Below, piece after piece: positions 1 through 64,000 of a stretch of 64,000 bases of DNA; positions within the stretch are counted from its first letter, which is position 1, and each line of letters begins with the position of its first letter. The stretch comes from Bacteroidota bacterium (lineage in GTDB: Bacteria > Bacteroidota > Bacteroidia > Chitinophagales > Chitinophagaceae). The notes beneath the pieces were generated by a model. That model made no database searches and had not been told where the DNA came from. It saw only the letters and a program-made list of their open reading frames with translations. Where the stretch lies: the NCBI GenBank assembly GCA_018266575.1, contig JAFEAE010000016.1, forward strand, positions 62,001-126,000. The letters run 5' to 3'. A program made the position numbers and the translations under genes.

Positions 1-198
1 AGCGAGATTGTTTATTCGGTACTGATGATGCAGCGTTCATTTATTGCGCCAAATATTAATTTTGAGAACCCGGATGAAGATTCTGCAAAACTGAATATTG
101 TAAAAAATACCATTGAAAAAAATATAAACGTAATTTTGTCGAATTCTTTTGGCTTTGGGGGAACCAACTCAACGCTTATTGTTCGAAAACTGACCTAA
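1..198 (+). CDS. Beta-ketoacyl-ACP synthase, C-terminal fragment (cut by window edge)
   Basis: The frame is open from the first base to TAA at 196-198 and gives the last 65 residues of a protein whose start lies outside the window. Near the end is NSFGFGGTNSTL, the glycine-rich loop that closes FabB/FabF-type condensing enzymes. The same loop recurs at the ends of the two complete ketosynthases at 2980 and 7966. An ACP gene follows after 11 bp, so it is probably the elongating condensing enzyme paired with that ACP. Whether it has the active-site Cys cannot be seen. Confidence 0.85.
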   Translation, partial: SEIVYSVLMMQRSFIAPNINFENPDEDSAKLNIVKNTIEKNINVILSNSFGFGGTNSTLIVRKLT

Positions 199-209
199 AC
201 GGGAGACGC

Positions 210-467
210 ATGAACCAACTTGACATTATAGGAAAGGTTAATGGGTTTTTGGTGGAAGAATTTGAAGTAGATCCATCAACGATCACACCGGAAGCTAACC
301 TGAAAGAAACACTCGACCTCGACAGCCTCGATTATATCGACCTTGTTGTTGTTATCGAAAATAACCTTGGCTTCAAAGTAAAACCGGAAGATTTTGTTGG
401 TATCAATACATTCCAGGATTTTTACAACTACGTTTTCACCCGCATTCAATCTAAACAACCGGCATAA
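210..467 (+). CDS. Acyl carrier protein
   Basis: An 85-residue acidic protein of normal ACP length. It has the DSL motif (LDLDSLDYIDL); Ser39 is the expected 4'-phosphopantetheine attachment site. It would carry the growing acyl or polyene chain for the ketosynthases and dehydratases of this cluster. Its stop codon overlaps the next start by one base (TAATG, 465-469), so translation is probably coupled to the acyltransferase. It differs clearly from the second ACP at 7700, so two carrier pools are likely. Confidence 0.93.
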   Translation: MNQLDIIGKVNGFLVEEFEVDPSTITPEANLKETLDLDSLDYIDLVVVIENNLGFKVKPEDFVGINTFQDFYNYVFTRIQSKQPA

Positions 468-1360
468 TGCCTGCATGGCAGGGAAAATCTAATACCACTA
501 CAACAGGTTACCGGATCTTTATTACGGTATTAAGAATTGCAGGTGTTTCCCCGGCTTATTTACTGCTCCGGTTTGTAGTGTTGTATTATTTTTTCTTTGA
601 TAGAAACGCCTCCAACGCCATTCTTGATTTTTTTCGAACTAAAATAGGTTTTACCAAAACGGTTGCCTGGCGAAAGCTTTACCGGAATTATTATTTGTTC
701 GGGCAAAGCCTTATTGATAGGGTTGTGTTGATGGCTGGCATCAAAAATAAATTCACGTTCAATTTTGACGGCGAAGAAAACCTGCATGACCTGGTGCGTG
801 GCAAACGCGGCGGATTATTATTAAGCGCACATATCGGCAATTGGGAAATTGCAGGGCATTTATTAAAACGCATTGGCACACGCATTCATATTGTGATGTT
901 TGATGGCGAACATCAACAGATAAAAAAATACCTCGATTCTGTTACCGGAAAAAGGAGCATGAATATTATCGTCATCAAAAATGACCTCTCACATATTTAT
1001 GAGATCAGCGATGCATTAAAAAATAATGAACTGGTTTGTATGCACGCAGACCGCTTTGTGGAAGGCAATAAAATTATGCAGCAATATTTTCTCGGCGCCT
1101 CTGCTAATTTTCCTATGGGGCCTTTTATACTCGCGGCACAGTTTAAAGTTCCGGTTTCTTTTGTTTTTGCCTTGAAAGAAACCAAATGGCATTATCATTT
1201 TTTTGCGAGTGTTCCGAAAGAATATAAAAATTCTGACAAAACATCAATGATGCAGCAAATTTTGTACGACTTTGCAGGAGAAATGGAAACCAAAGTGAAA
1301 CAATACCCGGAGCAATGGTATAATTATTATGATTTTTGGAGAAAAAGTGATAAGTCGTAA
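467..1360 (+). CDS. LpxL/HtrB-type lysophospholipid acyltransferase family protein
   Basis: A 297-residue protein with a hydrophobic N-terminal segment (about residues 18-45) and the H-x4-E acyltransferase motif HIGNWE (His122, Glu127), typical of the lipid A late-acyltransferase fold. In aryl-polyene and flexirubin clusters such enzymes are thought to move the finished acyl chain from ACP to an acceptor in the inner membrane; the substrate here is inferred. It overlaps the ACP stop by one base. The last few codons and the stop (1346-1360) lie inside the left arm of an inverted repeat, so the C-terminal residues KSDKS are repeat-derived. Confidence 0.82.
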   Translation: MPAWQGKSNTTTTGYRIFITVLRIAGVSPAYLLLRFVVLYYFFFDRNASNAILDFFRTKIGFTKTVAWRKLYRNYYLFGQSLIDRVVLMAGIKNKFTFNFDGEENLHDLVRGKRGGLLLSAHIGNWEIAGHLLKRIGTRIHIVMFDGEHQQIKKYLDSVTGKRSMNIIVIKNDLSHIYEISDALKNNELVCMHADRFVEGNKIMQQYFLGASANFPMGPFILAAQFKVPVSFVFALKETKWHYHFFASVPKEYKNSDKTSMMQQILYDFAGEMETKVKQYPEQWYNYYDFWRKSDKS

Positions 1361-1433
1361 GTGATAAGCAATAAGTAAATGCCGAAATTTAATTTTGTTT
1401 CTTACCACTTATAACTTACCACATACCACTATC
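1345..1433. repeat. Paired-arm inverted repeat
   Basis: The left arm (1345-1378) and right arm (1401-1433) are built from variants of GTGATAAG and CTTACCAC. The left arm against the reverse complement of the right matches about 22 of 29 bases. The left arm holds the stop codon of the acyltransferase; the right arm ends just before the dehydratase start. Confidence 0.7.
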
Positions 1434-1436
1434 AAC

Positions 1437-1862
1437 ATGCTTCCATCCGAATACGATATCATCACACTTATCCCACAGAAAGCGCCATTTGTTATGGTTG
1501 ATAAATTATTGCACGTAGATGAAAAGTCGGCGCGTTCTTTACTACATATTTCCAAAGAAAATATTTTTGTGGAAGAAGATATTTTCCGGGAACCGGGACT
1601 GATAGAAAATATTGCTCAAACCGCCGCCGCACGTTCAGGTTATATTACTGTTACCGAAAAAAAATTGCCATTAATTGGGTATATTGGAGATGTAAAAAAC
1701 CTCGAAATTGCAGAGCTTCCGAAAGTGGATAGTGATATTGAAACAGAGATCACCATAGAAAACCAGATCTTCGATATCACGGTAATAACCGGAAGGGTCA
1801 TTCAAAAAGAAAAGGTCATTGCGAGCTGCGAAATGAAAATTTTTATTAGTCAACCCAAATAA
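1437..1862 (+). CDS. Hot-dog 3-hydroxyacyl-ACP dehydratase (FabZ/ApeP-like)
   Basis: A 141-residue single hot-dog domain protein. It begins with IPQKAPFVMVDKL, followed by EPGLIENIAQTAAA in the central helix, which resembles the FabZ-like dehydratases of aryl-polyene clusters. It would remove water from 3-hydroxyacyl-ACP to give the conjugated double bonds. The ATG at 1437 is chosen over an in-frame ATG at 1395, because the extra 14 codons are only the translated right arm of the inverted repeat. A second, different dehydratase lies at 12537. Confidence 0.78.
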   Translation: MLPSEYDIITLIPQKAPFVMVDKLLHVDEKSARSLLHISKENIFVEEDIFREPGLIENIAQTAAARSGYITVTEKKLPLIGYIGDVKNLEIAELPKVDSDIETEITIENQIFDITVITGRVIQKEKVIASCEMKIFISQPK

Positions 1863-1871
1863 ATATAGTTT

Positions 1872-2522
1872 ATGAAAAAAGCGCTAAAACTAACATGGCT
1901 TATTGCAATTGTTTTTTTCGTTGGTAGCACAAATACCGTTTTTGCACAAACATTAAAAGATGTTTTCACTAACAGCGAAACACCCATTCTTTATCTCGGT
2001 GTTGATTTTACAAAGAACAAGATTATTGATGAGGCAACCGCAAATGCAATGGATATCCGCGATCGTCAATATGCTTCTATCAATGAAGTGGTGATCAATG
2101 AAGCAAAGAAATATGATTTCAAAGGTGCGTTTCACAAAAGCTTTGTTGACCATGATCTCAGCCTTGTTACCGCAATGAACTCCAAGATAAATGCAGAACA
2201 GATATTATCTACAAACACAGCAGATTTTCATCGTCTTAAAGAAAGCGATATTGAAGCTGTTGTACGTTCATACAGTTTCAGTGGCAAAAAAGGCATTGGC
2301 CTTTTATTGGTTGCAGAAGGTGTCAGCAAATCTGAAAAATCAATGGCGCTTTGGGTAACATTGATCGATATGAACAGCAAAAAAATGTTGCTTACAGAAC
2401 GCATCGAAGGAAAATTGGCAGGCTTTGGTTTCCGTAATTATATTGCATCTGGTGTAAAAAGTGTTCTTGATATTATCGAGAAACACAAGTACAATGAATG
2501 GAAATCAAAATACGGAAACTAA
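1872..2522 (+). CDS. Secreted protein of unknown function
   Basis: A 216-residue protein with a clear signal peptide (MKKALKLTWLIAIVFF, cleavage probably after VFA at about residue 25). The mature part is soluble and mixed alpha/beta, with no motif I recognise. It starts 9 bp after the dehydratase and is followed by a thioesterase, so it belongs to the pigment operon. A periplasmic role in handling or exporting the product is possible but is only inference from position. Confidence 0.75.
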   Translation: MKKALKLTWLIAIVFFVGSTNTVFAQTLKDVFTNSETPILYLGVDFTKNKIIDEATANAMDIRDRQYASINEVVINEAKKYDFKGAFHKSFVDHDLSLVTAMNSKINAEQILSTNTADFHRLKESDIEAVVRSYSFSGKKGIGLLLVAEGVSKSEKSMALWVTLIDMNSKKMLLTERIEGKLAGFGFRNYIASGVKSVLDIIEKHKYNEWKSKYGN

Positions 2523-2546
2523 TTTGCGGCACATTTAAAAATAAGA

Positions 2547-2972
2547 ATGCAAAAAAAACTGAGCGACAGAACGGAGGTATTGGTCAGGTTTAATGAAGCT
2601 GATCCGTTAGGAATTGTCTGGCACGGGCATTATATCCGGTATTTTGAAGATGGCCGGGAATCTTTTGGCGAGAAATATGCTTTGCGCTATCTCGATTTTT
2701 ATAAAAAAGGATTTGTTGTTCCCGTAGTGCATGTAGAATGTAATTTCAAACGGTCGTTGAAATATGGCGACAAGGTAATTGTAGAAACGCAATACAATCC
2801 TTGCGAAGCAGCCAAAATAAAATTCAGCTATCGCCTATTCAACGCAGCCACAAAAGAACTGGTGGCAACAGGTTCGTCAGTACAGGTTTTTTTGGAAAAA
2901 GACAAATCGGTTTTGCAGCTGACAAACCCTGATTTTTTCGAAAAGTGGAAAAAAGAACATGGATTGATTTAA
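2547..2972 (+). CDS. 4HBT-family acyl thioesterase
   Basis: A 141-residue hot-dog thioesterase. The motif NEADPLGIVWHGHYIRYFE carries the catalytic Asp19 of the 4-hydroxybenzoyl-CoA thioesterase (YbgC) type. It probably releases or edits acyl chains on ACP/CoA during polyene assembly. It lies 24 bp after the secreted protein and 7 bp before the ketosynthase gene, in the same operon. Confidence 0.85.
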   Translation: MQKKLSDRTEVLVRFNEADPLGIVWHGHYIRYFEDGRESFGEKYALRYLDFYKKGFVVPVVHVECNFKRSLKYGDKVIVETQYNPCEAAKIKFSYRLFNAATKELVATGSSVQVFLEKDKSVLQLTNPDFFEKWKKEHGLI

Positions 2973-2979
2973 CAGGTAA

Positions 2980-4116
2980 ATGATGAGTGAAGTATTTGTC
3001 GTTTCAGATAATATTATATCCCCGATGGGTTTTACTTCCGCAGAAAATATGCTGCGGCTAAAACAAAACCGATCGGGGATTGCTCTTCATGAGAATACTC
3101 ATTTCTCCCCTTCCCCGTTTTATGCCTCGTTGTTTGAGGATAATGCCGTTTTCCTAAAAGATAACAACAATGTCTACACGAAATTCGAACAATTATTGAT
3201 CGCATCAATAACAGATGGGCTGAAAAATACGGATATAGATCTCCGCAATAATAAAACTGTCTTGATTATTTCTTCCACAAAAGGAAATATCAGTTTAATA
3301 GAAACAGAAGCATTTAACAGGGAATTACAGGAACGTGTTTCCTTGCATGAATCTGCAAAACGTGTTGCTGCATATTTTGATCATCCTAATAAACATGTTA
3401 TTGTTTCAAATGCCTGCATTTCCGGAGTGCTTGCATTATTAACCGGAATGCGGTTGATACAATCGGGGCAATACGAAAATGCGATAGTTGCCGGTTGTGA
3501 CGTGATCACGAAATTCATACTATCCGGTTTTCAGTCGTTCATGGCCGTTAGTACGCAACCGTGCAAACCTTTTGACGCAGAAAGAGATGGCGTAACACTT
3601 GGCGAAGGCGCAGCAACGGTAATCCTTTCATCGAATAAAAAGTATGCTGATAAAATAAGATTAGCCGGTGGCTCTGTGAGCAATGATGCAAATCATATTT
3701 CAGGCCCTTCGCGTACAGGCGAAGAACTCGCATTGGCTATTAATAAAGCGTTGAAAAATGCAGGTGTTGCTGCAAGTGAAATTGATTTTATTTCTGCGCA
3801 CGGAACAGCAACTGTATATAATGATGAAATGGAAGCGAAAGCTATTTCATTGATGAATATGGAACGTGTTCCGGTGAATAGCCTGAAAGGAAACTACGGC
3901 CATACTTTAGGAGCTGCGGGTTTGATTGAATCTATAATCACCATTCATTCGTTGCAGGAAGATATTGTTTTACCAACAAAAAATTTTAACGAATCTGGCG
4001 TGTCGAAACCTATTAATATTTGCAGTACTTTGCAAAGCGCCGAATTAAAAAATGTATTGAAAACGGCTTCGGGTTTTGGCGGATGTAATGGAGCGGTGGT
4101 GTTTAGTAAGCCATGA
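2980..4116 (+). CDS. Beta-ketoacyl-ACP synthase (FabF/FabB-like)
   Basis: A 378-residue condensing enzyme with a complete Cys-His-His triad: Cys146 in SNACISGV, His274 in AHGTAT and His308 in GNYGHTLGAAG. It would condense malonyl-ACP with the growing chain. A second ATG directly follows the first (2983), so the start may be three bases later; an AGG-rich stretch precedes both. The stop TGA (4114-4116) is the first triplet of a short repeat that also occurs at the Crp-like gene (62878). Confidence 0.92.
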   Translation: MMSEVFVVSDNIISPMGFTSAENMLRLKQNRSGIALHENTHFSPSPFYASLFEDNAVFLKDNNNVYTKFEQLLIASITDGLKNTDIDLRNNKTVLIISSTKGNISLIETEAFNRELQERVSLHESAKRVAAYFDHPNKHVIVSNACISGVLALLTGMRLIQSGQYENAIVAGCDVITKFILSGFQSFMAVSTQPCKPFDAERDGVTLGEGAATVILSSNKKYADKIRLAGGSVSNDANHISGPSRTGEELALAINKALKNAGVAASEIDFISAHGTATVYNDEMEAKAISLMNMERVPVNSLKGNYGHTLGAAGLIESIITIHSLQEDIVLPTKNFNESGVSKPINICSTLQSAELKNVLKTASGFGGCNGAVVFSKP

Positions 4117-4134
4117 GTTATTAGCTATGAGCTT
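4114..4134 (+). repeat. Short repeat containing a stop codon (copy 1)
   Basis: TGAGTTATTAGCTATGAGC begins with the ketosynthase stop codon. A near-identical stretch, TGAGCTATTAGCCATGAGC, begins with the stop codon of the Crp-like gene at 62878. The genes are unrelated, so the similarity belongs to the repeat. Confidence 0.7.
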
Positions 4135-4152
4135 CGAGCGTTGTAAGAATTG

Positions 4153-4236
4153 ACCACAGAGTAACTCGGAGTTTAGAAGAGAGTTAAACAGAGAAAGTTC
4201 TGTGGTTCTCAAAATAACTCAGCGGTTCCCTGTGGT
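4153..4236. repeat. Paired-arm inverted repeat, ACCACAGAG type
   Basis: The left arm (4153-4175, starting ACCACAGAGTAACTC) is matched by the right arm (4213-4236, ending CCCTGTGGT). The inner part also contains GAGTTAAACAGAG. It resembles the element at 60187-60246, whose arms also begin ACCACA and end TGTGGT. Confidence 0.7.
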
Positions 4237-4256
4237 AAAATGTCCAGTCAGGATTA

Positions 4257-4336
4257 GAACTATGATTTATTGATTGAATGAGTGGTGTGATTTGTAAGAA
4301 TCGTAGTTCATCAAAAAATCAAACCAATCATAGTTC
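4257..4336. repeat. Paired-arm inverted repeat, GAACTATGATT type
   Basis: GAACTATGATT at 4257-4267 is the exact reverse complement of AATCATAGTTC at 4326-4336. Flanking bases (TTATTGATT against AATCAAACC) extend the match imperfectly. The spacer is about 58 bp. Confidence 0.65.
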
Positions 4337-4345
4337 AGACAGTTG

Positions 4346-4425
4346 CTCAATAGAATTGTTACAGTACAAGTGTGCGACCTGCCTACCGGCAGGCAGGCGC
4401 AACGATGTTGAATAGTAGTGCTGTC
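4346..4425 (+). repeat. Dispersed repeat, copy 1, with 20-bp palindrome inserted
   Basis: It reads CTCAATAGAATT, then CAGTACAAGTGTGCGAC, then a 20-bp palindrome (4379-4398, CTGCCTACCGGCAGGCAGGC), then GCAACGATGTTGAATAG. The same repeat lies at 9310, 23895 (minus), 58092 and 62897. Copies 2, 4 and 5 lack the palindrome, so GTGCGAC joins GCAACGATG directly. Confidence 0.8.
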
Positions 4426-4535
4426 GCTGGGTACAAAAAATAAAAACTAAAGTTTTAAAGGCTAAAAACTAAAAAAGAAATTTAGAATTTAAAGAACCGA
4501 AAACTGCGGACTGACGACTTAAAACTTTCTCGCAG

Positions 4536-4568
4536 AAATCGTACATCATAAATCTCAAATCGTACATA
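4536..4568 (+). repeat. ATCGTACAT repeat abutting a start codon
   Basis: Two ATCGTACAT words separated by CATAAATCTCAA end four bases before the methyltransferase ATG. Closely similar copies are at 9229-9267 and 9463-9494; the latter again runs into a start codon. Confidence 0.7.
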
Positions 4569-4572
4569 TATA

Positions 4573-5649
4573 ATGGGTTTTTTTTCAAAAGATACAAAGA
4601 CTGCATTTGAAGCAAAGGAAGCTGCACAATGGATTGCGTTTGGACCAGTGATTTTCCAGGTGGCAAAGGCATTGCGCAATTTCGGCATCCTGCAAATTAT
4701 TGAAGACAGTGGTGAAGCTGGAATAACACTCGAAGAGATCAGTGAAAAAACAAAACTCTCGCATTATGGTGTGCGTGTGTTACTGGAATCGGGATTGAGC
4801 ATGGGGCTTGTGGTGATCAATGACCATAAATATACGATTGCAAAAACCGGGCATTTTATTTTGCACGATCCATTAACGAAAGTGAATATGGATTTTGTAA
4901 ATGACATTTGTTACAAGGGGCTTTTTCATTTGGAAGAAAGCATCGAAACCGGTAAAGCTGCGGGCATGAAAGAACTCGGCAACTGGCAAACGATCTATGA
5001 AGGTGTTTCGAAACTACCGGAACAATTGCAGAAAAGCTGGTTCAATTTCGATCATTATTTTTCTGATGATGCATTTCCGAAAGTATTGCCACTTGTGTAC
5101 AAGCACAATATTAAAAACCTGCTCGACATTGGCGGTAACACAGGCAAATGGGCTTTTGCTTCTGTGAAATATGATCCTGAGGTACATGTCACAATTATGG
5201 ATTTGCCGGGTCCGATCAGTGTGGCGCAACAACGTGTGGAGCGTGAAGGTTTGCAAAACAGGATCGCCTTTCACCAGACAAATATCCTGAATGACAAAGA
5301 AGATTTTCCGAAGGGAAATGATGCGATCTGGATGAGCCAGTTCCTTGATTGTTTTTCGGAAGATGAGATCGTGATGATACTGAAAAAATGTTATGATGCC
5401 CTTGATGAAAACGGGACGGTTTTTATTCTTGAGCCTTTCTGGGACAGGCAGAAATTTGAAATAGCAGCATTTTGTTTACACCAGACTTCTATCTATTTTA
5501 CAGCGCTTGCCAATGGCAACAGCCAAATGTACAGTGCTGAAGTTTTTTTACCTTGTATTGATAAAGCAGGATTTGAAATTGTGGAACAGATTGATAATAT
5601 TGGTTTGAGCCAGACGCTGCTGAGATGTAGGAAAAGACGGGAAGTCTGA
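4573..5649 (+). CDS. SAM-dependent methyltransferase with N-terminal winged helix
   Basis: A 358-residue protein of the dimeric plant/CrtF-type O-methyltransferase architecture. It has an N-terminal winged-helix dimerisation domain (about 20-100) and a class I SAM fold with LLDIGGNTG at residues 183-191. Where these enzymes usually carry the catalytic LHDW, this one reads SQFLDCFSEDE, so the usual His base is missing. C-methylation of an aromatic ring, as found in flexirubins, is one possible explanation (inference). The last codons and the stop (5647-5649) lie in an inverted-repeat arm. Confidence 0.82.
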   Translation: MGFFSKDTKTAFEAKEAAQWIAFGPVIFQVAKALRNFGILQIIEDSGEAGITLEEISEKTKLSHYGVRVLLESGLSMGLVVINDHKYTIAKTGHFILHDPLTKVNMDFVNDICYKGLFHLEESIETGKAAGMKELGNWQTIYEGVSKLPEQLQKSWFNFDHYFSDDAFPKVLPLVYKHNIKNLLDIGGNTGKWAFASVKYDPEVHVTIMDLPGPISVAQQRVEREGLQNRIAFHQTNILNDKEDFPKGNDAIWMSQFLDCFSEDEIVMILKKCYDALDENGTVFILEPFWDRQKFEIAAFCLHQTSIYFTALANGNSQMYSAEVFLPCIDKAGFEIVEQIDNIGLSQTLLRCRKRREV

Positions 5650-5785
5650 AAGACCGGAAGTCGGGAAGATAGTTCGAGAATGTTATAGCGCTTGCATCAT
5701 TGAAACAGGTTGAAATATTTATTTGAAATTTTAAAATAAAAGTTTGCATCTTCCCGTCTTCCGGACTTTGCTGACTTGCAGACTA
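5642..5785. repeat. Paired-arm inverted repeat
   Basis: The left arm around 5648-5671 (GACCGGAAGTCGGGAAGAT) pairs with the right arm 5748-5772 (ATCTTCCCGTCTTCCGGAC) with two mismatches in about 22 bases. The methyltransferase stop lies at the left-arm edge. The spacer is about 80 bp. Confidence 0.78.
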
Positions 5786-5795
5786 AATAAAAAAA

Positions 5796-7055
5796 ATGAA
5801 CACTGAAAAAGTAGACGTATTAGTGATCGGTGCCGGTCCTGCAGGAACGGTTGCTGCTTCAATTGTAAACAAAGCAGGATATAAAGTAAAGATCGTGGAG
5901 AAAATGAAATTTCCCCGCTTTGTGATCGGTGAAAGCCTCCTGCCCCGTTGTATGGAAGCCTTGACTGAAGCGGGTTTCGTAGATGCAGTGAAAGGAAAGG
6001 GTTTCCAGGAAAAATCCGGAGCCAAGTTTGTGAAGAACGGAAAAATATGCGACTACTTCTTTGCCGACCAGTTCACGCCCGGATGGAACTGGACGTGGCA
6101 GGTTCCCCGCGGCGAGTTTGATAAAACATTAGCTGACACGGTTGAGCGCATGGGCGTTCCCGTTAGTTATGAAACAACGGTGACCGCAATTCAGTTCAAT
6201 GGTTCTGATTCGATGACAACTGTTGAAGATATCAATGGAAATAAATCACAAATAGAAGCACGTTTTATAATTGATGGAAGTGGCTATGGACGTGTCATCC
6301 CGCGATTGTTCAACCTCGACAAACCATCAAACCTTCCTCCACGTAAAGCAGTTTTCACGCACACCATAGATTTAAAACGATCTATGGCTGATGAGCCAAA
6401 CCGTATAACAATTGTTGTGCATAAAAAAGGAGTCTGGATCTGGATAATTCCGTTTTCCAGTGGCATTACTTCCCTTGGCTTTGTTGGCAATCCTGAATTT
6501 TTTGAGCAATACAAAGGAACATTGGACGAACAGTTGCGTGCATTGATAGCAGATGAACCTTATTTAAGTGAACGTTTTAAAGATGTGGAATTTGTTTTTG
6601 ATACCAAAGTGTTGCAATCCTGGTCGAGCACTACGGAGAAATTTTATGGGGAAGGTTTTGTGCTGACAGGAAATGTAACTGAGTTTTTGGATCCCGTGTT
6701 TTCTTCCGGAGTTACCCTGGCTACTGTTTCCAGCCAGATTGCAGGAAACCTGGTGATCAGAAAATTAAAAGGGGAAACTATTGATTGGGAAAAAGAATAC
6801 ACCGAACCAATGATGCAAGGCGTTGATACATTCCGATCTTATGTTAACGCATGGTATGATGGAACTTTAGATACCATTTTCTTTGCAGACGATCAGGATC
6901 TATTCATAAAAAGCCAGATATGCTCCGTACTCGCAGGTTATGTTTGGGATTTAAATAACCAGTATGTAAAGAATCATCAGACAGCACTAACTAAGCTTGC
7001 CACAATAATCGAATACCGGGACAGTTTTAAAAAACCAAAAACAACGAGCGCCTAA
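5796..7055 (+). CDS. FAD-dependent halogenase-like oxidoreductase
   Basis: A 419-residue flavoprotein with the N-terminal dinucleotide-binding motif GAGPAGTVAA (12-21), then FPRFVIGESLLP (39-50) and WQVPRGEFD (101-109). The WxWxIP signature of flavin-dependent halogenases is present as WIWIIP (214-219). Such enzymes use reduced FAD, chloride and oxygen to halogenate an aromatic ring; flexirubins can be chlorinated, which fits the cluster. It could instead be a geranylgeranyl-reductase-like oxidoreductase, since only motifs were read. The next gene starts 1 bp after the stop. Confidence 0.8.
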   Translation: MNTEKVDVLVIGAGPAGTVAASIVNKAGYKVKIVEKMKFPRFVIGESLLPRCMEALTEAGFVDAVKGKGFQEKSGAKFVKNGKICDYFFADQFTPGWNWTWQVPRGEFDKTLADTVERMGVPVSYETTVTAIQFNGSDSMTTVEDINGNKSQIEARFIIDGSGYGRVIPRLFNLDKPSNLPPRKAVFTHTIDLKRSMADEPNRITIVVHKKGVWIWIIPFSSGITSLGFVGNPEFFEQYKGTLDEQLRALIADEPYLSERFKDVEFVFDTKVLQSWSSTTEKFYGEGFVLTGNVTEFLDPVFSSGVTLATVSSQIAGNLVIRKLKGETIDWEKEYTEPMMQGVDTFRSYVNAWYDGTLDTIFFADDQDLFIKSQICSVLAGYVWDLNNQYVKNHQTALTKLATIIEYRDSFKKPKTTSA

Positions 7056-7056
7056 T

Positions 7057-7680
7057 TTGTACGTGTTGCAGGAAAACAACTATATAACATCAAGTTGCAG
7101 GATCAGCAATCATACTATCTATAAAAACGGAGGAAAAATATTTGAAGAAAAAAATATTGTTTTTGCTGATTTTTTGATAGCCGCTTACGCATATTTCAAC
7201 CTGAACTATCCGAAGTTTTATAAGATGGACAGCCTGAGTAAACTGGGCTGGCTCGCTTCGGAAATAGTATTGAAAGATACTTTTAAAGCCGAAAATTATA
7301 AACCTGCCGACGTCGGCATTGTGCTCGCAAATGCCAATTCCAGCCTGGATACAGACCTGAAATATTTCGAGAGCACGAAGGAATTTGCAAGCCCATCTTT
7401 ATTTGTGTATACGCTTCCGAACATTGTAATGGGCGAAATTTGCATACGTAACAAATTCAAAGGCGAGAACGCATTTTTTATACAGGAAAAATTTGATGCG
7501 GATTTTATTGAACAATATGTAAACAATCTTGTCAATAATAATATATTGCAGGCTTGTATCTGCGGATGGGTGGACGTTTTGCAGGAAGATTATGAAGCCC
7601 TATTGTTTTTAGTAGAAAAAAACAAAACGGAAAACGCAATTGCATTTAGCACTGCAAACATGAATGTGAAGAATCATTAA
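7057..7680 (+). CDS. Truncated, Cys-less ketosynthase-like protein
   Basis: A 207-residue protein, half the length of a ketosynthase. VYTLPNIVMGEICIRNKFKG (118-137) matches the helix before the nucleophilic elbow of condensing enzymes, but where the active-site Cys should follow it reads FFIQEKFDAD. It may act as a non-catalytic partner, like a chain-length factor. TTG at 7057 follows the halogenase stop by 1 bp; GTG at 7063 and TTG at 7066 are equally possible starts. It sits directly before an ACP and a full ketosynthase. Confidence 0.72.
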   Translation: MYVLQENNYITSSCRISNHTIYKNGGKIFEEKNIVFADFLIAAYAYFNLNYPKFYKMDSLSKLGWLASEIVLKDTFKAENYKPADVGIVLANANSSLDTDLKYFESTKEFASPSLFVYTLPNIVMGEICIRNKFKGENAFFIQEKFDADFIEQYVNNLVNNNILQACICGWVDVLQEDYEALLFLVEKNKTENAIAFSTANMNVKNH

Positions 7681-7699
7681 ATCAGAAAAATCAGGAGTA

Positions 7700-7963
7700 A
7701 TGGATACACTAATGACCGATTTGAAAAAACAAATTGTTGAACAATTGAATTTGCAGGATATAAAACCTGAAGATATCGGTGATGAACAACCTTTATTCAT
7801 AGAAGGATTGGGACTGGATTCGATCGATGCACTGGAACTGATCGTGTTGTTACAACAACAATACAAGATTAAACTGGCGAATGCAGAAGATGGTCCGAAA
7901 GTATTTTATTCTGTAAAAACAATGGCTGATTACATCCGTGCGAACCAGCCAAAGAACGCATAA
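7700..7963 (+). CDS. Acyl carrier protein
   Basis: An 87-residue ACP with GLGLDSIDALELIVLLQ; Ser41 is the phosphopantetheine site. The start may be the second Met (7712, MTDLKKQIVEQL), which gives a more usual N-terminus. The ketosynthase start follows 2 bp after the stop, which is tight coupling. Together with the ACP at 210 it gives the cluster two carrier proteins. Confidence 0.93.
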   Translation: MDTLMTDLKKQIVEQLNLQDIKPEDIGDEQPLFIEGLGLDSIDALELIVLLQQQYKIKLANAEDGPKVFYSVKTMADYIRANQPKNA

Positions 7964-7965
7964 CT

Positions 7966-9162
7966 ATGAGCGCACCTGTTTTTGTTGCAGGCATCGGGAT
8001 CATTACAGCTATTGGCGATAACATAGCGGAAAACCTTGCTGCGCTTGAATCCGGGCGTGCAGGAATGGGCGACATCACTTTTCTTGAAACTATCCATCAA
8101 AAAAAACTTCCGGTTGCTGAAGTAAAACATAATAACGATCAGCTTGCAGAAAAAGCCGGGTTATCCAATCAAATCAGCCGCACCGCATTGTTGAGTACAA
8201 TTGCCGCTGAAGAAGCAATAAAAGATGCCGGCATAAAGAATTTTTCTTCATTAAGAACAGGTTTTATTTCTGCGAATACAGTTGGCGGAATGGATAAAAC
8301 AGAAAATTTTTTCCGTGAGTTTTTACATGATAATCAAAAAGGAAAACTCAGAAATGTAGTCAATCACGAATGTGGCGCTGCTACAGAAATTACGGCAGAT
8401 AAACTCGGTATAAAAAATTATGTGAGCACGATCAGCACGGCATGTTCTTCTTCTGCCAATTCTATTTTTTTTGGTGCAAGGTTAATCAAACAAAATATGC
8501 TTGATGTGGTAGTTGCCGGGGGTGTTGATTCGTTGACAAAATTTACATTGAACGGTTTCAATACGTTGATGATTCTGGATAGTGAATTCTGCAAACCTTT
8601 TGACGAAAACCGCAGAGGATTGAATTTGGGTGAAGGTGCTGGTTATGTTGTTTTGGTTTCGGAAAAAGTTGCGGCTTCCTTATCAAGAAAACCCTATTGC
8701 AAACTGGCAGGATATGCCAATGCGAATGATGCCTATCATCAAACTGCTTCTTCTCCGGATGGAACAGGTTCCTATCTTGCAATGACAGGAGCATTGAAAG
8801 AAGCGAACCTGCAGGCTGCCGATATTGATTATATTAATTTACACGGAACAGGAACGCAGAATAATGATATTGCTGAAGGAACAGCGATTAAAAGATTGTT
8901 TGACCCGTCATTTCCGAAAATGAGTTCTACAAAATCTTTTACAGGGCATACATTAGGTGCGAGTGGAGGAATTGAAGCAGTGTTTTCTGTACTGGCAATT
9001 GAACATGGAATTATTTATCCTAACCTTCGCTTTCATACACAAATGAAAGAATTGCCTTTTGCTCCGGAAACAAAATTTTTGAAAGGCCAGAAACTAAATA
9101 ATGTATTATCAAATTCATTTGGGTTTGGAGGGAATTGTTCGTCGTTGATTTTTTCGAGGTGA
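7966..9162 (+). CDS. Beta-ketoacyl-ACP synthase II-like
   Basis: A 398-residue ketosynthase with a complete triad: Cys160 in STACSSSANS, His293 in LHGTGT and His328 in TGHTLGASGG. It lies 2 bp after an ACP and upstream of a Cys-less homologue (9489), an arrangement like KS-alpha and chain-length factor in type II polyketide systems. The stop TGA (9160-9162) is the first unit of a TGAATGG tandem repeat. Confidence 0.93.
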   Translation: MSAPVFVAGIGIITAIGDNIAENLAALESGRAGMGDITFLETIHQKKLPVAEVKHNNDQLAEKAGLSNQISRTALLSTIAAEEAIKDAGIKNFSSLRTGFISANTVGGMDKTENFFREFLHDNQKGKLRNVVNHECGAATEITADKLGIKNYVSTISTACSSSANSIFFGARLIKQNMLDVVVAGGVDSLTKFTLNGFNTLMILDSEFCKPFDENRRGLNLGEGAGYVVLVSEKVAASLSRKPYCKLAGYANANDAYHQTASSPDGTGSYLAMTGALKEANLQAADIDYINLHGTGTQNNDIAEGTAIKRLFDPSFPKMSSTKSFTGHTLGASGGIEAVFSVLAIEHGIIYPNLRFHTQMKELPFAPETKFLKGQKLNNVLSNSFGFGGNCSSLIFSR

Positions 9163-9185
9163 ATGGTGAATGGTGAATGGTGAAT
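9160..9185 (+). repeat. Heptamer tandem repeat TGAATGG overlapping a stop codon
   Basis: TGAATGG occurs three times in tandem followed by TGAAT, and the first TGA is the ketosynthase stop codon. The same words (GTGAATGGTGA) appear in the right arm of the element inside hemC (55746-55780), read on the other strand. Confidence 0.75.
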
Positions 9186-9228
9186 TTTAAGCTGATTAAA
9201 TATTAGTAAGAAAAAATAGGATTAAAGA

Positions 9229-9267
9229 AATCGTACATCGTACATCTCAAATCGTACATTTTTGAAA
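9229..9267 (+). repeat. ATCGTACAT direct repeat, upstream copy
   Basis: Its 3' half (CATCTCAAATCGTACAT, then TTTTGAAA) is identical to 9470-9494, about 227 bp downstream. This copy is followed by GATGGTC instead of the gene. Confidence 0.75.
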
Positions 9268-9309
9268 GATGGTCAGACAAAAATACGAGACTTGCGGAGA
9301 AACCTAAAG

Positions 9310-9351
9310 CTCGATAGAATTGATGCAGTACAAGAGTGCGACGCAAGAATG
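9310..9351 (+). repeat. Dispersed repeat, copy 2, no palindrome
   Basis: CTCGATAGAATT, then CAGTACAAGAGTGCGAC joined directly to GCAAGAATG. It shows the uninterrupted junction at the point where copies 1 and 3 carry the 20-bp palindrome. Confidence 0.75.
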
Positions 9352-9462
9352 CCGAAGGGAGAACAAATGCTGATAACAGAAAATAAAAAATAATTGATTA
9401 GAAAGGAAAGGTCGAATATAAGAAATCGTACATCCGAAATCGGATATCGTAAATTATTAACA

Positions 9463-9494
9463 CATCGTACATCTCAAATCGTACATTTTTGAAA
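9463..9494 (+). repeat. ATCGTACAT direct repeat supplying a start codon
   Basis: CATCGTACAT and AATCGTACAT lie just upstream, and the TTTTTGAAA that ends the repeat contains TTG 9489-9491, the likely start of the ketosynthase-like gene. No ATG is available near the family's expected N-terminus. Confidence 0.65.
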
Positions 9495-10547
9495 ATTTAC
9501 ATCACTGCAACTGGTAATGTGTCGCCGCAAAAAACTTTCGGCGATGTTCCGTTCCTGACGGAGCCGGCGAGTTATTCAGGTAACCGCCTCAGTTGCGTTG
9601 AACCGGATTATAAAGAATTTATTGATGTAAAGCTGATACGCCGCATGAGCCGCATTATTAAAATGGGTGTGGCTGCAGGTTTCGCTTGTTTGAAAGAGGC
9701 GAATGTGGAAATTCCCGATGCAATTATTACCGGCACTGCATACGGTTGTTTGGAAGACACCGGGATTTTTTTAACCAAAATGGTGGAACAGCATGAAGAA
9801 ATGCTTTCACCAACAGCATTTATTCAATCGACACATAATACAGTTGGTGCTCAAATCGCGTTGATGATGCATTGCCATAATTACAACAATACATTTGTAC
9901 ATCGAGGGTTTTCATTTGAAAGTGCACTGCTTGACGCCATATTATTATTGAATGAGGGAAAGGCATCGAATGTGCTTGTTGGTGGCGTCGATGAAATTAT
10001 TAATGCAAGTCATACATTGCTTTCACGATTCGGTTTATATAAGCGTGAAAAAAAATCAAATACTGAGCTTTATTCTTCAAAAACAAAAGGAACAATTGCC
10101 GGTGAAGGCGCCGCATTTTTTTTATTATCGGGAGAATATAACGGAAATGATTATGCGGAGTTGCGTGCAATGACAACTTTTTACAAACCGGCCAACGAAA
10201 AAGAGATCGAAGAACAGATTCTATCTTTTTTAGAAGCACAGTCTGTAAATATTGCCGAAATAGATCTGGTAATTACGGGAAGAAACGGAGATAATAAAAA
10301 TGATGAAATTTATAATAGATTAGATAAATCTGTTTTCAAAAATATTGATACCGTTAATTACAAACATTTGTGCGGGGAATACCCTACTTCTTCAGCATTT
10401 GCATTGTGGCTTGCCGCAAACATTATTAAGAGAAATGAAATTCCGCCGGTAACCGGTTCTTTTAAAAAAGGAAAGATCAAAACTGTGCTGGTATATAATA
10501 ATTATCTCGGCATTCATCATTCATTATTTTTGTTATCTGCATGTTGA
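9489..10547 (+). CDS. Cys-less ketosynthase-like protein (chain-length-factor-like)
   Basis: A 352-residue protein that starts MKIYITATGNVSP, a typical ketosynthase N-terminus, if the TTG at 9489 is used. FIQSTHNTVGAQIAL (111-125) is the helix before the nucleophile; the following segment reads NTFVHRGFSFES, with no Cys at the active site. GEGAAFFLL and later motifs keep the fold. It is probably the non-catalytic partner of the ketosynthase at 7966. It overlaps the next gene by 7 bp. Confidence 0.82.
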   Translation: MKIYITATGNVSPQKTFGDVPFLTEPASYSGNRLSCVEPDYKEFIDVKLIRRMSRIIKMGVAAGFACLKEANVEIPDAIITGTAYGCLEDTGIFLTKMVEQHEEMLSPTAFIQSTHNTVGAQIALMMHCHNYNNTFVHRGFSFESALLDAILLLNEGKASNVLVGGVDEIINASHTLLSRFGLYKREKKSNTELYSSKTKGTIAGEGAAFFLLSGEYNGNDYAELRAMTTFYKPANEKEIEEQILSFLEAQSVNIAEIDLVITGRNGDNKNDEIYNRLDKSVFKNIDTVNYKHLCGEYPTSSAFALWLAANIIKRNEIPPVTGSFKKGKIKTVLVYNNYLGIHHSLFLLSAC

Positions 10548-11314
10548 ATTTCAGGAATACAACTGTTTTATTTGTGTTGCTGCTCGTCGTTTTGATGGTG
10601 CTGAATTTTTACATGCACATCCCTGTTTTTATTTACATAGCGCTGGCATTGATCTATTCCTTTATACTTTTCCTCGGAAGTTATTTTATACAGTTGAATT
10701 TTTACATCAAAGCGATTTGTAAAAGTGAAACAACTAAAAAAGAAATTGCACTGAGTTTTGATGACGGCCCTGCTGTTTCATTTTCTCCTGAGATTTTAAA
10801 TGTGTTAGAAGAGCATAATGTTAAAGTTGCTTTTTTCTGCATTGGCAACCGCATCGAAGGGAATGAAAAAATTGTTCGTGATATGTATGAGCAAGGCCAC
10901 GTGATCGGCAACCATAGTTTTTCGCATCATTTCTGGTTCGATCTTTTTTCATCCAAAAAAATGCTGGCAGATATGAAGCAGATGAATGAAAGAATGAAAG
11001 ATGTTATTGGAGTCGCACCAAAATTATTTCGTCCGCCTTATGGTGTTACCAACCCGAATTTGAAAAAAGCTATTATAAAAGGAGATTATACGACGATCGG
11101 ATGGAATGTCCGTAGCATGGATACTGTAATTAATGATGAAAAAAAACTGGTTGAAAAAATGAAGAAGGCAATTTCCCCCGGAGCAATTATTTTATTTCAC
11201 GATACAAGTAAAACCACATTGAATATTCTACCTGAGTTTATCAAATATGTTAAAGCTGAAGGCTACTCTATAACACGATTGGATAAAATGCTTAACTTGA
11301 ATCCGTATGCGTAA
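10541..11314 (+). CDS. NodB-type polysaccharide deacetylase, membrane-anchored
   Basis: A 257-residue protein with hydrophobic N-terminal segments (about 8-50), then a NodB domain: SFDDGP (motif 1), GNHSFSH (metal-binding histidines), RPPYG (motif 3) and ILFHD (motif 5). The family removes acetyl groups from N-acetylated sugars by metal-dependent hydrolysis at the cell surface. Its role in a polyene cluster is unclear; it may act on a head group or linker. It overlaps both neighbours (7 bp and 8 bp), so it belongs to the operon. Confidence 0.85.
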   Translation: MLNFRNTTVLFVLLLVVLMVLNFYMHIPVFIYIALALIYSFILFLGSYFIQLNFYIKAICKSETTKKEIALSFDDGPAVSFSPEILNVLEEHNVKVAFFCIGNRIEGNEKIVRDMYEQGHVIGNHSFSHHFWFDLFSSKKMLADMKQMNERMKDVIGVAPKLFRPPYGVTNPNLKKAIIKGDYTTIGWNVRSMDTVINDEKKLVEKMKKAISPGAIILFHDTSKTTLNILPEFIKYVKAEGYSITRLDKMLNLNPYA

Positions 11315-11942
11315 TTATTTGTTTTTAATAACGATGATTGTATTGTGCAAAGCCGCATCAGCACAATATCCCGGCTATTCCCGCATAACCGATATTACAA
11401 AATTCAAAGAAACATTTTCTGCTGCATCGCAAAAAATAGCTTCTATAAAAAGTGATTTTGTACAGGAGAAAAACCTGAGCATGTTGTCGGAAAAAATCAC
11501 ATCAAAAGGAAAGTTCTGGTTCAAGAAAGATAACCTTGTACGCATGGAATACAACCAGCCTTTTCAATACCTGATGATCATTAATAAAAACAATGTGTTC
11601 ATTAAAGACGGGCAAAAAGAAAATAAAGTTTCTACAACATCAAACAAATTATTTCAACAGATCAACAAAATAACTGTTGATTGTGTGCAAGGCACAGCAC
11701 TGGATAATACCGATTTTAAATTCTCCGTTTTTGAGAATGAAAAAAATTATCTCGTAGAATTAATCCCCGTTGCCAAAAACCTGAAAGAGTATTTTAAGAG
11801 CATTAATATTTTTGTTGATAAAAAAGATTATTCCGTGAACAAGTTGGATATGCGGGAGCTTTCCGGCGATAATACGGTGATTAGTTTCATCAATAAAGAA
11901 CTGAACGTAACCATTCCTGATGCGCAATTTGCTATACATTAG
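11307..11942 (+). CDS. LolA-like outer-membrane carrier protein
   Basis: A 211-residue protein with a signal peptide (MRNYLFLITMIVLCKAASAQ) and a LolA-type body: FVQEKNLSMLSEKITSKGKFWFKK and NLVRMEYNQPF are the first strands of the half-barrel. LolA-like proteins carry a hydrophobic cargo across the periplasm. In aryl-polyene clusters this gene is normally present and is presumed to carry the pigment lipid to the outer membrane. It overlaps its neighbours by 8 and 23 bp. Confidence 0.85.
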   Translation: MRNYLFLITMIVLCKAASAQYPGYSRITDITKFKETFSAASQKIASIKSDFVQEKNLSMLSEKITSKGKFWFKKDNLVRMEYNQPFQYLMIINKNNVFIKDGQKENKVSTTSNKLFQQINKITVDCVQGTALDNTDFKFSVFENEKNYLVELIPVAKNLKEYFKSINIFVDKKDYSVNKLDMRELSGDNTVISFINKELNVTIPDAQFAIH

Positions 11943-12537
11943 TTGCATAGTTGTTTTAACAGGTTGCACATCGTTGTATAGCAACCTGCAAAAAACAAAA
12001 GCAGATGTTGGTTGCCTGGAAAAATTCAGACCAAAATTTTCTTCAACACTATACAGCGCAAGCATTGATGTGGTGGGCAAACATTTAAGCGGTTTACTGA
12101 TCTTTAAAAAAATGCCGGATAGCAGCACACGTATTGTTTTTTCCAGCGAAACCGGTTTTACTTTTTTTGATTTTGAATTTTCTGCAGATGGAAATTTTTT
12201 AGTCCATTCCATCATCAAGCAAATGAATAAAAAACCGGTGATAAAAACGTTGCGGAAAGATTTTGAGTTGATATTAATGCAGGGACTCGAAAATAAAAAT
12301 GCTTATGCGTTAAAAGATAGTTCACTCATTTATATTGCATTTCCACAAGCTAATGGTTTTTATTATTACGTAACCAATACTTCATGTACGGAGTTGGTAG
12401 AAATGCAACGTGCATCCAAAAGAAAAGTAGTGGTAGAAGCGGTTATGAAAAATTTTGTGAATAATATTCCGGATACGATCAGTTTTTCACATAAAAAATT
12501 CAACTTTGAAATCGGGTTGAAATATTTACAGCGATAA
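11920..12537 (+). CDS. Lipoprotein of unknown function
   Basis: A 205-residue protein with a lipoprotein signal peptide: VLTGC places the lipidated Cys at residue 16. No catalytic motif was recognised. Position between a LolA-like carrier and a dehydratase suggests an envelope role in pigment delivery. Residues SCTELVEMQ (bases 12381-12407) look like a decayed copy of a widespread short repeat whose usual translation is CTELVEV. It overlaps the previous gene by 23 bp and the next by 1 bp. Confidence 0.78.
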   Translation: MRNLLYISCIVVLTGCTSLYSNLQKTKADVGCLEKFRPKFSSTLYSASIDVVGKHLSGLLIFKKMPDSSTRIVFSSETGFTFFDFEFSADGNFLVHSIIKQMNKKPVIKTLRKDFELILMQGLENKNAYALKDSSLIYIAFPQANGFYYYVTNTSCTELVEMQRASKRKVVVEAVMKNFVNNIPDTISFSHKKFNFEIGLKYLQR

Positions 12538-12902
12538 TGTTACAGGGAAATTTTTTTACGATAACATCCATTGCACGCGAGAACATTTCGGTGAAAGCTG
12601 TGCTTGAACTTAACCCTGCGCATGATATTTTTAAAGGGCATTTTCCCGAAACGCCAGTGGTGCCCGGTGTTTGCATGTTGCAAATGCTAAAAGAGGTAAT
12701 GGAAAATATTTTAGAGAAAGAGATCACGCTAAAAACTGCAGCACACCTGAAATTTCTTACTGTCATCAATCCCACTGAAACGAAGATCATTCAGCTTGAG
12801 TTTAAATATATTCTTACTGAAAACAAAGAGGTGAGTGTAACAGGTTCTTTATTTAATAATGGCGTTGTTTATTTTAAATGCAAGGGGCTGTTTACATTCT
12901 AA
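12537..12902 (+). CDS. Hot-dog 3-hydroxyacyl-ACP dehydratase (FabZ-like)
   Basis: A 121-residue single hot-dog protein with the FabA/FabZ signature FKGHFPETPVVPGV, including the catalytic His region, followed by MLQMLKEVMEN. It is the second dehydratase of the cluster and the last gene in this direction. Its start overlaps the previous stop (TAATG). No ketoreductase gene was seen in the window, so that step must be encoded to the left or elsewhere. Confidence 0.85.
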   Translation: MLQGNFFTITSIARENISVKAVLELNPAHDIFKGHFPETPVVPGVCMLQMLKEVMENILEKEITLKTAAHLKFLTVINPTETKIIQLEFKYILTENKEVSVTGSLFNNGVVYFKCKGLFTF

Positions 12903-12913
12903 GAGAGAAAATA

Positions 12914-13000
12914 TCTGACGTGAGAGGTGAAACGTGAGGCGTGAAAGATTTTGCATTGCTAACTTCTGACGTTTCACGTTTCACGTTTCACCTCTCCGCG
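12914..13000. repeat. Paired-arm inverted repeat between convergent genes
   Basis: The left arm (12914-12947) contains GAGAGGTGAAACGTGA and the right arm (12963-13000) contains TTTCACGTTTCACCTCTC. The words are GTGAAAC and GTTTCAC repeats. The antiporter's stop codon (12974-12976) and last eight codons are inside the right arm. Confidence 0.8.
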
Positions 13001-14398
13001 TTCCTCCGCAAAATACCTATTAATAATATCCAATGCAGGACCGGTCATGAATGTTGTAATGAGCGCCATCAACACCAGCATGGCAAATATTTGTGCAGAA
13101 AGAATTCCAAGGTCATAACCAATATTCAACACTATCAATTCCATCAAACCCCTTGTATTCATTAAGGCGCCGATGGATAAACTATCTTTCCAATTCTGTC
13201 CTGTTATTTTTGCAGCGAATGTGCTGCCGCCAAATTTTCCGGCAATTGCAGTAGCAGTCACCATCATGCAAACCATCCACAAATGCGCATTATTCAACAA
13301 GCCGATTTGAGTGCGCAAGCCTGTATACGCAAAAAATAACGGGAGCAAAAGTACCACGCTGACATCTTCTATTTTATCAATAATTATTTGCCTGAAACCG
13401 GAAGATACGGGCATGATCACACCTGCAAGAAAAGCGCCGAACAATGCGTGTATACCGATCAGTTCCGCAACATAGGCTGATAAAATCAGTATCATAAACA
13501 AAATAGCGATCATTGATTTTTTCAGTATACCTGTCTGAGCATATTTCTTTTCTAATATTCCAAGCAATGGTTTTATAACAAAAAACATGATGCAGACATA
13601 CAATACAACAATTGCAATAGTAAACAATGTTCCGGCAGATGAGCCTGCTTTTACAACAGCAATTACCGCAGCAAGAATGCACCATGCTGTTACATCATCA
13701 GACGCAGCACAGGTTATCGCCAGTATTCCAAGATTTGTTTTGGTAAGATTACGTTCACGTATAATACGTGCCAGCACAGGAAAAGCGGTAATACTCATGG
13801 CAATCCCCATAAATAATGCAAATGATAAAAACGAAATATTTGCTGGTGCAAATTCTTCGAATATAAAATAAGCAAGCCCGGTTCCCAGTGCATACGGGAT
13901 AATGATGCTTGCATGGCTGATCACAACCGCACCGAAAGCCTGTTGACGGATAACACTAATATCCAGCTCCATACCGATCACGAACATGAATAATATTAAA
14001 CCGATCTGGCTAAGAAACTGCAATGTCCCCAATGATTCGGGCGGAAAAATAAAATGAGAAATACCAGGGAAAAGTAATCCTAATGCAGATGGGCCTAATA
14101 ATATTCCGGCAACGATCTCCCCGATCACGGCAGGTTGTTTTATCTTCCCAAAAACAAAACCAAAAAAACGTGCCGCGATAATAATCACAACAATTTGCAA
14201 AAGCAAAACCGGCAACGGGTGTGAAAGGTTGCCTGCAATGGTATTTTTGAAAACAGAAAAATTACCTGCGGCCGTTGAATTTTCTTTTGCAACAGAAATC
14301 TTTTCCAGCAACTGCCCGTTTTTTAAAATAAAATAAATTGCTGAGCCGAATGCAGCAAGAATAATAATGTAGAAAAGTAATATGGCTTTTTTCTTCAT
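12974..14398 (-). CDS. CPA2-family cation:proton antiporter (Na_H_Exchanger)
   Basis: A 474-residue integral membrane protein with about 13 hydrophobic segments. VIGEIVAGILLGPSALGLL is the conserved second-helix motif and ASDDVTAW carries the paired acidic residues of the transport site. It would exchange Na+ or K+ for protons across the inner membrane. ATG at 14398 is chosen over an upstream in-frame TTG (14413). The C-terminal residues RGEVKRET are encoded by an inverted-repeat arm. The HIT gene lies just upstream, probably in one transcript. Confidence 0.88.
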   Translation of the reverse strand: MKKKAILLFYIIILAAFGSAIYFILKNGQLLEKISVAKENSTAAGNFSVFKNTIAGNLSHPLPVLLLQIVVIIIAARFFGFVFGKIKQPAVIGEIVAGILLGPSALGLLFPGISHFIFPPESLGTLQFLSQIGLILFMFVIGMELDISVIRQQAFGAVVISHASIIIPYALGTGLAYFIFEEFAPANISFLSFALFMGIAMSITAFPVLARIIRERNLTKTNLGILAITCAASDDVTAWCILAAVIAVVKAGSSAGTLFTIAIVVLYVCIMFFVIKPLLGILEKKYAQTGILKKSMIAILFMILILSAYVAELIGIHALFGAFLAGVIMPVSSGFRQIIIDKIEDVSVVLLLPLFFAYTGLRTQIGLLNNAHLWMVCMMVTATAIAGKFGGSTFAAKITGQNWKDSLSIGALMNTRGLMELIVLNIGYDLGILSAQIFAMLVLMALITTFMTGPALDIINRYFAEERGEVKRET

Positions 14399-14421
14399 TG
14401 AAAAAAATAACAACGGATTAA

Positions 14422-14811
14422 TTAAAGATGCTTTATTATTTTTTCCTGGACGGATTTTAATTCTTCCGCACTTAATTTTAATTTACCCCGGGTGAAATTG
14501 AGATCGTCTGCGCTATTAATTGGTATAAGGTGCAGGTGCGCATGTGGCACTTCCAAACCCACTACAGAAACGCCACACCGGTTACAGTCAAACGCTTTTT
14601 CAATGGCATGTGCAATTGGTTTTGCAAAAGTCAGTATGGATGATAAATAATCATCCGGCATATCAAAAAATTTATCGGTTTCTATTTTTGGTACAACTAA
14701 TACATGCCCTTCGCATAATGGAAAAATGTCGAGAAATGCATAAAAATTTTTGTCTTCCGCAATCTTATAGCTTGGAATTTCTCCTTTGATAATTTTAGAA
14801 AAAATGGTCAT
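14422..14811 (-). CDS. HIT-family nucleotide hydrolase
   Basis: A 129-residue protein with the histidine triad HAHLHLIPI near the C-terminus and the N-terminal IFSKIIKGEIPSYKIAED typical of bacterial HIT proteins. These hydrolyse AMP from adenosine 5'-phosphoramidates or similar compounds in the cytosol. Length is normal. It lies downstream of greA on the same strand, separated by a perfect 12-bp stem. Confidence 0.92.
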   Translation of the reverse strand: MTIFSKIIKGEIPSYKIAEDKNFYAFLDIFPLCEGHVLVVPKIETDKFFDMPDDYLSSILTFAKPIAHAIEKAFDCNRCGVSVVGLEVPHAHLHLIPINSADDLNFTRGKLKLSAEELKSVQEKIIKHL

Positions 14812-14824
14812 GGCAGAAAATTAA

Positions 14825-14869
14825 AAATCCTACATTAAAAATGATAATTGCATTTCAAATGTAGGATTT
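14825..14869 (-). terminator. Stem-loop downstream of greA
   Basis: AAATCCTACATT (14825-14836) and AATGTAGGATTT (14858-14869) are exact reverse complements with a 21-bp loop. On the minus strand the stem is followed by TTTTTAATTTT. It lies 22 bp after the greA stop and may end or attenuate transcription into the HIT gene. Confidence 0.55.
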
Positions 14870-14890
14870 ACAGAAACAAGTCAGTTCAAC

Positions 14891-15364
14891 TTAAATAGTA
14901 ATATTATCTATTTTAAATTTGATAATTCCTGCGGGTACCTGCACTTCGGCAACATCGCCAATTTGTTTTCCAAGTAAGCCCTTTCCTATCGGTGAAGAAA
15001 CCGAAATTTTTCCAAGCTTCAGGTCGGCTTCTTTTTCAGACACCAAATGGTAGGTAACCTGCTTTTTTACATTCAGGTTTGTTACAGTAACCTTGGTTAG
15101 TATTGACACTTTACTGGTATCAATACTTCCTTCGTCGATGATACGTGCATTCGCCAGATCGCCTTCTAGTTTCTGAATTTTAGCCTCCAGCAAACCCTGG
15201 GCTTCCTTTGCGGCATCGTATTCTGCATTTTCCCGAAGGTCGCCTTTTTCGCGGGCCTCGGCAATGGCCCTTGAAGCAGCAGGGCGTTCTACGGCTTTTA
15301 ATCGTTGAAGTTCAACACGCAATTGTTCCAATGCGTCTTTAGTAAAATAATTTACTCCACTCAT
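14891..15364 (-). CDS. greA: Transcription elongation factor GreA
   Basis: A 157-residue protein of normal GreA length. The N-terminal coiled-coil hairpin carries [20 protein letters not shown] at its tip, with the acidic residues that reach into the RNA polymerase secondary channel. The C-terminal FKBP-like domain has [12 protein letters not shown]. It rescues backtracked polymerase by stimulating transcript cleavage. A terminator hairpin separates it from the upstream dehydrogenase gene, so it probably has its own promoter. Confidence 0.97.
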
Positions 15365-15384
15365 AAATCCTCCTTTTCTTCGTT

Positions 15385-15431
15385 TATAAAAAAGAAAAAA
15401 AATACAACGCCCCAGGGAACCTGAAGCGTTG
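15385..15431 (-). terminator. Intrinsic terminator upstream of greA
   Basis: On the minus strand CAACGC (from 15431 down) pairs with GCGTTG across an inner stem containing CAGG/CCTGG-like bases, followed by a run of eight T interrupted once. It lies about 110 bp after the dehydrogenase stop and before the greA start. Confidence 0.7.
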
Positions 15432-15538
15432 CATTATTTATGTAAAGATAGACTTTTTTTGAAAAGAAAAGAAGTGAGGCAAAAGGTATAAGGTATTAGG
15501 TTTAAAAATGCCAACAGTCCATGATTAGTTGGTTTGAG

Positions 15539-16471
15539 TTAGATGCCAAGTTTATCGAGGACGACCTTTGCCATTTTGTAAAAAGCTTCGTGGCTATAGC
15601 CGGCAATATGCGGCGTGATGATCACATTTTCGCGACTAAGCAACCAGTCGAGTTGATTTTTTTCTTCGAGGGAATAGGATTCGAGCTTCTCGTTTTCCAA
15701 AACATCCAATGCCGCACCTGCAATTTTTTCATTTTTCAATGCATTGATAATGGCAGACGTATCATGCACTTTTCCCCGGGAAGCATTGATGAAATATGGC
15801 TTTGCCTGAAGTGCATTAAAGAAAGCATCGTTCGCCATGTGAAAAGTTTCATCTGTAAGCGGCAGGTGAAAACTTACCGCATCTGCATAGCGGGCTATCT
15901 GGTCCATACTCGCTTCACGCACATTGCCTTTTGCAAAACCGAATTTGTATTTGTCGTAAGCAAGAATGGTCACATCGAATGATGAAAGCAATTTTGCTAA
16001 CGAACTTCCTGTATTTCCGAAACCTATTATACCAACAGTTTTTCCGGATAGCTCCGTTCCGCGGTTGGCATCGCGTATCCATTTCCCTTCTTTGATCTCA
16101 TTGTTCGATGATGAAATTTTATTCATCAGGTTCAGCAACATCCCGAGCACATGTTCTGCAACGGCATTGCGGTTTCCTTCAGGGCTGCTTACACATTTTA
16201 TATTTTTCTTTTCTGCATATTCCACATCAATTAATTCCATACCGCTTCCCAAACGCCCGATCCATTTTAACGCGGGTGCTTTATCAATGATATTTTTATC
16301 GATCTTCAATCGTGTGGTAACGATCAATCCTTCCGCATCTTTTATTTCATTCTGCAATTCTTCATAGCTGATCTGTGGTTTAAGCAACATGGTATAACCG
16401 AAATTGGTGAGCCGTTCAACCAGGTATTCATGCACTTTAGCGGTTATTATTGCTTTTTTTATCATTGTCAT
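15539..16471 (-). CDS. D-isomer-specific 2-hydroxyacid dehydrogenase (SerA-like)
   Basis: A 310-residue NAD-dependent dehydrogenase. The N-terminal substrate half begins [13 protein letters not shown]. The Rossmann motif [17 protein letters not shown] is at about 148-164, and the later ITPHIAGYS holds the catalytic His. It lacks a C-terminal ACT domain, so it is a short-form 3-phosphoglycerate or related 2-hydroxyacid dehydrogenase; the substrate is not settled by sequence. It starts 9 bp after rsmA. The start may be the second ATG (16465). Confidence 0.88.
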
Positions 16472-16480
16472 CTATCTCGT

Positions 16481-17233
16481 TTATTTCATCCTGAATGTGA
16501 GTTGCGAAAAATCATGTACACTTAATTGTTCTGCACGCTTATTAAAAATTTCATCTTTCAAGATATCTTCTTCAAACAAACTTTTCACTGCGTTGCGCAA
16601 CATTTTTCTGCGTTGGTTGAAAGCTGCTTTCACCAATACAAAAAATTTCCGTTCGTTGTCAGGCGCTACGCGTTGTACTTTCGGCATTAATCGTATTACT
16701 GCGCTTTTCACTTTTGGAGGCGGTGTGAATGAATTCGGGTTTACTTCAAATAAATATTCCACATCAAAAAAAGCCTGCACTAAAACGCTGATAACCCCAT
16801 AGGTTTTTTTTCCCTCGTTGGCTGCAATACGTTCCGCTACTTCCTGCTGGAACATTCCGATCATACATTCCACATCATCTTTCCATTCGAGTATTTTAAA
16901 AACAATTTGCGAAGATATATTGTAGGGAAAATTACCGATCACGGTAAACTTTCCTTCAAACGGTTTTTCTATATCCAAAAAACTTTTATGGATGATTTTT
17001 CCATTCAGTTGCGGAAATGTTTTATACAAAAAATCTACTTTTTCATCATCGATCTCCACAGCTTTAAAATCGATATTTTCAAGCTGGATAAGATATTTTG
17101 TTAGAGCACCTGCGCCCGGGCCAACTTCCAGGAGTTGGGCAAAATGATGTTGCTGTAATGCAGCAATTATTTTCCTGCATATATTTTCATCGTGCAAAAA
17201 ATGTTGCCCGAGGGATTTTTTGAGTGTGTACAT
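16481..17233 (-). CDS. rsmA: 16S rRNA dimethyladenosine transferase
   Basis: A 250-residue KsgA/RsmA enzyme. LKKSLGQHFLHDENICRKII is the family N-terminus, LLEVGPGAGALTKYL binds SAM and NFPYNISS is the catalytic NxPY motif. It dimethylates two adjacent adenines near the 3' end of 16S rRNA. ATG 17233 is preferred to the in-frame TTG at 17242. A good -7 box (TACTTTTG, 17240-17247) ends only seven bases before this ATG, so the mRNA may be leaderless. Confidence 0.95.
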   Translation of the reverse strand: MYTLKKSLGQHFLHDENICRKIIAALQQHHFAQLLEVGPGAGALTKYLIQLENIDFKAVEIDDEKVDFLYKTFPQLNGKIIHKSFLDIEKPFEGKFTVIGNFPYNISSQIVFKILEWKDDVECMIGMFQQEVAERIAANEGKKTYGVISVLVQAFFDVEYLFEVNPNSFTPPPKVKSAVIRLMPKVQRVAPDNERKFFVLVKAAFNQRRKMLRNAVKSLFEEDILKDEIFNKRAEQLSVHDFSQLTFRMK

Positions 17234-17239
17234 GAGAAG

Positions 17240-17247
17240 CAAAAGTA
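17240..17247 (-). promoter_or_regulatory. Candidate -7 box of rsmA
   Basis: TACTTTTG on the minus strand matches TAnnTTTG exactly. No TTTG stands at the right distance upstream, where an inverted-repeat arm begins. Transcription would begin at or next to the ATG. Confidence 0.4.
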
Positions 17248-17277
17248 CGAATGAAGGTTGAGAGTTGACTGATGTTA

Positions 17278-17406
17278 GTTGACTGATGTTAGTTGACAGA
17301 TGACAGTCTTCATTTTCAAATTACATTTCTTATTTAATCTTCAAGCTTTGCAAAAACGAGAAATTTACATAAGAAGACTGTCATCTGTCAACTAACATCT
17401 GTCATC
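17278..17406. repeat. Paired-arm inverted repeat between divergent genes
   Basis: The 34-bp left arm (17278-17311) and right arm (17373-17406) are reverse complements with two mismatches. Shared words are GATGTTAGTTGACAGATGAC and its complement. An extra TTGACTGATGTTAG unit precedes the left arm. The element separates rsmA from pdxA, which diverge, so no gene ends here. Confidence 0.88.
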
Positions 17407-17449
17407 TTCTCTCTAAAATCCGTATTTTTATCCTTCCAAAAAACAGAAT

Positions 17450-18544
17450 ATGAGTGCGACACAACAAAAACCGGTAATAGGGATCTCAATCGGAGACATC
17501 AATGGTATTGGTACTGAACTGGTGATCAAAACATTTTCTGATCACCGTGTGCTGGAGCTTTGTACGCCGTTGATATTTGCGTCTAATAAGATCATTAACT
17601 TCTACCGGAAATCCATACCCGAAATCAATTTCAATTATCAGAGCACAAAAGATTTCAACCGCATTGCGCACAAACAGGTTAATATTTTCAATTGCTGGGA
17701 AGAAGAAATTTCCATAACACCCGGGCAGCTTACAGAAACCGGCGGAACGTATGCCGTCAAATCGCTCACTGCAGCTGTTGATGCGTTGAAGCAAAATAAA
17801 ATTCACGGGTTGGTTACTGCACCAATCCACAAAAAAAATATTCAGTCGCAACAATTCAATTTTACCGGGCACACGCCTTATTTAAAACATGCTTTTGCAG
17901 CAAATGATGTTTTAATGCTGATGGCCTCTGAAAGTTTCCGTGTTGGCCTGGTAACCGAACATGTTCCGGTGAGCGAAATTGCAAAGCACATCACACGCGA
18001 AAACATTTTATCGAAATTGAATATTTTAAAAGAAAGCCTGATCAAAGATTTTGGAATTGACAAGCCGAAGATCGCTGTGCTTGGATTAAACCCACACGCC
18101 GGCGATGAAGGATTGATTGGTAAAGAAGAAGAAGAAATCATTAAACCTGCCATCAAAGATGCGAAACATAACATGCTGGTATTTGGCCCTTACAGTGCAG
18201 ATGCATTTTTTGCACGCAACCAGCAGCAAAAATTTGATGCAGTTCTTGCCATGTACCACGACCAGGGTTTGATACCATTCAAATCATTGGCAATTGGTGA
18301 AGGAGTAAATTATACAGCAGGATTGCCTGTAGTCCGGACTTCTCCAGATCATGGGACTGCATTTGACATTGCAGGAAAAAATAAAGCAGACTGTTCATCT
18401 TTCCTTGCATCGATATATACCTGTATTGATATCATCAATCAGCGCAGTGAATATGAAGAGAACAGAAAAAATCCATTAAAGAAAATGACCCCTTCAATCC
18501 TCGCGAATGCTGTTGATGAAAAAATTGAGGAGAGTGAAGGCTGA
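17450..18544 (+). CDS. pdxA: 4-hydroxythreonine-4-phosphate dehydrogenase
   Basis: A 364-residue PdxA. GISIGDINGIGTELVIKTF is the N-terminal nucleotide-binding region; FTGHTPYL, LNPHAGDEG and YHDQGLIPFKSL are family motifs with the metal-binding histidines. It oxidises 4-phosphohydroxy-L-threonine in the DXP-dependent vitamin B6 pathway, and the dxs gene that supplies DXP lies at 27699. The gene stands alone, divergent from rsmA. Its stop sits just before an inverted repeat. Confidence 0.96.
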   Translation: MSATQQKPVIGISIGDINGIGTELVIKTFSDHRVLELCTPLIFASNKIINFYRKSIPEINFNYQSTKDFNRIAHKQVNIFNCWEEEISITPGQLTETGGTYAVKSLTAAVDALKQNKIHGLVTAPIHKKNIQSQQFNFTGHTPYLKHAFAANDVLMLMASESFRVGLVTEHVPVSEIAKHITRENILSKLNILKESLIKDFGIDKPKIAVLGLNPHAGDEGLIGKEEEEIIKPAIKDAKHNMLVFGPYSADAFFARNQQQKFDAVLAMYHDQGLIPFKSLAIGEGVNYTAGLPVVRTSPDHGTAFDIAGKNKADCSSFLASIYTCIDIINQRSEYEENRKNPLKKMTPSILANAVDEKIEESEG

Positions 18545-18545
18545 A

Positions 18546-18614
18546 GATAGGTTTAAGGTAAAAGGCATAAGGCTTAGGAAATCCATACCTAACACCTTCT
18601 ACCTTACACCTTTA
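18546..18614. repeat. Paired-arm inverted repeat between convergent genes
   Basis: The left arm (about 18546-18578) is built of AAGGTAAAAGGCATAAGG and the right arm (about 18585-18614) of CACCTTCTACCTTACACC. The match is imperfect. It could fold into a hairpin serving both pdxA and the LolA-like gene. Confidence 0.6.
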
Positions 18615-19307
18615 TTTAAACACAGCATCCGAAATTCCTTTGTTCAAAACATAGGATGAATAAGAGATCTCTACTTTCCCTTTTGTGTTTGTATTGCCGG
18701 CATCTGTTTTCTTTTTACTCCCATCATCATAATCAAAAGTTATTCCTTTTGGAAGTTTGTAGTCTTTGGGGTTGAATGTAAAAACCACTTTATCGGGAAG
18801 CGCATAATTTTCATATTTCCCATAATTCATTTCTACTTCATAGGTGCCGTTTTCACGTGTATTGATTTTTGCTTTCAGCACGAGAGCCTTGCTTTCATCA
18901 ATATATAATGTGGAAAGTACCATCTCGGAATTTTCATCTGTGGGCAACAATTTTATTACATGCGTTTTTTTGTTACCTGTCATTTCTGTTCCTGCGTCTA
19001 TTATAGTAAAATTTCCTTTCAGCAAATTGTTCAAACTGATACTGACAGCCCCTTTGGGCACTAATGAAATGCCTTTATCATTTTTAATACGAAGTTTATC
19101 CGGCGCTTTGTAATATACGCTTACCTGCGCTTCCGGCACCTTTAAAAAAGTTACATCCGTTTTCATAATGCCGGTTGCTTCATAATCGTTCACCAGGTTC
19201 AATTTTGCTTTTACTTTCTGCACCAGCGACGCAGCATCCTGCGCCAATGAATGCAAGGACAGCAGCAATAAAAAACAGAGGAGCGAAATAAATTTTTTAA
19301 AATACAT
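18612..19307 (-). CDS. LolA-like outer membrane lipoprotein-sorting protein
   Basis: A 231-residue protein with a signal peptide (MYFKKFISLLCFLLLL, cleavage after SLAQ). The mature part is all-beta and LolA/LolB-like, with YEATGIMKTDVTFLKVPEA and YYKAPDKLRIKN. It lies 11 bp after an ABC permease and an ATPase on the same strand, so it probably receives or accompanies a lipid or lipoprotein moved by that exporter. Confidence 0.78.
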   Translation of the reverse strand: MYFKKFISLLCFLLLLSLHSLAQDAASLVQKVKAKLNLVNDYEATGIMKTDVTFLKVPEAQVSVYYKAPDKLRIKNDKGISLVPKGAVSISLNNLLKGNFTIIDAGTEMTGNKKTHVIKLLPTDENSEMVLSTLYIDESKALVLKAKINTRENGTYEVEMNYGKYENYALPDKVVFTFNPKDYKLPKGITFDYDDGSKKKTDAGNTNTKGKVEISYSSYVLNKGISDAVFK

Positions 19308-19318
19308 AGGTTACACAT

Positions 19319-20200
19319 TTAACTTAAAACATCTTTTTTCCGGAACACAGCAATCGCGGTTGTTACAAGCAATACGATATAGGTTAACAGTATGCCCAAA
19401 CTACGCAAAATAGCAGGCAGATTTTCTATCGACCCGGAAATCGCTTGTCCTTCACCGTTAGATTTTGAATAGAAAAAACCTTTCCATGCCAGCATGTGCG
19501 ACGTGAACAAATAAGGTTTCACCGTATTATCATACAAAGGGATTTTCATTTCGGATAAAATCGTCAACACAATAACAATACTTATTGTTGAAACAATAGG
19601 CCCGATAGCATTATCTGCAAATACAGATAATAAAAATGCAAGTGCAGAAACTGTGCTTAATGCAACCGCAGCATAACCGAATGCAGCAATATATCTCCAC
19701 AGCACATCATTGCGTGAAATCTGCTCCATCACATCGTTACGTGCAATCAGCATATCATTCGTTCCAAAAAACAACATGCTTAAAAACAAAGCCAGCAGCG
19801 CCATCCAGATCAAAAGCATCACCGTGTAAACAACAGAGGCCAGATACTTCGCAATCATAAATTCCGTACGACTCACGGGTTTGGTGATCAGCAAACGCAA
19901 TGTACCCATGTTTGCTTCACCCGCTACTGCATCGCCGGCAACCAAAGCAACTAACAATGGAACATGAATTAATAAAGTATTAAGAATAACAAATGCAACG
20001 AGATAACCATTCAATATTAAATCATACGGAACAAAAAAAGAATCCGAAATGCCGCTCATGAATAATTGCAGGTAAGATTTGCCATCGAATTCCAATCCTA
20101 ATTGTATAATTAAGATCATAGCAGCAATTGCCGCAAAACTGATATACGTTCTCGGGCGTTTGAATATTTTAAACAATTCAATTTGTAAAAGTTTCCACAT
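19319..20200 (-). CDS. ABC-2 type transporter permease
   Basis: A 293-residue membrane protein with about six hydrophobic segments. It starts MWKLLQIELFKIFKRPRTYIS, the cytosolic elbow typical of ABC-2 permeases, and contains GEANMGTLRLLITKPVSR. It overlaps the ATPase gene by 23 bp, so the two form one exporter. The substrate is unknown. Confidence 0.9.
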   Translation of the reverse strand: MWKLLQIELFKIFKRPRTYISFAAIAAMILIIQLGLEFDGKSYLQLFMSGISDSFFVPYDLILNGYLVAFVILNTLLIHVPLLVALVAGDAVAGEANMGTLRLLITKPVSRTEFMIAKYLASVVYTVMLLIWMALLALFLSMLFFGTNDMLIARNDVMEQISRNDVLWRYIAAFGYAAVALSTVSALAFLLSVFADNAIGPIVSTISIVIVLTILSEMKIPLYDNTVKPYLFTSHMLAWKGFFYSKSNGEGQAISGSIENLPAILRSLGILLTYIVLLVTTAIAVFRKKDVLS

Positions 20201-21113
20201 GCTGGTTTGCGCTTGTTAACGACAAAAAATAATCTTCCAATGAGTGACGCGGCTGAACAGATAATACCTCAACCCCGTTTTGTACCAGTTGGTTTGTAAA
20301 AACAGGGATTTCTTTTTTATCCATTTTAAAAAAGAAAACATCCTGCTGTTGTTTCTCCAAATTATTTTTCCAGGATGATGCATGGATCACATTCAATGTA
20401 TGCGATGTATTCATTGTCCGCAATTCTACGATCATATTTGACGGGTCAAATAAATCGCTCACATTTCCTTCTATAATTTTTTTCCCATTATCAATGATCA
20501 GCATCCTGTTTGCGATCAGTTCTATTTCGCTCAGTAAATGTGATGAAACCAAAATCGTTCTTTTCTGGTGCCTGCTTAGTTCGAGTATAAGATTTCGTAT
20601 GTCTGCTATCCCCTGCGGGTCAAGCCCGTTAGTCGGTTCATCCAAAATCACCAACTGCGGATCATTTACCAATGCTATTGCAATGCCAAGCCGCTGCTTC
20701 ATGCCAAGTGAATAGGTAGCAACTTTACTATGGGCACGTTCTGCAATGCCCACCTGCTCTAACTGCTCCATTATTTTTTTCTTCGGAATATTTATGCCAC
20801 TCATTTTTGAGAACAACGAAATATTTTCATAAGCGGTGAGATATTTATAGAGATCTGGTCGCTCAATTACGGCACCAACCTGTCGTAAAATTTCTTTGCG
20901 GTGCGATTTCAATTTCAACCCAAAAATTTCTATGTCCCCACCTGATGGTTCAATAAGTGTAAGCATCATGCGGATAGTAGTAGATTTTCCAGCGCCATTT
21001 TGTCCGAGAAAACCATAAATATCCCCGCTGTTAACACTGAAAGAAAGATCATCTACTGCCTTGATAGCGCCGAAATTTTTACTTAAGTGGTTAATGGTAA
21101 CTACAGGAAGCAT
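20178..21113 (-). CDS. ABC transporter ATP-binding protein
   Basis: A 311-residue ATPase with Walker A GQNGAGKST, signature YSLGMKQRLGIA, Walker B LVILDEPTNGLDP and the switch His in VSSHLLSE. The C-terminal 80 residues form the usual extension of ABC-2 exporters. ATG 21113 (MLPVVTINHLSKNF) is chosen over an in-frame TTG at 21143, whose extra residues do not resemble the family. It overlaps the permease gene. Confidence 0.94.
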   Translation of the reverse strand: MLPVVTINHLSKNFGAIKAVDDLSFSVNSGDIYGFLGQNGAGKSTTIRMMLTLIEPSGGDIEIFGLKLKSHRKEILRQVGAVIERPDLYKYLTAYENISLFSKMSGINIPKKKIMEQLEQVGIAERAHSKVATYSLGMKQRLGIAIALVNDPQLVILDEPTNGLDPQGIADIRNLILELSRHQKRTILVSSHLLSEIELIANRMLIIDNGKKIIEGNVSDLFDPSNMIVELRTMNTSHTLNVIHASSWKNNLEKQQQDVFFFKMDKKEIPVFTNQLVQNGVEVLSVQPRHSLEDYFLSLTSANQHVETFTN

Positions 21114-21501
21114 AGTATTATTACGATGCAATTTACTCTTCAAAAAATATTTTTATATATAAATCAACAACATATTGGTTTCAAAAAGGTTAAAATAAAT
21201 AGTGAAAAAAAAGTTCTGCAAACGCTTGCATTACTTGAGCCGCTTTTTTATATTTGCTCATCATCCCCTCTAAAATTCTATTCAGAAATTTGAGGAAGCC
21301 AAATCAGGAAAACCCCCAACAGCCTTTGATCCAAAGCACCATTAATTTCTTTGCACAGTTTCCGATAGCTATGCAATTTTTGTTGCCCGTTACCCCCGAA
21401 AACAATTAGCCCTTATTAAGTTTTTTCTTTCCTTTGAATGACCCCCTGTTGACGTGGCCTTCATGTGCCTTAATATTTTCTAACTTCTGAAATGAACAAA
21501 C
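21114..21501. other. 388-bp divergent intergenic region
   Basis: It lies between the ABC operon (minus) and the T9SS-type protein (plus), so promoters for both should be here. TTG at 21449-21451 and TAATATTTTC at 21471-21480 are a weak promoter candidate for the plus-strand gene. No ORF or repeat arm was recognised. Confidence 0.45.
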
Positions 21502-22218
21502 ATGAACAAGCATTTTAAACAATTTGTGATAGCACAAGGGGTACTATTCACAACACTGGGCGTTTTTGCTAATCCTTCCATTAATTCTAAGCCGGTAATA
21601 TCGAGAGATACTGTTGCAGATGCAAAATCAAATGGCAAAACAGTATTGTCTGAAAGCATGATCAGCTTCAATGCTGAATACATGAGCCATGAAATCGACC
21701 TTCACTGGAACCCAGGTAAAGGAAAAAATTTCACGCATTTTATCGTAGAGAGAAGCCTCGACGGAAACAGCTTTGAAAAAGTTGGGGAAGTAACTGCCAC
21801 TGATAAGAATTCATCTTCACAGGATTATTCTTTTGCAGATTATGTTAAGCCTTCTGTCGCCCGTAAAAACGATTTGTATTATCGCCTGAAACAAACAGAC
21901 GAAAATAATACTTTGGTATATTCAAAAGTATTGATCGTAAGAATGTACAACACCAAAAGCGTTACTGCAGTTAGTGTAACGCCCGACCCGACAATAAATG
22001 ATATCCTCGTGAATGTGCAGTTGAAAGAAAATTCATTTGTTGCAATGACTGTAAAAAATAAAGATGGCGACTTGATAATGAAAAAAACTGCGCATGCCGA
22101 CAGTGGCGCAAACAGTTTCAGTCTCGATGGGACCAGCAAATTACTGCCGGGAACTTACCAGTTGGAAGTGATCATTAACAGCAATGAACGTTTGACGATG
22201 CAATTAATCAAAAGCTAA
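21502..22218 (+). CDS. Secreted protein with T9SS-type C-terminal sorting domain
   Basis: A 238-residue protein with a signal peptide ending at about residue 23 (LGVFA). Residues 50-150 look fibronectin-III-like (IDLHWNPGKGKNFTHFIVER, YYRLKQTDENN). The last 80 residues, with VTPDPTINDILVNVQL, LLPGTYQLEVI and a short basic end (LIKS), resemble the type A C-terminal signal of the type IX secretion system. It is therefore probably exported to the surface. The ligand is unknown. A terminator hairpin follows. Confidence 0.75.
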   Translation: MNKHFKQFVIAQGVLFTTLGVFANPSINSKPVISRDTVADAKSNGKTVLSESMISFNAEYMSHEIDLHWNPGKGKNFTHFIVERSLDGNSFEKVGEVTATDKNSSSQDYSFADYVKPSVARKNDLYYRLKQTDENNTLVYSKVLIVRMYNTKSVTAVSVTPDPTINDILVNVQLKENSFVAMTVKNKDGDLIMKKTAHADSGANSFSLDGTSKLLPGTYQLEVIINSNERLTMQLIKS

Positions 22219-22253
22219 AATTTGCAGGTTTTACAGAGGTAAATAAAAATAAG

Positions 22254-22278
22254 TCCTTCCTTAACCGGAAGGATATTA
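22254..22278. terminator. Bidirectional intrinsic terminator
   Basis: TCCTTCC (22254-22260) and GGAAGGA (22267-22273) are exact complements around TTAACC. The stem is followed by TATTATTTTTTT on the plus strand and is T-rich on the other side too. It lies between convergent genes. Confidence 0.85.
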
Positions 22279-22566
22279 TTTTTTTACACCAAGATACGCT
22301 TGCAAATTTTTTACATATTCTTCGAATGATTTTATGCCAAGCGGGGTGATCTTGCAAATAGTTTGCGGGTAATTATCTTTGAATTGCTTGATCACATCAA
22401 TATATCCTGCATCTTTCAGTTTATTGATCTGCACACTTAAATTACCTGCTGTTGCATTTGTTTTTTCTTTAAGATAGGTGAACTCTGCTTCTTTCACACT
22501 AATAAGCAGTGAAACAACTGCAAGCCGTAACTGCGAATGTAATATGGGGTCAAGATCTTTAAACAT
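22276..22566 (-). CDS. Small winged-helix transcriptional regulator
   Basis: A 96-residue single-domain protein. It has the helix-turn-helix and wing pattern of short MarR/ArsR-like regulators, with LHSQLRLAVVSLL, NLSVQINKLKDAGYI as recognition helix and ICKITPLGIKSFEEYV. It overlaps the upstream membrane-protein gene by 8 bp, a common pairing in Bacteroidota in which the regulator and membrane protein share an operon. The ligand is unknown. Confidence 0.82.
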   Translation of the reverse strand: MFKDLDPILHSQLRLAVVSLLISVKEAEFTYLKEKTNATAGNLSVQINKLKDAGYIDVIKQFKDNYPQTICKITPLGIKSFEEYVKNLQAYLGVKK

Positions 22567-23158
22567 TTGCCAGGTTTTGTTTCTTAAATTTCATACGCAG
22601 CAAATGCCCTGGAATAATATAGCTTATTAATATCGCAACAGCAAGCATTATGATCTGGTGGTCGAAACTGAGATAAGCCGTAACCGCCGCTAGCGGAAAA
22701 CAAATAATACCGCCAACAATTAACGGCCGGAACTTTATTAAACTGCCGGAAACATACGTTCCGATTCCATATAAAATAATATAAACCGCATAACAATTTT
22801 CCCAGCCAATTTTACTGAATATAAAAGAGGCTGCAAAAAATGAAAGGCCAATTGCGGTCCATAAATAGATGCTTACTTCATTAATATATGTTTTGACTTT
22901 TTCCTTTTTGCGGTCCCGGACAATAAAAAAAATTTGTACGACCAGAACAACCGGGGTAATCCACCAAACCAGGTAATGGTTCGGGTAATTCATAACCACT
23001 TTCAGGAAGTATTGACTAACGCATGCAGTCATCACAGCCCATCCCCATAATAAAAAATAATGGCTGCGGTCTTTTAAAGAATTTTTTGTTGTCTCGATCA
23101 TCGACGTGATCAGCTTCAAGCTTTGTTCCGGAGAAAAATCATTTTCCTGGTTATGCAT
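22559..23158 (-). CDS. Membrane protein of unknown function
   Basis: About 199 residues, with a charged N-terminal segment (SPEQSLKLITSMIETTKNSL) and five or six hydrophobic helices. No catalytic motif was recognised. The start is uncertain: ATG 23158 (MHNQENDF) and ATG 23164 are both possible, while the in-frame TTG at 23176 falls in a strong hairpin and is rejected. It is co-transcribed with the wHTH gene. Confidence 0.72.
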   Translation of the reverse strand: MHNQENDFSPEQSLKLITSMIETTKNSLKDRSHYFLLWGWAVMTACVSQYFLKVVMNYPNHYLVWWITPVVLVVQIFFIVRDRKKEKVKTYINEVSIYLWTAIGLSFFAASFIFSKIGWENCYAVYIILYGIGTYVSGSLIKFRPLIVGGIICFPLAAVTAYLSFDHQIIMLAVAILISYIIPGHLLRMKFKKQNLANV

Positions 23159-23175
23159 AAACATTATTTTGAGCA

Positions 23176-23208
23176 ATACAAAAGCAGCTCAATGCGCTGC
23201 TTTTGTAT
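23176..23208 (+). terminator. Perfect 13-bp hairpin with a T-run on the plus strand
   Basis: ATACAAAAGCAGC and GCTGCTTTTGTAT are exact complements around a 7-base loop, followed by AATTTTTT on the plus strand. It lies between two minus-strand genes, where the minus reading has no T-run, so it may only separate them as a structured spacer. Confidence 0.6.
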
Positions 23209-23214
23209 AATTTT

Positions 23215-23841
23215 TTATTCGCATTTTGCAAGCATGTCTTCCGCTTCTTTTTTTCCCCAATCAGGATAAAGCGGCTTTACTTCAAAGGTTTTATACAGGT
23301 CCACAGCTTTTTGAAAAATAGGTTTTGCTTTGGCTTTTCCGCCACCAAATTGTTCCGGCGTGCCAAATACATTCATCGCTTCAAGGTAATAAATGCGCGG
23401 GTTATTCGGGTCAAGTTCTTTGGCTTTCTTCAATGCTGCACTCGCCTGCACGCCATAAGTTTGCCAGCGTGTTTGCGGGTCAACAAGCATCTGCTGTGTT
23501 GCGATCATATTATCGATCGTACATAATTCGGCATTGTTCTCAATGGCTTCCGCTTTTGCAACAATTGCTTTTGTTTTTTCTGCTAACTTATCCGCGTCCA
23601 CTTTTTTATCCATCCAACCAATACGCGTTTGTGCCAGCGCCGCATAATAATACGGAAGCCATTGTGTTTTTTCTGCATCACCAACACGAATAAAAGCGTT
23701 TGATGCATTTTCAAGATCAAGTGTTGTTTTTGCAGAATCTAATAATACAAGGTTTTTTTGCATCGCAGCAGCATATTTGTCGCTCTGCGCATTTGCTGCA
23801 ATTGCAACAAATAAAATAAAAGCGAGGATCGATTGTTTCAT
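23215..23841 (-). CDS. Secreted TPR-like protein
   Basis: A 208-residue protein with a signal peptide (MKQSILAFILFVAIAANAQ). The rest is helical with repeat-like pairs, such as AASALKKAKELDPNNPRIYYLEAM, a tetratricopeptide-style unit. It is probably a periplasmic or surface protein-interaction module. It has no partner gene in the immediate neighbourhood, and a perfect hairpin follows its stop. Confidence 0.72.
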   Translation of the reverse strand: MKQSILAFILFVAIAANAQSDKYAAAMQKNLVLLDSAKTTLDLENASNAFIRVGDAEKTQWLPYYYAALAQTRIGWMDKKVDADKLAEKTKAIVAKAEAIENNAELCTIDNMIATQQMLVDPQTRWQTYGVQASAALKKAKELDPNNPRIYYLEAMNVFGTPEQFGGGKAKAKPIFQKAVDLYKTFEVKPLYPDWGKKEAEDMLAKCE

Positions 23842-23894
23842 TGTTTATGTTTTTATTTTAATTTTTTTTAACCAGCATTTGTAATCCTATTAAG

Positions 23895-23963
23895 CATCGT
23901 TGCGCCTGCCTGCCGGTAGGCAGGTCGCACTCGTGTACTATTGAAATTCTATTCGGCTTAAGC
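23895..23963 (-). repeat. Dispersed repeat, copy 3, with 20-bp palindrome
   Basis: Read on the minus strand it gives CCGAATAGAATTTC, AGTACACGAGTGCGAC, a 20-bp palindrome (plus positions 23904-23923) and GCAACGATG. The palindrome and its insertion point are identical to copy 1 at 4379-4398. Confidence 0.8.
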
Positions 23964-24019
23964 ATCCCCCGCAAAATCATAATTAATTATTAACTTTCTA
24001 CCCCAAAAATTCTCACTGC

Positions 24020-26263
24020 TCACAAATTATTATTGATCGCATCCTGCGTTCTGTCAACTCCCCAACTGATAAAGCAGCCAACGAAATAGAATCGTTTCGC
24101 AGGTGGTTCTATCGCTTGTTTTACTAATCCGCTGTATGAATAATTGTATCCGTATACTGCATTATAACCAAACACATTTGTTACACTCGCAAATAGCACT
24201 ACAAATGTTTTTTGATTTTGCTTGCCGAGGCTCGGAATATATTCTGCACTGATGCCCATGCTGTTGTAATCTTTTGTTTTTCCCTGGTCGGCGAGATAAA
24301 ACTTATTGCTGTTATCGATCATGAAATTATAATACGGCCTTCCTGTTGCGAAACTATATGTAGCGTTAATACCTGCTTTCAGTTTTGTGAAAAAACGTTT
24401 CATCACCAATGATGCAGTATGTGTTGCCGCGAAATTCGGCATTAGCTCTGCGGTGTAATTCAGGTAATCACGTTTTGTGTCGAGATACGAATAACTGATC
24501 CAGTAATCAAAATTCTTGATCGTTTTTTTATCCCGCCAAAATAGTTCTATTCCTTTCGCATAACCATAGCCGTTATTATTGTAGGCATAATAGTTGAAAT
24601 AATCAGGTGCAGTTTTTACCAGGTCCTGGTATCTTTTGTAATACGCTTCCACGCGGAATATCCTGTCTTTCGTCATCTTCTGGTAGTTGATGATGTAGTG
24701 TGTTGCTTTTGTATATCCGAGATTCGTTGTGTAAAAAAGTTGTGTGTTCTCCGGTTTCTGGTAAAATATTCCATACGCAACAGATATCTGCGCATCTTGT
24801 CCTGTTTTATATGCCAAAGAAATGCGTGGTGCAATGTCTGCCCTATTAATAGCGGTAGAATTTTCAAAACGGGCGCCAATCTTTGCAGCTAATTCATTGG
24901 TAATATAAATATCCGACTCTGCAAAAAGCGAAGTAAAATTATCTGTGAACTTATGCATTGTATCATTCACCAATGCTGTATTATATGCATGCATATATTC
25001 ACCGCCAAAACGCAGGTAACTGATGCCGCCTAATTTTTTTTCAAATACTTCTTTAACCTGTGCAAGATCCTGGCGGCTCAATATGTTTGTATTTTTTACC
25101 TGCATCCAGTAAACTGAATCGTTGAAAATTTTCTGTTGATTAAACTGATCCTGCACCTGCTGCAAAACATTATCCTTATTTGTGCTATAACTTAATCCGA
25201 GATTCATCTTCCAGCCATTATTCAAATATTCTCGCCAGCTCAAATTATTATACCAGTTGTGGTTTGTTAAACCAAATGCGTTTTTCAAATACATACTGTC
25301 AACATCCGGGCGGCGCAAACCGAGTGTGTTATAACCAAACGTTGTATAATACTTGATCATGCCTCCGTTTTTTGTTTTGATGCGAAAATTCGCATCACCA
25401 CTATGAAACTGTGGCACTTTAAAATAATCCGGCGTCTGTTTCACTGCATCAAAATATAATCCTACGTTGGTATAATTATAAGTAACTCCCCACGAAGATT
25501 TTTTATTCTTTGCCAATTGCTGTGTTCCTATCCCGACAACCAATGGAGAAAGTGTTGCATCTACTTCTGATTTTTCAGGCAGGTCAATTGATTCTAACAA
25601 AACAACAGAAGACAAGGCTTGTCCATACAATGCAGAATACCCGCCAGTACTAAAAACTGTTCCCTTGAATAAGAACGGGGAGAAACGTCCGCGTTGTGCA
25701 ATGTCGGGAACACTGCTGTAATAAGGATTATTCACCAACGTGCCATCGATATATTGTTTTGCTTCGTAACCAGCACCACCGCGAACAAATAGGCCTTCCT
25801 GCTCGCCAACTTGTTGTGCGCCTGGCAATGTTTTCAGAGCAGCAGTAATATCTGCATTCGATCCTGCAGTGGTAGCCACATCAATTGAACTTAGTACTGC
25901 ACCGCGTTTGTTATCGCCGGCAGCAAAAGAGCCCGCCGTGATTGTTACTGCCTTTAATTCGCTCAATTGCTCTTTTAATGAAGCATTGATCGTTATTGCA
26001 TTTTTATCGATCACAATTTTTTGCTCGAAGGAATTATAACCTACGTTTGTTACTAAAATAGTTTGTTCCCCTTTTTCTGTGGTTGTAAAATGAAATGAGC
26101 CGGTTGAATCGGAAGTAGCTCCGTCATAAGTATCTTTTAAAGAAATACTTGCTCCTGCAAGCGGATGCCCTTTGGTATCTTTCACCTTCCCATTAATAGA
26201 TGTTTGCGCAGTTAGCCTGAAACAGATCGCCAGTATACTCAAAACTGCTATTGCCTTTTTCAC
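24020..26263 (-). CDS. TonB-dependent receptor with carboxypeptidase-like N-terminal domain
   Basis: About 747 residues: a signal peptide (KKAIAVLSILAICF to TAQ), a CarboxypepD_reg-like domain (SINGKVKDTKGHPLAGASIS), a plug (LPGAQQVGEQEGLFVRGGAG, YIDGTLVNN) and an outer-membrane barrel. It imports an iron complex, vitamin or similar ligand using TonB energy. No SusD-like gene is adjacent. A consensus promoter at 26281-26312 overlaps any upstream start, so GTG 26263, or possibly TTG 26272, is the likely start. The LytS-type kinase gene lies upstream on the same strand. Confidence 0.88.
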   Translation of the reverse strand: MKKAIAVLSILAICFRLTAQTSINGKVKDTKGHPLAGASISLKDTYDGATSDSTGSFHFTTTEKGEQTILVTNVGYNSFEQKIVIDKNAITINASLKEQLSELKAVTITAGSFAAGDNKRGAVLSSIDVATTAGSNADITAALKTLPGAQQVGEQEGLFVRGGAGYEAKQYIDGTLVNNPYYSSVPDIAQRGRFSPFLFKGTVFSTGGYSALYGQALSSVVLLESIDLPEKSEVDATLSPLVVGIGTQQLAKNKKSSWGVTYNYTNVGLYFDAVKQTPDYFKVPQFHSGDANFRIKTKNGGMIKYYTTFGYNTLGLRRPDVDSMYLKNAFGLTNHNWYNNLSWREYLNNGWKMNLGLSYSTNKDNVLQQVQDQFNQQKIFNDSVYWMQVKNTNILSRQDLAQVKEVFEKKLGGISYLRFGGEYMHAYNTALVNDTMHKFTDNFTSLFAESDIYITNELAAKIGARFENSTAINRADIAPRISLAYKTGQDAQISVAYGIFYQKPENTQLFYTTNLGYTKATHYIINYQKMTKDRIFRVEAYYKRYQDLVKTAPDYFNYYAYNNNGYGYAKGIELFWRDKKTIKNFDYWISYSYLDTKRDYLNYTAELMPNFAATHTASLVMKRFFTKLKAGINATYSFATGRPYYNFMIDNSNKFYLADQGKTKDYNSMGISAEYIPSLGKQNQKTFVVLFASVTNVFGYNAVYGYNYSYSGLVKQAIEPPAKRFYFVGCFISWGVDRTQDAINNNL

Positions 26264-26280
26264 TGTTTGCAAATTTATCT

Positions 26281-26312
26281 CAAATATAAAGTAGTTTATT
26301 TTATAAACCAAA
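26281..26312 (-). promoter_or_regulatory. Consensus Bacteroidota promoter of the TonB receptor gene
   Basis: On the minus strand TTTG (26312-26309) is followed after exactly 20 bases by TATATTTG (26288-26281), a full match to TTTG-N19/21-TAnnTTTG. Transcription would start near 26275 and leave a leader of about 12 bases before GTG 26263. Confidence 0.8.
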
Positions 26313-26334
26313 TATGTAAAAAAATTTTCCTCGC

Positions 26335-27390
26335 CTAATGAATATCAACAGGAATCAGTACTGTAGCTTCTACCATATTCCCATTCACTTCTTTAATATT
26401 AAAATTGGCCTTCTCCCCAAATAATAATTGCAGCCGGTTCCTGGTACTGGCAAGCCCAAACCCACTTCCATCTCCATTTAATGCCCCGTTTAACATTCCT
26501 GTATTTTCAATTACCAATTCATGATACGCGTCTTTAAAATCGGAAATGATCTTTACGCTTCCGCCACTCACCTGTTTACTGATTCCATGTTTAATAGCAT
26601 TTTCAACAAGGGTTTGAAGCATCATCGGCGGTATAGGTTGATTAAGTGTATCTTCATTGATTTCATACTCCACTTTCAATCGGTCTTCAAAGCGAATATG
26701 CTCAAGGGCAAGATAATCTTTCACAATGTTCAGTTCTTTCTCAAAAGTTACGGTCTCGGATTTTTCCGCCTGCATGCTGCTGCGTAAAATATTGCTCAGC
26801 TCTGTAATTGCAGTGCGTGCCCGGTTTGGGTTTTCGTCGATCAAAGCCCTGATACTATTTAATGCATTAAAAATAAAGTGGGGGTTAATATGCGATTTGA
26901 TTGTTTTCAATTCCAGTTCTTTTACCAATGCTTCCAGTTTTAAAGTATCAACCTGTTGCTTACCGCTTTTTTGAATATAGTGGTAGATGTAATAGATCAA
27001 TGTCCACGGGGTAATAAATAACCCGCAGTCCATTGTGGATGCCAATATTCTTGTAGAGAAATCTAATTTCCGTTTTGATTCTGATATTCCGAGAAGATCA
27101 ATAATACTGATTTGCAAAATGCTGTTCAATACGCTTACTGCAATAATGCCAATAAGTAATCTTGGTAAAACTTTTTCAACCGGAAGTAAAAGCCAGTTCA
27201 ATTTTGAAATTACTGCGCGAAATAAATGTGTAGATAAAATGCCGGAGAACACTACTACAAAAAGCCTTTCAATGAATTTTACATTGATCTCATGATCGAA
27301 TGTATATGCAAAGAAAAGCATCGTGAACGCTACAAACGCCCAGCCACCAATCTGACATAACCAGTAATATTTCGAAACATTTTTAGGCAT
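26335..27390 (-). CDS. LytS/YehU-family sensor histidine kinase
   Basis: A 351-residue kinase. Four hydrophobic segments lie in the first 140 residues, then the His_kinase box IKSHINPHFIFNALNSIRAL with the phospho-accepting His, then an ATPase domain with LVENAIKHGIS and GSGFGLASTRNRL. Such kinases normally phosphorylate LytTR regulators. No regulator is adjacent; the nearest is at 31455. A -7 box (TAATTTTG, 27401-27408) lies 10 bp before the ATG. Confidence 0.9.
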   Translation of the reverse strand: MPKNVSKYYWLCQIGGWAFVAFTMLFFAYTFDHEINVKFIERLFVVVFSGILSTHLFRAVISKLNWLLLPVEKVLPRLLIGIIAVSVLNSILQISIIDLLGISESKRKLDFSTRILASTMDCGLFITPWTLIYYIYHYIQKSGKQQVDTLKLEALVKELELKTIKSHINPHFIFNALNSIRALIDENPNRARTAITELSNILRSSMQAEKSETVTFEKELNIVKDYLALEHIRFEDRLKVEYEINEDTLNQPIPPMMLQTLVENAIKHGISKQVSGGSVKIISDFKDAYHELVIENTGMLNGALNGDGSGFGLASTRNRLQLLFGEKANFNIKEVNGNMVEATVLIPVDIH

Positions 27391-27698
27391 ATCCGAACAG
27401 CAAAATTAAAATTTCAGGATAGGTTGCCGCCGATAAATTGTATTAGTGGCGGTATTGGGTAGTCTATCGGTGTAATGTATAGCAAATCTGTTGGAAAACA
27501 ACTATTCTTCTTAAAAAAACAAAATAAGTTGATAATAAACAAACCAACCATGAGGCTCGATCTGTCGCACATGGGCATCCCTCTCCTCTGGAGAGGGAAC
27601 GAGGGTGAGGTCATCAAAAACATTGTGAAAATACTTTATAATCAACCCTAACGTTTCACTAAACACAATAATGATGTAATTTTACTCTTTAAACCCGC
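27391..27698. other. 308-bp divergent intergenic region
   Basis: It lies between the kinase gene (minus) and dxs (plus). It holds a TAATTTTG -7 box for the kinase (27401-27408) and a G-rich palindromic element (27578-27610). The last 70 bases before dxs are AT-rich and may hold its promoter, but no full consensus was found. Confidence 0.5.
27578..27610 (+). repeat. G-rich palindromic element, intergenic copy
   Basis: TCCCTCTCC and GGAGAGGGA are perfect 9-bp arms around TCT, followed by ACGAGGGTGAGG. The minus strand of ileS carries the same design in frame (50600-50632): TCCCTCTCC, TTT, GGAGAGGGC, then a G-rich tail ending GGTGAGG. Confidence 0.8.
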
Positions 27699-29633
27699 AT
27701 GATGGAAATTCAACCCGGCGCTTTACTTAAAACGATCAATTCCCCGGCAGACTTAAAAAAGCTAAACAGGGAAGAATTACAACAGGTTACTAATGAGTTG
27801 CGCCAGTACATTATTGATGTGGTAAGCGTATATGGCGGGCATTTCGGGGCAAGCCTTGGCGTGGTTGAATTAACGGTGGCGCTTCATTATATTTTCAATA
27901 CACCTTATGATCAATTGGTTTGGGACGTAGGCCACCAGGCTTACGGGCATAAGATCCTCACAGGAAGAAGGGATAATTTCAGTACCAACAGAAAATATCA
28001 TGGCTTAAGCGGTTTCCCCAAACGCAGCGAAAGCGAGTACGATACATTTGGCGTCGGGCATTCTTCTACTTCTATCAGTGCAGCCCTCGGAATGGCAATA
28101 GCTGCAAAATACAAAGGAGAAAAAGACCGGAAAGCTGTTGCAATAATCGGCGACGGTGCAATGACTGCCGGCCTTGCATTTGAAGGAATGAACCATGCCG
28201 GTGTTGCAGACACGGACCTACTGATCATTTTGAATGATAACTGCATGAGTATTGACCCGAATGTGGGGGCACTGAAAGAATATTTAACCGACATCACCAC
28301 TTCAGTAACCTATAATAAATTCAAAGACGATATCTGGAAAGCGCTTGGCAAACTTCCTGTTGGTAAACATTTCACACGTGAGATGGCGAGCAAGATCGAG
28401 CACAGCATAAAAAGTTTTGTAAGCAAAAGCAGTAATCTTTTTGAATCGCTTAACCTTCGTTATTTTGGCCCGATCGATGGGCACAATCTTACCAAATTAG
28501 TAGACACATTAAGTGACCTGAAAAATATTCCCGGGCCAAAATTGCTGCACATCATTACCACAAAAGGAAAGGGATATGCGCTTGCAGAAAAAGATCAAAC
28601 AAAATGGCATGCACCAGGTTTGTTTGATAAAATTACCGGGGAGATCTATAAAAAAAGATACGAAACACCACAGCCTCCCAAATACCAGGATGTATTTGGA
28701 AAAACAATAATTGAGCTTGCAGAAAAGAATGAAAAAATTTTTGGTATTACTCCAGCAATGCCTTCCGGTTCGTCATTGAAATTTATGATGGATGAAATGC
28801 CGGACCGCGCAATTGATGTAGGTATTAGCGAACAACACGCTGTAACATTAAGTGCAGGAATGGCAACACAGGGTTTGCGTGTATTCTGTAATATTTATTC
28901 AAGCTTTATGCAACGTGCTTATGACCAGGTGATCCATGATGTTGCCATACAAAACCTACCCGTTGTATTTTGCCTGGACCGTGCAGGATTAGTGGGCGAA
29001 GACGGGCCAACGCATCATGGCGCTTATGACATTGCATTTATGCGTTGCATACCAAATATGATCGTTAGCGCACCTATGAATGAAAGTGAATTGCGCAGCC
29101 TGATGTACACAGCGCAATTGGAATCAACAAAAAATCCTTTCGTTATCCGTTATCCGCGTGGCGAAGGTGTGATGCCTGAGTGGAAAACGGAAATGAAAGA
29201 AATCAAGATCGGTACCGGAAGAAAATTAAAAGATGGAAAAGATGTAGCAATTCTTTCACTAGGCCACCCGGGGAATTTTGCGGCTACTGCTGCCCGTGAG
29301 TTAAAAACAGAAGGATTGAATGTGGCACATTACGATATGCGTTTTGCAAAACCCTTGGACGAAACATTATTGCACGAAGCGTTTAATAAGTTTGAAAAAA
29401 TAATAACTGTTGAAGACGGAACGGTTGTTGGTGGTTTTGGAAGTGCAGTAGTTGAATTCATGACGAAACATAATTATTCAGCCACTATAAAAATGTTGGG
29501 TATTCCGGATAGCATCGTTGAACATGGTACCCTCAAAGAATTACACAACGAATGCCACTACGATGCAAAAGCAATTGCTGATGCGGTGCGTGAAATGATG
29601 AAAGATGAGGTTGTGGTGCCTGAATTGCGGTAA
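27699..29633 (+). CDS. dxs: 1-deoxy-D-xylulose-5-phosphate synthase
   Basis: A 644-residue full-length DXS. Thiamine diphosphate is bound by GDGAMTAGLAFEG and NDN (NDNCMSIDPNVGAL); the pyrimidine domain shows SEQHAVTLSAG and DRAGLVGEDGPTHHG. It condenses pyruvate with glyceraldehyde 3-phosphate to make DXP for isoprenoids, thiamine and vitamin B6 (see pdxA). The gene stands alone, convergent with the propeller protein gene. The second ATG codon (27702) is an equally possible start. Confidence 0.97.
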   Translation: MMEIQPGALLKTINSPADLKKLNREELQQVTNELRQYIIDVVSVYGGHFGASLGVVELTVALHYIFNTPYDQLVWDVGHQAYGHKILTGRRDNFSTNRKYHGLSGFPKRSESEYDTFGVGHSSTSISAALGMAIAAKYKGEKDRKAVAIIGDGAMTAGLAFEGMNHAGVADTDLLIILNDNCMSIDPNVGALKEYLTDITTSVTYNKFKDDIWKALGKLPVGKHFTREMASKIEHSIKSFVSKSSNLFESLNLRYFGPIDGHNLTKLVDTLSDLKNIPGPKLLHIITTKGKGYALAEKDQTKWHAPGLFDKITGEIYKKRYETPQPPKYQDVFGKTIIELAEKNEKIFGITPAMPSGSSLKFMMDEMPDRAIDVGISEQHAVTLSAGMATQGLRVFCNIYSSFMQRAYDQVIHDVAIQNLPVVFCLDRAGLVGEDGPTHHGAYDIAFMRCIPNMIVSAPMNESELRSLMYTAQLESTKNPFVIRYPRGEGVMPEWKTEMKEIKIGTGRKLKDGKDVAILSLGHPGNFAATAARELKTEGLNVAHYDMRFAKPLDETLLHEAFNKFEKIITVEDGTVVGGFGSAVVEFMTKHNYSATIKMLGIPDSIVEHGTLKELHNECHYDAKAIADAVREMMKDEVVVPELR

Positions 29634-29644
29634 TATTATTGTCA

Positions 29645-31465
29645 CTATTCAAATTCTCCTTCACTCAACTTTATTATCGCATCTAAATTCATAGGAAGGT
29701 TTTCATTAATATAAACCTGTATCAATCTTCCGCCATTATTATATTTTTTTACATAAGCAGAGGCCTGGCCGTTTTCGTTTCTTCCTAAAACAATGTCTAC
29801 CTGTTTTTCATCAATGCCGAAATTGGAAACCCAGAAATCCGGTAACCCGAATTCTTTGCCTTTCTCTGTTGCCAGCGAAGGAAACAAACCACCAAATGCA
29901 CGTGTATCATTTCCGCCGACATGAATTCCTAAAACAGAATCCGTGCGGGGAATATTCAAATTGATCTCTTTTGTTGTTTCATCTACTTCGTAAAAAAGAG
30001 GGTTATTACCAATGAAGATCAATCTTCCTCCCGCATCGAGATATTTTCGCAACACCGAATTTTCATTTCCTTCCCAGAGTTTTTTCGGAAAATAAAAACC
30101 ATCTGAAACGATCACCATATTCTTTGCATCGTTGTATTGAGAAAATAATGCTGCAAGCGTATCAACAGCAATAACTGTAAACTCATTAGCTGTCAGATAA
30201 TTCCTTATTCTCGCCTCGCTGCCTCCATGAAAATAAACCGGCATCTTGTTCTCATAATACACAAATCGCTTAAGCGCCGGATTTACAAAAACATTTTTCC
30301 GTCCACGCAATGCATACAAATTGCCATCATCAGAACCAAAATATAACATACTATCGCTAAGCACAGGAGAGGAAAAAATAATTCCATTGGTAGAAAATTC
30401 AGAAATCCGGTTGCCGGTTTTCAGGTCAAGGCACAATAACTGGCCATCGAAACCTCCAGCATACACCTTATCATTGTTAACTAACGGTGATGCCCATACG
30501 GCAAGTGAGGTATGATGTTTCCATATTTCTTTGCCAGTCTCCATATTCAACGCCTGCACAAACCGTCCGTCGGAAGTTCCGGTAATGACTAACGAATCTT
30601 TTATCGCAACTGTGGAGATGATCCATGAAGGCTCGTGTGAAATCTTCCAGATGAATTTTCCGTCATCCGCATTCAATGCGTACAGGCATGCATCCCTTGC
30701 TCCGAAAAAAACTTTATTGCCGCTGGTAACCGCACTAGAAGTAATTGCTCTTTTATCGTATCCGTATTTGTAATCATCGATCGAGTCGCCGATTATTTTA
30801 AAGTCCCAGATTTTTTTCCCGGTCTTCGCGTCAATGGAGTAAAATGTTGCCTCTGTATCTCCGAACATAACACTGTTTTTATAGATGCATGGCGTACTTC
30901 TTATCAACCCTTTTGCACGAAATTTCCAGATAATTTTTCCTGTTGCCTGGCTTAACCGGTACAAATACCCATCATCACCTCCAATGAAAAAATCATTGCC
31001 GTATAATGTTGGTGACGAATAATAATAATCAAACCGCCATGGATATTCAATCTTCTTTTCCATATCAAATTTCCAGGCTAATTTTCCTGACTGCTCATCC
31101 AGTGCATACACCGTTTGTTTATTATCTGAAAAGAAAATTTTTCCGTTTGCTTCACTTGCAGAAGAATGAATGGCAAACTCTGAATGAAATTTCCATTTAA
31201 TAGCTGCATTTCTTTTATTGACTGCAAAAAAATCCCCTCCCGCTGTTCCAAAATAGATGATGCCGTTTTTTATCAATGGTGTTGAACGTACCGGGGCGCC
31301 AGCATTAAAAGCCCAGGCCTTATTATCATACACTAAATCGTAGTTAGTATTGATAACACGGTTTTGCAACGGCGAAGAATTTTGCGCAACAGCTTGCTGC
31401 AAACACATTAAAAGAATAATTCCTCTCGCAAAAAATTTTCTATTCAGCATATAATTAAATTTCAT
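29645..31465 (-). CDS. Secreted PQQ-type beta-propeller protein
   Basis: About 606 residues, with a signal peptide (FFARGIILLMCLQQAVAQ). A chain of PQQ-like blades follows, each with a GxxxxFGxxDG-type edge and a closing WKF/WKH (GTAGGDFFAVNKRN, GGDDGYLYRL, SDDGNLYALRG). The last 200 residues form another domain (VVIVSDGFYFPK-like, GGRLIFIGNNP) resembling a glutamine-amidotransferase-like fold. It is probably a surface or periplasmic binding protein. It overlaps the regulator gene by 11 bp if ATG 31465 is used; ATG 31450 is the alternative. Confidence 0.8.
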   Translation of the reverse strand: MKFNYMLNRKFFARGIILLMCLQQAVAQNSSPLQNRVINTNYDLVYDNKAWAFNAGAPVRSTPLIKNGIIYFGTAGGDFFAVNKRNAAIKWKFHSEFAIHSSASEANGKIFFSDNKQTVYALDEQSGKLAWKFDMEKKIEYPWRFDYYYSSPTLYGNDFFIGGDDGYLYRLSQATGKIIWKFRAKGLIRSTPCIYKNSVMFGDTEATFYSIDAKTGKKIWDFKIIGDSIDDYKYGYDKRAITSSAVTSGNKVFFGARDACLYALNADDGKFIWKISHEPSWIISTVAIKDSLVITGTSDGRFVQALNMETGKEIWKHHTSLAVWASPLVNNDKVYAGGFDGQLLCLDLKTGNRISEFSTNGIIFSSPVLSDSMLYFGSDDGNLYALRGRKNVFVNPALKRFVYYENKMPVYFHGGSEARIRNYLTANEFTVIAVDTLAALFSQYNDAKNMVIVSDGFYFPKKLWEGNENSVLRKYLDAGGRLIFIGNNPLFYEVDETTKEINLNIPRTDSVLGIHVGGNDTRAFGGLFPSLATEKGKEFGLPDFWVSNFGIDEKQVDIVLGRNENGQASAYVKKYNNGGRLIQVYINENLPMNLDAIIKLSEGEFE

Positions 31466-32201
31466 TGACCCATCGGCGAAAGCTTGGTGCATTTTCCTGG
31501 CTTACCACAATCACGTGATCGGTATCGGTAATTTCCAGGTCAACCATCAGTTTCACTTTTTCGTATTGTTTATAGCCTTTTATATATTCTGCGTTCAGCA
31601 GGTATTGCCGGTTCACCCTGAAAAAACCGGCTTCATTCAATTCCTTTTCAAGTTCAGTAAGGTTCTTATCACACAAATATTTCTTTCCTTCTTTATCAAT
31701 AGCATATACAATTTTGTTTTGTGTGTAGAAAAGAACAATGTCTTCCAAATGAAGTACAACATTCATCATTCCTTTTCTCACAACCATTCTCTTCTTGTCT
31801 TTTGCAAATGTTTGCAGGAATTGTTGCCTCTTAAAGAAATGCTGGCTTAGCATTTTATATTTGTTCAATACCTTGAGCAGGTCTTTATCATCAACCGGTT
31901 TTAATAGATAATCAATGCCGTTTGTTTCAAATGCATTAATAATAAAACGTTCGAAGCCGGTTATAAAAATCACAGGCACTTTGCAGGAAACTGTATTGAA
32001 AATATCGAACGATAGACCATCCGGCAATTGAATATCCGATAGAACAAGATCAGTATTATGTTCGCGGGAAAAATAATTGACCGCTTGTGCAACAGAAGAA
32101 AGCGTTTGCACAATTTGCACATCATCAGAAATTGCTTTAAGCCTGATTTGCAATTCTTCCGCAATCAATTTTTCGTCTTCTATAATTACTATGCGTATCA
32201 T
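31455..32201 (-). CDS. LytTR-family response regulator
   Basis: A 248-residue protein. The receiver domain has IIEDEKLIAEEL and LVLSDIQLPDG with the phospho-acceptor Asp56. The C-terminal LytTR DNA-binding domain reads FYTQNKIVYAI and GFFRVNRQYLLN. It overlaps the propeller protein gene, so they are co-transcribed. The kinase is not adjacent; the LytS-type kinase at 26335 is a candidate partner by position only. Confidence 0.92.
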   Translation of the reverse strand: MIRIVIIEDEKLIAEELQIRLKAISDDVQIVQTLSSVAQAVNYFSREHNTDLVLSDIQLPDGLSFDIFNTVSCKVPVIFITGFERFIINAFETNGIDYLLKPVDDKDLLKVLNKYKMLSQHFFKRQQFLQTFAKDKKRMVVRKGMMNVVLHLEDIVLFYTQNKIVYAIDKEGKKYLCDKNLTELEKELNEAGFFRVNRQYLLNAEYIKGYKQYEKVKLMVDLEITDTDHVIVVSQENAPSFRRWVNEI

Positions 32202-32286
32202 AACGGATACAAAATAGAAAGTTGCAGATAAACGAAGTTGTCATAAACTGCTTAGTTGATGAGTGGAAAATAAAAATGAAGATTGT

Positions 32287-33183
32287 TTATGTATTCCTGG
32301 CTAAGGAAGGAGAAATTCCATAGCGCCTCTTGTACGCCTTGCTGAACGTAAACAGGTCGGGGAAATTACAGTGCAGGGATATATCTGTAATAGAACTATT
32401 TTTTGTACTGATCAATTCATTGGCCAATTCAAGGCGTTTATTAAGCAGGTATTGATACGGCGTAATTCCATACGCTTGTTTGAACGAGCGGAAAAAATGA
32501 AATTCAGAAAGATTGCTGGCGACAGAAATTTCAGTCACTTCATTGATCGTTAAAAAATTTTCATCCATGAATTGTTTGCCTGCCCGCAACCTGTTGAACA
32601 GTTCTTTGCGTGTTTCCAATTTCACAGAATGCAACCCATTTAGCGCCAGGTAATTTCCGTATTCGTGATAAATGATCTTTTCTACAAGGTCAAAAAACCA
32701 TTCTTTGTTTATCAATTCCTCTGTGTTCCCATTTTTGATTGCAGCAACCAATGCGTCTAATTTTTTTGCGAACGATGTAGTACCGGCAGGGCAGACTGCT
32801 TCAAAAAATTCCGGGTAGGTAAAATACTTTGCCTGGTAATTATCGAAATTATAATCTTCTTTCTGTGAAATTATGCTGAATGCTTCCGCTACAGTTTCCG
32901 GACAAATATCAATGCAAATACTTTTCACTACTGTCCTCGAATCAAAAAATGCTTTCACATGCGGTTGTTTGCATGCAAGCATAAAACTGCCCGACGAAAC
33001 TGAATATTCTTTATTTCCAACTTTATAATGAATACATTTATCGATCACATACTTCAGGCTGAAGCTGCGGAATGCATTGGTGGTAAACCATTCGTTAAGC
33101 TCGGAATAATAAACCATATCCGAATTGGCAGGCTTATTCAGGCTCAGTTTATTTTCCTCTGTTATGGTGTTGTACAGGCGCAT
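32287..33183 (-). CDS. AraC-family transcriptional regulator
   Basis: A 298-residue protein. The N-terminal 180 residues have no recognised ligand motif. The C-terminal tandem helix-turn-helix is clear: NLSEFHFFRSFKQAYGITPY and FPDLFTFSKAYKRRYGISPS. It likely responds to a small molecule or stress. It stands between the LytTR gene and scpA on the same strand, with more than 80 bp on each side, so it has its own promoter. Confidence 0.9.
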   Translation of the reverse strand: MRLYNTITEENKLSLNKPANSDMVYYSELNEWFTTNAFRSFSLKYVIDKCIHYKVGNKEYSVSSGSFMLACKQPHVKAFFDSRTVVKSICIDICPETVAEAFSIISQKEDYNFDNYQAKYFTYPEFFEAVCPAGTTSFAKKLDALVAAIKNGNTEELINKEWFFDLVEKIIYHEYGNYLALNGLHSVKLETRKELFNRLRAGKQFMDENFLTINEVTEISVASNLSEFHFFRSFKQAYGITPYQYLLNKRLELANELISTKNSSITDISLHCNFPDLFTFSKAYKRRYGISPSLARNT

Positions 33184-33441
33184 TCAAACAGGCAAATTCA
33201 CAGTTAAAAGACAAAAAAGGAAATATGAATGTGACTTACTGCTAAAATTAGCAGGATTTGACAAGCATCGCAACAAGGTGGTCAGTTTATACAACCTTTT
33301 GTCATTTTAAAAAAATAAAAACACTCAGATAAAAATACAATGAGAATAACCACTATCAATGAATATCAGGTTTTTCACTTGAATATTAATGATTGAATGT
33401 TGAGTGTGAGTGTGAAGAAACATTATTCCGGTTCATCAGGC

Positions 33442-34224
33442 TTATTCCGCCGGTAAATACACATCGTCTTCTTCCGTACGGTTCTCATTGTATTCAACAA
33501 TAAAATTGTTTTTTCCTTCCCCAACAATAATGGTCATATATTTTTGTTGCACCAGCTCAAGCAGGGAAAGAAATAAAAATATCGCATGGATACGGTTCTC
33601 ACAAACATCAAATATTTTTTCGAATGAAACCGTCCGTTCCCGTTGCACCGTATTCAGCATTTGGTCGCGGCTTTCTTCCATGGTGTAATTGTATTGCACC
33701 ACAGTGTGCACCGGTTTATTATTCCGCTCCTGCACACGTTGTATCACACGTTCAAATGCCTTCATCAGTTTAAACAACGTGATTGTTTGTATTTCCGTTC
33801 CTTCACCGGATTCTTCCCCAATAGCAGAAATATCTTTTTGCAAATTGCCGCGGCGGACCATCAGCATACGGATCGCTTCCATTTCTGCCATTTGCGCCGC
33901 GGCTTCCTTATAACGTTTGTATTCAAGCAATTTGTCAATCAGTTCCTGGCGTGGGTCAATTTCATTTCCCTGTTCATCCAGTTCTTTTCTTGGCAACAAC
34001 ATTTTTGCTTTAATGCGCATCAACGTTGAAACAAACAAAATAAACTCGCTCGACAATTCAATATTCAAACTTTCCTGATGATGAATATAATCCAGGAAAT
34101 CAGTGATAATCTTGGAAATCGGCACATTATAAATATCCAGCTCATCGCGTTCAATAAAAAACAGCAGCAGATCGAAAGGACCTTCAAATTGCGCCAGTTT
34201 TATCTGGTAAGAAATATTGCTCAC
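33442..34224 (-). CDS. scpA: Segregation and condensation protein A
   Basis: A 260-residue kleisin. FEGPFDLLLFFIERDELDIY is the family N-terminus, and the C-terminal winged helix (AIFLFLSLLELVQQKYMTI) binds the SMC head. With SMC and ScpB it helps organise and segregate the chromosome. The start is GTG at 34224. Between a -7 box at 34286 and this start lies a stem-loop followed by T-runs. scpB is not in the window. Confidence 0.94.
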   Translation of the reverse strand: MSNISYQIKLAQFEGPFDLLLFFIERDELDIYNVPISKIITDFLDYIHHQESLNIELSSEFILFVSTLMRIKAKMLLPRKELDEQGNEIDPRQELIDKLLEYKRYKEAAAQMAEMEAIRMLMVRRGNLQKDISAIGEESGEGTEIQTITLFKLMKAFERVIQRVQERNNKPVHTVVQYNYTMEESRDQMLNTVQRERTVSFEKIFDVCENRIHAIFLFLSLLELVQQKYMTIIVGEGKNNFIVEYNENRTEEDDVYLPAE

Positions 34225-34249
34225 TAAAAAATTTTTAAAATTAAAAAGC

Positions 34250-34284
34250 CCGTTATCATTAACTGTTCAGTTTAATGGTAACGG
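34250..34284 (-). terminator. Stem-loop with T-run in the scpA leader
   Basis: CCGTTATCATTAA (34250-34262) pairs with TTAATGGTAACGG (34272-34284), 12 of 13 bases, with a 9-base loop. On the minus strand GCTTTTTAATTTT follows. It may be the terminator of the DUF3078 gene or an attenuator of scpA. Confidence 0.65.
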
Positions 34285-34285
34285 A

Positions 34286-34293
34286 CAAATGTA
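34286..34293 (-). promoter_or_regulatory. Candidate -7 box upstream of scpA
   Basis: TACATTTG on the minus strand matches TAnnTTTG. The start site would fall at about 34280, so the RNA would begin with the stem-loop above. No clear -33 TTTG. Confidence 0.4.
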
Positions 34294-34302
34294 AGAAATC
34301 AG

Positions 34303-34440
34303 GCTTCGCTAATTCATGGAACGAAGCATATTTTTATCACAAAAAATGTTGATAAATTTTTTTGTTGACCGGCATTTGTTTTTCAATTAAGCTTTGCTTG
34401 CGCTCTGTTCAACTGTTGAATATCAAGGAGCGAAGCTTAA
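34303..34440. repeat. GCTTCG/CGAAGC inverted repeats
   Basis: GCTTCG at 34303-34308 faces CGAAGC at 34322-34327. TTAAGCTTTGCTTGCGCTC (34387-34405) faces GAGCGAAGCTTAA (34428-34440), with a small TTCAACTGTTGAA palindrome in the loop. The same core word occurs in both structures. Confidence 0.6.
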
Positions 34441-34475
34441 AGGTTTAGAAACTCAACTACATATCAACATTTCAA

Positions 34476-35414
34476 CTAAAACTTATACGCCAGCCCAATT
34501 CCGATCAATTCCTGTATCTGTGGTTTCGGGCCTCCGGGCGTTCCGTCGTCTTTCACCGTTTTGATATCGTTATCATAGATCATATTCACGGTCAGGCTCA
34601 TACTAATGAGTTTGGTCACTTTCACAGCAAGGATGTTTGTCCAGTACAAACTTATATCTTGGGGGTTATGTAAATAGTTTGAAAAGAGATCAAGCCTTCC
34701 TGTATATACCGCACTCGGGCTGATTTTTTTATTATAGCTGATACTTGCAAAAGCGCCGAATTCAAACCTCGAATTTTTTCCGGAGTCCACACCAAATGCG
34801 GCAACAGAGGCAAGTGAATCATTCTTCACAATAATCCATCTTGCTGTTGCCGGAGAAATGAAAAATGAAAATTCATCATTCGGTTTGTAGTTGAAGCCCG
34901 GTGATAATAACACATACGCCGGAGATAAGAAATCAGAAGTCAATTCCTTTGGCAGGTTTGTAGGATATGCGTAGCCTTTTGCAAACTGGCTCCTGAAATT
35001 AAACAGCACGCTTGCATACCACTTCTTTCCAACTTCATACCCATATTTAGAAAGAAGGTCAATCCTGTCATCTGATTTTCGAGTACCCAGGCTCGTTGTA
35101 TTCACAACACCATAAGCAAGGTCGAGTGTATTGTCCCAGGAATTTTTTCCTTTTTTGTAAAATGCATATACATTCAAAAAAGATTGTAGTGAAAGCGATG
35201 ATTTATCCCCGCCGGCAGACCAGTTGCTTAGTGCCGCCTGGTTAAAATTCAAATTAAATAAACCGCCTTTTTTCCAGGTTTTAGGAATTGTATCGTTGGG
35301 GTCTTTTTTGATTTCCCTGTTTGATGCATTTTTTAAATCCTGAACAGTTTTATCCTGTGCAAAAATGGCGAATGCAAAAAAGAGCATGATAAGACTCACA
35401 CAAAATTTTTTCAT
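34476..35414 (-). CDS. DUF3078 outer-membrane-like protein
   Basis: A 312-residue protein with a signal peptide (MKKFCVSLIMLFFAFAIFAQ). FNLNFNQAALSNWSAGGDKS is the recognisable DUF3078 signature of Bacteroidota. The rest is a run of amphipathic beta strands ending in an aromatic residue (AYKF), typical of an outer-membrane barrel. Its function is not known. A candidate promoter lies 60 bp upstream. Confidence 0.88.
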   Translation of the reverse strand: MKKFCVSLIMLFFAFAIFAQDKTVQDLKNASNREIKKDPNDTIPKTWKKGGLFNLNFNQAALSNWSAGGDKSSLSLQSFLNVYAFYKKGKNSWDNTLDLAYGVVNTTSLGTRKSDDRIDLLSKYGYEVGKKWYASVLFNFRSQFAKGYAYPTNLPKELTSDFLSPAYVLLSPGFNYKPNDEFSFFISPATARWIIVKNDSLASVAAFGVDSGKNSRFEFGAFASISYNKKISPSAVYTGRLDLFSNYLHNPQDISLYWTNILAVKVTKLISMSLTVNMIYDNDIKTVKDDGTPGGPKPQIQELIGIGLAYKF

Positions 35415-35440
35415 AAAAAGATGTTTTAATAAATAAAAAA

Positions 35441-35499
35441 TGCCAATTAATCTACATCATTTGTTTGGGGTTGCAAATGTATATAAGAATCAATTGGCA
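35441..35499. repeat. Inverted repeat between mscL and the DUF3078 gene
   Basis: TGCCAATTAATCT (35441-35453) faces AGAATCAATTGGCA (35486-35499). It follows the mscL stop by 15 bp on the minus strand, and the DUF3078 -7 box lies in its loop. Confidence 0.6.
35474..35481 (-). promoter_or_regulatory. Candidate -7 box of the DUF3078 gene
   Basis: TACATTTG on the minus strand matches TAnnTTTG; a TTTG lies upstream at 16 bp spacing, shorter than usual. The leader would be about 55 bases. Confidence 0.4.
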
Positions 35500-35513
35500 A
35501 ACGGGAAGAAAAA

Positions 35514-35942
35514 TTATTTCTTCAGCGAATCGCGTATTTCCATCAGCAATTTATCAGTTGATGAAGGCCCTGCAGGTGGAGGAGCTTCTTCTTTTTTCTT
35601 CATACTATTAATTGCTTTTATAATAAGGAACATGACAAATGCAACGATTATAAAATCAATAACTGCTGTAAGAAAAGCCCCCCATTTAATAGCAACTTCA
35701 TTCGCTGCAGGCACCACTTCTTTTCCACTCGGATCTAAAACTTTGGCAACAGCTTGTTTCAAAACAATTTTCTTTTCGCTGAAGTCTTCGCCTCCCGTAA
35801 GTAATCCGACAAGTGGCGCGATCATTCCTTCAGTAAAAGAAGTAACTACTTTGCCGAATGCACCTCCCATTACAAAGGCTACGGCAATGTCAACAAGGTT
35901 GCCTTTCATTGCAAACTCCTTGAATTCTTTAAGCATTCCCAT
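35514..35942 (-). CDS. mscL: Large-conductance mechanosensitive channel
   Basis: A 142-residue MscL. EFAMKGNLVDIAVAFVMGGAFGKVV is the first transmembrane helix and gate, and FLTAVIDFIIVAFVMFLIIK the second. The C-terminal helix ends MEIRDSLKK. It opens under membrane tension to release solutes during osmotic downshock. A linker rich in Pro and Glu (EEAPPPAGPSS) precedes the C-terminal bundle. Confidence 0.97.
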   Translation of the reverse strand: MGMLKEFKEFAMKGNLVDIAVAFVMGGAFGKVVTSFTEGMIAPLVGLLTGGEDFSEKKIVLKQAVAKVLDPSGKEVVPAANEVAIKWGAFLTAVIDFIIVAFVMFLIIKAINSMKKKEEAPPPAGPSSTDKLLMEIRDSLKK

Positions 35943-36050
35943 AATTGTTTTGTTTTAGTTGTTAAAAGATATTATTGAATGTATAAAAAATAATTGAAAT
36001 AAAATTGCCCTGTTTTATTAAGCAATGATAAACTCTGAGATAAGTAAACA

Positions 36051-36797
36051 TTATTTCTTTAGTCCGGGAAACTGCATATTGAAATTTTTAAGTGTGTCTT
36101 TTACTGCAGAAGCAATAATAAATTCTTTATACCAGTTCTGGTCTGCGGGAACAATCGTCCAAGGTGCATCGTTGCAGTTTTCAAAACAATCTTCATACAT
36201 CTTCATATAATCATCCCAGAGCTTTGCTTCTGCAAAATCATTTTCATTATACTTCCATTGTTTTGTTTTGTCTTTAATTCTCTCCTGCAACCTTTCCTGC
36301 TGCTCTTCCGGCGAAACATGCAGGTAAAATTTCAGAATGGAAGTATTGTTATGTGCCATCAGCAGCTTTTCAAAATCATTGATGGCCTGCATTCTTTTTT
36401 TTGCAGTTTTATCGTCGCACCATTTATGTACACGCGTTACCAAAATATCTTCGTAATGGGAACGATTAAATATTTGTATCATGCCTTTTGCCGGTGCATG
36501 AGCATGAATGCGCCATAAAAAATCTTGAGATAATTCTTCTGCCGTAGGTGCTTTAAACGATTTTACCATAACACCCTGCGGGTTTAATTTTCCAAAAACA
36601 TTTCGTATTGCTCCGTCTTTTCCACTCGCATCCATTCCCTGTATTACAACAAGTAAAGAATGTTTTGATTCGGCATACAGAAGGTTTTGCAGGTCGTCGA
36701 GCTCCAGTAATATCTTTTCGAGTTTTTCTTTTGTTTCTGTTTTGTCGAAACTCTTTGGTGCACGGGTGTCCGTCTCTTTTAAAATAATCTTCCCCAT
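36051..36797 (-). CDS. PPK2-family polyphosphate kinase
   Basis: A 248-residue one-domain PPK2. Walker A is GMDASGKDG, and IFNRSHYEDILVTRVH is the Walker B/lid region. It transfers phosphate between polyphosphate and a nucleotide (AMP, ADP or GDP); the acceptor cannot be assigned by reading. The gene stands alone between mscL and frr on the same strand. Confidence 0.92.
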   Translation of the reverse strand: MGKIILKETDTRAPKSFDKTETKEKLEKILLELDDLQNLLYAESKHSLLVVIQGMDASGKDGAIRNVFGKLNPQGVMVKSFKAPTAEELSQDFLWRIHAHAPAKGMIQIFNRSHYEDILVTRVHKWCDDKTAKKRMQAINDFEKLLMAHNNTSILKFYLHVSPEEQQERLQERIKDKTKQWKYNENDFAEAKLWDDYMKMYEDCFENCNDAPWTIVPADQNWYKEFIIASAVKDTLKNFNMQFPGLKK

Positions 36798-36911
36798 AAT
36801 TTTACATTAGTTCATTAAATGTAGAATTATTCTTTTTAAACCTTTTCATCATCTAAAAAGAATATCTGCTAAAAAAATATTCCTACAATTTCCGGGAAGG
36901 GGCTTTGCCGG

Positions 36912-37475
36912 TTACACAGACATGATTTCTTTTTCCTTGGTGGTAAGGTGCTTTTCAACAAGCACTATATTTTTATCAGTTAATTCCTGAACTTTTTTTT
37001 CTGCATCTTTGGCTTCATCTTCACTCAAACCGTCTTTCTGCAGTTTTTTTATTTCTTCAATGGCATCGCGGCGGATATTTCGGATTGCCACTTTCGAATG
37101 CTCGCCTTCTCCATTAGCACGTTTCACAAATTCCCTTCTGCGCTCTTCCGTTAGTGGCGGCATGAAAAGCCGGATAATATTACCATCATTTTGCGGAGTT
37201 ACCCCTAGGTTAGCAGCAATAATCGCCCTTTCAATGGGCTGTAACATATTTTTTTCCCAAGGCTGAATTGTAAGCGTACGGGCATCTATAACCGAAACAT
37301 TGGCAACCTGGTTAATGGCTGTTGCTGAGCCGTAATAATCTACAGCCAGCCCTTCCAGCATTTGCGGGTTGGCTTTGCCTGCACGTATTTTTATCAGTTC
37401 ACTTTCAAGATGGGTTAATGCTTTTTTCATGAGATCCTGCGCATCTTCGAGGATCAGTTCCAGATCGTCTGACAT
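36912..37475 (-). CDS. frr: Ribosome recycling factor
   Basis: A 187-residue RRF of normal length. LESELIKIRAGKANPQML is the family N-terminus, and PPLTEERRREFVKRANGEGE is the hinge region. With EF-G it splits post-termination ribosomes. It has the second full-consensus promoter in the window (37503-37533). pyrH, often upstream of frr, is not present here. Confidence 0.97.
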   Translation of the reverse strand: MSDDLELILEDAQDLMKKALTHLESELIKIRAGKANPQMLEGLAVDYYGSATAINQVANVSVIDARTLTIQPWEKNMLQPIERAIIAANLGVTPQNDGNIIRLFMPPLTEERRREFVKRANGEGEHSKVAIRNIRRDAIEEIKKLQKDGLSEDEAKDAEKKVQELTDKNIVLVEKHLTTKEKEIMSV

Positions 37476-37502
37476 AATAAATTAAAATTAATTAACAGCG
37501 TG

Positions 37503-37533
37503 CAAACCTACACCAAAAGAAAAATTGCACAAA
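37503..37533 (-). promoter_or_regulatory. Consensus Bacteroidota promoter of frr
   Basis: On the minus strand TTTG (37533-37530) is followed by 19 bases and TAGGTTTG (37510-37503), a full match to TTTG-N19-TAnnTTTG. The leader would be about 20 bases. Confidence 0.8.
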
Positions 37534-37580
37534 ACAGGAAGTAAAAATATTTACAAATGCACCCGTTTCTTCACACAAAA

Positions 37581-38717
37581 TCAGTTTTTCTGTTCCATAA
37601 TGGCTTCCTGCGTAAAAGAAACCAGCTTTGTCTTTATTTCTGTGGTTGCATTTTCATGTAATGGTTTTGGGGCGACAACCATTTTGGGCTTAGGGCGAAT
37701 ATAGTAGAACAATGCAATGATTGAAAAGAAGAAAATGATGATTGAAAAGATCAGGAACGTGCAACTCATTGACCTGCCAAAAAAAATAAGTCCAACAACA
37801 CCTGCATTTATTCCAAGTAAAGTAAACGTAATTGCCGAATGAGAAAAACCTCGGTCCAATAACAAATGATGAATATGGTTCCTATCCGGGCTGAATGGTG
37901 AGCGCCTGTGAAATATACGGATTGCGAAGACACGCAATGTATCCAAAAGAGGGATCATCAATACGGCGAAACCGACAGCCGGTGCAGATTCTATGGGAAA
38001 ACTGATATCCGACACATTAGCAACATTGATGAATTTTACAACAAGAATGGCGTTGACCAACCCTAATAACAATGACCCGGTATCGCCCATGAATATTTTA
38101 GCCGGTTGAAAATTGAATATCAGAAATGCAGCAAGGCTACCTGCCAATGAAAAAGCAAGTACCGAATAAGCCGGGACATTTACATATAAAAAATATGCCC
38201 CGAATAATGTGAGTGACAATAGGCCAAGGGAACCCGCCAAACCATCAACCCCATCAATCAAATTAAATGAATTGATGATAACGATCACTGCAAAATAGGT
38301 GAGCAATAAGCTAAACATTTCAGGCAACTGGTACATACCTAAAAAACCATGCATGCTTCTTATTTGAATACCTCCATAGTAAATGATAAGAAATGCAGCC
38401 AATACCTGCCCTATAAATTTTTTGATCGGAGAAATAATAAGGATATCATCTTTCAACCCCAGGAAAAATATCACCAATGCAGCAGCAATAAAATACTGGA
38501 ATTCATTATTCTGGTCGAAATGAATGGTGAGTAAACAAGCAAAAACAAAACCACCGAAGATGGCAAGGCCACCCAAAGGGGTTATAGGTGTGTTGTGGAT
38601 TTTTCGTTCGTCGGGTACATCAAATAATTTCTTCATCTCCGCCATCCTGATCACAATTGGTATTGCCAAAAAAGTGATCATGAATGAAATCGTAATAGAA
38701 AGTAATACATCAAACAT
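37581..38717 (-). CDS. Undecaprenyl-phosphate sugar-1-phosphate transferase (MraY/WecA family)
   Basis: A 378-residue membrane protein with about eleven helices. NSFNLIDGVDGLAGSLG and FMGDTGSLLLG carry the Mg-binding Asp residues, and RRSPFSPDRNHIHH is the C-terminal WecA-type histidine loop. It moves a sugar 1-phosphate from UDP-sugar to undecaprenyl phosphate to start O-antigen, teichoic-acid-like or capsule synthesis. WecA-like rather than MraY, because of the HIHH loop and gene context. Confidence 0.9.
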   Translation of the reverse strand: MFDVLLSITISFMITFLAIPIVIRMAEMKKLFDVPDERKIHNTPITPLGGLAIFGGFVFACLLTIHFDQNNEFQYFIAAALVIFFLGLKDDILIISPIKKFIGQVLAAFLIIYYGGIQIRSMHGFLGMYQLPEMFSLLLTYFAVIVIINSFNLIDGVDGLAGSLGLLSLTLFGAYFLYVNVPAYSVLAFSLAGSLAAFLIFNFQPAKIFMGDTGSLLLGLVNAILVVKFINVANVSDISFPIESAPAVGFAVLMIPLLDTLRVFAIRIFHRRSPFSPDRNHIHHLLLDRGFSHSAITFTLLGINAGVVGLIFFGRSMSCTFLIFSIIIFFFSIIALFYYIRPKPKMVVAPKPLHENATTEIKTKLVSFTQEAIMEQKN

Positions 38718-38932
38718 CAGCCTCGGTTTTGATAAAAAAAATAAAAATTCTTTCTCTAACAGCTATCAATCAACCTAACCTTGAAAATTGCTTGCCAGGC
38801 AAGCTTAATTTTTAATAGATAAAATTACCTAGATCAGCAACAGCTTTAATTTGATGAGCAAGTGTCATTTGGGATTGCAAAATACTTTAAAAGTTTAATA
38901 CTTTCAATTTTAAGTGGATAAATAAATTGCGT

Positions 38933-38940
38933 TAGATTTG
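38933..38940 (+). promoter_or_regulatory. Candidate -7 box of the transketolase gene
   Basis: TAGATTTG matches TAnnTTTG. TTTT rather than TTTG lies 21 bp upstream. The leader would be about 23 bases. Confidence 0.5.
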
Positions 38941-38968
38941 CCGCCACAAGTGCTAAAAAATTTTCTAT

Positions 38969-39802
38969 ATGGCTGATTTAAAGCAAATTTCTTCTCAAAT
39001 CCGCAGGGATATTGTGCGTATGGTACATGGCGCTGCAAGCGGGCACCCGGGTGGTTCATTAGGTTGTGCTGATTTTTTTACAGCCTTATATTTCAAGGTA
39101 ATGAAGCACAATACGCAGTTTTCTATGGACGGGAAAAATGAAGATCTTTTCTTTCTTTCCAACGGGCATATTTCACCCGTTTGGTATTCCACGTTAGCAA
39201 GGTCGGGTTATTTTGATATCAAAGAACTGAGCACATTCCGTAAAATAAACTCCCGACTTCAAGGCCATCCTGCTACTCACGAACACTTACCGGGAATACG
39301 CATTGCCAGCGGCTCTCTCGGGCAAGGGCTTAGTGCTGCTATTGGTGCTGCTCTTACTAAAAAACTGAATAAGGAAGAAAATATTGTTTATTCCCTGCAC
39401 GGAGATGGAGAATTGGAAGAAGGGCAGATCTGGGAAGCTGTAATGTTTGCTGCACACCATAATGTTGACAACCTGATCTCTACAATCGACTGGAATGGCC
39501 AGCAGATTGACGGTACAACTGCTGAAGTGGCCGGCCTTGGTGACATCCGCAAAAAATTTGATGCTTTCGGCTGGGCAACACTAGAAATGAACGGTAATGA
39601 TATTGACCAGGTGATTACCGTTTTGAATGAAGCAAAAACCATGGTTGGCGGTGGTAAACCCATTGCTATAATGATGCATACCGTAATGGGCAAAGGTGTT
39701 GATTTTATGGAGAACGACCACAACTGGCATGGAACCGCTCCAAACGATGATCAGCTTAAAAAAGCATTGGCGCAGTTGCCTGAAACTTTGGGGGATTACT
39801 AA
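38969..39802 (+). CDS. Transketolase, N-terminal subunit
   Basis: A 277-residue protein that corresponds to the thiamine-diphosphate-binding half of transketolase. GDGELEEGQIWEA is the TPP motif, SGSLGQGLSAAIG precedes it, and GKGVDFMENDHNWHG is the end of the domain. The C-terminal subunit with the pyrimidine domain is needed for activity and is usually adjacent in organisms with split transketolase. Here the next gene is on the other strand and unrelated, so the partner must be elsewhere. Its stop is followed by an inverted repeat. Confidence 0.9.
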   Translation: MADLKQISSQIRRDIVRMVHGAASGHPGGSLGCADFFTALYFKVMKHNTQFSMDGKNEDLFFLSNGHISPVWYSTLARSGYFDIKELSTFRKINSRLQGHPATHEHLPGIRIASGSLGQGLSAAIGAALTKKLNKEENIVYSLHGDGELEEGQIWEAVMFAAHHNVDNLISTIDWNGQQIDGTTAEVAGLGDIRKKFDAFGWATLEMNGNDIDQVITVLNEAKTMVGGGKPIAIMMHTVMGKGVDFMENDHNWHGTAPNDDQLKKALAQLPETLGDY

Positions 39803-39912
39803 ACGGACGACAGTCGACAGATATCAGTCGTCGGGAGAAAGAGACTTCAAATATTTTATCGTGATTTTAGAATAGCAACACCAACGTTCGTCAACTGACG
39901 ACAGACGACTGC
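39802..39912. repeat. Paired-arm inverted repeat between convergent genes
   Basis: GACGACAGTCGACAGATATC-type words on the left (39802-39834) face CGTCAACTGACGACAGACGA-type words on the right (39885-39912). The match is weaker than at other loci. The last codons and stop of the lolC-like gene (39891-39911) are in the right arm. Confidence 0.55.
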
Positions 39913-41120
39913 ATCGCTTGCTTTGCCGCTTTACGGGATGGGAACCAAGATGCGATCAACGCAACAATCAAAACCGTTACAAATACCAATAAAAAGTCTG
40001 AAGCAACTAATTTCACCGGGTAATAATCAATTAGAAAAGAGCCCCCCTGAATAGGTACTAACTTAAATGTCACCTGCAGCCAGCAAATAAAAATCGCCAG
40101 TAAAATTCCGGCAGTTCCACCAAGTACAGCTAACAGAATCCCTTCACTCAAAAAAATCCGTTGTATATAATTGTCGTTTGCACCAAGCGCTTTTAGCACA
40201 TAAATATCTTTTTGTTTTTCCAGCACCAACATCGTTAAAGCACCGATCATATTAAAAGCCGCAACTACCAAAATCAAACTTAATACGGCATAGATCACCC
40301 ATTTTTCCGTGCGCATTACACTGTATAAATTCTGGTTCTGTTCATATCTTGTTTGAACCAGGTAATCGTTCCCGAATAATTGTTGCAATCTTGCTTTTAC
40401 AATTTCCGGATGCTGCACATCATTGATGGAAATTTCTGCAGCACTGTATTCATCTTCTTTAAAACCCAACATTCGTTTCATAAATACGAGGTTCGTAAAA
40501 CCGTATTTATTATCAAACTCAGATTGAATACTAAAGGTGCCTGAAGTTGCAATATTTTCATTGCTGATGAATTGTGCGGGGTCCGCATACTCTTCGCCGT
40601 TAGATTTTTTAAAAAGATAGACGGATAAGGGAAGAACATTTTTATCCGTTTCCACATCCAACGCGTTTTCAATTCCTGAGCCAAGAACAATGTTTGGATG
40701 ATCGGCATCGCCAAGATCAAATTTTCCCCGCACAATTTTTTCCGGCAGGGAAGATATTTTATAATAATCAGAATCAACGCCTTTTAGGTAAACGATCGAA
40801 TTAAGGTCGCCGTTTTGTACAAAAGCTTTGTCTTCGGCGACCAATGAATATCCGTGCACCCCGGGAACTGCAGCCAGTTGTTTTAACTGCACTTTTGTAA
40901 GTATAATTGTTTTGCCGGTGCGTGGCGAAATTTTCAGATCAGTATAAAAATTTGAATAGAGCGATTTGACCAATCCTTCAAAACCATTGAACACACTCAA
41001 CACAAGTATGAGTGAAGCTGTGCCAACAATAATAGCCAGCATGCTCACCCATGCTATGATGTTAATAGCATTGGTAGATTTTTTTGCTTTGAAATAACGC
41101 CAGGCAAATAAAAAGTTCAT
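39891..41120 (-). CDS. FtsX-like ABC permease (LolC/LolE type)
   Basis: A 409-residue protein with one N-terminal helix (ISIAWVSMLAIIVG-like), a large periplasmic domain (about 50-270) and three C-terminal helices (LVVAAFNMIGALTMLVLEKQ region). It matches lipoprotein-releasing LolC/E permeases, which pass mature lipoproteins to LolA with the ATPase LolD. lolD is not adjacent. The C-terminal MQSSVVS is encoded by an inverted-repeat arm, and the start codon lies in a heptamer tandem repeat. Confidence 0.85.
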   Translation of the reverse strand: MNFLFAWRYFKAKKSTNAINIIAWVSMLAIIVGTASLILVLSVFNGFEGLVKSLYSNFYTDLKISPRTGKTIILTKVQLKQLAAVPGVHGYSLVAEDKAFVQNGDLNSIVYLKGVDSDYYKISSLPEKIVRGKFDLGDADHPNIVLGSGIENALDVETDKNVLPLSVYLFKKSNGEEYADPAQFISNENIATSGTFSIQSEFDNKYGFTNLVFMKRMLGFKEDEYSAAEISINDVQHPEIVKARLQQLFGNDYLVQTRYEQNQNLYSVMRTEKWVIYAVLSLILVVAAFNMIGALTMLVLEKQKDIYVLKALGANDNYIQRIFLSEGILLAVLGGTAGILLAIFICWLQVTFKLVPIQGGSFLIDYYPVKLVASDFLLVFVTVLIVALIASWFPSRKAAKQAMQSSVVS

Positions 41121-41141
41121 AGTTCATAGTTCATAGTTCAT
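41114..41141. repeat. Four tandem copies of AGTTCAT at a start codon
   Basis: The 7-bp unit AGTTCAT is repeated exactly four times. The CAT of the first unit is the reverse complement of the lolC-like ATG (41118-41120). The same word forms the arms of the element at 62975-63053. Confidence 0.85.
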
Positions 41142-41158
41142 ACTTTGCCGGATGCAAA

Positions 41159-41530
41159 CTATGAAGCATTATCAACATCATCGTCTTTTATCTTTTTAAA
41201 TAATTGTTCCATTTTATCTACATAATCCAGGGTAGTATCCTGAAAAAATTGCAATTGCGGCATGCTGCGCAACTGGTGTTTTACACGTTTCACCAATTCT
41301 CTTTTTATTTCCCAGCTACGCTCTTCAATTTTTTTCATTACAGCATTTGCGTCTTTTACCTGGAATAAACTTAAATAAATGCGTGCTTCAAAAAGATCCG
41401 GTGTGATTTTTACAGAAGCAATGGAAACCATGCCTCCATCGATCATATTCAAACTTAGCCGTTGAAAAATGTCGCTTAATTCATGTTGTAATAATGAGGC
41501 TACCTGTTTTTGCCGTTTTCCTTCTTCCAT
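41159..41530 (-). CDS. rbfA: Ribosome-binding factor A
   Basis: A 123-residue RbfA. KRQKQVASLLQHELSDIFQR is the family N-terminus, followed by VSIASVKITPDLFEARIYLS and the KH-like fold with LKRVKHQLRSMPQLQFFQD. It helps mature the 16S rRNA 5' end in 30S subunits. It starts 4 bp after the glycosyltransferase stop, and the lolC-like gene follows after 38 bp, so the three genes form an operon. Confidence 0.95.
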   Translation of the reverse strand: MEEGKRQKQVASLLQHELSDIFQRLSLNMIDGGMVSIASVKITPDLFEARIYLSLFQVKDANAVMKKIEERSWEIKRELVKRVKHQLRSMPQLQFFQDTTLDYVDKMEQLFKKIKDDDVDNAS

Positions 41531-41533
41531 AAC

Positions 41534-42376
41534 TTAATTTGTTTTTTGCCTTAACGAAGCATTATCGGGATGAAGTAAATCCATTTCTTCAGCTGACCAT
41601 TTGTCTTTAATATCCATCAATTTGTCTTTATCTGCAAATGGTTTGGGTTTTACCGCATATTTCGATGTCATGCGGATATAATGATGAATATACACTCCCA
41701 ATGAAATATGACAAGGTTTTATGTCTCCGACTTCCAACGATCTTTTTTTAGTACGCATAAAAAGATCAAAATCTGCAGCCTGGAAACGTTCGTCCCAGTT
41801 ACCCATAATTTTTAACGCTCTTCTTGTCATCATTACATTATTTCCCAGTATTCCTTCAACAACTTTGTACTGAAATTTTTCAAATTGCTGCTCACAGAAT
41901 TTTTCCCAGTTGCCGTACATCAGTTTGTGCATAAGCTGCAAATTTTTTCTTCCAAAACCCAACGGTATCAATAAATTTTTTGAACGTTTCCATTTGCGTT
42001 GCAGTTTTTGCGTTGCATAAAAATCGCCCATATTTTCAATACCACAGCCGGAGATAATATCAATGCCATGCATATTTGCAGTTTCTATCAATCGTTCATC
42101 CCACGAAGGAGAAACAATGATATCATTATTCAAAAAAAACAAATGGTCGCCCTGTGCTTTTGCAATTCCCATATTCTGACAGACCGGGTAAGAAAAATTT
42201 TCAGTATTGGCAATAACAACTGCTCCTGATTGCTGAAAAAATTCTTTGCTGCCGTCTGTTGAATTGTTATCAACTATAATTAATTCATATTTTGACTTTG
42301 TATATTTTTTTAGTGTTTCGGAGTAAAGCCGGTTAAATGAAAGCCCGTTATGAACGGCGGTAATAATACTGATCAT
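41534..42376 (-). CDS. Family 2 glycosyltransferase
   Basis: A 280-residue GT-A enzyme. ISIITAVHNGLSF and YELIIVDNNSTDGSKEF are the nucleotide-sugar binding strands, and FLNNDIIVSP carries the DxD-like motif. It probably adds a sugar to a cell-surface glycan; donor and acceptor are unknown. First gene of the rbfA operon, divergent from the exporter at 42480. Confidence 0.9.
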   Translation of the reverse strand: MISIITAVHNGLSFNRLYSETLKKYTKSKYELIIVDNNSTDGSKEFFQQSGAVVIANTENFSYPVCQNMGIAKAQGDHLFFLNNDIIVSPSWDERLIETANMHGIDIISGCGIENMGDFYATQKLQRKWKRSKNLLIPLGFGRKNLQLMHKLMYGNWEKFCEQQFEKFQYKVVEGILGNNVMMTRRALKIMGNWDERFQAADFDLFMRTKKRSLEVGDIKPCHISLGVYIHHYIRMTSKYAVKPKPFADKDKLMDIKDKWSAEEMDLLHPDNASLRQKTN

Positions 42377-42479
42377 CAGGTTAAAATAAGTTTAAAACCA
42401 TCTGCTGCAAAGGCCATAAATAAGCTGCTGCTTTGATTTTACGTAATTTGCAAAATTAAACAACTCTATTTGCTCGGCA

Positions 42480-44309
42480 ATGAAAACATTTTTACGGCTT
42501 TTACAGTTTTCACGACCTTATCATCATTACATTCCTGAATACACGGTATATATTTTATTGTTCACCATTTTTGGTTTGCTCAATTTCACTTTTTTAATCC
42601 CGTTATTAGATGTACTGTTTAATACAGACACACATAAAGCAGTTACAGAATTGCCGCAATTTTCTTTTTCTGTAAATTATTTTAAGGATGTGTTTTATTA
42701 TGAGCTTAATCATTATGTTGTCACCAGTGGAAAATTAGGCGTGTTGGTTTTTGTTTGTGCGATTTTATTTTTATGCGCTGTACTGAAAAACGTATTCGGT
42801 TACCTGGCGCAACGTGTATTAACAAGAATGCGTGTGAACCTGATTCGCAAAATGCGAAATGATCTACAACATCAATACACCTATCAATCCTTATCATTTT
42901 ATCACAACGAACGAAAAGGAAATTTACTTTCCGTGATCAGTAACGATGTGGTTGAAGTAGAAAATTCTGTAGTCAGTTCTGTTCAAACTATTTTGCGTGA
43001 ACCTTTCGCGATCATCTCCACGTTTTGCATGCTTTTTTATCTCTCGAAAGAACTCACATTTTTTACACTTGTTTTTTTCCCTATCTCCGGTTTGGTAATA
43101 ACAAGTGTTTCAAAACGATTAAAAAAGAAATCCAATTACAGCATGGAGTTGCTGGGAGGCATTTTAAATATTTCGGAAGAAACCATTTCAGGTATCCGTA
43201 TCATCAAAGGTTTTATTGCAGAAAAATTTGTGATCAAAAAGTTCACCACGGAGAATAACAAATTTTCCAAAACAATGAAATCCATATTGAACCAGCGTGA
43301 ACTTGCATCGCCGCTGGCAGAGATATTAGGTATTTTAGTGATCATCATTATTATTATTTACGGAGGCAACCTCATCCTTACCGGGAAAAGTGTATTGAAA
43401 GCTTCTGAATTTATTGCCTACATCGCATTTTATTTTCAGATCATCACCCCTGCAAAAAATATCGCAGGCGCAGTTTCTTATTTACAAAGAGGTTTGTCTG
43501 CCGGCGACAGGATCCTTCGCATATTAGACACCCCCGAAACAATTACGGAAATCCCCAATGCAAAACCGGTTGATGATTTTATAAATGAAATTCGTTTTGA
43601 TTCAGTATCGTTCAGTTATAAAGACGAAACAAATGTGTTGTCGGATATAAATCTTTCCATAAAAAAAGGCAGGATGCTGGCCCTTGTTGGAATGAGTGGC
43701 GCAGGAAAATCTACACTCGCTGATCTGGTCCCGCGTTTTTATGATGTTACAAAAGGGAAGGTTTTGTTAGATGGTGAAGACATCAAAACACTGCGCATTA
43801 AAGACCTTCGCGGATTGATCAGCATTGTATCGCAAGACCCTATCTTATTCAACGATACTGTTTTTAATAATATCGCTTTTGGAATGGAAGAAGCCGATCC
43901 GCAAGCGGTAGTGCGTGCAGCAAAAGCCGCAAACGCACATCATTTTATTCAGGAATTAGAAAACGGATATAACACAGTGATCGGCGACCGTGGAATGAAA
44001 CTGAGTGGCGGCCAGCGCCAACGCTTAACGATTGCACGTGCTATTTTAAAAGATGCACCGATATTAATTTTAGATGAAGCTACTTCATCACTCGATACAG
44101 AAAGCGAACGCCTTGTTCAGGATGCCATTGACAATATGATGCAAAACCGCACCAGTATTGTGATTGCACACCGGCTGAGCACAATTTATCACGCCGATTC
44201 TATTATTGTGCTGAACAAAGGAGAAATCGTTGAGCAAGGAACGCATGATGAACTGATCGCTCTTGATGGTTATTATAAGCGCCTTGTAGATTTGCAGGAA
44301 GTAAAATAG
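42480..44309 (+). CDS. MsbA-like ABC exporter (fused permease and ATPase)
   Basis: A 609-residue half-transporter with six helices in the first 340 residues. The ATPase domain has Walker A GMSGAGKSTL, signature LSGGQRQRLTIARAIL, Walker B ILILDEATSSLD and the switch IVIAHRLS. It acts as a homodimer and flips lipid A, a glycolipid or a drug outward. The family cannot be narrowed further by motif reading. It stands alone. Confidence 0.93.
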   Translation: MKTFLRLLQFSRPYHHYIPEYTVYILLFTIFGLLNFTFLIPLLDVLFNTDTHKAVTELPQFSFSVNYFKDVFYYELNHYVVTSGKLGVLVFVCAILFLCAVLKNVFGYLAQRVLTRMRVNLIRKMRNDLQHQYTYQSLSFYHNERKGNLLSVISNDVVEVENSVVSSVQTILREPFAIISTFCMLFYLSKELTFFTLVFFPISGLVITSVSKRLKKKSNYSMELLGGILNISEETISGIRIIKGFIAEKFVIKKFTTENNKFSKTMKSILNQRELASPLAEILGILVIIIIIIYGGNLILTGKSVLKASEFIAYIAFYFQIITPAKNIAGAVSYLQRGLSAGDRILRILDTPETITEIPNAKPVDDFINEIRFDSVSFSYKDETNVLSDINLSIKKGRMLALVGMSGAGKSTLADLVPRFYDVTKGKVLLDGEDIKTLRIKDLRGLISIVSQDPILFNDTVFNNIAFGMEEADPQAVVRAAKAANAHHFIQELENGYNTVIGDRGMKLSGGQRQRLTIARAILKDAPILILDEATSSLDTESERLVQDAIDNMMQNRTSIVIAHRLSTIYHADSIIVLNKGEIVEQGTHDELIALDGYYKRLVDLQEVK

Positions 44310-44399
44310 GGTTTACATAAAAAATTCCGGGTAAATAATTTTTCAACTAATAAAATAGTTATAGTTTTATTTTATAAACTAAAAACTTAGTTATATAAG

Positions 44400-46478
44400 A
44401 TGAAACAAATTTCCCTGTTGCTTTCATGCCTCCTTGCTACCCCATTCATTTCTCTTGCGCAGAAAAAAGAATTTACGTTTGAACAGGCTTTTAAAAATCC
44501 ACCTACAAACATCAGCAAGCCGTTACCTGAAATTGTGAGATGGATTGATGATGAACATTATCTTGAACGCAAAATTGAAAATGGACAACCGGAATTGTTT
44601 TCTGTAGAAATAAAAACCGGAAAGCAAACACTGTATGTTGAGAAAACAGGCGAAGTTGGAAGAAAGGATATTGCAATACCTGCAAATGCAAATGATATCA
44701 CGTATTCTCCTGATGGCAACTGGCTTGCATACACACGAAACCATAATTTATTTTTATTAAACACAAATACAGAAAAAGAAACACAGCTGACATTTGATGG
44801 TAACGATGATATTTACAATGGTTATGCAGCCCGGGTGTATTATGAAGAAATGTTTGGAAGAAGCAGAAGGGCGTTTTGGTGGAGCCCGGATAGCAGGCAT
44901 CTTTCATTTATCCGTTTTGATGAAACGCAGGTTCCGGTATATTCAATTTTTAATTCGGAAGGGAAACACGGTTCATTGGAAAATTGCCATTACCCGCAGG
45001 CAGGTGATAAAAACCCGGAAGTAAAATTGGGAATTATCTCAGTCGACAATCCAAAAATTATCTGGGCTGATTTCAACGAAAAAGAAGACCAGTATTTTGG
45101 TCCTTGCACCTGGTTACCCGATGGCTCTGCCATTTGGGCTCAATGGATTTCGCGAGACCAACACCAGCTAAAAATATTTTCTATAGATATTAAAACCGGA
45201 AATAAAAAACAGGTATATGAAGAAGCCCAACGTACATGGGTAACCGCAAAATATGATATAGATTTCCTGAATAATCAAAAACAATTCATTATAGGAAGTG
45301 ACAAAAGCGGATGGAACCATTTGTATCTATATAACCTGGATGGAACATTCGTATCACAAATAACTCAAGGAAATTTTGCTGTGATCGGCGTTGAGCATAT
45401 CGATGAAAAAAATAAGCTCATTTATTTTCTTGCCGAAATAGAAAACGCTGAGAGAAGTGACCTGTTTAAAATTGGTTTTGATGGAAAAGGATTGACTAAA
45501 TTAACGCCGGGTGATTATTCAAACAGTGATATTTCCATTTCTCCGAATGCGAAATATTTTATTACTACTTATTCAACTATTTCTTCGCCGCCAAAAATGG
45601 CGTTACTTGACAACTCCGGAAAAATTATCCGTGAGCTTGGTGATAGCAGGAATGACAATTTCTCCAATTACGACTGGCCAAGAAAAGAATTACGCTATGT
45701 AAAATCAAGAGATGGATTATTTGAGTTACCAATAATTATCACGTATCCACTTCACTTTGATCCGGAAAAAAAATATCCGGTATTGATGGAAGTATATGGA
45801 GGGCCAAGCCTTGGAACACTTCATAATACATGGAGCGGCGACCTGCGTGAACAATGGTGGGCGAAAGAAGGATTGATACAAGTGACTATGGATAACCGCA
45901 GCAGCGGGCATTTCGGTAAAGCAGGTGAAAATTATATTTACGGCCAGATGGGGAAATATGAAATTGAAGATTTTATGGATGGAGCTGCCTGGCTGCGAAA
46001 ACAATCTTTTGTAGACAGCACGAAAATCTGTTTAATGGGTTTTAGTTTCGGTGGCTTCATTACCTGTCTCGGGTTAACGTATGGTGCAGATGTTTTCAAT
46101 TATGGTATTGCTTATTATCCTGTAACAGACTGGAATTTGTACGACAGCTATTATACGGAAAGGTATATGGGGAATCCAAAAGATAACATTGATGGCTATT
46201 CGAAAATATCGCCCTTGAATTATGTACAGCAATATAAAGGCTTATTACGAATTGCTCAGGGAGATATGGATGATAATGCACATCTGCAAAATACCGTTCA
46301 ATTTATCAACGCATTGGAAAATGCCAGTAAACATTTTGAAATGATGATCTATCCCGGCGAGCGCCACGGACGAAGCCATTGGAGTGAACCGAAGCGGACA
46401 TTATCACACAACGAAGATTATAAATTCATTTATGATAATCTATTAAAAAAGCCAATGCCTGGTTTTTTTGGGAAATAG
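44400..46478 (+). CDS. Dipeptidyl peptidase IV-like S9 serine peptidase
   Basis: A 692-residue protein with a signal peptide (MKQISLLLSCLLATPFISLAQ) and a DPPIV N-terminal propeller (YSPDGNWLAYTRNHNLFL, WWSPDSRHLSFIRFD). The alpha/beta hydrolase domain has nucleophile motif GFSFGGF, Asp in GDMDDNAHLQN and His in ERHGRSH. It cleaves N-terminal dipeptides in the periplasm for peptide uptake. It ends 8 bp from the convergent DMT gene. Confidence 0.93.
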   Translation: MKQISLLLSCLLATPFISLAQKKEFTFEQAFKNPPTNISKPLPEIVRWIDDEHYLERKIENGQPELFSVEIKTGKQTLYVEKTGEVGRKDIAIPANANDITYSPDGNWLAYTRNHNLFLLNTNTEKETQLTFDGNDDIYNGYAARVYYEEMFGRSRRAFWWSPDSRHLSFIRFDETQVPVYSIFNSEGKHGSLENCHYPQAGDKNPEVKLGIISVDNPKIIWADFNEKEDQYFGPCTWLPDGSAIWAQWISRDQHQLKIFSIDIKTGNKKQVYEEAQRTWVTAKYDIDFLNNQKQFIIGSDKSGWNHLYLYNLDGTFVSQITQGNFAVIGVEHIDEKNKLIYFLAEIENAERSDLFKIGFDGKGLTKLTPGDYSNSDISISPNAKYFITTYSTISSPPKMALLDNSGKIIRELGDSRNDNFSNYDWPRKELRYVKSRDGLFELPIIITYPLHFDPEKKYPVLMEVYGGPSLGTLHNTWSGDLREQWWAKEGLIQVTMDNRSSGHFGKAGENYIYGQMGKYEIEDFMDGAAWLRKQSFVDSTKICLMGFSFGGFITCLGLTYGADVFNYGIAYYPVTDWNLYDSYYTERYMGNPKDNIDGYSKISPLNYVQQYKGLLRIAQGDMDDNAHLQNTVQFINALENASKHFEMMIYPGERHGRSHWSEPKRTLSHNEDYKFIYDNLLKKPMPGFFGK

Positions 46479-46486
46479 CAGTTCTT

Positions 46487-46936
46487 TTAAAACCTTCGTA
46501 TCAATACCACACCTGCAATCAATAAAATAACTCCAACAATTTTTCCCGGTGAAATTTCGCGTACAGCAACGCCGAGCCAGCCAAACTGGTCGAATAAAAT
46601 AGAAAAGATCATTTGCCCGGCTATTACTAAACTAAATGCAAGAACAACCCCTAATCTTGGCAACAACATTACAATGCCTGCAACAAAAAAAGTACCGAGT
46701 AATCCGCCAATCCATATCCACCACGGATTTTGTTTTGGCTGAAGCGCCTGGAGATTAAGCTGCCTTGTTATCATCAGGTATGCAAATAATGCAACCGTGC
46801 CTACAGCAAAAGAAATAAATGCTGCGTACACAGGGTTATTGATTGATTTGGCGAGCCTGCTGTTGATAGCTGCCTGCATCGGAAGGATGGCGCCTAATGA
46901 TAATGCCGCTACGATTAATAAAATTCTTGATTGCAT
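46487..46936 (-). CDS. DMT-family transporter, YdcZ type
   Basis: A 149-residue protein with five hydrophobic helices, matching the short DMT_YdcZ (DUF606) family: SLGAILPMQAAINSRLAKSI at the start and GGLLGTFFVAGIVMLLPRLG in the middle. These proteins may work as dimers; the substrate is unknown. Its downstream side meets the S9 peptidase gene. An inverted repeat lies upstream. Confidence 0.85.
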   Translation of the reverse strand: MQSRILLIVAALSLGAILPMQAAINSRLAKSINNPVYAAFISFAVGTVALFAYLMITRQLNLQALQPKQNPWWIWIGGLLGTFFVAGIVMLLPRLGVVLAFSLVIAGQMIFSILFDQFGWLGVAVREISPGKIVGVILLIAGVVLIRRF

Positions 46937-46965
46937 ACATTTAGTTTGGTTTCACAAAAAAAAAC

Positions 46966-47060
46966 GATCAACAAATTTCTGATTTTGAGATTTCTGATTT
47001 GTTGATTTCTGAATTTTTATACTTATTACAAATCAAAAATCTCAAGATCAGCAATCAGCA
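46966..47060. repeat. Paired-arm inverted repeat
   Basis: CTGATTTTGAGATTTCTGAT in the left arm (46966-47012) and ATCAAAAATCTCAAGATCAG in the right arm (47029-47060) are complements with two mismatches in 24. The unit TTTCTGATTT is repeated in the left arm. It lies between two minus-strand genes, next to a true terminator. Confidence 0.78.
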
Positions 47061-47062
47061 AT

Positions 47063-47090
47063 AAAAAAGGATTGCTTTCGCAATCCCTTT
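47063..47090 (-). terminator. Intrinsic terminator of the dksA-like gene
   Basis: On the minus strand GGATTGC, a GAAA tetraloop and GCAATCC form a 7-bp stem followed by TTTTTT. It lies 20 bp after the stop codon. Confidence 0.9.
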
Positions 47091-47110
47091 TCCAAAAATA
47101 TAATTGAAAA

Positions 47111-47920
47111 TTATTTGTTCATCATTTGTTTCGCCTCAATGCTTAATGTGGCATGGGGAACAGCCCTTAACCTTGCCTTATCGATAAGCTTTCCTGTAAC
47201 GCGGCAAATTCCGTATGTTTTATTTTCAATACGCATCAGCGCTTTTTCCAAATGGTCGATGAACGTGATCTGGCGGCTTGCCATCTGGCTGAGCTGCTCT
47301 CTTTCCATACTCATGCTTCCATCTTCCATGGTCATGTAACGTGCGTCGTCATTGTCACCGCCCATTTCATCCTTACGGGTAATCAAACCCTGCAGGTAAG
47401 CCAGTTCTTTTTTTGCCGCATCTAATTTCTTATTGATCAGTTCTCTGAATTCTGCCAAGTCTGCATCGCTGTATCTCATAACGGGTCCGCTTTGTTCTTG
47501 TTGTAGGGTATCTAAAACAGATTTTGTAAACTCCGGTTCATATTTACGAACCGTTTTTGTTTTAATATCAGGTATTACTACTTTAGTTGGTTTTGAAGGT
47601 AAAACTTCTTTCTTTACCGGTTGCTTAAAAGGAAGAGGCTTAACAATTTCTTTCTTTTCAACCACCTTGGCAACCGGTTTTTTCACTTCTGTTTTTACCG
47701 GTACAGCTTTTGTAACTACTTTTTTAGGAGCAGGTTTTGCCGGAGCAACTGGGGTCTTTTTAGCAACGGGTTTTTTGGCAACAGGCTTCGCTGCTTTTTT
47801 AGCTGCGGGCTTCGCTGCTTTAGCCGAATGTGAAGGCTTAGCCGCTTTTTTAGCCGGAGCCGTTTTTTTCGAATGGGAAGCGTGTTTAGCGGGTTTCGCC
47901 GCTTTTTTCTTGGTTGCCAT
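47111..47920 (-). CDS. DksA/TraR-family protein with Lys/Ala/Pro-rich histone-like N-terminus
   Basis: 269 residues. The first 120 are low-complexity, rich in Lys, Ala and Pro (KKKAAKPAKHASHSKK and similar), like histone H1 tails. The C-terminal 110 form the DksA coiled coil and globular part (YSDADLAEFRELINKKLDAA, YGICRVTGKLIDKARLRAVP). Of the four zinc-finger Cys only one remains. It may bind DNA and the RNA polymerase secondary channel. ATG 47920 is chosen over an upstream in-frame start inside ileS. It starts 4 bp after ileS. Confidence 0.88.
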   Translation of the reverse strand: MATKKKAAKPAKHASHSKKTAPAKKAAKPSHSAKAAKPAAKKAAKPVAKKPVAKKTPVAPAKPAPKKVVTKAVPVKTEVKKPVAKVVEKKEIVKPLPFKQPVKKEVLPSKPTKVVIPDIKTKTVRKYEPEFTKSVLDTLQQEQSGPVMRYSDADLAEFRELINKKLDAAKKELAYLQGLITRKDEMGGDNDDARYMTMEDGSMSMEREQLSQMASRQITFIDHLEKALMRIENKTYGICRVTGKLIDKARLRAVPHATLSIEAKQMMNK

Positions 47921-47924
47921 ACTG

Positions 47925-50900
47925 TTAAGCTTTTTTTGTAACAAACACTTTTAAAGAAACGTCATTTACTTCAATTTCAGTGCCATCAACGATTTCGGGT
48001 ACAATTTCCAGCTTATCTGCCAAAATTTCGGCGCAAATATAGTTATTAAATTGGGTTATGGACTCTTTTAGGGCGGCGGCTTCTGCTATTTTTACTAATA
48101 TCCTGTCTGTCAGATCGTAGCCGTTATCTTTTCTTATCTTTTGTATGCGGTTCACCAGTTCACGGGCATTACCTTCATTCACCAAGTCTGGGGTAATGGT
48201 GATATCCAGGGCGACTGTCAGCATGTCTTTATTCGCCACAATCCAACCCGGAATATCCTCACTGGATATTTCCACTTCATTAACCTGTAATATTAAGGGT
48301 TCGTTATCAATTAACAAAGTATAATGCCCTTCTTTTTCCAATTTCGATATATCTTCTTGCGAAAACGTTGCCAAAACAGCCGAAACAGCCTTCATTTTCG
48401 CCCCGAGCTTTTTACCTAAAGCCACAAAATTGGGTTTTATCTTTTTCTTGATAAACCCGTCAGTCTCGGTCAGGTATTGAATTTCCTTTACGTTCACTTC
48501 GGTTTTGATCAGGTCTTCCACTTTTTCCAGTTGCGTTTTCATGGAAGCATTTAACACGGGTATCAACACCTTGTGAAGCGGCTGGCGCACTTTTATATTT
48601 ACTTTTTTTCTTATTGATAAAATAAGAGATGATGCATCCTGCGCCAGTTGCATCCTTTCTTCCAAAGATTCGTCGATGGCTTTTGTATTTACCGCCGGAA
48701 AATCCGCATGATGAACAGATGCTACTTTTGTTTTGCCCGAAACCTCATTAAGATTAGAGAACAACCAGTCTGCAAAGAACGGTGACACCGGCGCCATTAA
48801 TAATGCAACGGTTTCCAGGCATTCATATAATGTTTGATATGCGCAGATTTTATCATGTTCGTATTCGCCTTTCCAGAAACGGCGGCGGCATAAACGGACA
48901 TACCAGTTGCTCAAGTGTTCATCAACAAAATCTTCTATTAACCTTCCTGCAATAGTAGGTTCGTAGTCATCAAAACTTTCCGTTACTTTTTTTATTAATG
49001 TATTTAATGAAGAAAGTATCCATTGATCTATTTCAGGACGTTCTGCCAATGGTATGTAATTTTCTTTGAAAGAAAATCCATCCACATTTGCATAGAGTGC
49101 AAAAAACTGGTAGGTGTTATATAGCGTGCCGAAAAATTTACGCTGCACTTCTTTGATGCCATCAATATCAAACTTCATGCTTTCCCAAGGGGATGCATTG
49201 GTGATGAGATACCAGCGTGTTGCATCAGCGCCATATTTATTAATGGTATCAAACGGGTCAACTACATTGCCAAGGCGCTTGCTCATTTTATTTCCGTTCT
49301 TATCCAACACCAAACCATTACTCACAACCGTTTTGAAAGCCCTGCCATCCACATTTTTTGTAGGTAGATTTGCTTTCTGCAATTCTTCAATTACACTTTC
49401 TTTTATTAATGAACCGATCGCATGCAAAGTATAAAACCATCCACGGGTCTGGTCAACACCTTCTGCAATAAAATCTGCCGGATAATTTTGTTCGAAGGTT
49501 TCGATATTCTCAAACGGGAAATGCCATTGCGCATAAGGCATTGCTCCGGAATCAAACCAAACGTCGATGAGATCGGGAACGCGTTTCATTGGTTTGCCTG
49601 ATGCGCTTACTAAAATAATTTCATCAACATAAGGTTTGTGTAAGTCTAAGCTCTGAGTCTTGAGCTTTGAGCTTTGAGCAAGATTTAGTTTTTGATCTGC
49701 CTTATTTATTTCAGATAATAATTCCTGGATAGAACCAATACAAATTTCTTCATTTTCATCTTCCGTTCTCCAGACAGGCAGCGGAGTTCCCCAGAAACGG
49801 CTGCGGCTTAAATTCCAGTCCACCATATTTTCCAACCAGTTTCCAAAGCGGCCTTCACCGGTTGATTTTGGTTTCCAGTTGACTGTTTTATTCAACTCAA
49901 CCATCCTGTCTTTTAGTGCAGTGGTTTTTATGAACCACGCATCAAGCGGATAATATAAAACCGGTTTGTCTGTACGCCAGCAATGCGGATAACTGTGTTC
50001 GTATTTTTCTATCTTGAATGCACGGTTTTCTTTTTTAAGTTTTACACAGATGTCAACATTCACATCTACATAAGCCGGATCATCTTTATAATTTTTTACA
50101 TAGCGGTTGCTGAACTCACCTAATCCATTTACAAACTTTCCTTGTTTGTCAACCATCGTTAAGATGCCGATATTATACTTCTTTCCAACTTTAAAATCGT
50201 CTGCACCAAATGCAGGGGCGGTGTGCACTATACCCGTTCCATCTTCAGTGGTAACAAAATCTCCCAATAATATTTTGAATGAATTGGGGTTATCCATTTT
50301 GTTTGCTTCGAATGGAAGCAATTGCTCGTAAGAAATTCCTTCAAGGTCGCTTCCTTTGAATTCAGCAAGAATTTTCCAGGGAAGAATTTTATTTCCTTCT
50401 TTATAATCATCAAAAGAAATATTCTCTTCCTCTTGTTTGAAATATTTTCCGAGCAATGCTTTTGCAAGAATGACATTAACAGGAAGATGTGTATATGGAT
50501 TAAAAGTTTTTACCAATACATAATCAATATTCGGCCCAACAGTCAAACCAAGGTTTGATGGCAATGTCCATGGTGTGGTCGTCCATGCAAGGAAAAAGGC
50601 CTCACCCCCCGCCCTCTCCAAAGGAGAGGGAGCTTTGGAACTCTCTAATAATTCAAATATTTTTCTAACAGTGTTGTTTGCTGTATTAGCCCCTCCTTCA
50701 GCGGGGTTGGGGAGGCGGAACATTACAGTCGCACTTGTGTCCTTCACATCTTTATAAGTTCCTGGCTGATTTAATTCATGCGAACTTAATCCTGTTCCTG
50801 CTGCAGGAGAATACGGCTGAATACTCACATCTTCATACAACAAACCTTTATTATAAAGTTGTTTCAATATCCACCATAATGTTTCGATGTAATTATTTTC

Positions 50901-51359
50901 AAATGTGATATATGGATTTTTCAGATCAACCCAATAACCCATTTTATTGGTGAGATTATCCCATTTGTCTTTGTAGCGCAAAACTGCCTCGCGGCATTTC
51001 TGATTATATTCTTCAACAGAAATTTTTTTGCCGATATCTTCTTTTGTTATCCCTAATTCTTTTTCAACGCCAAGCTCAACAGGCAAACCATGTGTATCCC
51101 AACCGCCTTTGCGTTTCACCTGGAAGCCACGCATGGTTTTGTAGCGGCAAACCAGGTCTTTCAATGTGCGTGAAATAACATGGTGGATACCTGGCATCCC
51201 GTTAGCACTCGGTGGGCCTTCATAAAACACAAATGGCGTTGCTCCTTCACGCAATTCAACACTTTGCTCAAATGCATGAATAGCCTCCCATTTTTCTAAA
51301 ATGTCTTTACTAATGAGAGGCAGATTCAGTTGCTGATATTCCCTGTATTTTACTGGCAT
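47925..51359 (-). CDS. ileS: Isoleucyl-tRNA synthetase
   Basis: A 1144-residue class Ia synthetase with the HIGH-type motif PSANGMPGIHH (50-60), the editing-domain entry WTTTPWTLPSN (259-269) and KMSKRLGN. Two variable loops look repeat-derived. Residues 215-254 are bounded by RLPNPAEGG and APSPLERAGGEA, encoded by the G-rich element at 50600-50722. Residues about 560-574 (AQSSKLKTQS) are encoded by AGCTCAA-type repeats. Both keep the frame. It precedes the dksA-like gene by 4 bp and has its own -7 box. Confidence 0.97.
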   Translation of the reverse strand: MPVKYREYQQLNLPLISKDILEKWEAIHAFEQSVELREGATPFVFYEGPPSANGMPGIHHVISRTLKDLVCRYKTMRGFQVKRKGGWDTHGLPVELGVEKELGITKEDIGKKISVEEYNQKCREAVLRYKDKWDNLTNKMGYWVDLKNPYITFENNYIETLWWILKQLYNKGLLYEDVSIQPYSPAAGTGLSSHELNQPGTYKDVKDTSATVMFRLPNPAEGGANTANNTVRKIFELLESSKAPSPLERAGGEAFFLAWTTTPWTLPSNLGLTVGPNIDYVLVKTFNPYTHLPVNVILAKALLGKYFKQEEENISFDDYKEGNKILPWKILAEFKGSDLEGISYEQLLPFEANKMDNPNSFKILLGDFVTTEDGTGIVHTAPAFGADDFKVGKKYNIGILTMVDKQGKFVNGLGEFSNRYVKNYKDDPAYVDVNVDICVKLKKENRAFKIEKYEHSYPHCWRTDKPVLYYPLDAWFIKTTALKDRMVELNKTVNWKPKSTGEGRFGNWLENMVDWNLSRSRFWGTPLPVWRTEDENEEICIGSIQELLSEINKADQKLNLAQSSKLKTQSLDLHKPYVDEIILVSASGKPMKRVPDLIDVWFDSGAMPYAQWHFPFENIETFEQNYPADFIAEGVDQTRGWFYTLHAIGSLIKESVIEELQKANLPTKNVDGRAFKTVVSNGLVLDKNGNKMSKRLGNVVDPFDTINKYGADATRWYLITNASPWESMKFDIDGIKEVQRKFFGTLYNTYQFFALYANVDGFSFKENYIPLAERPEIDQWILSSLNTLIKKVTESFDDYEPTIAGRLIEDFVDEHLSNWYVRLCRRRFWKGEYEHDKICAYQTLYECLETVALLMAPVSPFFADWLFSNLNEVSGKTKVASVHHADFPAVNTKAIDESLEERMQLAQDASSLILSIRKKVNIKVRQPLHKVLIPVLNASMKTQLEKVEDLIKTEVNVKEIQYLTETDGFIKKKIKPNFVALGKKLGAKMKAVSAVLATFSQEDISKLEKEGHYTLLIDNEPLILQVNEVEISSEDIPGWIVANKDMLTVALDITITPDLVNEGNARELVNRIQKIRKDNGYDLTDRILVKIAEAAALKESITQFNNYICAEILADKLEIVPEIVDGTEIEVNDVSLKVFVTKKA
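49640..49682 (-). repeat. AGCTCAA-type repeat inside ileS
   Basis: On the coding strand GCTCAAAGCTCAAAGCTCAA and then GACTCAGAGCTTAGAC form near-tandem 7-bp words, translated as AQSSKLKTQSLD. The stretch lies just before the conserved HKPYVDEIIL block and has the look of one intergenic repeat arm. Confidence 0.6.
50600..50722 (-). repeat. Paired G-rich element in frame inside ileS
   Basis: On the coding strand one arm reads CCTCCCCAACCCCGCTGAAG and GAGGGGCT; the other reads AGCTCCCTCTCC, TTT, GGAGAGGGC and a G-rich tail. The two arms align as rough reverse complements around native-looking codons (NNTVRKIFELLESS). The second arm is the same element as at 27578-27610. Confidence 0.78.
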
Positions 51360-51427
51360 AAATTAAAAATCGGTTACCGGCTGCAAATAAATCCCTGGCG
51401 GAAATATTTCTGTTAAAAAAATGGGTG

Positions 51428-51435
51428 CAAAGCTA
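51428..51435 (-). promoter_or_regulatory. Candidate -7 box of ileS
   Basis: TAGCTTTG on the minus strand matches TAnnTTTG. The leader would be about 60 bases. No T-box-like structure was recognised. Confidence 0.45.
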
Positions 51436-51838
51436 CGAAAAACACCGGGCAAAACAGAGAAGAAAAACAGGATGCCCCAATAAGCCGTTTTTTGAGCGAA
51501 ATAAGACGAAAATCAGGTGCTCTTAACAGTTCTTATTGATTCGTTAAAAAAGCCTTTTTTAAAGCAGAAAGATGCCTATAATACTGTATTTATCCACATT
51601 ATTTTTCTTTGGCATAATTTATGGAATTAATTAGGCAGAAATCGAAAATATCCGATGGCCAAGACCATAATGATACTTATGATGGCCTGATACATAAAAT
51701 CTGATTTTTAGGAAACCAACAGTTCAGTGAAAAAACTGATTCTTAAGGCTCAATGCATGAAAAACTTTTTCTACGGTTTAGGGTTTAGGGGTTAAAAAGG
51801 GGGGTATTCCTACTCCCCTTCCTCTTTTTACGCCACCG

Positions 51839-51866
51839 TTGATCTACCTTATTCTTACCTAATTCG
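51839..51866 (+). promoter_or_regulatory. Candidate promoter of a small RNA
   Basis: TTG at 51839-51841 is followed by 18 bases and TAATTCG (51860-51866), close to the Bacteroidota consensus with one or two mismatches. Confidence 0.35.
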
Positions 51867-51871
51867 TAACC

Positions 51872-52033
51872 ACCCGTTTTTAATCTCTGATTTTGCCTTT
51901 GAAGAACCCGAGGAACAATCTGGCAAGTCACCAATGTCCGTGAAAACTGCAACACTGTCGAACCAAGTTTCCAGGAAAAACAACCTTTTTTACCCCAGAT
52001 TCTGATAAGCCTCCTTAACGGGAGGTTTTTCTT
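51872..52033 (+). ncRNA. Candidate small structured RNA (unknown family)
   Basis: About 160 bases between a promoter-like sequence and a clear plus-strand terminator, with no gene upstream that the terminator could serve. AATCTGG (51917-51923) and CCAGATT (51995-52001) can pair at long range. I do not recognise 6S RNA, tmRNA, RNase P or SRP RNA in it. It could also be a non-functional relic. Confidence 0.35.
52007..52033 (+). terminator. Intrinsic terminator on the plus strand
   Basis: CCTCC (52010-52014) and GGAGG (52021-52025) pair around TTAACG, extended by AAG against TTT, followed by TTTTTCTTTT. No plus-strand CDS lies within 5 kb upstream. Confidence 0.75.
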
Positions 52034-52035
52034 TT

Positions 52036-52171
52036 GGATGATCGTTGGCCGATTATCGATGATCGACTCCTCTTTAAATTTTCGTGTTTTTTCTCATTAA
52101 TTTTTAAAAAAGTAAAAACAAGAAGATTGATTATAAGCCGATCATCGATCAACAATCATCGATCATCGCTG
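52036..52171. repeat. Paired-arm inverted repeat, GATCGATGATC words
   Basis: The left arm (52036-52069) contains TTATCGATGATCGACT and the right arm (52133-52171) GCCGATCATCGATCAACAAT. The hemJ stop codon (52156-52158) and last codons are in the right arm. Confidence 0.75.
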
Positions 52172-52710
52172 TGTTGCCCTCTTATAGCCTTATAAATCCT
52201 GATAGCGCTCATCAACACCACAATAAATGCAATGAGCCCTACCAAACCCCAAACCAAACTGATGCTTTGTTTAACAACAGCCAGCATTACAATAGCTACT
52301 AAAAAAATAGTTGCTACTTCATTCCAGATGCGGAGTTGTTGGGATGTGTATTTGTAAATGCCTTTTAATTGCTGTTTAAAAATTTTGTGCAACGAAATAA
52401 AATAGAGGTATAAAAAAAGAACGAAGATCAATTTGATAAGCAGCCATCTTCCCGGTTCATCAAATAATAATTTATCCCAACCTTCATTGAACATAACAAC
52501 AGGTCCGAGAATTAAAGTAAGGATTGCTGAAGGAATAGTGATGCCGTACCAGAGCCGCTTCATCATTACTTCGAATTGTTCATGCAAAATTTTTTTTGCT
52601 TCACCGGATTTTGATTCTGCTTCGGTATTGTAAATAAAAAGCCGCGGCATATAAAAAATACCGGCAAACCAGGTAATAACGAAGATGATATGGAGCGCTT
52701 TGAGATACAT
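52156..52710 (-). CDS. hemJ: Protoporphyrinogen IX oxidase HemJ-like
   Basis: A 184-residue membrane protein of the UPF0093/HemJ family. It begins MYLKALHIIFVITWFAGIFYMPRLF, with the conserved His at position 7, and has four or five helices. It would oxidise protoporphyrinogen IX to protoporphyrin IX, the step before HemH. It lies downstream of hemH on the same strand, opposite the hemA operon, so the location supports the assignment. Its C-terminal QHSDDR and stop are encoded by an inverted-repeat arm. Confidence 0.88.
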   Translation of the reverse strand: MYLKALHIIFVITWFAGIFYMPRLFIYNTEAESKSGEAKKILHEQFEVMMKRLWYGITIPSAILTLILGPVVMFNEGWDKLLFDEPGRWLLIKLIFVLFLYLYFISLHKIFKQQLKGIYKYTSQQLRIWNEVATIFLVAIVMLAVVKQSISLVWGLVGLIAFIVVLMSAIRIYKAIRGQHSDDR

Positions 52711-52711
52711 A

Positions 52712-52821
52712 CCCCTGACCCCTAAAGGAGAAATTTAAATTGCTTAAAAAATTTTTCTTTGTAAAATATTTTCAGATAAAAATTTATTTTGGTATTGCCA
52801 ATAGCCCTTTAGGGGTTGGGG
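52712..52821. repeat. Paired-arm inverted repeat between hemH and hemJ
   Basis: CCCCTGACCCCTAAAGGAG (52712-52730) faces CCCTTTAGGGGTTGGGG (52805-52821), 15 of 17 complementary. The hemH stop (52809-52811) and last codons (PNP) are in one arm, and the hemJ start is 2 bp from the other. Confidence 0.85.
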
Positions 52822-53834
52822 TTAATCCATTTTGCAATTGTTTTCACCCAAAGCGGGTTTACATTCAGGCATGGGATCATTTCATAACTTTCGCCACCTG
52901 CTTCCATGAATGTTTCTTTGCCACGCATCGCAATTTCTTCCAATGTTTCTAAACAATCGCTTACAAAAGCCGGACAAACAACAAGCAATTTTTTTATCCC
53001 TTCTTTTGGCATTTCTTCCAAACGAACATCAGTAAAGGGCTGCAGCCATCCCTTTCCCAAACGTGATTGAAAAGAAATACTGAATTTGTTGGCTGGAACA
53101 TTTAATTGTTGTGTTACTAATCTTGTTGTTTCAAAAACCTGGTGGCGATAACATGTTTGATGTGCAATTGAAGAAACATTACAACAATCATTTGTTTTCA
53201 AACAATGATTTCCTGTTGGGTCGCTTTTTCGGATATGCCTTCCCGGTACTCCGTGATAACTAAAAAGAAGATGGTCATACTCCTGCTGCAAATACGGGCG
53301 AATATTTTCGCTCAACGCATGAATATAATTCTGTTCGTTATAATATGGTTCTATGAAAGTAAGCCTGAAAGCATAATTGTTCTTTTTATAGACTTCCTTC
53401 GCATGTTCTACCGCAGTTTCATAAGATGACATTGCATAATGCGGATACAAGGGAACAGCAATTACTTCCTGTAAGCCAGGGATTTTCTTCAACAAATTAT
53501 TGTAAGCAGATTCAATGGTTGGGTTGCCATATCGCATTGCAATTTCAACCGGTTCTTCAACCTGTTTTTGCAAAGCTTCCCGCAATTGTTTTGTAAGAAC
53601 AACAAGCGGAGAGCCCTCTTTCGTCCAGATTGTTTTATATGCTTCTGCAGATTTTGGTGCACGTGAAGGAACAATAATGCCATCTACCAGGATTTTCCGG
53701 AATAAAAACGGATAATCGATCACCCTTCCATCCATTAAAAATTGCGACAAATATTTTTGTACATCTTTTACTTCGGTAGAATCCGGCGAACCGAGATTCA
53801 TTAATATAATTCCGCGTTTTGTTTGTTCTGCCAT
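52809..53834 (-). CDS. hemH: Ferrochelatase
   Basis: A 341-residue ferrochelatase. RGIILMNLGSPDS is the N-terminus, SYHGVPGRHIRKSDP holds the metal-binding His and FQSRLGKGWLQPFTD is the second conserved block. It inserts Fe2+ into protoporphyrin IX. ATG 53834 is chosen over an in-frame TTG at 53852, because the -7 box TACATTTG (53850-53857) overlaps the latter. The C-terminal INPNP comes from a repeat arm. Confidence 0.96.
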   Translation of the reverse strand: MAEQTKRGIILMNLGSPDSTEVKDVQKYLSQFLMDGRVIDYPFLFRKILVDGIIVPSRAPKSAEAYKTIWTKEGSPLVVLTKQLREALQKQVEEPVEIAMRYGNPTIESAYNNLLKKIPGLQEVIAVPLYPHYAMSSYETAVEHAKEVYKKNNYAFRLTFIEPYYNEQNYIHALSENIRPYLQQEYDHLLFSYHGVPGRHIRKSDPTGNHCLKTNDCCNVSSIAHQTCYRHQVFETTRLVTQQLNVPANKFSISFQSRLGKGWLQPFTDVRLEEMPKEGIKKLLVVCPAFVSDCLETLEEIAMRGKETFMEAGGESYEMIPCLNVNPLWVKTIAKWINPNP

Positions 53835-53849
53835 AATTAAAATAGTTTG

Positions 53850-53857
53850 CAAATGTA
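53850..53857 (-). promoter_or_regulatory. Candidate -7 box of hemH
   Basis: TACATTTG on the minus strand matches TAnnTTTG and places the start site about 10 bases before the ATG. A T-rich stretch lies upstream but no clean -33 TTTG. Confidence 0.5.
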
Positions 53858-54031
53858 ATTACTGCAACGCAGCAAAAAATACCTTGTAAAATAATTGATG
53901 TACGAAAACCCTTGCCCAGTCGGATTTTCACCAGCAAATATGATGTTAATCAATGGATGAAGTGACAAGAATCAGCCGGACAAATGACATTGCGGTGACA
54001 CAAAAATGCGGCTTTTAAAATCTGCAGCCAC

Positions 54032-54039
54032 TACTTTTG
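54032..54039 (+). promoter_or_regulatory. Candidate -7 box of the hemA operon
   Basis: TACTTTTG matches TAnnTTTG. The leader would be about 20 bases before the hemA ATG at 54065. No clear -33 TTTG. It drives the plus-strand heme genes opposite hemH. Confidence 0.5.
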
Positions 54040-54064
54040 CGTAATCTTTATATAAGACGGAAAG

Positions 54065-55285
54065 ATGGGAAATAAACCGATTGACATATCAAAATTTTTT
54101 ATCGCAGGTATTAACTACAAAAAGACTGATGCCGCTGTTCGCGGGCAGTTTGCCATCAGTAACGAACAATACCTGCAGATACTGTCTTTAGCACCTTCGT
54201 ATGGTGTGCATGAATTATTTATTCTTTCAACCTGCAACCGCACGGAGATTTACGGTTTTGCAGAAAACGTTTCCCAGTTGATCGACCTATTGTGTACACA
54301 AACAAAAAGTTCAAAAGAGCTTTTTATTAATTCTGCTTATATTAAAAACGGCATTAGCGCTATTGAACATTTGTTCAACGTTGCTGCAGGATTGGATTCG
54401 CAGATTTTGGGCGATTATGAAATTGTAGGACAAATAAAACAAGCCGTGAAATTTTCCAAAGAACAAAATTTTATCGGTGCATTTATGGAGAGATTATTCA
54501 ACTGCGTTTTGCAATCTTCAAAGGCGATCAAGAACCAAACAGAACTCAGTGGAGGAACAGTTTCCGTTTCGTTCGCTGCTGTTCAATATATAAAAGAGAA
54601 TGTACAAAATATTTCCGCGAAAAAAATATTGCTCATTGGTACCGGAAAAATCGGGCGCAATACCTGCAAGAACTTAGTCGATTATCTGGATACAAAAAAT
54701 ATCACATTGATCAACCGCTCAGGGGAAAAATCTTCTTCGCTGGCAGATGAACTCGGATTAAAGAGTGCTTCATTTGATTTAATAAATAAAGAAATAAGAA
54801 ATGCAGATGTGATCATTGTAGCTACAAATGCAGAAGAACCAATTATAACAAAAGCTGATTTAACTGGTTCAAACGAAAAATTACTGATTGACCTATCGAT
54901 ACCTAATAATATAGAAGCAGCAGCAAAAGAGTTAACGCATATTCACCTGGTAAATGTGGATGACCTTTCGAAGATCAACGACGCAACGTTGCAGAAACGC
55001 GAAGCAGAAGTACCACAGGCAAAACAGATTATTGCAGAACATATTGCTGAGTTTATGGATTGGCACGAAATGCGCAAACATGTGCCTGTGTTAAAAGCTG
55101 TGAAAACAAAGCTTAACGAAATTCATTCCAACCCGTTATTTTCTTCTGATAAAATAAATTCTCCTGTGACCAATACGGAAGAAAAAATTCAAAAAATTAT
55201 TAATGGCATGGCTTCAAAAATGCGCCGTAAGAATACACAAGGCTGTCATTATATCGAAGCAATCAATGATTTTATTACAAACTAA
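54065..55285 (+). CDS. hemA: Glutamyl-tRNA reductase
   Basis: A 406-residue GluTR. The catalytic Cys57 is in ILSTCNRTEIYGF; the NADPH domain has KKILLIGTGKIGRNTCKNL. It reduces glutamyl-tRNA to glutamate-1-semialdehyde, the first committed step of the C5 pathway. First gene of the plus-strand heme operon. An inverted repeat separates it from hemC. Confidence 0.96.
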   Translation: MGNKPIDISKFFIAGINYKKTDAAVRGQFAISNEQYLQILSLAPSYGVHELFILSTCNRTEIYGFAENVSQLIDLLCTQTKSSKELFINSAYIKNGISAIEHLFNVAAGLDSQILGDYEIVGQIKQAVKFSKEQNFIGAFMERLFNCVLQSSKAIKNQTELSGGTVSVSFAAVQYIKENVQNISAKKILLIGTGKIGRNTCKNLVDYLDTKNITLINRSGEKSSSLADELGLKSASFDLINKEIRNADVIIVATNAEEPIITKADLTGSNEKLLIDLSIPNNIEAAAKELTHIHLVNVDDLSKINDATLQKREAEVPQAKQIIAEHIAEFMDWHEMRKHVPVLKAVKTKLNEIHSNPLFSSDKINSPVTNTEEKIQKIINGMASKMRRKNTQGCHYIEAINDFITN

Positions 55286-55287
55286 CT

Positions 55288-55382
55288 TTGTGAGTAGTGA
55301 GTGGTCAGTAGTGAGTAGTAAGTGTTTCAAAAAAATGTCATTTCACCAGCGTATTACTCACTACTGACTACTCACAATTCAC
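55288..55382. repeat. Paired-arm inverted repeat between hemA and hemC
   Basis: The left arm (55288-55324) has GTGAGTGGTCAGTAGTGAGT and the right arm (55351-55382) ACTCACTACTGACTACTCAC, complements with two mismatches in 24. The words are GAGTAGT/GTCAGTA. It interrupts an operon without a terminator-like T-run. Confidence 0.85.
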
Positions 55383-55389
55383 TAAAACA

Positions 55390-56337
55390 ATGAACAACCT
55401 GCTTAAAATAGGCACACGCGAAAGTCAGCTCGCTGTTTGGCAAGCTACGTTGGTAAAAGATTTACTGCAACAACATGGAGTGCAAAGCGAATTGGTATTC
55501 ATAAAAAGTGAAGGGGATATTGATTTGAAAACACCATTGTATGAAATGGGCGTTCAGGGTATTTTCACAAAAACATTGGATGCCGCATTATTAAACAACC
55601 GGATCAATATTGCTGTGCATTCAATGAAAGATGTACCTACGCAATTAGCAAACGGGATTTCACAGGCTGCAGTTCTGAAAAGAGGAAATTATAAAGATAT
55701 TCTTGTGGTCAATCGTCAATGGTCAACGGTCAATGAACTATTAAGCTCACCATTTACCACTCACCATTCACCACTCACGGTTGCCACTTCCAGCATCCGC
55801 CGTAAATCCCAATGGCTGCACAGATATCCGCAGCATCAAATACAAAATCTTCGCGGCAATGTGAATACGAGGCTGCAAAAATTAGAAACAGAAAATTGGG
55901 ATGCAGCAATTTTTGCAGCAGCAGGTTTGGAAAGAATAAACCTTCGCCCGGAAAATTCTATTGAGCTGGATTGGATGTTACCGGCGCCTTCACAAGGCGC
56001 AATAATGGTTGTTTGCAGGGATGAAGATAATGATGCAAAAGAAAAATGTGCATTGCTACATGATGAATCAACTGCATTATGTACAAAAATTGAACGTGAT
56101 TTTTTACGGACATTACTTGGCGGATGTTCAACGCCAATAAGCGCTTTGGCAGAAATTGAAGAAGGTGAATTGTTTTTCCGTGGCAATATTTTATCGCTCG
56201 ATGGAAAGCAGAAACAGGAAATAGAAAAAATATTGCCTGTTGACCTGGCAACAAATATTGGTAAAGAAGCTGCGGTTGAATTATTGCAAAACGGCGGACA
56301 GGAAATAGCAGACAGCATTCGTAATGCATCAAAATAA
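55390..56337 (+). CDS. hemC: Porphobilinogen deaminase (hydroxymethylbilane synthase)
   Basis: A 315-residue HemC. HSMKDVPT holds the catalytic Asp81, VATSSIRRKSQ the substrate-binding Arg residues and LGGCSTPIS the cofactor-bearing Cys246. It joins four porphobilinogens into hydroxymethylbilane. Between VNR (109) and VATSS (131) it carries about 9 residues more than E. coli HemC; that loop (with SPFTTHHSPLT) is encoded by an inverted repeat like those between genes. It overlaps hemD by 14 bp. Confidence 0.96.
   Translation: MNNLLKIGTRESQLAVWQATLVKDLLQQHGVQSELVFIKSEGDIDLKTPLYEMGVQGIFTKTLDAALLNNRINIAVHSMKDVPTQLANGISQAAVLKRGNYKDILVVNRQWSTVNELLSSPFTTHHSPLTVATSSIRRKSQWLHRYPQHQIQNLRGNVNTRLQKLETENWDAAIFAAAGLERINLRPENSIELDWMLPAPSQGAIMVVCRDEDNDAKEKCALLHDESTALCTKIERDFLRTLLGGCSTPISALAEIEEGELFFRGNILSLDGKQKQEIEKILPVDLATNIGKEAAVELLQNGGQEIADSIRNASK
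55707..55780 (+). repeat. Paired-arm inverted repeat in frame inside hemC
   Basis: The left arm (55707-55735) is made of GGTCAAT-like words and the right arm (55746-55780) of CACCATT/CACTCAC words. Aligned as reverse complements they match 20 of 28 bases. The words recur at 9160-9185 and 57031-57055. Length and frame keep hemC open. Confidence 0.8.
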
Positions 56338-57043
56338 ATTCACGATATTATCCACACGGCCATTACCGGAAATGCTTCTGCAAAAAGCCGCAGAGAAAAA
56401 TATATTGATAGATGTGGTTCCTTTCATTGAAACAGAACCGGTAATTAATGAAGAGTTGAAAAGAAGTATCACTTCATTAACCAATCAGGATTTAACGGTT
56501 GTATTCACCAGCATGAATGCCGTTGATGCTGTTGGAAAATATTTGAATGGCATTAAGCCAAACTGGAGAATATTCTGCATAGGTTCAGCTACAAAAAAAT
56601 TTGTTACAAGCTTTTTTGATGAAAAGAATATTTCAGGGATTGCTGATGCCGCAAGTACTTTGGCTGATTTAATCATTGATCAAAAAAATATATCTTTCGT
56701 TGTATTTTTTTGCGGAGATAAAAGAAGAGATGAATTACCGGGGAAATTAAGGCAGCATAATATTGAGGTTAAAGAAATTGAGGTCTATAAAACTTTTGAA
56801 ACTGCGCATCAAATTAAGAGATCGTATGATGCCATTTTATTTTATAGCCCAAGCGCAGTAAACAGTTTTTTTTCAGTGAACAAGACTGATAACAAAACAA
56901 TATTATTCGCAATCGGAAAAACTACTGCAAGTGAAATAAAAAGATTCGGCAACAATAAAATAATAATTGCCGACGAACCATCGAAAGAACTACTGGCAGA
57001 GCAGGCAATAAACTATTTTCAAACATACTTAACTCACCATTGA
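56324..57043 (+). CDS. hemD: Uroporphyrinogen-III synthase
   Basis: A 239-residue two-lobed protein. Family identity is low, as usual, but VVFTSMNAVDAVGKYL, FFCGDKRRDELPGKLR and FYSPSAVNSFFSV match HemD blocks, and it stands between hemC and hemE. It closes hydroxymethylbilane with ring D inversion. The C-terminal TYLTHH and stop are encoded by a repeat arm. Confidence 0.92.
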   Translation: MHQNKFTILSTRPLPEMLLQKAAEKNILIDVVPFIETEPVINEELKRSITSLTNQDLTVVFTSMNAVDAVGKYLNGIKPNWRIFCIGSATKKFVTSFFDEKNISGIADAASTLADLIIDQKNISFVVFFCGDKRRDELPGKLRQHNIEVKEIEVYKTFETAHQIKRSYDAILFYSPSAVNSFFSVNKTDNKTILFAIGKTTASEIKRFGNNKIIIADEPSKELLAEQAINYFQTYLTHH

Positions 57044-57055
57044 CCACTCACAACC
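57031..57055 (+). repeat. Single repeat arm at the hemD/hemE junction
   Basis: ACTCACCATTGACCACTCAC has the same words as the hemC element, but no partner arm was found nearby. It contains the hemD stop (57041-57043) and ends just before the hemE ATG. Confidence 0.6.
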
Positions 57056-57058
57056 CAA

Positions 57059-58090
57059 ATGCTTAAAAACGATTTATTATTAAGAACATTAAAAAGAGAA
57101 ACAACAGAACGGACACCGGTATGGATGATGCGCCAGGCAGGAAGATATTTACCTGAATACATAAAACTGCGTGAAAAATACTCTTTCTTTGAACGTGTGC
57201 AAAATCCGCAACTGACATGCGAAATAACTATCCAGCCGATTGATATTATCGGCGTGGACGCGGCAATTTTATTTTCGGATATACTGGTAGTGCCGCAGGC
57301 AATGGGATTAGAAGTGCAATTGATAGAAAGCAAAGGCCCGTTTCTTCCCGAACCGGTCAAAACAAAAAATGACCTCAAAAGAATTTGTGTACCCAATGTT
57401 CACGAAACACTGGGATATGTTTTTGATGCCATCAAATTAATAAAACAGGAATTGAACGGAAGGGTACCGCTTATTGGTTTTGCAGGTGCCCCGTGGACAA
57501 TTCTTTGTTATATGGTGCAGGGAAAAGGAAGCAAAACGTTTGATGAGGCAAAAGCATTTTGTTATACGCAACCCGGGTTAGCGCATCAGTTATTACAGAT
57601 GATTACTGATACAACAATTGCATATTTAAAAGAGCAGGTAAAAGCAGGTGCAGACGCCATTCAGATCTTTGATAGCTGGGGGGGATTATTAAGCAAATAT
57701 GATTTTGAAAATATTTCTTTAAAATATATCAGGCAAATTGTTACTGCTTTAAAAGATGAAGTTCCTGTTATCATCTTTGCAAAAGGTGCGTGGTACAGTT
57801 TGAAAGAGATGAGTGAAACCGGTGCAGCCTGCCTGGGCATTGACTGGTGCATTGAGCCGCAGATGGCAAGAAAATTTTCGGGAGATAAAATTTCTTTACA
57901 GGGAAATTTTGACCCTGCGAAATTATTATCACCGATTCCTGAAATCAAAAAAGAAGTAATGCAGATGTTGAATGCTTTTGGAAAAGGGAAACATATCGCA
58001 AATCTCGGTCACGGTATTTTGCCAAATGTTCCGGTTGACCATGCGAAAGCATTTGTGAATACAGTTAAGGAATTTGAAATTAAACCTTAA
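57059..58090 (+). CDS. hemE: Uroporphyrinogen decarboxylase
   Basis: A 343-residue Hem[17 protein letters not shown] carries the N-terminal active-site Arg residues; [16 protein letters not shown] and FDSWGGLLS are later family motifs. It removes four carboxyl groups from uroporphyrinogen III to give coproporphyrinogen III. It is followed by a dispersed repeat before hemF. Confidence 0.97.
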
Positions 58091-58091
58091 G

Positions 58092-58150
58092 CTCAATAGC
58101 AGCACAACCGATGAACGTAATGCGACGCAACGATGTTAAATAGAATTACA
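58092..58150 (+). repeat. Dispersed repeat, copy 4, no palindrome
   Basis: CTCAATAGCAGCACAACCGA, then ACGTAATGCGAC joined directly to GCAACGATGTTAAATAG. With copy 5 it forms a subtype with CAGCACAACCGATGAACG in place of CAGTACAAG. Confidence 0.75.
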
Positions 58151-58176
58151 AAAGCCGGTTACCTAAAAAAACTTTC

Positions 58177-59139
58177 ATGAATAAAAGCAACCCAAAAATA
58201 CCGGGAATAAAATTCAGGGATGAATGGATTGATTTTATTCATGGCCTTCAAAATAAAATTTGTGCCGCACTGGAAGCTGTTGATGGCAACGCTAAATTTA
58301 TCGAAGACAAATGGCAACGCAATCCTGACGGCGAAGGTGGCGGTGGAAAAACAAGAGTGATCTCAAATGGAAATGTATTTGAGAAAGGCGGCGTAAACAC
58401 TTCTGTCGTTTATGGTGAACTCTCTAGTAAAATGCGTGAAGTATTGCATATTCCGCTTTCATCGCCATCAAAAAACTGGTTTGCTTGCGGGCTGAGCCTG
58501 GTTATTCACCCATATAATCCTTTTGTGCCAACTGTTCATTGCAACTATCGCTATTTTGAGTTGACAGATAATGATGGAAATGTTACCGATTGCTGGTTTG
58601 GTGGCGGCACAGATTTAACGCCGTATTATTTATTTGAAGAAGACGGGAAGCATTTTCACCGGGTCTATAAAAATACGTGTGATCAGTTTGATGAAAAATT
58701 TTATCCGCTGTTTAAAAAATATTGTGATGATTATTTTGTGAATACACATCGTAATGATGAGCGACGCGGCATCGGTGGGATCTTTTATGATCATCGTAAA
58801 CCGGATGAAATTCAAGATCTTGATTTCTGGTTTAATTTTTCAAAAAACTGCGGCAATGCATTCATCGATGCATATGTTCCTATTGTCGAGCGAAGGAAAA
58901 ATTCACCATTTACTATTGACCATAAGCATTGGCAGGAAATAAGAAGGGGAAGATATGTTGAGTTCAATCTTTTGCACGACAGGGGAACATTATTTGGATT
59001 AAAATCAAACGGAAGAACAGAAAGTATTTTGATGAGCCTTCCGCCAACTGTGCGATTTGAATATAATTACCAACCGCTGAAAGGCACACCGGAAGCGGAT
59101 TTGGTTGAAGTGTGTTTGAAGCCAAGAGATTGGGTGTAA
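58177..59139 (+). CDS. hemF: Oxygen-dependent coproporphyrinogen III oxidase
   Basis: A 320-residue HemF. WFGGGTDLTPYYLFEEDG and FNLLHDRGTLFGLKSNGR are strong family signatures. It converts coproporphyrinogen III to protoporphyrinogen IX using oxygen, which implies aerobic life or at least an aerobic branch (an oxygen-independent HemN may exist elsewhere). The product feeds HemJ and HemH, encoded in the opposite operon. Confidence 0.97.
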   Translation: MNKSNPKIPGIKFRDEWIDFIHGLQNKICAALEAVDGNAKFIEDKWQRNPDGEGGGGKTRVISNGNVFEKGGVNTSVVYGELSSKMREVLHIPLSSPSKNWFACGLSLVIHPYNPFVPTVHCNYRYFELTDNDGNVTDCWFGGGTDLTPYYLFEEDGKHFHRVYKNTCDQFDEKFYPLFKKYCDDYFVNTHRNDERRGIGGIFYDHRKPDEIQDLDFWFNFSKNCGNAFIDAYVPIVERRKNSPFTIDHKHWQEIRRGRYVEFNLLHDRGTLFGLKSNGRTESILMSLPPTVRFEYNYQPLKGTPEADLVEVCLKPRDWV

Positions 59140-59202
59140 TTAATTCAAAAGTCAAAATTAAAAAGTTAAAATTTTGACTTTTACTTTTTTACTTTTTAAT
59201 TA
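59140..59202. repeat. AT-rich inverted repeat between hemF and hemB
   Basis: AAAAGTCAAAATT (59147-59159) and AATTTTGACTTTT (59170-59182) are exact complements; outer TAATTA and AAAAAGT words extend the match. It fills nearly the whole gap. Confidence 0.75.
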
Positions 59203-59208
59203 GAAAAA

Positions 59209-60186
59209 ATGTATTTACAAAAACGCAACCGGATTCTTCGCAGCTGTGCTTCCATAAGAAGCCTTGTTGCAGAAACAACATTGACTTCAAACGATTTCAT
59301 CGTTCCGCTTTTTATTGATGAAGGAGAAAATGTGAAAACGGAAATTGCTTCCATGCCGGGTTATTACCGGAATAGTTTGGATGTTACTATCAGGGAAGTT
59401 AAAGAGCTTTGGAGTATGGGTTTGAAAAGTGTTTTATTGTTTGTGAAAGCGAAAGATGAAACAAAAGATAACACCGGCAAAGAAGCCTGGAATAAAAACG
59501 GATTGATGCAACGCAGCATTAAAGCCATTAAAGATTCGTTGCCGGAAATGCTTGTGATGACGGATGTAGCGTTGGATCCGTATTCTTCCTATGGCCATGA
59601 TGGAATAGTAAAAGATGGTGAAATTCTGAATGATGAAACAGTGGAAGCGTTAGTGAAAATGAGTATCAGCCATGCAGAAGCAGGTGCAGATTTTGTTGCG
59701 CCAAGCGATATGATGGATGGAAGAATTGGTGCGATCCGCAAAGGCCTGGAAGAAAATAATTTTACGAAAGTTGGTATCATGAGCTATAGCGCAAAATACG
59801 CGTCCTGTTTTTATGGCCCTTTCCGTGATGCGCTGGATTCCGCTCCCGGATTTGGCGATAAGAAAACATACCAGATGAATTATGCCAATCGTATTGAAGC
59901 GATAAAAGAAGCGCAACAGGATGTTGAAGAAGGTGCTGACATTGTGATGGTAAAACCTGCGCTTGCATATCTGGATATCATCCGGGAAGTAAAAAATAGT
60001 GTACACGTGCCCGTTAGTGCCTATAATATCAGCGGGGAATATGCCATGATAAAAGCAGCAGCAAAAATGGGATGGATTGATGAGAACAAAGCTATCCTTG
60101 AAACATTAACGGCAATCAAACGTGCAGGCGCAGATCTGATAGCGACGTATTTCGCGAAAGACGCGGTGGGCTTACTAAATAAATAA
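59209..60186 (+). CDS. hemB: Delta-aminolevulinic acid dehydratase (porphobilinogen synthase)
   Basis: A 325-residue HemB. SYSAKYASCFYGPFRDA and VKPALAYLDIIREV carry the two active-site lysines. The metal loop reads DPYSSYGHDG, without the three Cys of zinc-type enzymes, so a Mg/K-type active site is expected. It condenses two aminolevulinates into porphobilinogen. It lies before hemL, the enzyme of the preceding step. Confidence 0.96.
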   Translation: MYLQKRNRILRSCASIRSLVAETTLTSNDFIVPLFIDEGENVKTEIASMPGYYRNSLDVTIREVKELWSMGLKSVLLFVKAKDETKDNTGKEAWNKNGLMQRSIKAIKDSLPEMLVMTDVALDPYSSYGHDGIVKDGEILNDETVEALVKMSISHAEAGADFVAPSDMMDGRIGAIRKGLEENNFTKVGIMSYSAKYASCFYGPFRDALDSAPGFGDKKTYQMNYANRIEAIKEAQQDVEEGADIVMVKPALAYLDIIREVKNSVHVPVSAYNISGEYAMIKAAAKMGWIDENKAILETLTAIKRAGADLIATYFAKDAVGLLNK

Positions 60187-60246
60187 ACCACATAGGCACA
60201 GAGAAACATAGATCATCATTACTATGTGCCTATCTCTCTATGTGGT
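60187..60246. repeat. Paired-arm inverted repeat, ACCACATAG type
   Basis: ACCACATAGGCACAGAGAAA (from 60187) faces CTATCTCTCTATGTGGT (to 60246), with CATAG/CTATG closing the inner part. It resembles the element at 4153-4236. It lies before the true hemL start. Confidence 0.78.
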
Positions 60247-60270
60247 AAAAAAAGATTGAAACAATTACCG

Positions 60271-61557
60271 ATGATAGAAAAAAGCAAACATCTTTTCGAG
60301 CGAGCGCAACAATCAATTCCTGGCGGTGTTAACTCACCCGTAAGAGCATTTAAAAGTGTAGGTGGGACTCCGTTATTTATTAAAAAAGCTAAGGGAGCTT
60401 ATCTGTACGATGCGGATGATAATAGATATATCGATTACATCGCATCATGGGGGCCGATGATCTTAGGCCACGCACATGATGAAGTGGTAAAAGCAATACA
60501 GGAGCAAGCGCTCAGTTCAACATCTTACGGCGCTCCCACTGAATTGGAAATTGAAATGGCTGAACTCATCATTAGCATGGTTCCAAATGTTGATTTAATA
60601 AGAATGGTGAGCAGCGGAACAGAAGCCTGCATGAGTGCAATTCGTTTAGCACGAGGCTACACAGGAAAAAATAAAATCATCAAGTTTGAAGGGTGTTATC
60701 ATGGCCATGCCGATTCATTTTTAGTAAAAGCAGGAAGCGGGGTTGCTACATTAAATATTCAAACAGTTCCCGGAGTTACTGCAGGAGTTGCAAATGATAC
60801 GCTCACTTGCGCATACAATGATCTCGCTGCTGTTGAGCAATTGGTTGAAGAAAATAAAAATCAAATTGCTGCAATCATTGTTGAACCTGTTGCGGGAAAT
60901 ATGGGTTGCATTTTACCGCAACCAGGATTTTTGGAAGGCCTGCGAAGAATCTGCGATAAAGAAAATATCGTTTTCATTTTTGATGAAGTGATGACAGGTT
61001 TTCGTTTGGCACCCGGTGGCGCCCAGGAAAAATTACATGTAAATGCCGATCTTGTTACCTACGGAAAAGTGATCGGTGGCGGAATGCCTGTTGGTGCATT
61101 CGGTGGAAAAAAAGAGATCATGCAGCATATCGCACCACTCGGAAATGTGTACCAGGCAGGAACATTAAGTGGGAATCCGATCGCGATGATCGCAGGTTAC
61201 ACCACGTTGAAAATTTTAAAAGATCATCCGCATATTTATCATGAGCTTGAAGAAAAAACAATTTATCTCCGCGATAACCTGCACAGAGTTTTTCTTGAAA
61301 CAAAAATTCCATTTGTGATCAACCAATTTGGTTCAATGATCAGTGTACATTTCAGTAATCATGCAGTTAATGATTTCGGAAGCGCTGCATCAGCTAATAA
61401 TGAATTGTTCAAAAAGTATTTTCATGCGATGCTGCAGCGAGGAATTTATTTACCCCCTTCCGCCTTTGAAAGCTGGTTCCTCAATAATGTGTTGACAAAG
61501 GAAGATCTGGATAATACGATTGAAGCTACAAGGGAAAGTTTGTCGGAAATATTATAA
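60271..61557 (+). CDS. hemL: Glutamate-1-semialdehyde 2,1-aminomutase
   Basis: A 428-residue PLP enzyme. [20 protein letters not shown] is the family N-terminus; [15 protein letters not shown] holds the PLP lysine. It converts glutamate-1-semialdehyde to aminolevulinate, completing the C5 route begun by HemA. ATG 60271 is chosen over the ATG at 60226, because the latter's extra 15 codons begin inside an inverted repeat and lack family similarity. Confidence 0.96.
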
Positions 61558-61662
61558 TCGTGAAACGTTAAAGGTGAACCGTGAGTTGTTCAGACATTTT
61601 TTCTTACGTTTATCGTTTCCCGATTTCATATTTCACTTTTGTCGTTTCATGTTTCACGATTA
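61557..61662. repeat. Paired-arm inverted repeat after hemL
   Basis: The left arm starts at 61557 (ATCGTGAAACGTTAAAGGTG) and the right arm ends at 61662 (CATGTTTCACGATTA). ATCGTGAAAC is perfectly matched; the rest is imperfect. The words are GTGAAAC, as at 12914-13000. Confidence 0.72.
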
Positions 61663-61683
61663 ACTTAGAGAATATAATTTTCC

Positions 61684-62265
61684 ATGAACAAAACCCGCCT
61701 CGAAGCATTCAGCGATGGAGTATTTGCAATCATCATTACTATCATGGTGCTTGAAATAAAAGTACCGCACGGCGAAGACTGGGATGCCCTGAAACCCTTG
61801 TTGCCACAGTTTATCAGCTATGTGATCAGTTTTTCGTATGTAGCGATTTACTGGATGAACCATCATCACCTGGTACATACGATCAGTAAAGTGAACACGC
61901 CGATTTTATGGAGCAATATCTTCCTGCTTTTCTGGTTGTCGCTTATTCCTGTTGCTACCGACTGGATGGGCGAATCGCATTTTGCTAAGCGCCCTGTTGC
62001 CATATATGCATTGCTTTTATTGCTTTGTGGGATTGCATACACTATTTTTGGATTGCATCTTGAAAAGAAAGCAAAAAATCCTGAAAAATTTGCACAAGCT
62101 TTTGCCGGTTTAAAAAGAAAAAGTGTACTATCTATTTTATTATACGCTACTGCTTTAATTTTTGCTTTCATTAATACAACAGTTTCATGTGTTTTATTTT
62201 TTGTGGTAGCGATTTTGTGGTTCATCCCCGACAAAAAAATAGAAAACATTTTGAGTGATGAATAA
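61684..62265 (+). CDS. TMEM175-family (DUF1211) potassium channel-like protein
   Basis: A 193-residue protein with five or six helices. MNKTRLEAFSDGVFAIIITIMVLE is the family's first helix with the R-x3-FSD pore motif. Bacterial TMEM175 proteins form K+-permeable channels in the inner membrane. It lies 6 bp before the Crp-like regulator ORF, so the two may be co-transcribed. Confidence 0.92.
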   Translation: MNKTRLEAFSDGVFAIIITIMVLEIKVPHGEDWDALKPLLPQFISYVISFSYVAIYWMNHHHLVHTISKVNTPILWSNIFLLFWLSLIPVATDWMGESHFAKRPVAIYALLLLLCGIAYTIFGLHLEKKAKNPEKFAQAFAGLKRKSVLSILLYATALIFAFINTTVSCVLFFVVAILWFIPDKKIENILSDE

Positions 62266-62274
62266 ATTTTTTTG

Positions 62275-62880
62275 ATGGATTATTCGCTCATTTTAAAAAA
62301 TATTTCAAAACATATCCAGCTCAATACGCAGGAAGAAAAATATTTCACCTCACTGCTGAAAGAAAAAAAGATCAGGCGCAAACAATTTATACTTCGCGAA
62401 AATGAAATTTGTCATCATTCTGTTTTTGTAACTAAAGGTTGCCTGCGTGGTTATAATATTGATCAGAATGGTTTTGAACACATACTTCAATTCGCTCCGC
62501 CTGATTGGTGGATCGCCGATATGTACAGCCTGATTTCTCAAAAACCCGGTAACTTAAATATCGATGCGATCGAGCAAACAGAAGTGCTACTATTATCCCG
62601 CAAAGACCAGGAAAAATTATTCATCGATGTTCCAAAGTTCGAGCGTTTTTTTCGCATACTCACGGAGAAATCGTTGGTAGCAAACCGCCAGCGTGTGCTG
62701 GACAATATGAGCCTGACTGCATTACAGCGCTATGAAACCTTCTGCCATCATTATCCCACATTGATAGAACATCTTCCGCAAAAATTAATTGCTGCTTATA
62801 TTGGTGTAACGCCGGAGTTTTTGAGTAAGGTAAAAGCAGATTATTTTAAGAAGCTTTCAAAGACAAGCTTTGAGCGGTGA
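62275..62880 (+). CDS. Crp/Fnr-family transcriptional regulator
   Basis: A 201-residue protein. The N-terminal cyclic-nucleotide-binding-like barrel has RKQFILRENEICHHSVFVTKG and ends before LVANRQRVLDNMSL. A helix-turn-helix follows (QKLIAAYIGVTPEFLSKVKA). The exact ligand-binding Arg/Glu of Crp are not evident. ATG 62275 is chosen over TTG 62272. The stop TGA (62878-62880) starts the TGAGCTATTAGC repeat. Confidence 0.85.
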   Translation: MDYSLILKNISKHIQLNTQEEKYFTSLLKEKKIRRKQFILRENEICHHSVFVTKGCLRGYNIDQNGFEHILQFAPPDWWIADMYSLISQKPGNLNIDAIEQTEVLLLSRKDQEKLFIDVPKFERFFRILTEKSLVANRQRVLDNMSLTALQRYETFCHHYPTLIEHLPQKLIAAYIGVTPEFLSKVKADYFKKLSKTSFER

Positions 62881-62896
62881 GCTATTAGCCATGAGC
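62878..62896 (+). repeat. Short repeat containing a stop codon (copy 2)
   Basis: TGAGCTATTAGCCATGAGC begins with the Crp-like stop codon and matches 4114-4132 at all but two positions. Confidence 0.7.
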
Positions 62897-62950
62897 GTTT
62901 AATAGTAGCACAACCGATGAACGGATTGCGACGCAATGATGTTTAACCGG
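62897..62950 (+). repeat. Dispersed repeat, copy 5, no palindrome
   Basis: TTTAATAGTAGCACAACCGA, then ACGGATTGCGAC joined directly to GCAATGATGTTTAA. It is closest to copy 4. Confidence 0.75.
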
Positions 62951-62974
62951 AGTTACTGAAGTTGGTATTATACA

Positions 62975-63053
62975 AGTATGAACTATGAACTATAAGTTAT
63001 GAAGTATGAACTTAATGAGTAGAAATAATTCATAACTCATAGTTCATACTTTT
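62975..63053. repeat. Paired-arm inverted repeat, AGTTCAT words
   Basis: The left arm (62975-63011) has AAGTATGAACTATGAAC and TATAAGTTATGAAG. The right arm (63030-63053) has TTCATAACTCATAGTTCATA. The AGTTCAT word is the unit of the tandem repeat at 41114-41141. It ends at the nth stop codon. Confidence 0.8.
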
Positions 63054-63691
63054 TTTACATTTTTGTTATAGTACTTGCATGCAGGTTTTAACCCGCAAAT
63101 ATCACATTTAGGATTTCGGGCAAGGCAAGTATAACGCCCGTGAAGGATTATCCAGTGATGGGCTTTATGAATAAGTTCTTTTGGGATAAGCTCTACCAAC
63201 TGTTTTTCGGCAGCGAATGGCGTTTTTGCATTGATGGTTAAACCAATTCTTGCAGATACGCGGAATACGTGTGTGTCTACAGCCATATTCGGTTGCTGGT
63301 CTACTACGGAGGTAATAACATTTGCCGTTTTTCTTCCAACACCGGGCAACTGTACGAGCTCATCAACAGTCAATGGAACTTCGCCATGAAATTTTTCCAC
63401 CAGCATTTTTGCCATGCCGATGAGATGTTTTGTTTTGTTGTTAGGATAAGAAATGCTTTTGATGAACGGAAATAATTCATCAAACGTAGCATGGGAAAGG
63501 CTTGCAGGATCAGGATATTTTTCAAAAATAGTGGGAGTAGTAAGATTTACCCGCTTGTCGGTACACTGTGCTGATAATATAACGGCTACGAGTAACTGAA
63601 AAGGATTGTCGTATAACAATTCTGTTTCTGCGTCTGGGTTGTGTTCCTGAAAATAATTGAGTACAAATTGAAATCGCTCCTTTCTTGTCAT
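63044..63691 (-). CDS. nth: Endonuclease III
   Basis: A 215-residue DNA glycosylase/AP lyase. The helix-hairpin-helix LPGVGRKTANVI carries the catalytic Lys, AVDTHVFRVSARIG the catalytic Asp, and the four iron-sulfur Cys follow the C-x6-C-x2-C-x5-C pattern. It removes oxidised pyrimidines in base-excision repair. It stands alone. The downstream inverted repeat begins next to its stop. Confidence 0.97.
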   Translation of the reverse strand: MTRKERFQFVLNYFQEHNPDAETELLYDNPFQLLVAVILSAQCTDKRVNLTTPTIFEKYPDPASLSHATFDELFPFIKSISYPNNKTKHLIGMAKMLVEKFHGEVPLTVDELVQLPGVGRKTANVITSVVDQQPNMAVDTHVFRVSARIGLTINAKTPFAAEKQLVELIPKELIHKAHHWIILHGRYTCLARNPKCDICGLKPACKYYNKNVKKV

Positions 63692-63739
63692 TTATAAAAT
63701 TAATGACACGAATTTACGGGAATCAATAGTGCAAATAAA

Positions 63740-63991
63740 TCAGGAGTGATGAACAGGCTCTGTTGCAGATTCCCTGGCGTAGTTAATTACTTTTAAAACC
63801 ACTTCCATGCGTGGTGCTACTACCGTTTTGTCTAATTCGTTAACAGAGGATTGTAAAACCTGCATTTTTTCACGAAGTGTCCAGTCTTCCTGTAATGCGG
63901 TTTCAATTGCGGCTGTCAACTCTGGAGAAGACTCTTTGTACAAATACAATAGAAGATCCTCTGGTGTAAAGAGTGTCATAAGCGAAACCAT
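63740..63991 (-). CDS. Small helical protein of unknown function
   Basis: An 83-residue acidic helical protein with no known motif. TPEDLLLYLYKESSPELTAAIETA at the N-terminus resembles the cytosolic part of anti-sigma factors, but zinc-binding His/Cys residues are missing. ATG 63979 (MTLFTPED) is an alternative start. Its upstream context lies outside the window, so a sigma-factor neighbour cannot be checked. Confidence 0.6.
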   Translation of the reverse strand: MVSLMTLFTPEDLLLYLYKESSPELTAAIETALQEDWTLREKMQVLQSSVNELDKTVVAPRMEVVLKVINYARESATEPVHHS

Positions 63992-64000
63992 TTAATGTCC

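What the first reader, a model, noticed from the sequence alone, without database searches (positions are those of the whole stretch)
7057..10547. Two different Cys-less ketosynthase-like partners in one cluster
The 207-residue protein at 7057 keeps only the N-terminal half of a ketosynthase and reads QEKFDAD where the Cys belongs; the 352-residue protein at 9489 reads VHRGFSF there. Both lie beside the intact enzyme at 7966. A full-length and a half-length non-catalytic partner may form a trimeric or alternative complex that sets chain length.
Basis: partly seen in the sequence, partly recalled or inferred. Interest (0 to 1): 0.56.

Follow-up and report, generated by a model that had tools for sequence, protein, structure and literature searches.

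The report
Two non-catalytic ketosynthase partners, flexirubin cluster
A bacterial pigment gene cluster of the flexirubin type carries two different inactive relatives of its chain-building enzyme, one full-length and one half-length; the half-length one is intact and conserved in related clusters and in some species is fused to one or the other of two active enzymes, so it is probably a structural partner that shapes how the pigment chain is built.

Summary
The window opens inside a flexirubin (aryl-polyene) cluster. The 207-aa protein (7057) corresponds by gene order to FlxL and the 352-aa protein (9489) to FlxO of Chitinophaga pinensis; a 2014 paper lists both as putative ketosynthases (KS). 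FlxO lacks the Cys and both His and is the chain-length-factor (CLF) partner of the intact KS FlxN (7966). FlxL is not debris: 185 of 187 loci carry it full-length in one frame, none of 187 has the Cys, and its AlphaFold model (pLDDT 93) is the N-terminal half of a KS, nearest by sequence profile to CLFs. Half-size CLFs are known (ApeC), but here it is FlxO, not FlxL, that is detectably related to ApeC. FlxL, FlxI (a second intact KS, 2980) and FlxO occur in the same 34 of 395 phylum genomes. FlxL is fused to the C-terminus of FlxI in 2 loci and to the N-terminus of FlxN in 4. I read FlxL as a half-size, CLF-like subunit of a second KS pair, most likely with FlxI, held close to FlxN-FlxO. Trimer formation and chain-length control remain untested; coevolution was inconclusive. 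New variant of a known kind.

The parts
1..183 (+). 3' end of FlxC-type ketosynthase (whole gene L031:10978-12198), ApeR-like
   Evidence: FlxC HMM vs E. coli ApeR 281 bits
210..467 (+). acyl carrier protein (FlxD position)
   Evidence: PP-binding
2980..4116 (+). FlxI-type ketosynthase, Cys-His-His intact, ApeO-like; candidate catalytic partner of FlxL
   Evidence: fused to FlxL in L142 and L143
4573..5649 (+). O-methyltransferase (FlxJ position)
5796..7055 (+). FAD-dependent / tryptophan-halogenase-like protein (FlxK position)
7057..7680 (+). FlxL: half-length, Cys-less KS/CLF-like protein, 207 aa
7700..7963 (+). acyl carrier protein (FlxM position), between FlxL and FlxN
   Evidence: PF00550, NF006617 75.6 bits over cut-off 70
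7966..9162 (+). FlxN: intact ketosynthase, ApeO-like
9163..9488 (.). intergenic stretch FlxN-FlxO with two exact copies of a 33-nt repeat; the second runs into the TTG start of FlxO
9489..10547 (+). FlxO: full-length Cys-less, His-less chain-length factor related to ApeC
   Evidence: PF13723 44.3 bits; 6qsp_B E 3.7e-4
10541..11314 (+). polysaccharide deacetylase (FlxP position)
11307..11942 (+). LolA-like carrier

Best explanation
The cluster makes a flexirubin-type aryl polyene. FlxN (7966) and FlxO (9489) are the elongating KS-CLF heterodimer, the counterpart of ApeO-ApeC. FlxL (7057) is a second, half-size, catalytically dead CLF-like subunit: it keeps the N-terminal thiolase lobe with the conserved SPxxFVYTLPN segment that in ketosynthase dimers lies at the dimer contact and pocket wall (recalled), and has lost the catalytic Cys and nearly all of the C-terminal lobe. 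It completes a second KS heterodimer, most likely with FlxI (2980), and this pair works next to FlxN-FlxO; by shaping the partner's acyl pocket it would tune which chain lengths are extended or released. Shown: fold (by prediction), loss of catalytic residues, conservation, co-occurrence, gene order, fusions. Inferred: which KS it binds, and the role in chain length.
For: Fold and descent: AF2 pLDDT 93.4; Foldseek ranks CLFs on top (AntDE entry chains of 347-355 residues, ishigamide CLF 6kxd_B, actinorhodin CLF 1tqy_B; ApeC 6qsp_B E 3.1e-5 at rank 26); the FlxL profile's best PDB match by sequence is the ishigamide CLF 6kxd_B, E 9e-4; hhalign puts FlxO nearest (E 0.0017) ahead of FlxN (0.029), FlxC (0.062), FlxI (0.17). 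Retention: full-length in 185 of 187 loci; FlxL, FlxI and FlxO in exactly the same 34 of 395 phylum genomes, including G063, where the three lie about 100-400 kb apart on one contig. Pairing: order I..L..N..O on one strand wherever found; N-O gap at most 150 nt in 167 of 172 loci, I-L gap at most 150 nt in 83 of 173; the order KS then CLF would hold for both pairs. FlxI-FlxL fusion in L142 and L143. KS2 and CLF2 nest in the FlxN and FlxO clades of the tree, so that pair duplicated as a unit, and the own-genome copy has no FlxL. Rate correlation: FlxL tracks FlxI (partial r 0.28-0.45) and FlxN (0.31-0.44), FlxO less (0.02-0.19), control genes FlxH and FlxP -0.07 to 0.08 (126 loci).
Against: FlxL is fused to FlxN, not FlxI, in four loci (L062, L071, L072, L203), and in L133 FlxL stays with FlxM-FlxN-FlxO with no FlxI in the fetched stretch. 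Fusions join neighbours and need not show binding. The rate signal depends on the distance range (in one search over the whole range FlxL-FlxO 0.24 equals FlxL-FlxI 0.26) and neighbours such as FlxO-FlxP reach 0.37, so it may be adjacency. Direct-coupling analysis on 156 loci (Neff about 140) did not separate any pair; the positive control FlxN-FlxO did not stand out. VIA-align ranks catalytic FabF chains as high as or higher than CLFs, and FlxL is least like FlxI by profile. No complex was modelled for FlxI-FlxL, and nothing here measures chain length.
Confidence: 0.5

Rival explanations
1. FlxL is a partner of FlxN, either exchanging with FlxO (two alternative heterodimers) or adding to FlxN-FlxO as a third subunit.
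For: In-frame FlxL-FlxN fusions of 607-616 aa in L062, L071, L072, L203. The AF2 model of the natural fusion L062 has pLDDT 88.6 and pTM 0.80; by my own arithmetic a freely floating 208-residue half would hold pTM near 0.69 or less, so some defined packing is suggested. FlxL-FlxN has the highest or near-highest partial rate correlation.
Against: FlxN already has FlxO, with which it is adjacent and duplicates. The four fusions are 71-76% identical to one another and may be one event. No PAE or coordinates were available, so the contact itself was not seen. Only seven rows of that alignment span both halves, four of them made by reading a stop codon through.
Confidence: 0.27
2. FlxL is simply the flexirubin ApeC, an ordinary half-size CLF already known from aryl-polyene clusters.
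For: Same size class (207 vs 239-240 aa), one thiolase lobe, Cys-less, Foldseek match to ApeC chain 6qsp_B E 3.1e-5; [quoted passage not shown]
Against: No sequence link: FlxL HMM vs E. coli ApeC E 0.24, hhalign probability 0.3%, while FlxO vs ApeC gives E 9.9e-9 and 80%. 0 of 28 FlxL members match PF13723 at E<=1, 13 match PF00109; FlxO matches PF13723.
Confidence: 0.08
3. FlxL is not a KS partner but a binding or scaffold subunit, for example holding an acyl carrier protein or the aryl starter near the KSs.
For: A carrier-protein gene (FlxM) lies between FlxL and FlxN in many loci; invariant K-M-D and Y-T-L-x-N residues could be a docking surface; it has no catalytic residues.
Against: Its most conserved stretch is the one KSs use at the dimer interface (recalled), and the fold keeps the whole KS N-lobe.
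Confidence: 0.13
4. FlxL is a decaying remnant of a ketosynthase.
For: It lost half the KS and the active site.
Against: 185 of 187 loci full-length, 20 columns at 97% identity or more, kept in every one of 34 genomes that keep FlxI and FlxO, even where the cluster is scattered.
Confidence: 0.02

Closest known systems
ApeO-ApeC, KS-CLF heterodimer of aryl-polyene synthesis (Xenorhabdus doucetiae 6QSP; Acinetobacter baumannii)
   Same: An intact KS pairs with a Cys-less CLF of about half length with one thiolase fold (PMC8358021 passages). FlxN is ApeO-like (254 bits) and FlxO ApeC-like. FlxO keeps an Arg-Arg pair in 172 of 172 that by eye sits where ApeC has its two conserved Arg.
   Different: In flexirubin clusters the ApeC relative FlxO is full-length, and the half-length protein FlxL is a different, additional family with an additional KS, FlxI. 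FlxL has Y/F/H-K in place of Arg-Arg (by eye).
flx cluster of Chitinophaga pinensis (Schoner et al. 2014, PMC3992019)
   Same: Same gene order; the paper lists FlxC, FlxI, FlxL, FlxN, FlxO as putative ketosynthases (passages).
   Different: The passages seen call all five ketosynthases for chain elongation; none says that FlxL and FlxO lack the active site or that FlxL is half-length. The supplementary tables were not seen.
Full-length CLFs of type II polyketide synthases (actinorhodin KS-CLF 1TQY, ishigamide 6KXD, AntDE 6SMO/6SMP)
   Same: FlxO has the same design; the FlxL profile and model match these CLF chains best by E-value.
   Different: FlxL has only the N-terminal lobe; the residue at the Cys site varies, mostly G/A/S in FlxO and many residues in FlxL, not the fixed Gln of actinorhodin-type CLFs (recalled).
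E. coli aryl-polyene cluster of CFT073
   Same: ApeR for initiation, ApeO-ApeC for elongation (PMC8253772 passages); FlxC matches ApeR 281 bits.
   Different: Two KSs plus one half-size CLF there, three KSs plus two CLF-like proteins here; no FlxL-like ORF in the cluster stretch searched (best E 0.51).

Membership tests
KS/thiolase superfamily, N-terminal lobe (FlxL) | KS N-lobe fold | tested here: met
   AF2 pLDDT 93.4, pTM 0.90; VIA Z 16.6, 199 of 207 aligned to FabF 1j3n, 3.6 A; 13 of 28 members match PF00109 at E<=1
Chain-length factor (FlxO) | KS fold family without the catalytic Cys | tested here: met
   0 of 84 Cys, 0 of 172
Chain-length factor (FlxO) | encoded beside its KS | tested here: met
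   N-O gap -60 to 150 nt in 167 of 172 loci; in the window itself the gap is 326 nt
Chain-length factor (FlxO) | relationship to a proven CLF | tested here: met
   FlxO vs ApeC hmmsearch E 9.9e-9, hhalign 80%; PF13723 44.3 bits, cut-off 25
ApeC-type half-size CLF (FlxL) | half length, one thiolase lobe, no Cys | tested here: met
ApeC-type half-size CLF (FlxL) | sequence relationship to ApeC / PF13723 | tested here: not met
   FlxL HMM vs ApeC E 0.24; hhalign 0.3%; 0 of 28 match PF13723
ApeC-type half-size CLF (FlxL) | conserved Arg-Arg ACP-facing pair | tested here: not met
   FlxL keeps Lys-Met-Asp there (position matched by eye)
ApeC-type half-size CLF (FlxL) | physical heterodimer with an ApeO-type KS | not testable with these tools
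   Only indirect: fusions, pTM 0.80 of the fused model
Flexirubin biosynthesis cluster | aromatic amino-acid lyase, KR, KSs, ACPs, thioesterase, methyltransferase, LolA, deacetylase in flx order | tested here: met
   order as in PMC3992019
Flexirubin biosynthesis cluster | product is a flexirubin | not testable with these tools
   no chemistry

The most novel reading that the evidence does not exclude
FlxL bridges two catalytic ketosynthases: a FlxI-FlxL-FlxN(-FlxO) assembly in which one half-size dead lobe contacts both KSs, so that two different elongating sites with two different pocket-shaping partners hand the growing polyene from one to the other. Fusions on both sides of FlxL and its rate correlation with both KSs but less with FlxO fit this.
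Probability: 0.2. Interest if true: 0.72.

Novelty: new variant of a known kind. Interest (0 to 1): 0.45.

Why it matters
How aryl polyenes and flexirubins get their length is not settled. The cluster offers an unusual natural experiment: one KS with a full-length CLF, a second KS with a half-size CLF-like protein of separate descent, natural fusions on either side, and a second KS-CLF pair in the same genome without the half protein. If FlxL is the pocket wall of FlxI, flexirubin synthesis uses two KS heterodimers in series, which would explain the second set of genes and give two independent handles on polyene length.

Tried and rejected
Single-sequence searches with FlxL found nothing useful; only profiles and the fold did. 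Direct-coupling analysis between FlxL, FlxI, FlxN, FlxO: no pair separated from the others, positive control included; inconclusive. Distance partial correlation: suggestive, but range-dependent and confounded by adjacency. A first fused alignment put the FlxL rows onto FlxN; replaced by A4 after checking. ApeC does not appear by name in the VIA rows (one chain shown per entry); this excludes nothing. G003 has FlxO but its contig ends in FlxM, so its lack of FlxL says nothing. Fourteen of 187 loci show no FlxI in the stretch: L101, L108 and L127 lie at contig starts, L133 was read and has none upstream, L148 has it about 400 kb away (G063), the other nine were not followed. Pseudogene idea rejected by conservation. 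Trimer not testable.
Full report
What is there. The window is part of contig C7 of its genome. Reading upstream and through the first 13 kb gives: aromatic amino-acid lyase, ketoreductase, KS, ACP, acyltransferase, FabZ-like dehydratase, a protein without family, thioesterase, KS (2980), O-methyltransferase, FAD/halogenase-like protein, the 207-aa protein (7057), ACP, KS (7966), the 352-aa protein (9489), polysaccharide deacetylase, LolA. This is the order described for flxA to flxP of Chitinophaga pinensis in the passages I read of PMC3992019. By position 7057 is FlxL and 9489 is FlxO; the paper names both among five putative ketosynthases. I use those names by position; the C. pinensis type-strain sequence itself was not compared.

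Catalytic residues. In an alignment of all KS-like ORFs from the collected loci, FlxC, FlxI and FlxN keep Cys-His-His (FlxC 32 of 32, FlxI 83 of 83, FlxN 90 of 90 with one gap at the last His). FlxO has lost all three. FlxL has lost the Cys and ends before the second His (the window's own genes are counted twice, and FlxN/FlxO include second-copy pairs). In 187 loci FlxL never has Cys there; in 172 FlxO never.

FlxL is a real, old family. A profile search found it in 34 of 395 genomes spread over the phylum at E below 1e-40; the other 47 genomes with a match in that call have only weak ones (E 3e-7 and above), in open frames of 415-491 aa, the size of full KSs. In the same 395 genomes FlxI (34) and FlxO (34) occur in exactly the same genomes (lists compared). 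In G063 the three genes are scattered along one contig, yet all are kept. Over 187 loci (186 distinct FlxL sequences), 185 have FlxL full-length in one ORF; L074 is cut by a contig end and L202 has the match in two pieces. So it is neither absent nor broken.

Fold. AF2 with 80 rows gives pLDDT 93.4 and pTM 0.90. Foldseek's leading matches are mostly CLF chains (AntDE, ishigamide, actinorhodin; that the shorter AntDE chains are the CLF is recalled), with FabF close behind and ApeC (6qsp_B) at rank 26. VIA-align ranks FabFs and CLFs together at Z 15-16.6 over about 190-203 of 207 residues. By sequence profile the best PDB match is the ishigamide CLF, E 9e-4, and among the cluster's own proteins FlxO is nearest, weakly (E 0.0017). 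So FlxL is a half KS, CLF-like by profile; the link to CLFs rather than KSs is modest.

Who is who against the aryl-polyene system. With profiles from the seeds and E. coli APE proteins (ApeR, ApeO, ApeC assigned by me from the record's product names and order): FlxC-ApeR 281 bits, FlxN-ApeO 254, FlxI-ApeO 199, FlxO-ApeC E 9.9e-9 (hhalign 80%), FlxL-ApeC not detectable. FlxO also scores against ApeR and ApeO (E 3.9e-14 and 1.4e-7), as expected of a KS relative. No FlxL-like ORF was found in the E. coli APE stretch. In a tree of 65 rows FlxI and FlxN group with ApeO, FlxC lies apart, and a second KS-CLF pair (KS2, CLF2) nests in FlxN and FlxO respectively (quick method, ApeO_Ec a long branch). 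The own genome has such a second pair on C14 beside a KAS III-like protein and ABC-transporter genes, and no second FlxL. This supports FlxN-FlxO as a unit that works without FlxL elsewhere.

Fusions. FlxL is joined in frame to the N-terminus of FlxN in L062, L071, L072 and L203 (607-616 aa; 71-76% identical to each other), and to the C-terminus of FlxI in L142 and L143 (601 and 597 aa; 38% identical). So either neighbour can carry it. Gene order is always I, L, N, O on one strand where found.

Attempts to tell the partner. The natural FlxL-FlxN fusion was modelled: pLDDT 88.6, pTM 0.80, suggesting a defined placement of the two parts, but no PAE or coordinates were available. Coupling analysis failed its positive control. 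Partial rate correlations link FlxL with FlxI and FlxN about equally, with FlxO less and with control genes FlxH and FlxP hardly; adjacency can explain part of this, and over the whole distance range the FlxO value equals the FlxI value.

Reading. Two KSs of ApeO type (FlxI, FlxN) and two dead CLF-like proteins (FlxL, FlxO) stand in the order KS-CLF, ACP, KS-CLF. The simplest mechanism is two KS heterodimers, FlxI-FlxL and FlxN-FlxO, with FlxC as an ApeR-like KS (initiating in the Xenorhabdus system in vitro according to passages of PMC8253772). FlxL would act as pocket wall and dimer partner. That FlxL binds FlxN instead, or both, is open and is the more novel reading.

What is in print. Searches of the open-access library for flexirubin with ketosynthase, chain length factor, FlxL, heterodimer and aryl polyene listed no paper whose title or abstract start describes FlxL as a half-size non-catalytic partner; only passages of PMC3992019, PMC8358021, PMC8253772 and PMC9248904 were read. 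The Xenorhabdus primary paper (JACS) is not held.

Noticed in passing
window 9235-9267 and 9462-9494: Two exact copies of a 33-nt unit lie in the unusually long (326 nt) FlxN-FlxO gap, and the second copy contains the TTG start codon of FlxO. A 25-nt core pattern with up to 3 mismatches has 82 places in this genome (41 on each strand) and 0 for the reversed control, so it is an interspersed high-copy repeat.
   Followed up: partly
L144:5819-13664 (G000:C14): A second ACP-KS-CLF set (KS 48% identical to FlxN, CLF 39% to FlxO) without FlxL, near a KAS III-like protein and ABC-transporter genes.
   Followed up: partly
L118, L123, L130 and L119: Two FlxN-FlxO pairs accompany a single FlxL in some Bacteroidales-labelled loci; in L118, L123 and L130 they are in tandem.
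   Followed up: no
L133 and L148: Broken-up clusters: FlxL stays with FlxM-FlxN-FlxO without FlxI in L133, and with FlxJ-FlxK alone in L148.
   Followed up: partly
window 2980-4116: FlxI is an intact but divergent KS with a shorter stretch before the active-site helix than FlxN; its task is unassigned.
   Followed up: partly

Follow-up and report, generated by a model that had tools for sequence, protein, structure and literature searches.

In-frame arrays of opposed seven-nucleotide words in a loop of hydroxymethylbilane synthase in the Chitinophagaceae

How does a two-armed DNA repeat come to lie within the intact reading frame of a conserved enzyme, and what becomes of the enzyme that carries it? 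The question is raised by hemC in a genome of the Chitinophagaceae, where, within the 64,000-nucleotide stretch analysed here (the window), an open frame at 55390–56337 on the forward strand encodes a hydroxymethylbilane synthase (porphobilinogen deaminase) of 315 residues, assigned from the list of open reading frames, Pfam domains PF01379 and PF03900, homologues in the PDB and the match of its predicted fold to E. coli HemC (1pda/1ah5; TM 0.85–0.91). Positions 55705–55780 of this intact frame read GTGGTCAATCGTCAATGGTCAACGGTCAATGAACTATTAAGCTCACCATTTACCACTCACCATTCACCACTCACGG. The left arm (55707–55734, forward strand), delimited from the sequence, the period-7 segment and the stop-phase count, comprises four GGTCAAT-type 7-mers, GGTCAAT CGTCAAT GGTCAAC GGTCAAT, which carry TCA and no stop and reach back to about 55705. 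An 11-nt spacer, GAACTATTAAG (55735–55745, forward, from the sequence), leads to the right arm, CTCACCATTTACCACTCACCATTCACCACTCACGG (55746–55780, forward; sequence, inverted-repeat listing and period-7 segment), whose CACCATT/CACCACT words run in the opposite sense and terminate at the Val codon preceding ATSSIRRK. The loop so lengthened, defined from family alignments and an AlphaFold2 model, occupies codons 107–130 (55708–55779, forward), with 24 residues, VNRQWSTVNELLSSPFTTHHSPLT, between a strand ending in DILV and the conserved ATSSIRRK strand. An initial annotation had put it at about nine residues longer than in E. coli HemC, and alignment bears this out at 8–9 residues, with gaps of 1 and 8 residues in the E. 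coli protein.

The AlphaFold2 model, built from 58 sequences, has a mean pLDDT of 87.8 and shows a strand at residues 103–107, a short helix at 111–119 (the left arm) and a low-confidence stretch at 121–130 (the right arm); the HemC fold is thus predicted to be intact despite the loop, and enzyme activity, judged from conservation, is presumably retained in full. The claim of a complete paired-arm element fared less evenly. Two opposed arms are present, but in the window copy they hardly pair, its RNA fold (z = −1.0) being no better than those of many shuffles, because the left arm is built of TCA-type words and the right of TCACC-type words; strong folding is seen in three hemC-loop copies from other species (z = −4.4 to −7.1). 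By eye, no obvious target-site duplication borders 55705–55780. The words themselves are shared with elements outside hemC, as had been proposed, with nine matches in the genome at E ≤ 1e-3, the hemC copy included.

Elements of the same architecture are plentiful in the surrounding DNA. The interval between hemA and hemC holds a hairpin of the same class, GTGAGTAGTGAGTGGTCAG.../...CTGACTACTCACAATTCAC (55287–55385, unstranded), recognised as an inverted repeat with a fold z of −9.7; sub-threshold Rfam matches of this intergenic hairpin to microRNA hairpins were taken as chance look-alikes, and a known RNA family was rejected. Downstream, the repeat family and the list of open frames place right-arm words, CTCACCATTGACCACTCAC (57026–57051, forward), at the 3' end of hemD (frame 56324–57043) and just beyond it, where they encode the C-terminal ...YLTHH of HemD; this suggests that an element may have supplied the stop region of that gene. 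At least eight more hairpins lie in the window (5649–5769, 12917–12996, 17263–17407, 46975–47055, 52037–52167, 60187–60246, 61555–61662 and 62974–63051), apparently mostly intergenic, and the further hairpins have words of their own (AGTTGACTGATGTT, GAACTAT, ACGTGAA, GATCGATG, CGGAAGTC and others). Many vocabularies of one architecture therefore coexist in a single genome.

Whether the pattern belongs to the DNA or to the peptide can be decided by recoding. In 300 rewritings of the window loop, synonymous codons were drawn according to family usage: the real loop's period-7 score of 14.0 compared with a mean of 3.8 in the recodings and was reached in none of them (p ≤ 0.003), and its inverted-arm score of 11.0 compared with a mean of 6.8 (p = 0.007). 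Because synonymous recoding loses both scores, the array is neither chance nor codon use, and the initial annotation was right that a real two-arm repeat lies in frame in the hemC loop; the codon-use explanation, which it had itself entertained, is excluded. Across 53 long HemC loops the only raised lags were 7, 14 and 21, and 200 kb of the same genome gave 25 period-7 segments scoring at least 10, against none in Markov-3 sequence modelled on it. Period-8 arrays were raised too (11 segments, against none for period 6, at positions 1–200000 of contig C8 of the same genome), and may form a related class built of 8-nt words.

Translation has left its own mark on the arms. The G-rich arm often has TGA within its word, and the in-frame position falls on every third word; at that position the hemC loops have TCA 22 times and TGA never, whereas TGA outnumbers TCA 57 to 24 in the remaining two phases, close to the 11:5 ratio of TGA to TCA in the intergenic elements of the window genome. 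An open frame demands the absence of in-frame TGA, so what is informative is that the array carries on there with TCA. The loops are therefore translated, and their words filtered exactly where translation would stop.

To what extent this is a peculiarity of one gene was addressed with 90 distinct hemC genes, nearly all from Chitinophagaceae, chosen largely by similarity to the window protein and in several cases taken from metagenome bins. Taking a score of at least 10 at lag 7 as an array, 33 of the 90 loops have one, a frequency that this choice of genes biases and may inflate for similar loops. Genes without an array have either an ordinary loop or a long loop with no visible words (22/90); overall, many relatives have 15–17 residues here and others up to 41. 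The arrays are confined to this loop to a striking degree: a scan along whole hemC genes returned 44 period-7 segments, 43 of them in the loop and one elsewhere, and in hemC neighbourhoods 26 lay in the loop, 20 outside long frames and 2 in other long frames, one of which actually sits just upstream of a hemC start. Vocabularies differ between loci, with GGTCAAT/CACCATT in L062 and L067, AGTCGAAAG/CTTTCGACT in L110, CGTGAAT/CACGACT in L065, GTGAGTGG/CACGACTCACG in L106, GTGAGT/ACTCACTAC in L103, ATTCGAA in L115, CAATCGT/CACGATT in L104 and ATGAGTGATGAG/CATCACTCATC in L094, and a single fixed family sequence is accordingly rejected. The encoded peptides likewise vary widely in alignment, which excludes a conserved loop peptide, the other outcome against which the initial annotation had asked to be checked. 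What does hold is its view of an in-frame repeat in the loop of a conserved enzyme outside the Rickettsiales, with a fold predicted to be intact and many relatives without the array. In-frame REP-like palindromes also occur in this loop, instead of or besides arrays, in L043, L044, L080, L089 and L116: CCCGATAGCTATCGGGA in L080 and L116, which belong to two genera, CCCCCTTTAGGGG in L043, a GC-rich palindrome in L089 and, within the same set, ATCCCGAATGAATCGGGA.

Relationships among these loops suggest that arrays have arrived, or been replaced, more than once. A HemC tree computed without the loop residues requires 16 changes of the heptamer label, at least seven of them forced by strongly supported branches. 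L103 and L110, of the same genus and with about 80% nucleotide identity, have unrelated loop words, and those of L110 have 66 matches in its own genome (G254) and none in nine other genomes, that of its congener L103 (G103) included. The L062 words have 14 matches in G279, and words of this type are common in G279, G000, G415, G373 and G220, whose loops use the same or related words, and rare or absent in the other genomes searched. Over 17 loci, loop words share more 7-mers with same-locus arrays (0.248) than with those of other loci (0.176; permutation p = 0.016). The loop words of G103 and G234 have no other match in their own genomes at E ≤ 1e-3, so that a recent origin from a resident family does not hold for every copy. 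Replacement is seen most directly in the sister loci L094 and L097, which are 93–94% identical over about 3.6 kb with the alignment broken at the loop, where the L094 words named above stand against GGTGAATGGTCAATGGTCAGTGG in L097, and at one other place, about 1.3 kb away, which holds an intergenic hairpin of L094 with words like those of the L094 loop. A recombination tract from a congener was considered as the source of the L094 loop and rejected, flank identities giving no sign of one.

The window copy itself appears not to be young. Its genome falls in a well-supported clade of five (L009, L010, L011, L012 and L014), all with 21–26 residues at the loop, so that the long loop is common to its nearest relatives and cannot be regarded as new in this genome; absence from close relatives, for which the initial annotation had proposed to look, holds for the many relatives with ordinary loops and fails in this nearest clade. 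Words are still visible there only in the window genome and in L010 (CACCATTCACCATTCACT), and the window copy may be either an old insert that has retained its words or a later overwrite.

Taken together, we consider it probable that a heptamer element, mobile or copied, has repeatedly inserted itself into, or been written over, a permissive loop of HemC, and that selection keeps the outcomes that are stop-free and in frame. Positions 55705–55780 would then hold in frame a copy, or what remains of one, belonging to a class of very small elements dispersed, mostly between genes, in the Chitinophagaceae; their design is two opposed runs of some three to five imperfect 7-nt words flanking a short spacer. 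The HemC loop would tolerate changes in length, and elements would have entered or overwritten it time and again, often with the words current in the host genome; selection would purge insertions that break the frame or bring an in-frame stop, leaving G-rich arms with TCA where TGA would stop, and after arrival the words would decay and native loop residues be lost. Insertion, templated copying or recombination may each be the means of arrival; no transposase, target-site duplication or exact-element-length empty site was found at the loci examined. Most likely, the element is a genomic parasite or by-product that the host tolerates, is presumably neutral, and remodels protein loops in the manner of Rickettsia palindromic elements.

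The most serious rival is a single ancient insertion into the HemC loop of the Chitinophagaceae ancestor, whose vocabulary has since changed where it stands, with no new insertions, through slippage, gene conversion or recombination with other copies. Such a history would account for arms that occupy the same place in most lineages and end just before I/V-ATSS, for the many lineages that keep long loops without visible words, and for the kinship, among members of one genus, of the left parts of some loops (LKNEL.V...LG in L072, L073, L094 and L098), but ordinary short loops are scattered among the long-loop lineages, the close relatives L094/L097 and L103/L110 have loop words that are unrelated within each pair, the L094 flanks giving no hint of a recombination tract, and the ileS and 6-phosphogluconolactonase loops described below are scattered likewise; we regard it as unlikely. 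Retention of a hairpin in the hemC mRNA or DNA as a regulator of expression is more doubtful still: the strong folding of coding copies in other species and the intergenic hairpin upstream of hemC in the window would suit it, but the window copy does not fold so, most relatives have no element, several loops (L074, L075, L121) keep only one arm, and Rfam gives no meaningful match. That the words arise from a conserved loop peptide (for example ...HHSPLT) and codon preference with no DNA element can be set aside as very improbable, for whilst the I/V-ATSS strand is commonly preceded by T and peptides like HHSPLT/HHSPFT turn up repeatedly, the signal is lost on synonymous recoding, the unrelated peptides SRKSKVESREMDDLQLSTFDSQLV and VKRESSIVNRELTKFEDIVTTHGSRLT bear equally strong arrays of other words, only lags of 7, 14 and 21 are raised, and the same words are found between genes.

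Repeated entry into the HemC loop, the reading we prefer, also has counterparts in other genes. Genome-wide rates were taken from samples, 464 kb of the window genome and 200 kb each of G220 and G341. The first of these, of which some 85% is coding by a simple gene call, contains 30 elements with a period-7 score of at least 12, of which 21 lie between genes, 5 at the ends of genes and 4 within three genes, namely hemC, ileS and an RsmB/F-like methyltransferase with two in-frame arrays (G000:C15:88528-89688, L165). The ileS array, the second in-frame array of the window, was delimited by period-7 scan, orthologues and Pfam and lies on the reverse strand at 49654–49679 (gene 47925–51359, reverse), reading GCTCAAAGCTCAAAGCTCAAGACTCA and encoding a loop ...NLAQSSKLKTQSLDLHK...; with the window gene counted, 7 of 30 orthologues have arrays in the same loop (6/29 others), and their words differ (CGTCGACC, CTGTCATC, AGCTCAA, ACATTCA). 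The first repeat search brought up two further cases outside the 464-kb count, in-frame heptamer arrays in a 6-phosphogluconolactonase (G000:C26:37203-37943, L206), where 3 of 30 orthologues have loop arrays, and in an S13 D-Ala-D-Ala carboxypeptidase (L008, 721–2049). In G220, which belongs to another genus, in-frame arrays were seen on contig C1 in genes named by eye from sequence motifs as dehydrogenase/transketolase-like (71997–72042) and HisRS-like (188134–188165). HemC is thus the strongest array site found, and others exist; the phenomenon is broader than the initial annotation proposed, with the same loop affected in many lineages through different vocabularies and other enzymes affected besides. 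A bolder generalisation, which we offer tentatively, is that the element class is defined by a rule (opposed arms of 7-nt words) and not by sequence, its words turning over between species, and that a copying or templated-synthesis activity would insert it in the loops of core enzymes (HemC, IleRS, 6-phosphogluconolactonase, HisRS-like) or overwrite them with it, remodelling these proteins in frame and at preferred sites.

Comparison with known systems helps to place these elements. Like REP/BIME palindromes they are short, dispersed and mostly found between genes; REPs are not known to be composed of 7-nt words. Mobilisation by a Y1/RAYT transposase was considered and rejected, the best Y1 locus (L171) having no period-7 array alongside it; the arrays at L172, of mixed words, are separated from the gene by several hundred bases at the least. 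Rickettsia palindromic elements are about 150 bp long, have a sequence particular to each family and encode a conserved peptide (PMC10969869), and they and the elements of Wolbachia are small palindromes lying in frame in unrelated conserved genes whose function is apparently kept, in several families and patchily distributed between relatives (PMC10969869; PMC6649704, citing Ogata 2000, 2002 and Claverie and Ogata 2003). The resemblance drawn by the initial annotation holds for in-frame insertion into a conserved gene and absence from many orthologues. Against ~100–150 bp and a family sequence common to loci and species, the HemC elements measure ~60–75 nt and have words that vary with the genome, they encode no conserved peptide, and they strike one loop again and again across the family. 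The hemC arrays work like Rickettsia palindromic elements, yet are no members of that family. The literature on 7-nt repeats is the nearest description of their DNA, covering TAACTGA of Beggiatoaceae, cyanobacteria and some Bacteroidetes, the STRRs of cyanobacteria, and GGGAATC of Xanthomonas and Nostoc (MacGregor 2015, PMC4679880; Rehm 2015, PMC4692102). Those are direct arrays of a single near-fixed word, mostly intergenic with a few inside open frames, one orientation having stops in all frames (PMC4679880; PMC4692102); MacGregor (2015) reports just one indirect repeat in the genome studied there, with the copies inside genes lying mainly at the ends of the proteins (PMC4679880). The tandem 7-nt period and mostly intergenic placement are shared with the present arrays, whose arms, in contrast, are opposed, whose words vary between and within genomes, and which occupy internal loops of core enzymes. 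Coding inverted repeats in mitochondrial genes of Nematomorpha, perfect, up to 284 bp and gained or lost between species, are similar as inverted repeats in protein genes and differ in that a 7-nt period is not described for them in the available part of that account (PMC6649704).

Searches of the open-access literature found no report of the phenomenon in Bacteroidota, nor of opposed heptamer arms, vocabulary turnover or one enzyme loop struck across a family. To our knowledge, the in-frame spread of repeat elements through protein-coding genes is known almost only from Rickettsiales. The present arrays draw attention to a class of period-7 hairpin elements with no known enzyme, and in the Chitinophagaceae, a family that is free-living and well represented by sequences, the process is seen again and again at one defined loop of HemC, an essential enzyme of heme synthesis. 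Because that loop is defined and recurrent, and sister species differ there, it becomes possible to measure how fast, in which direction and at what cost repeats remodel proteins.
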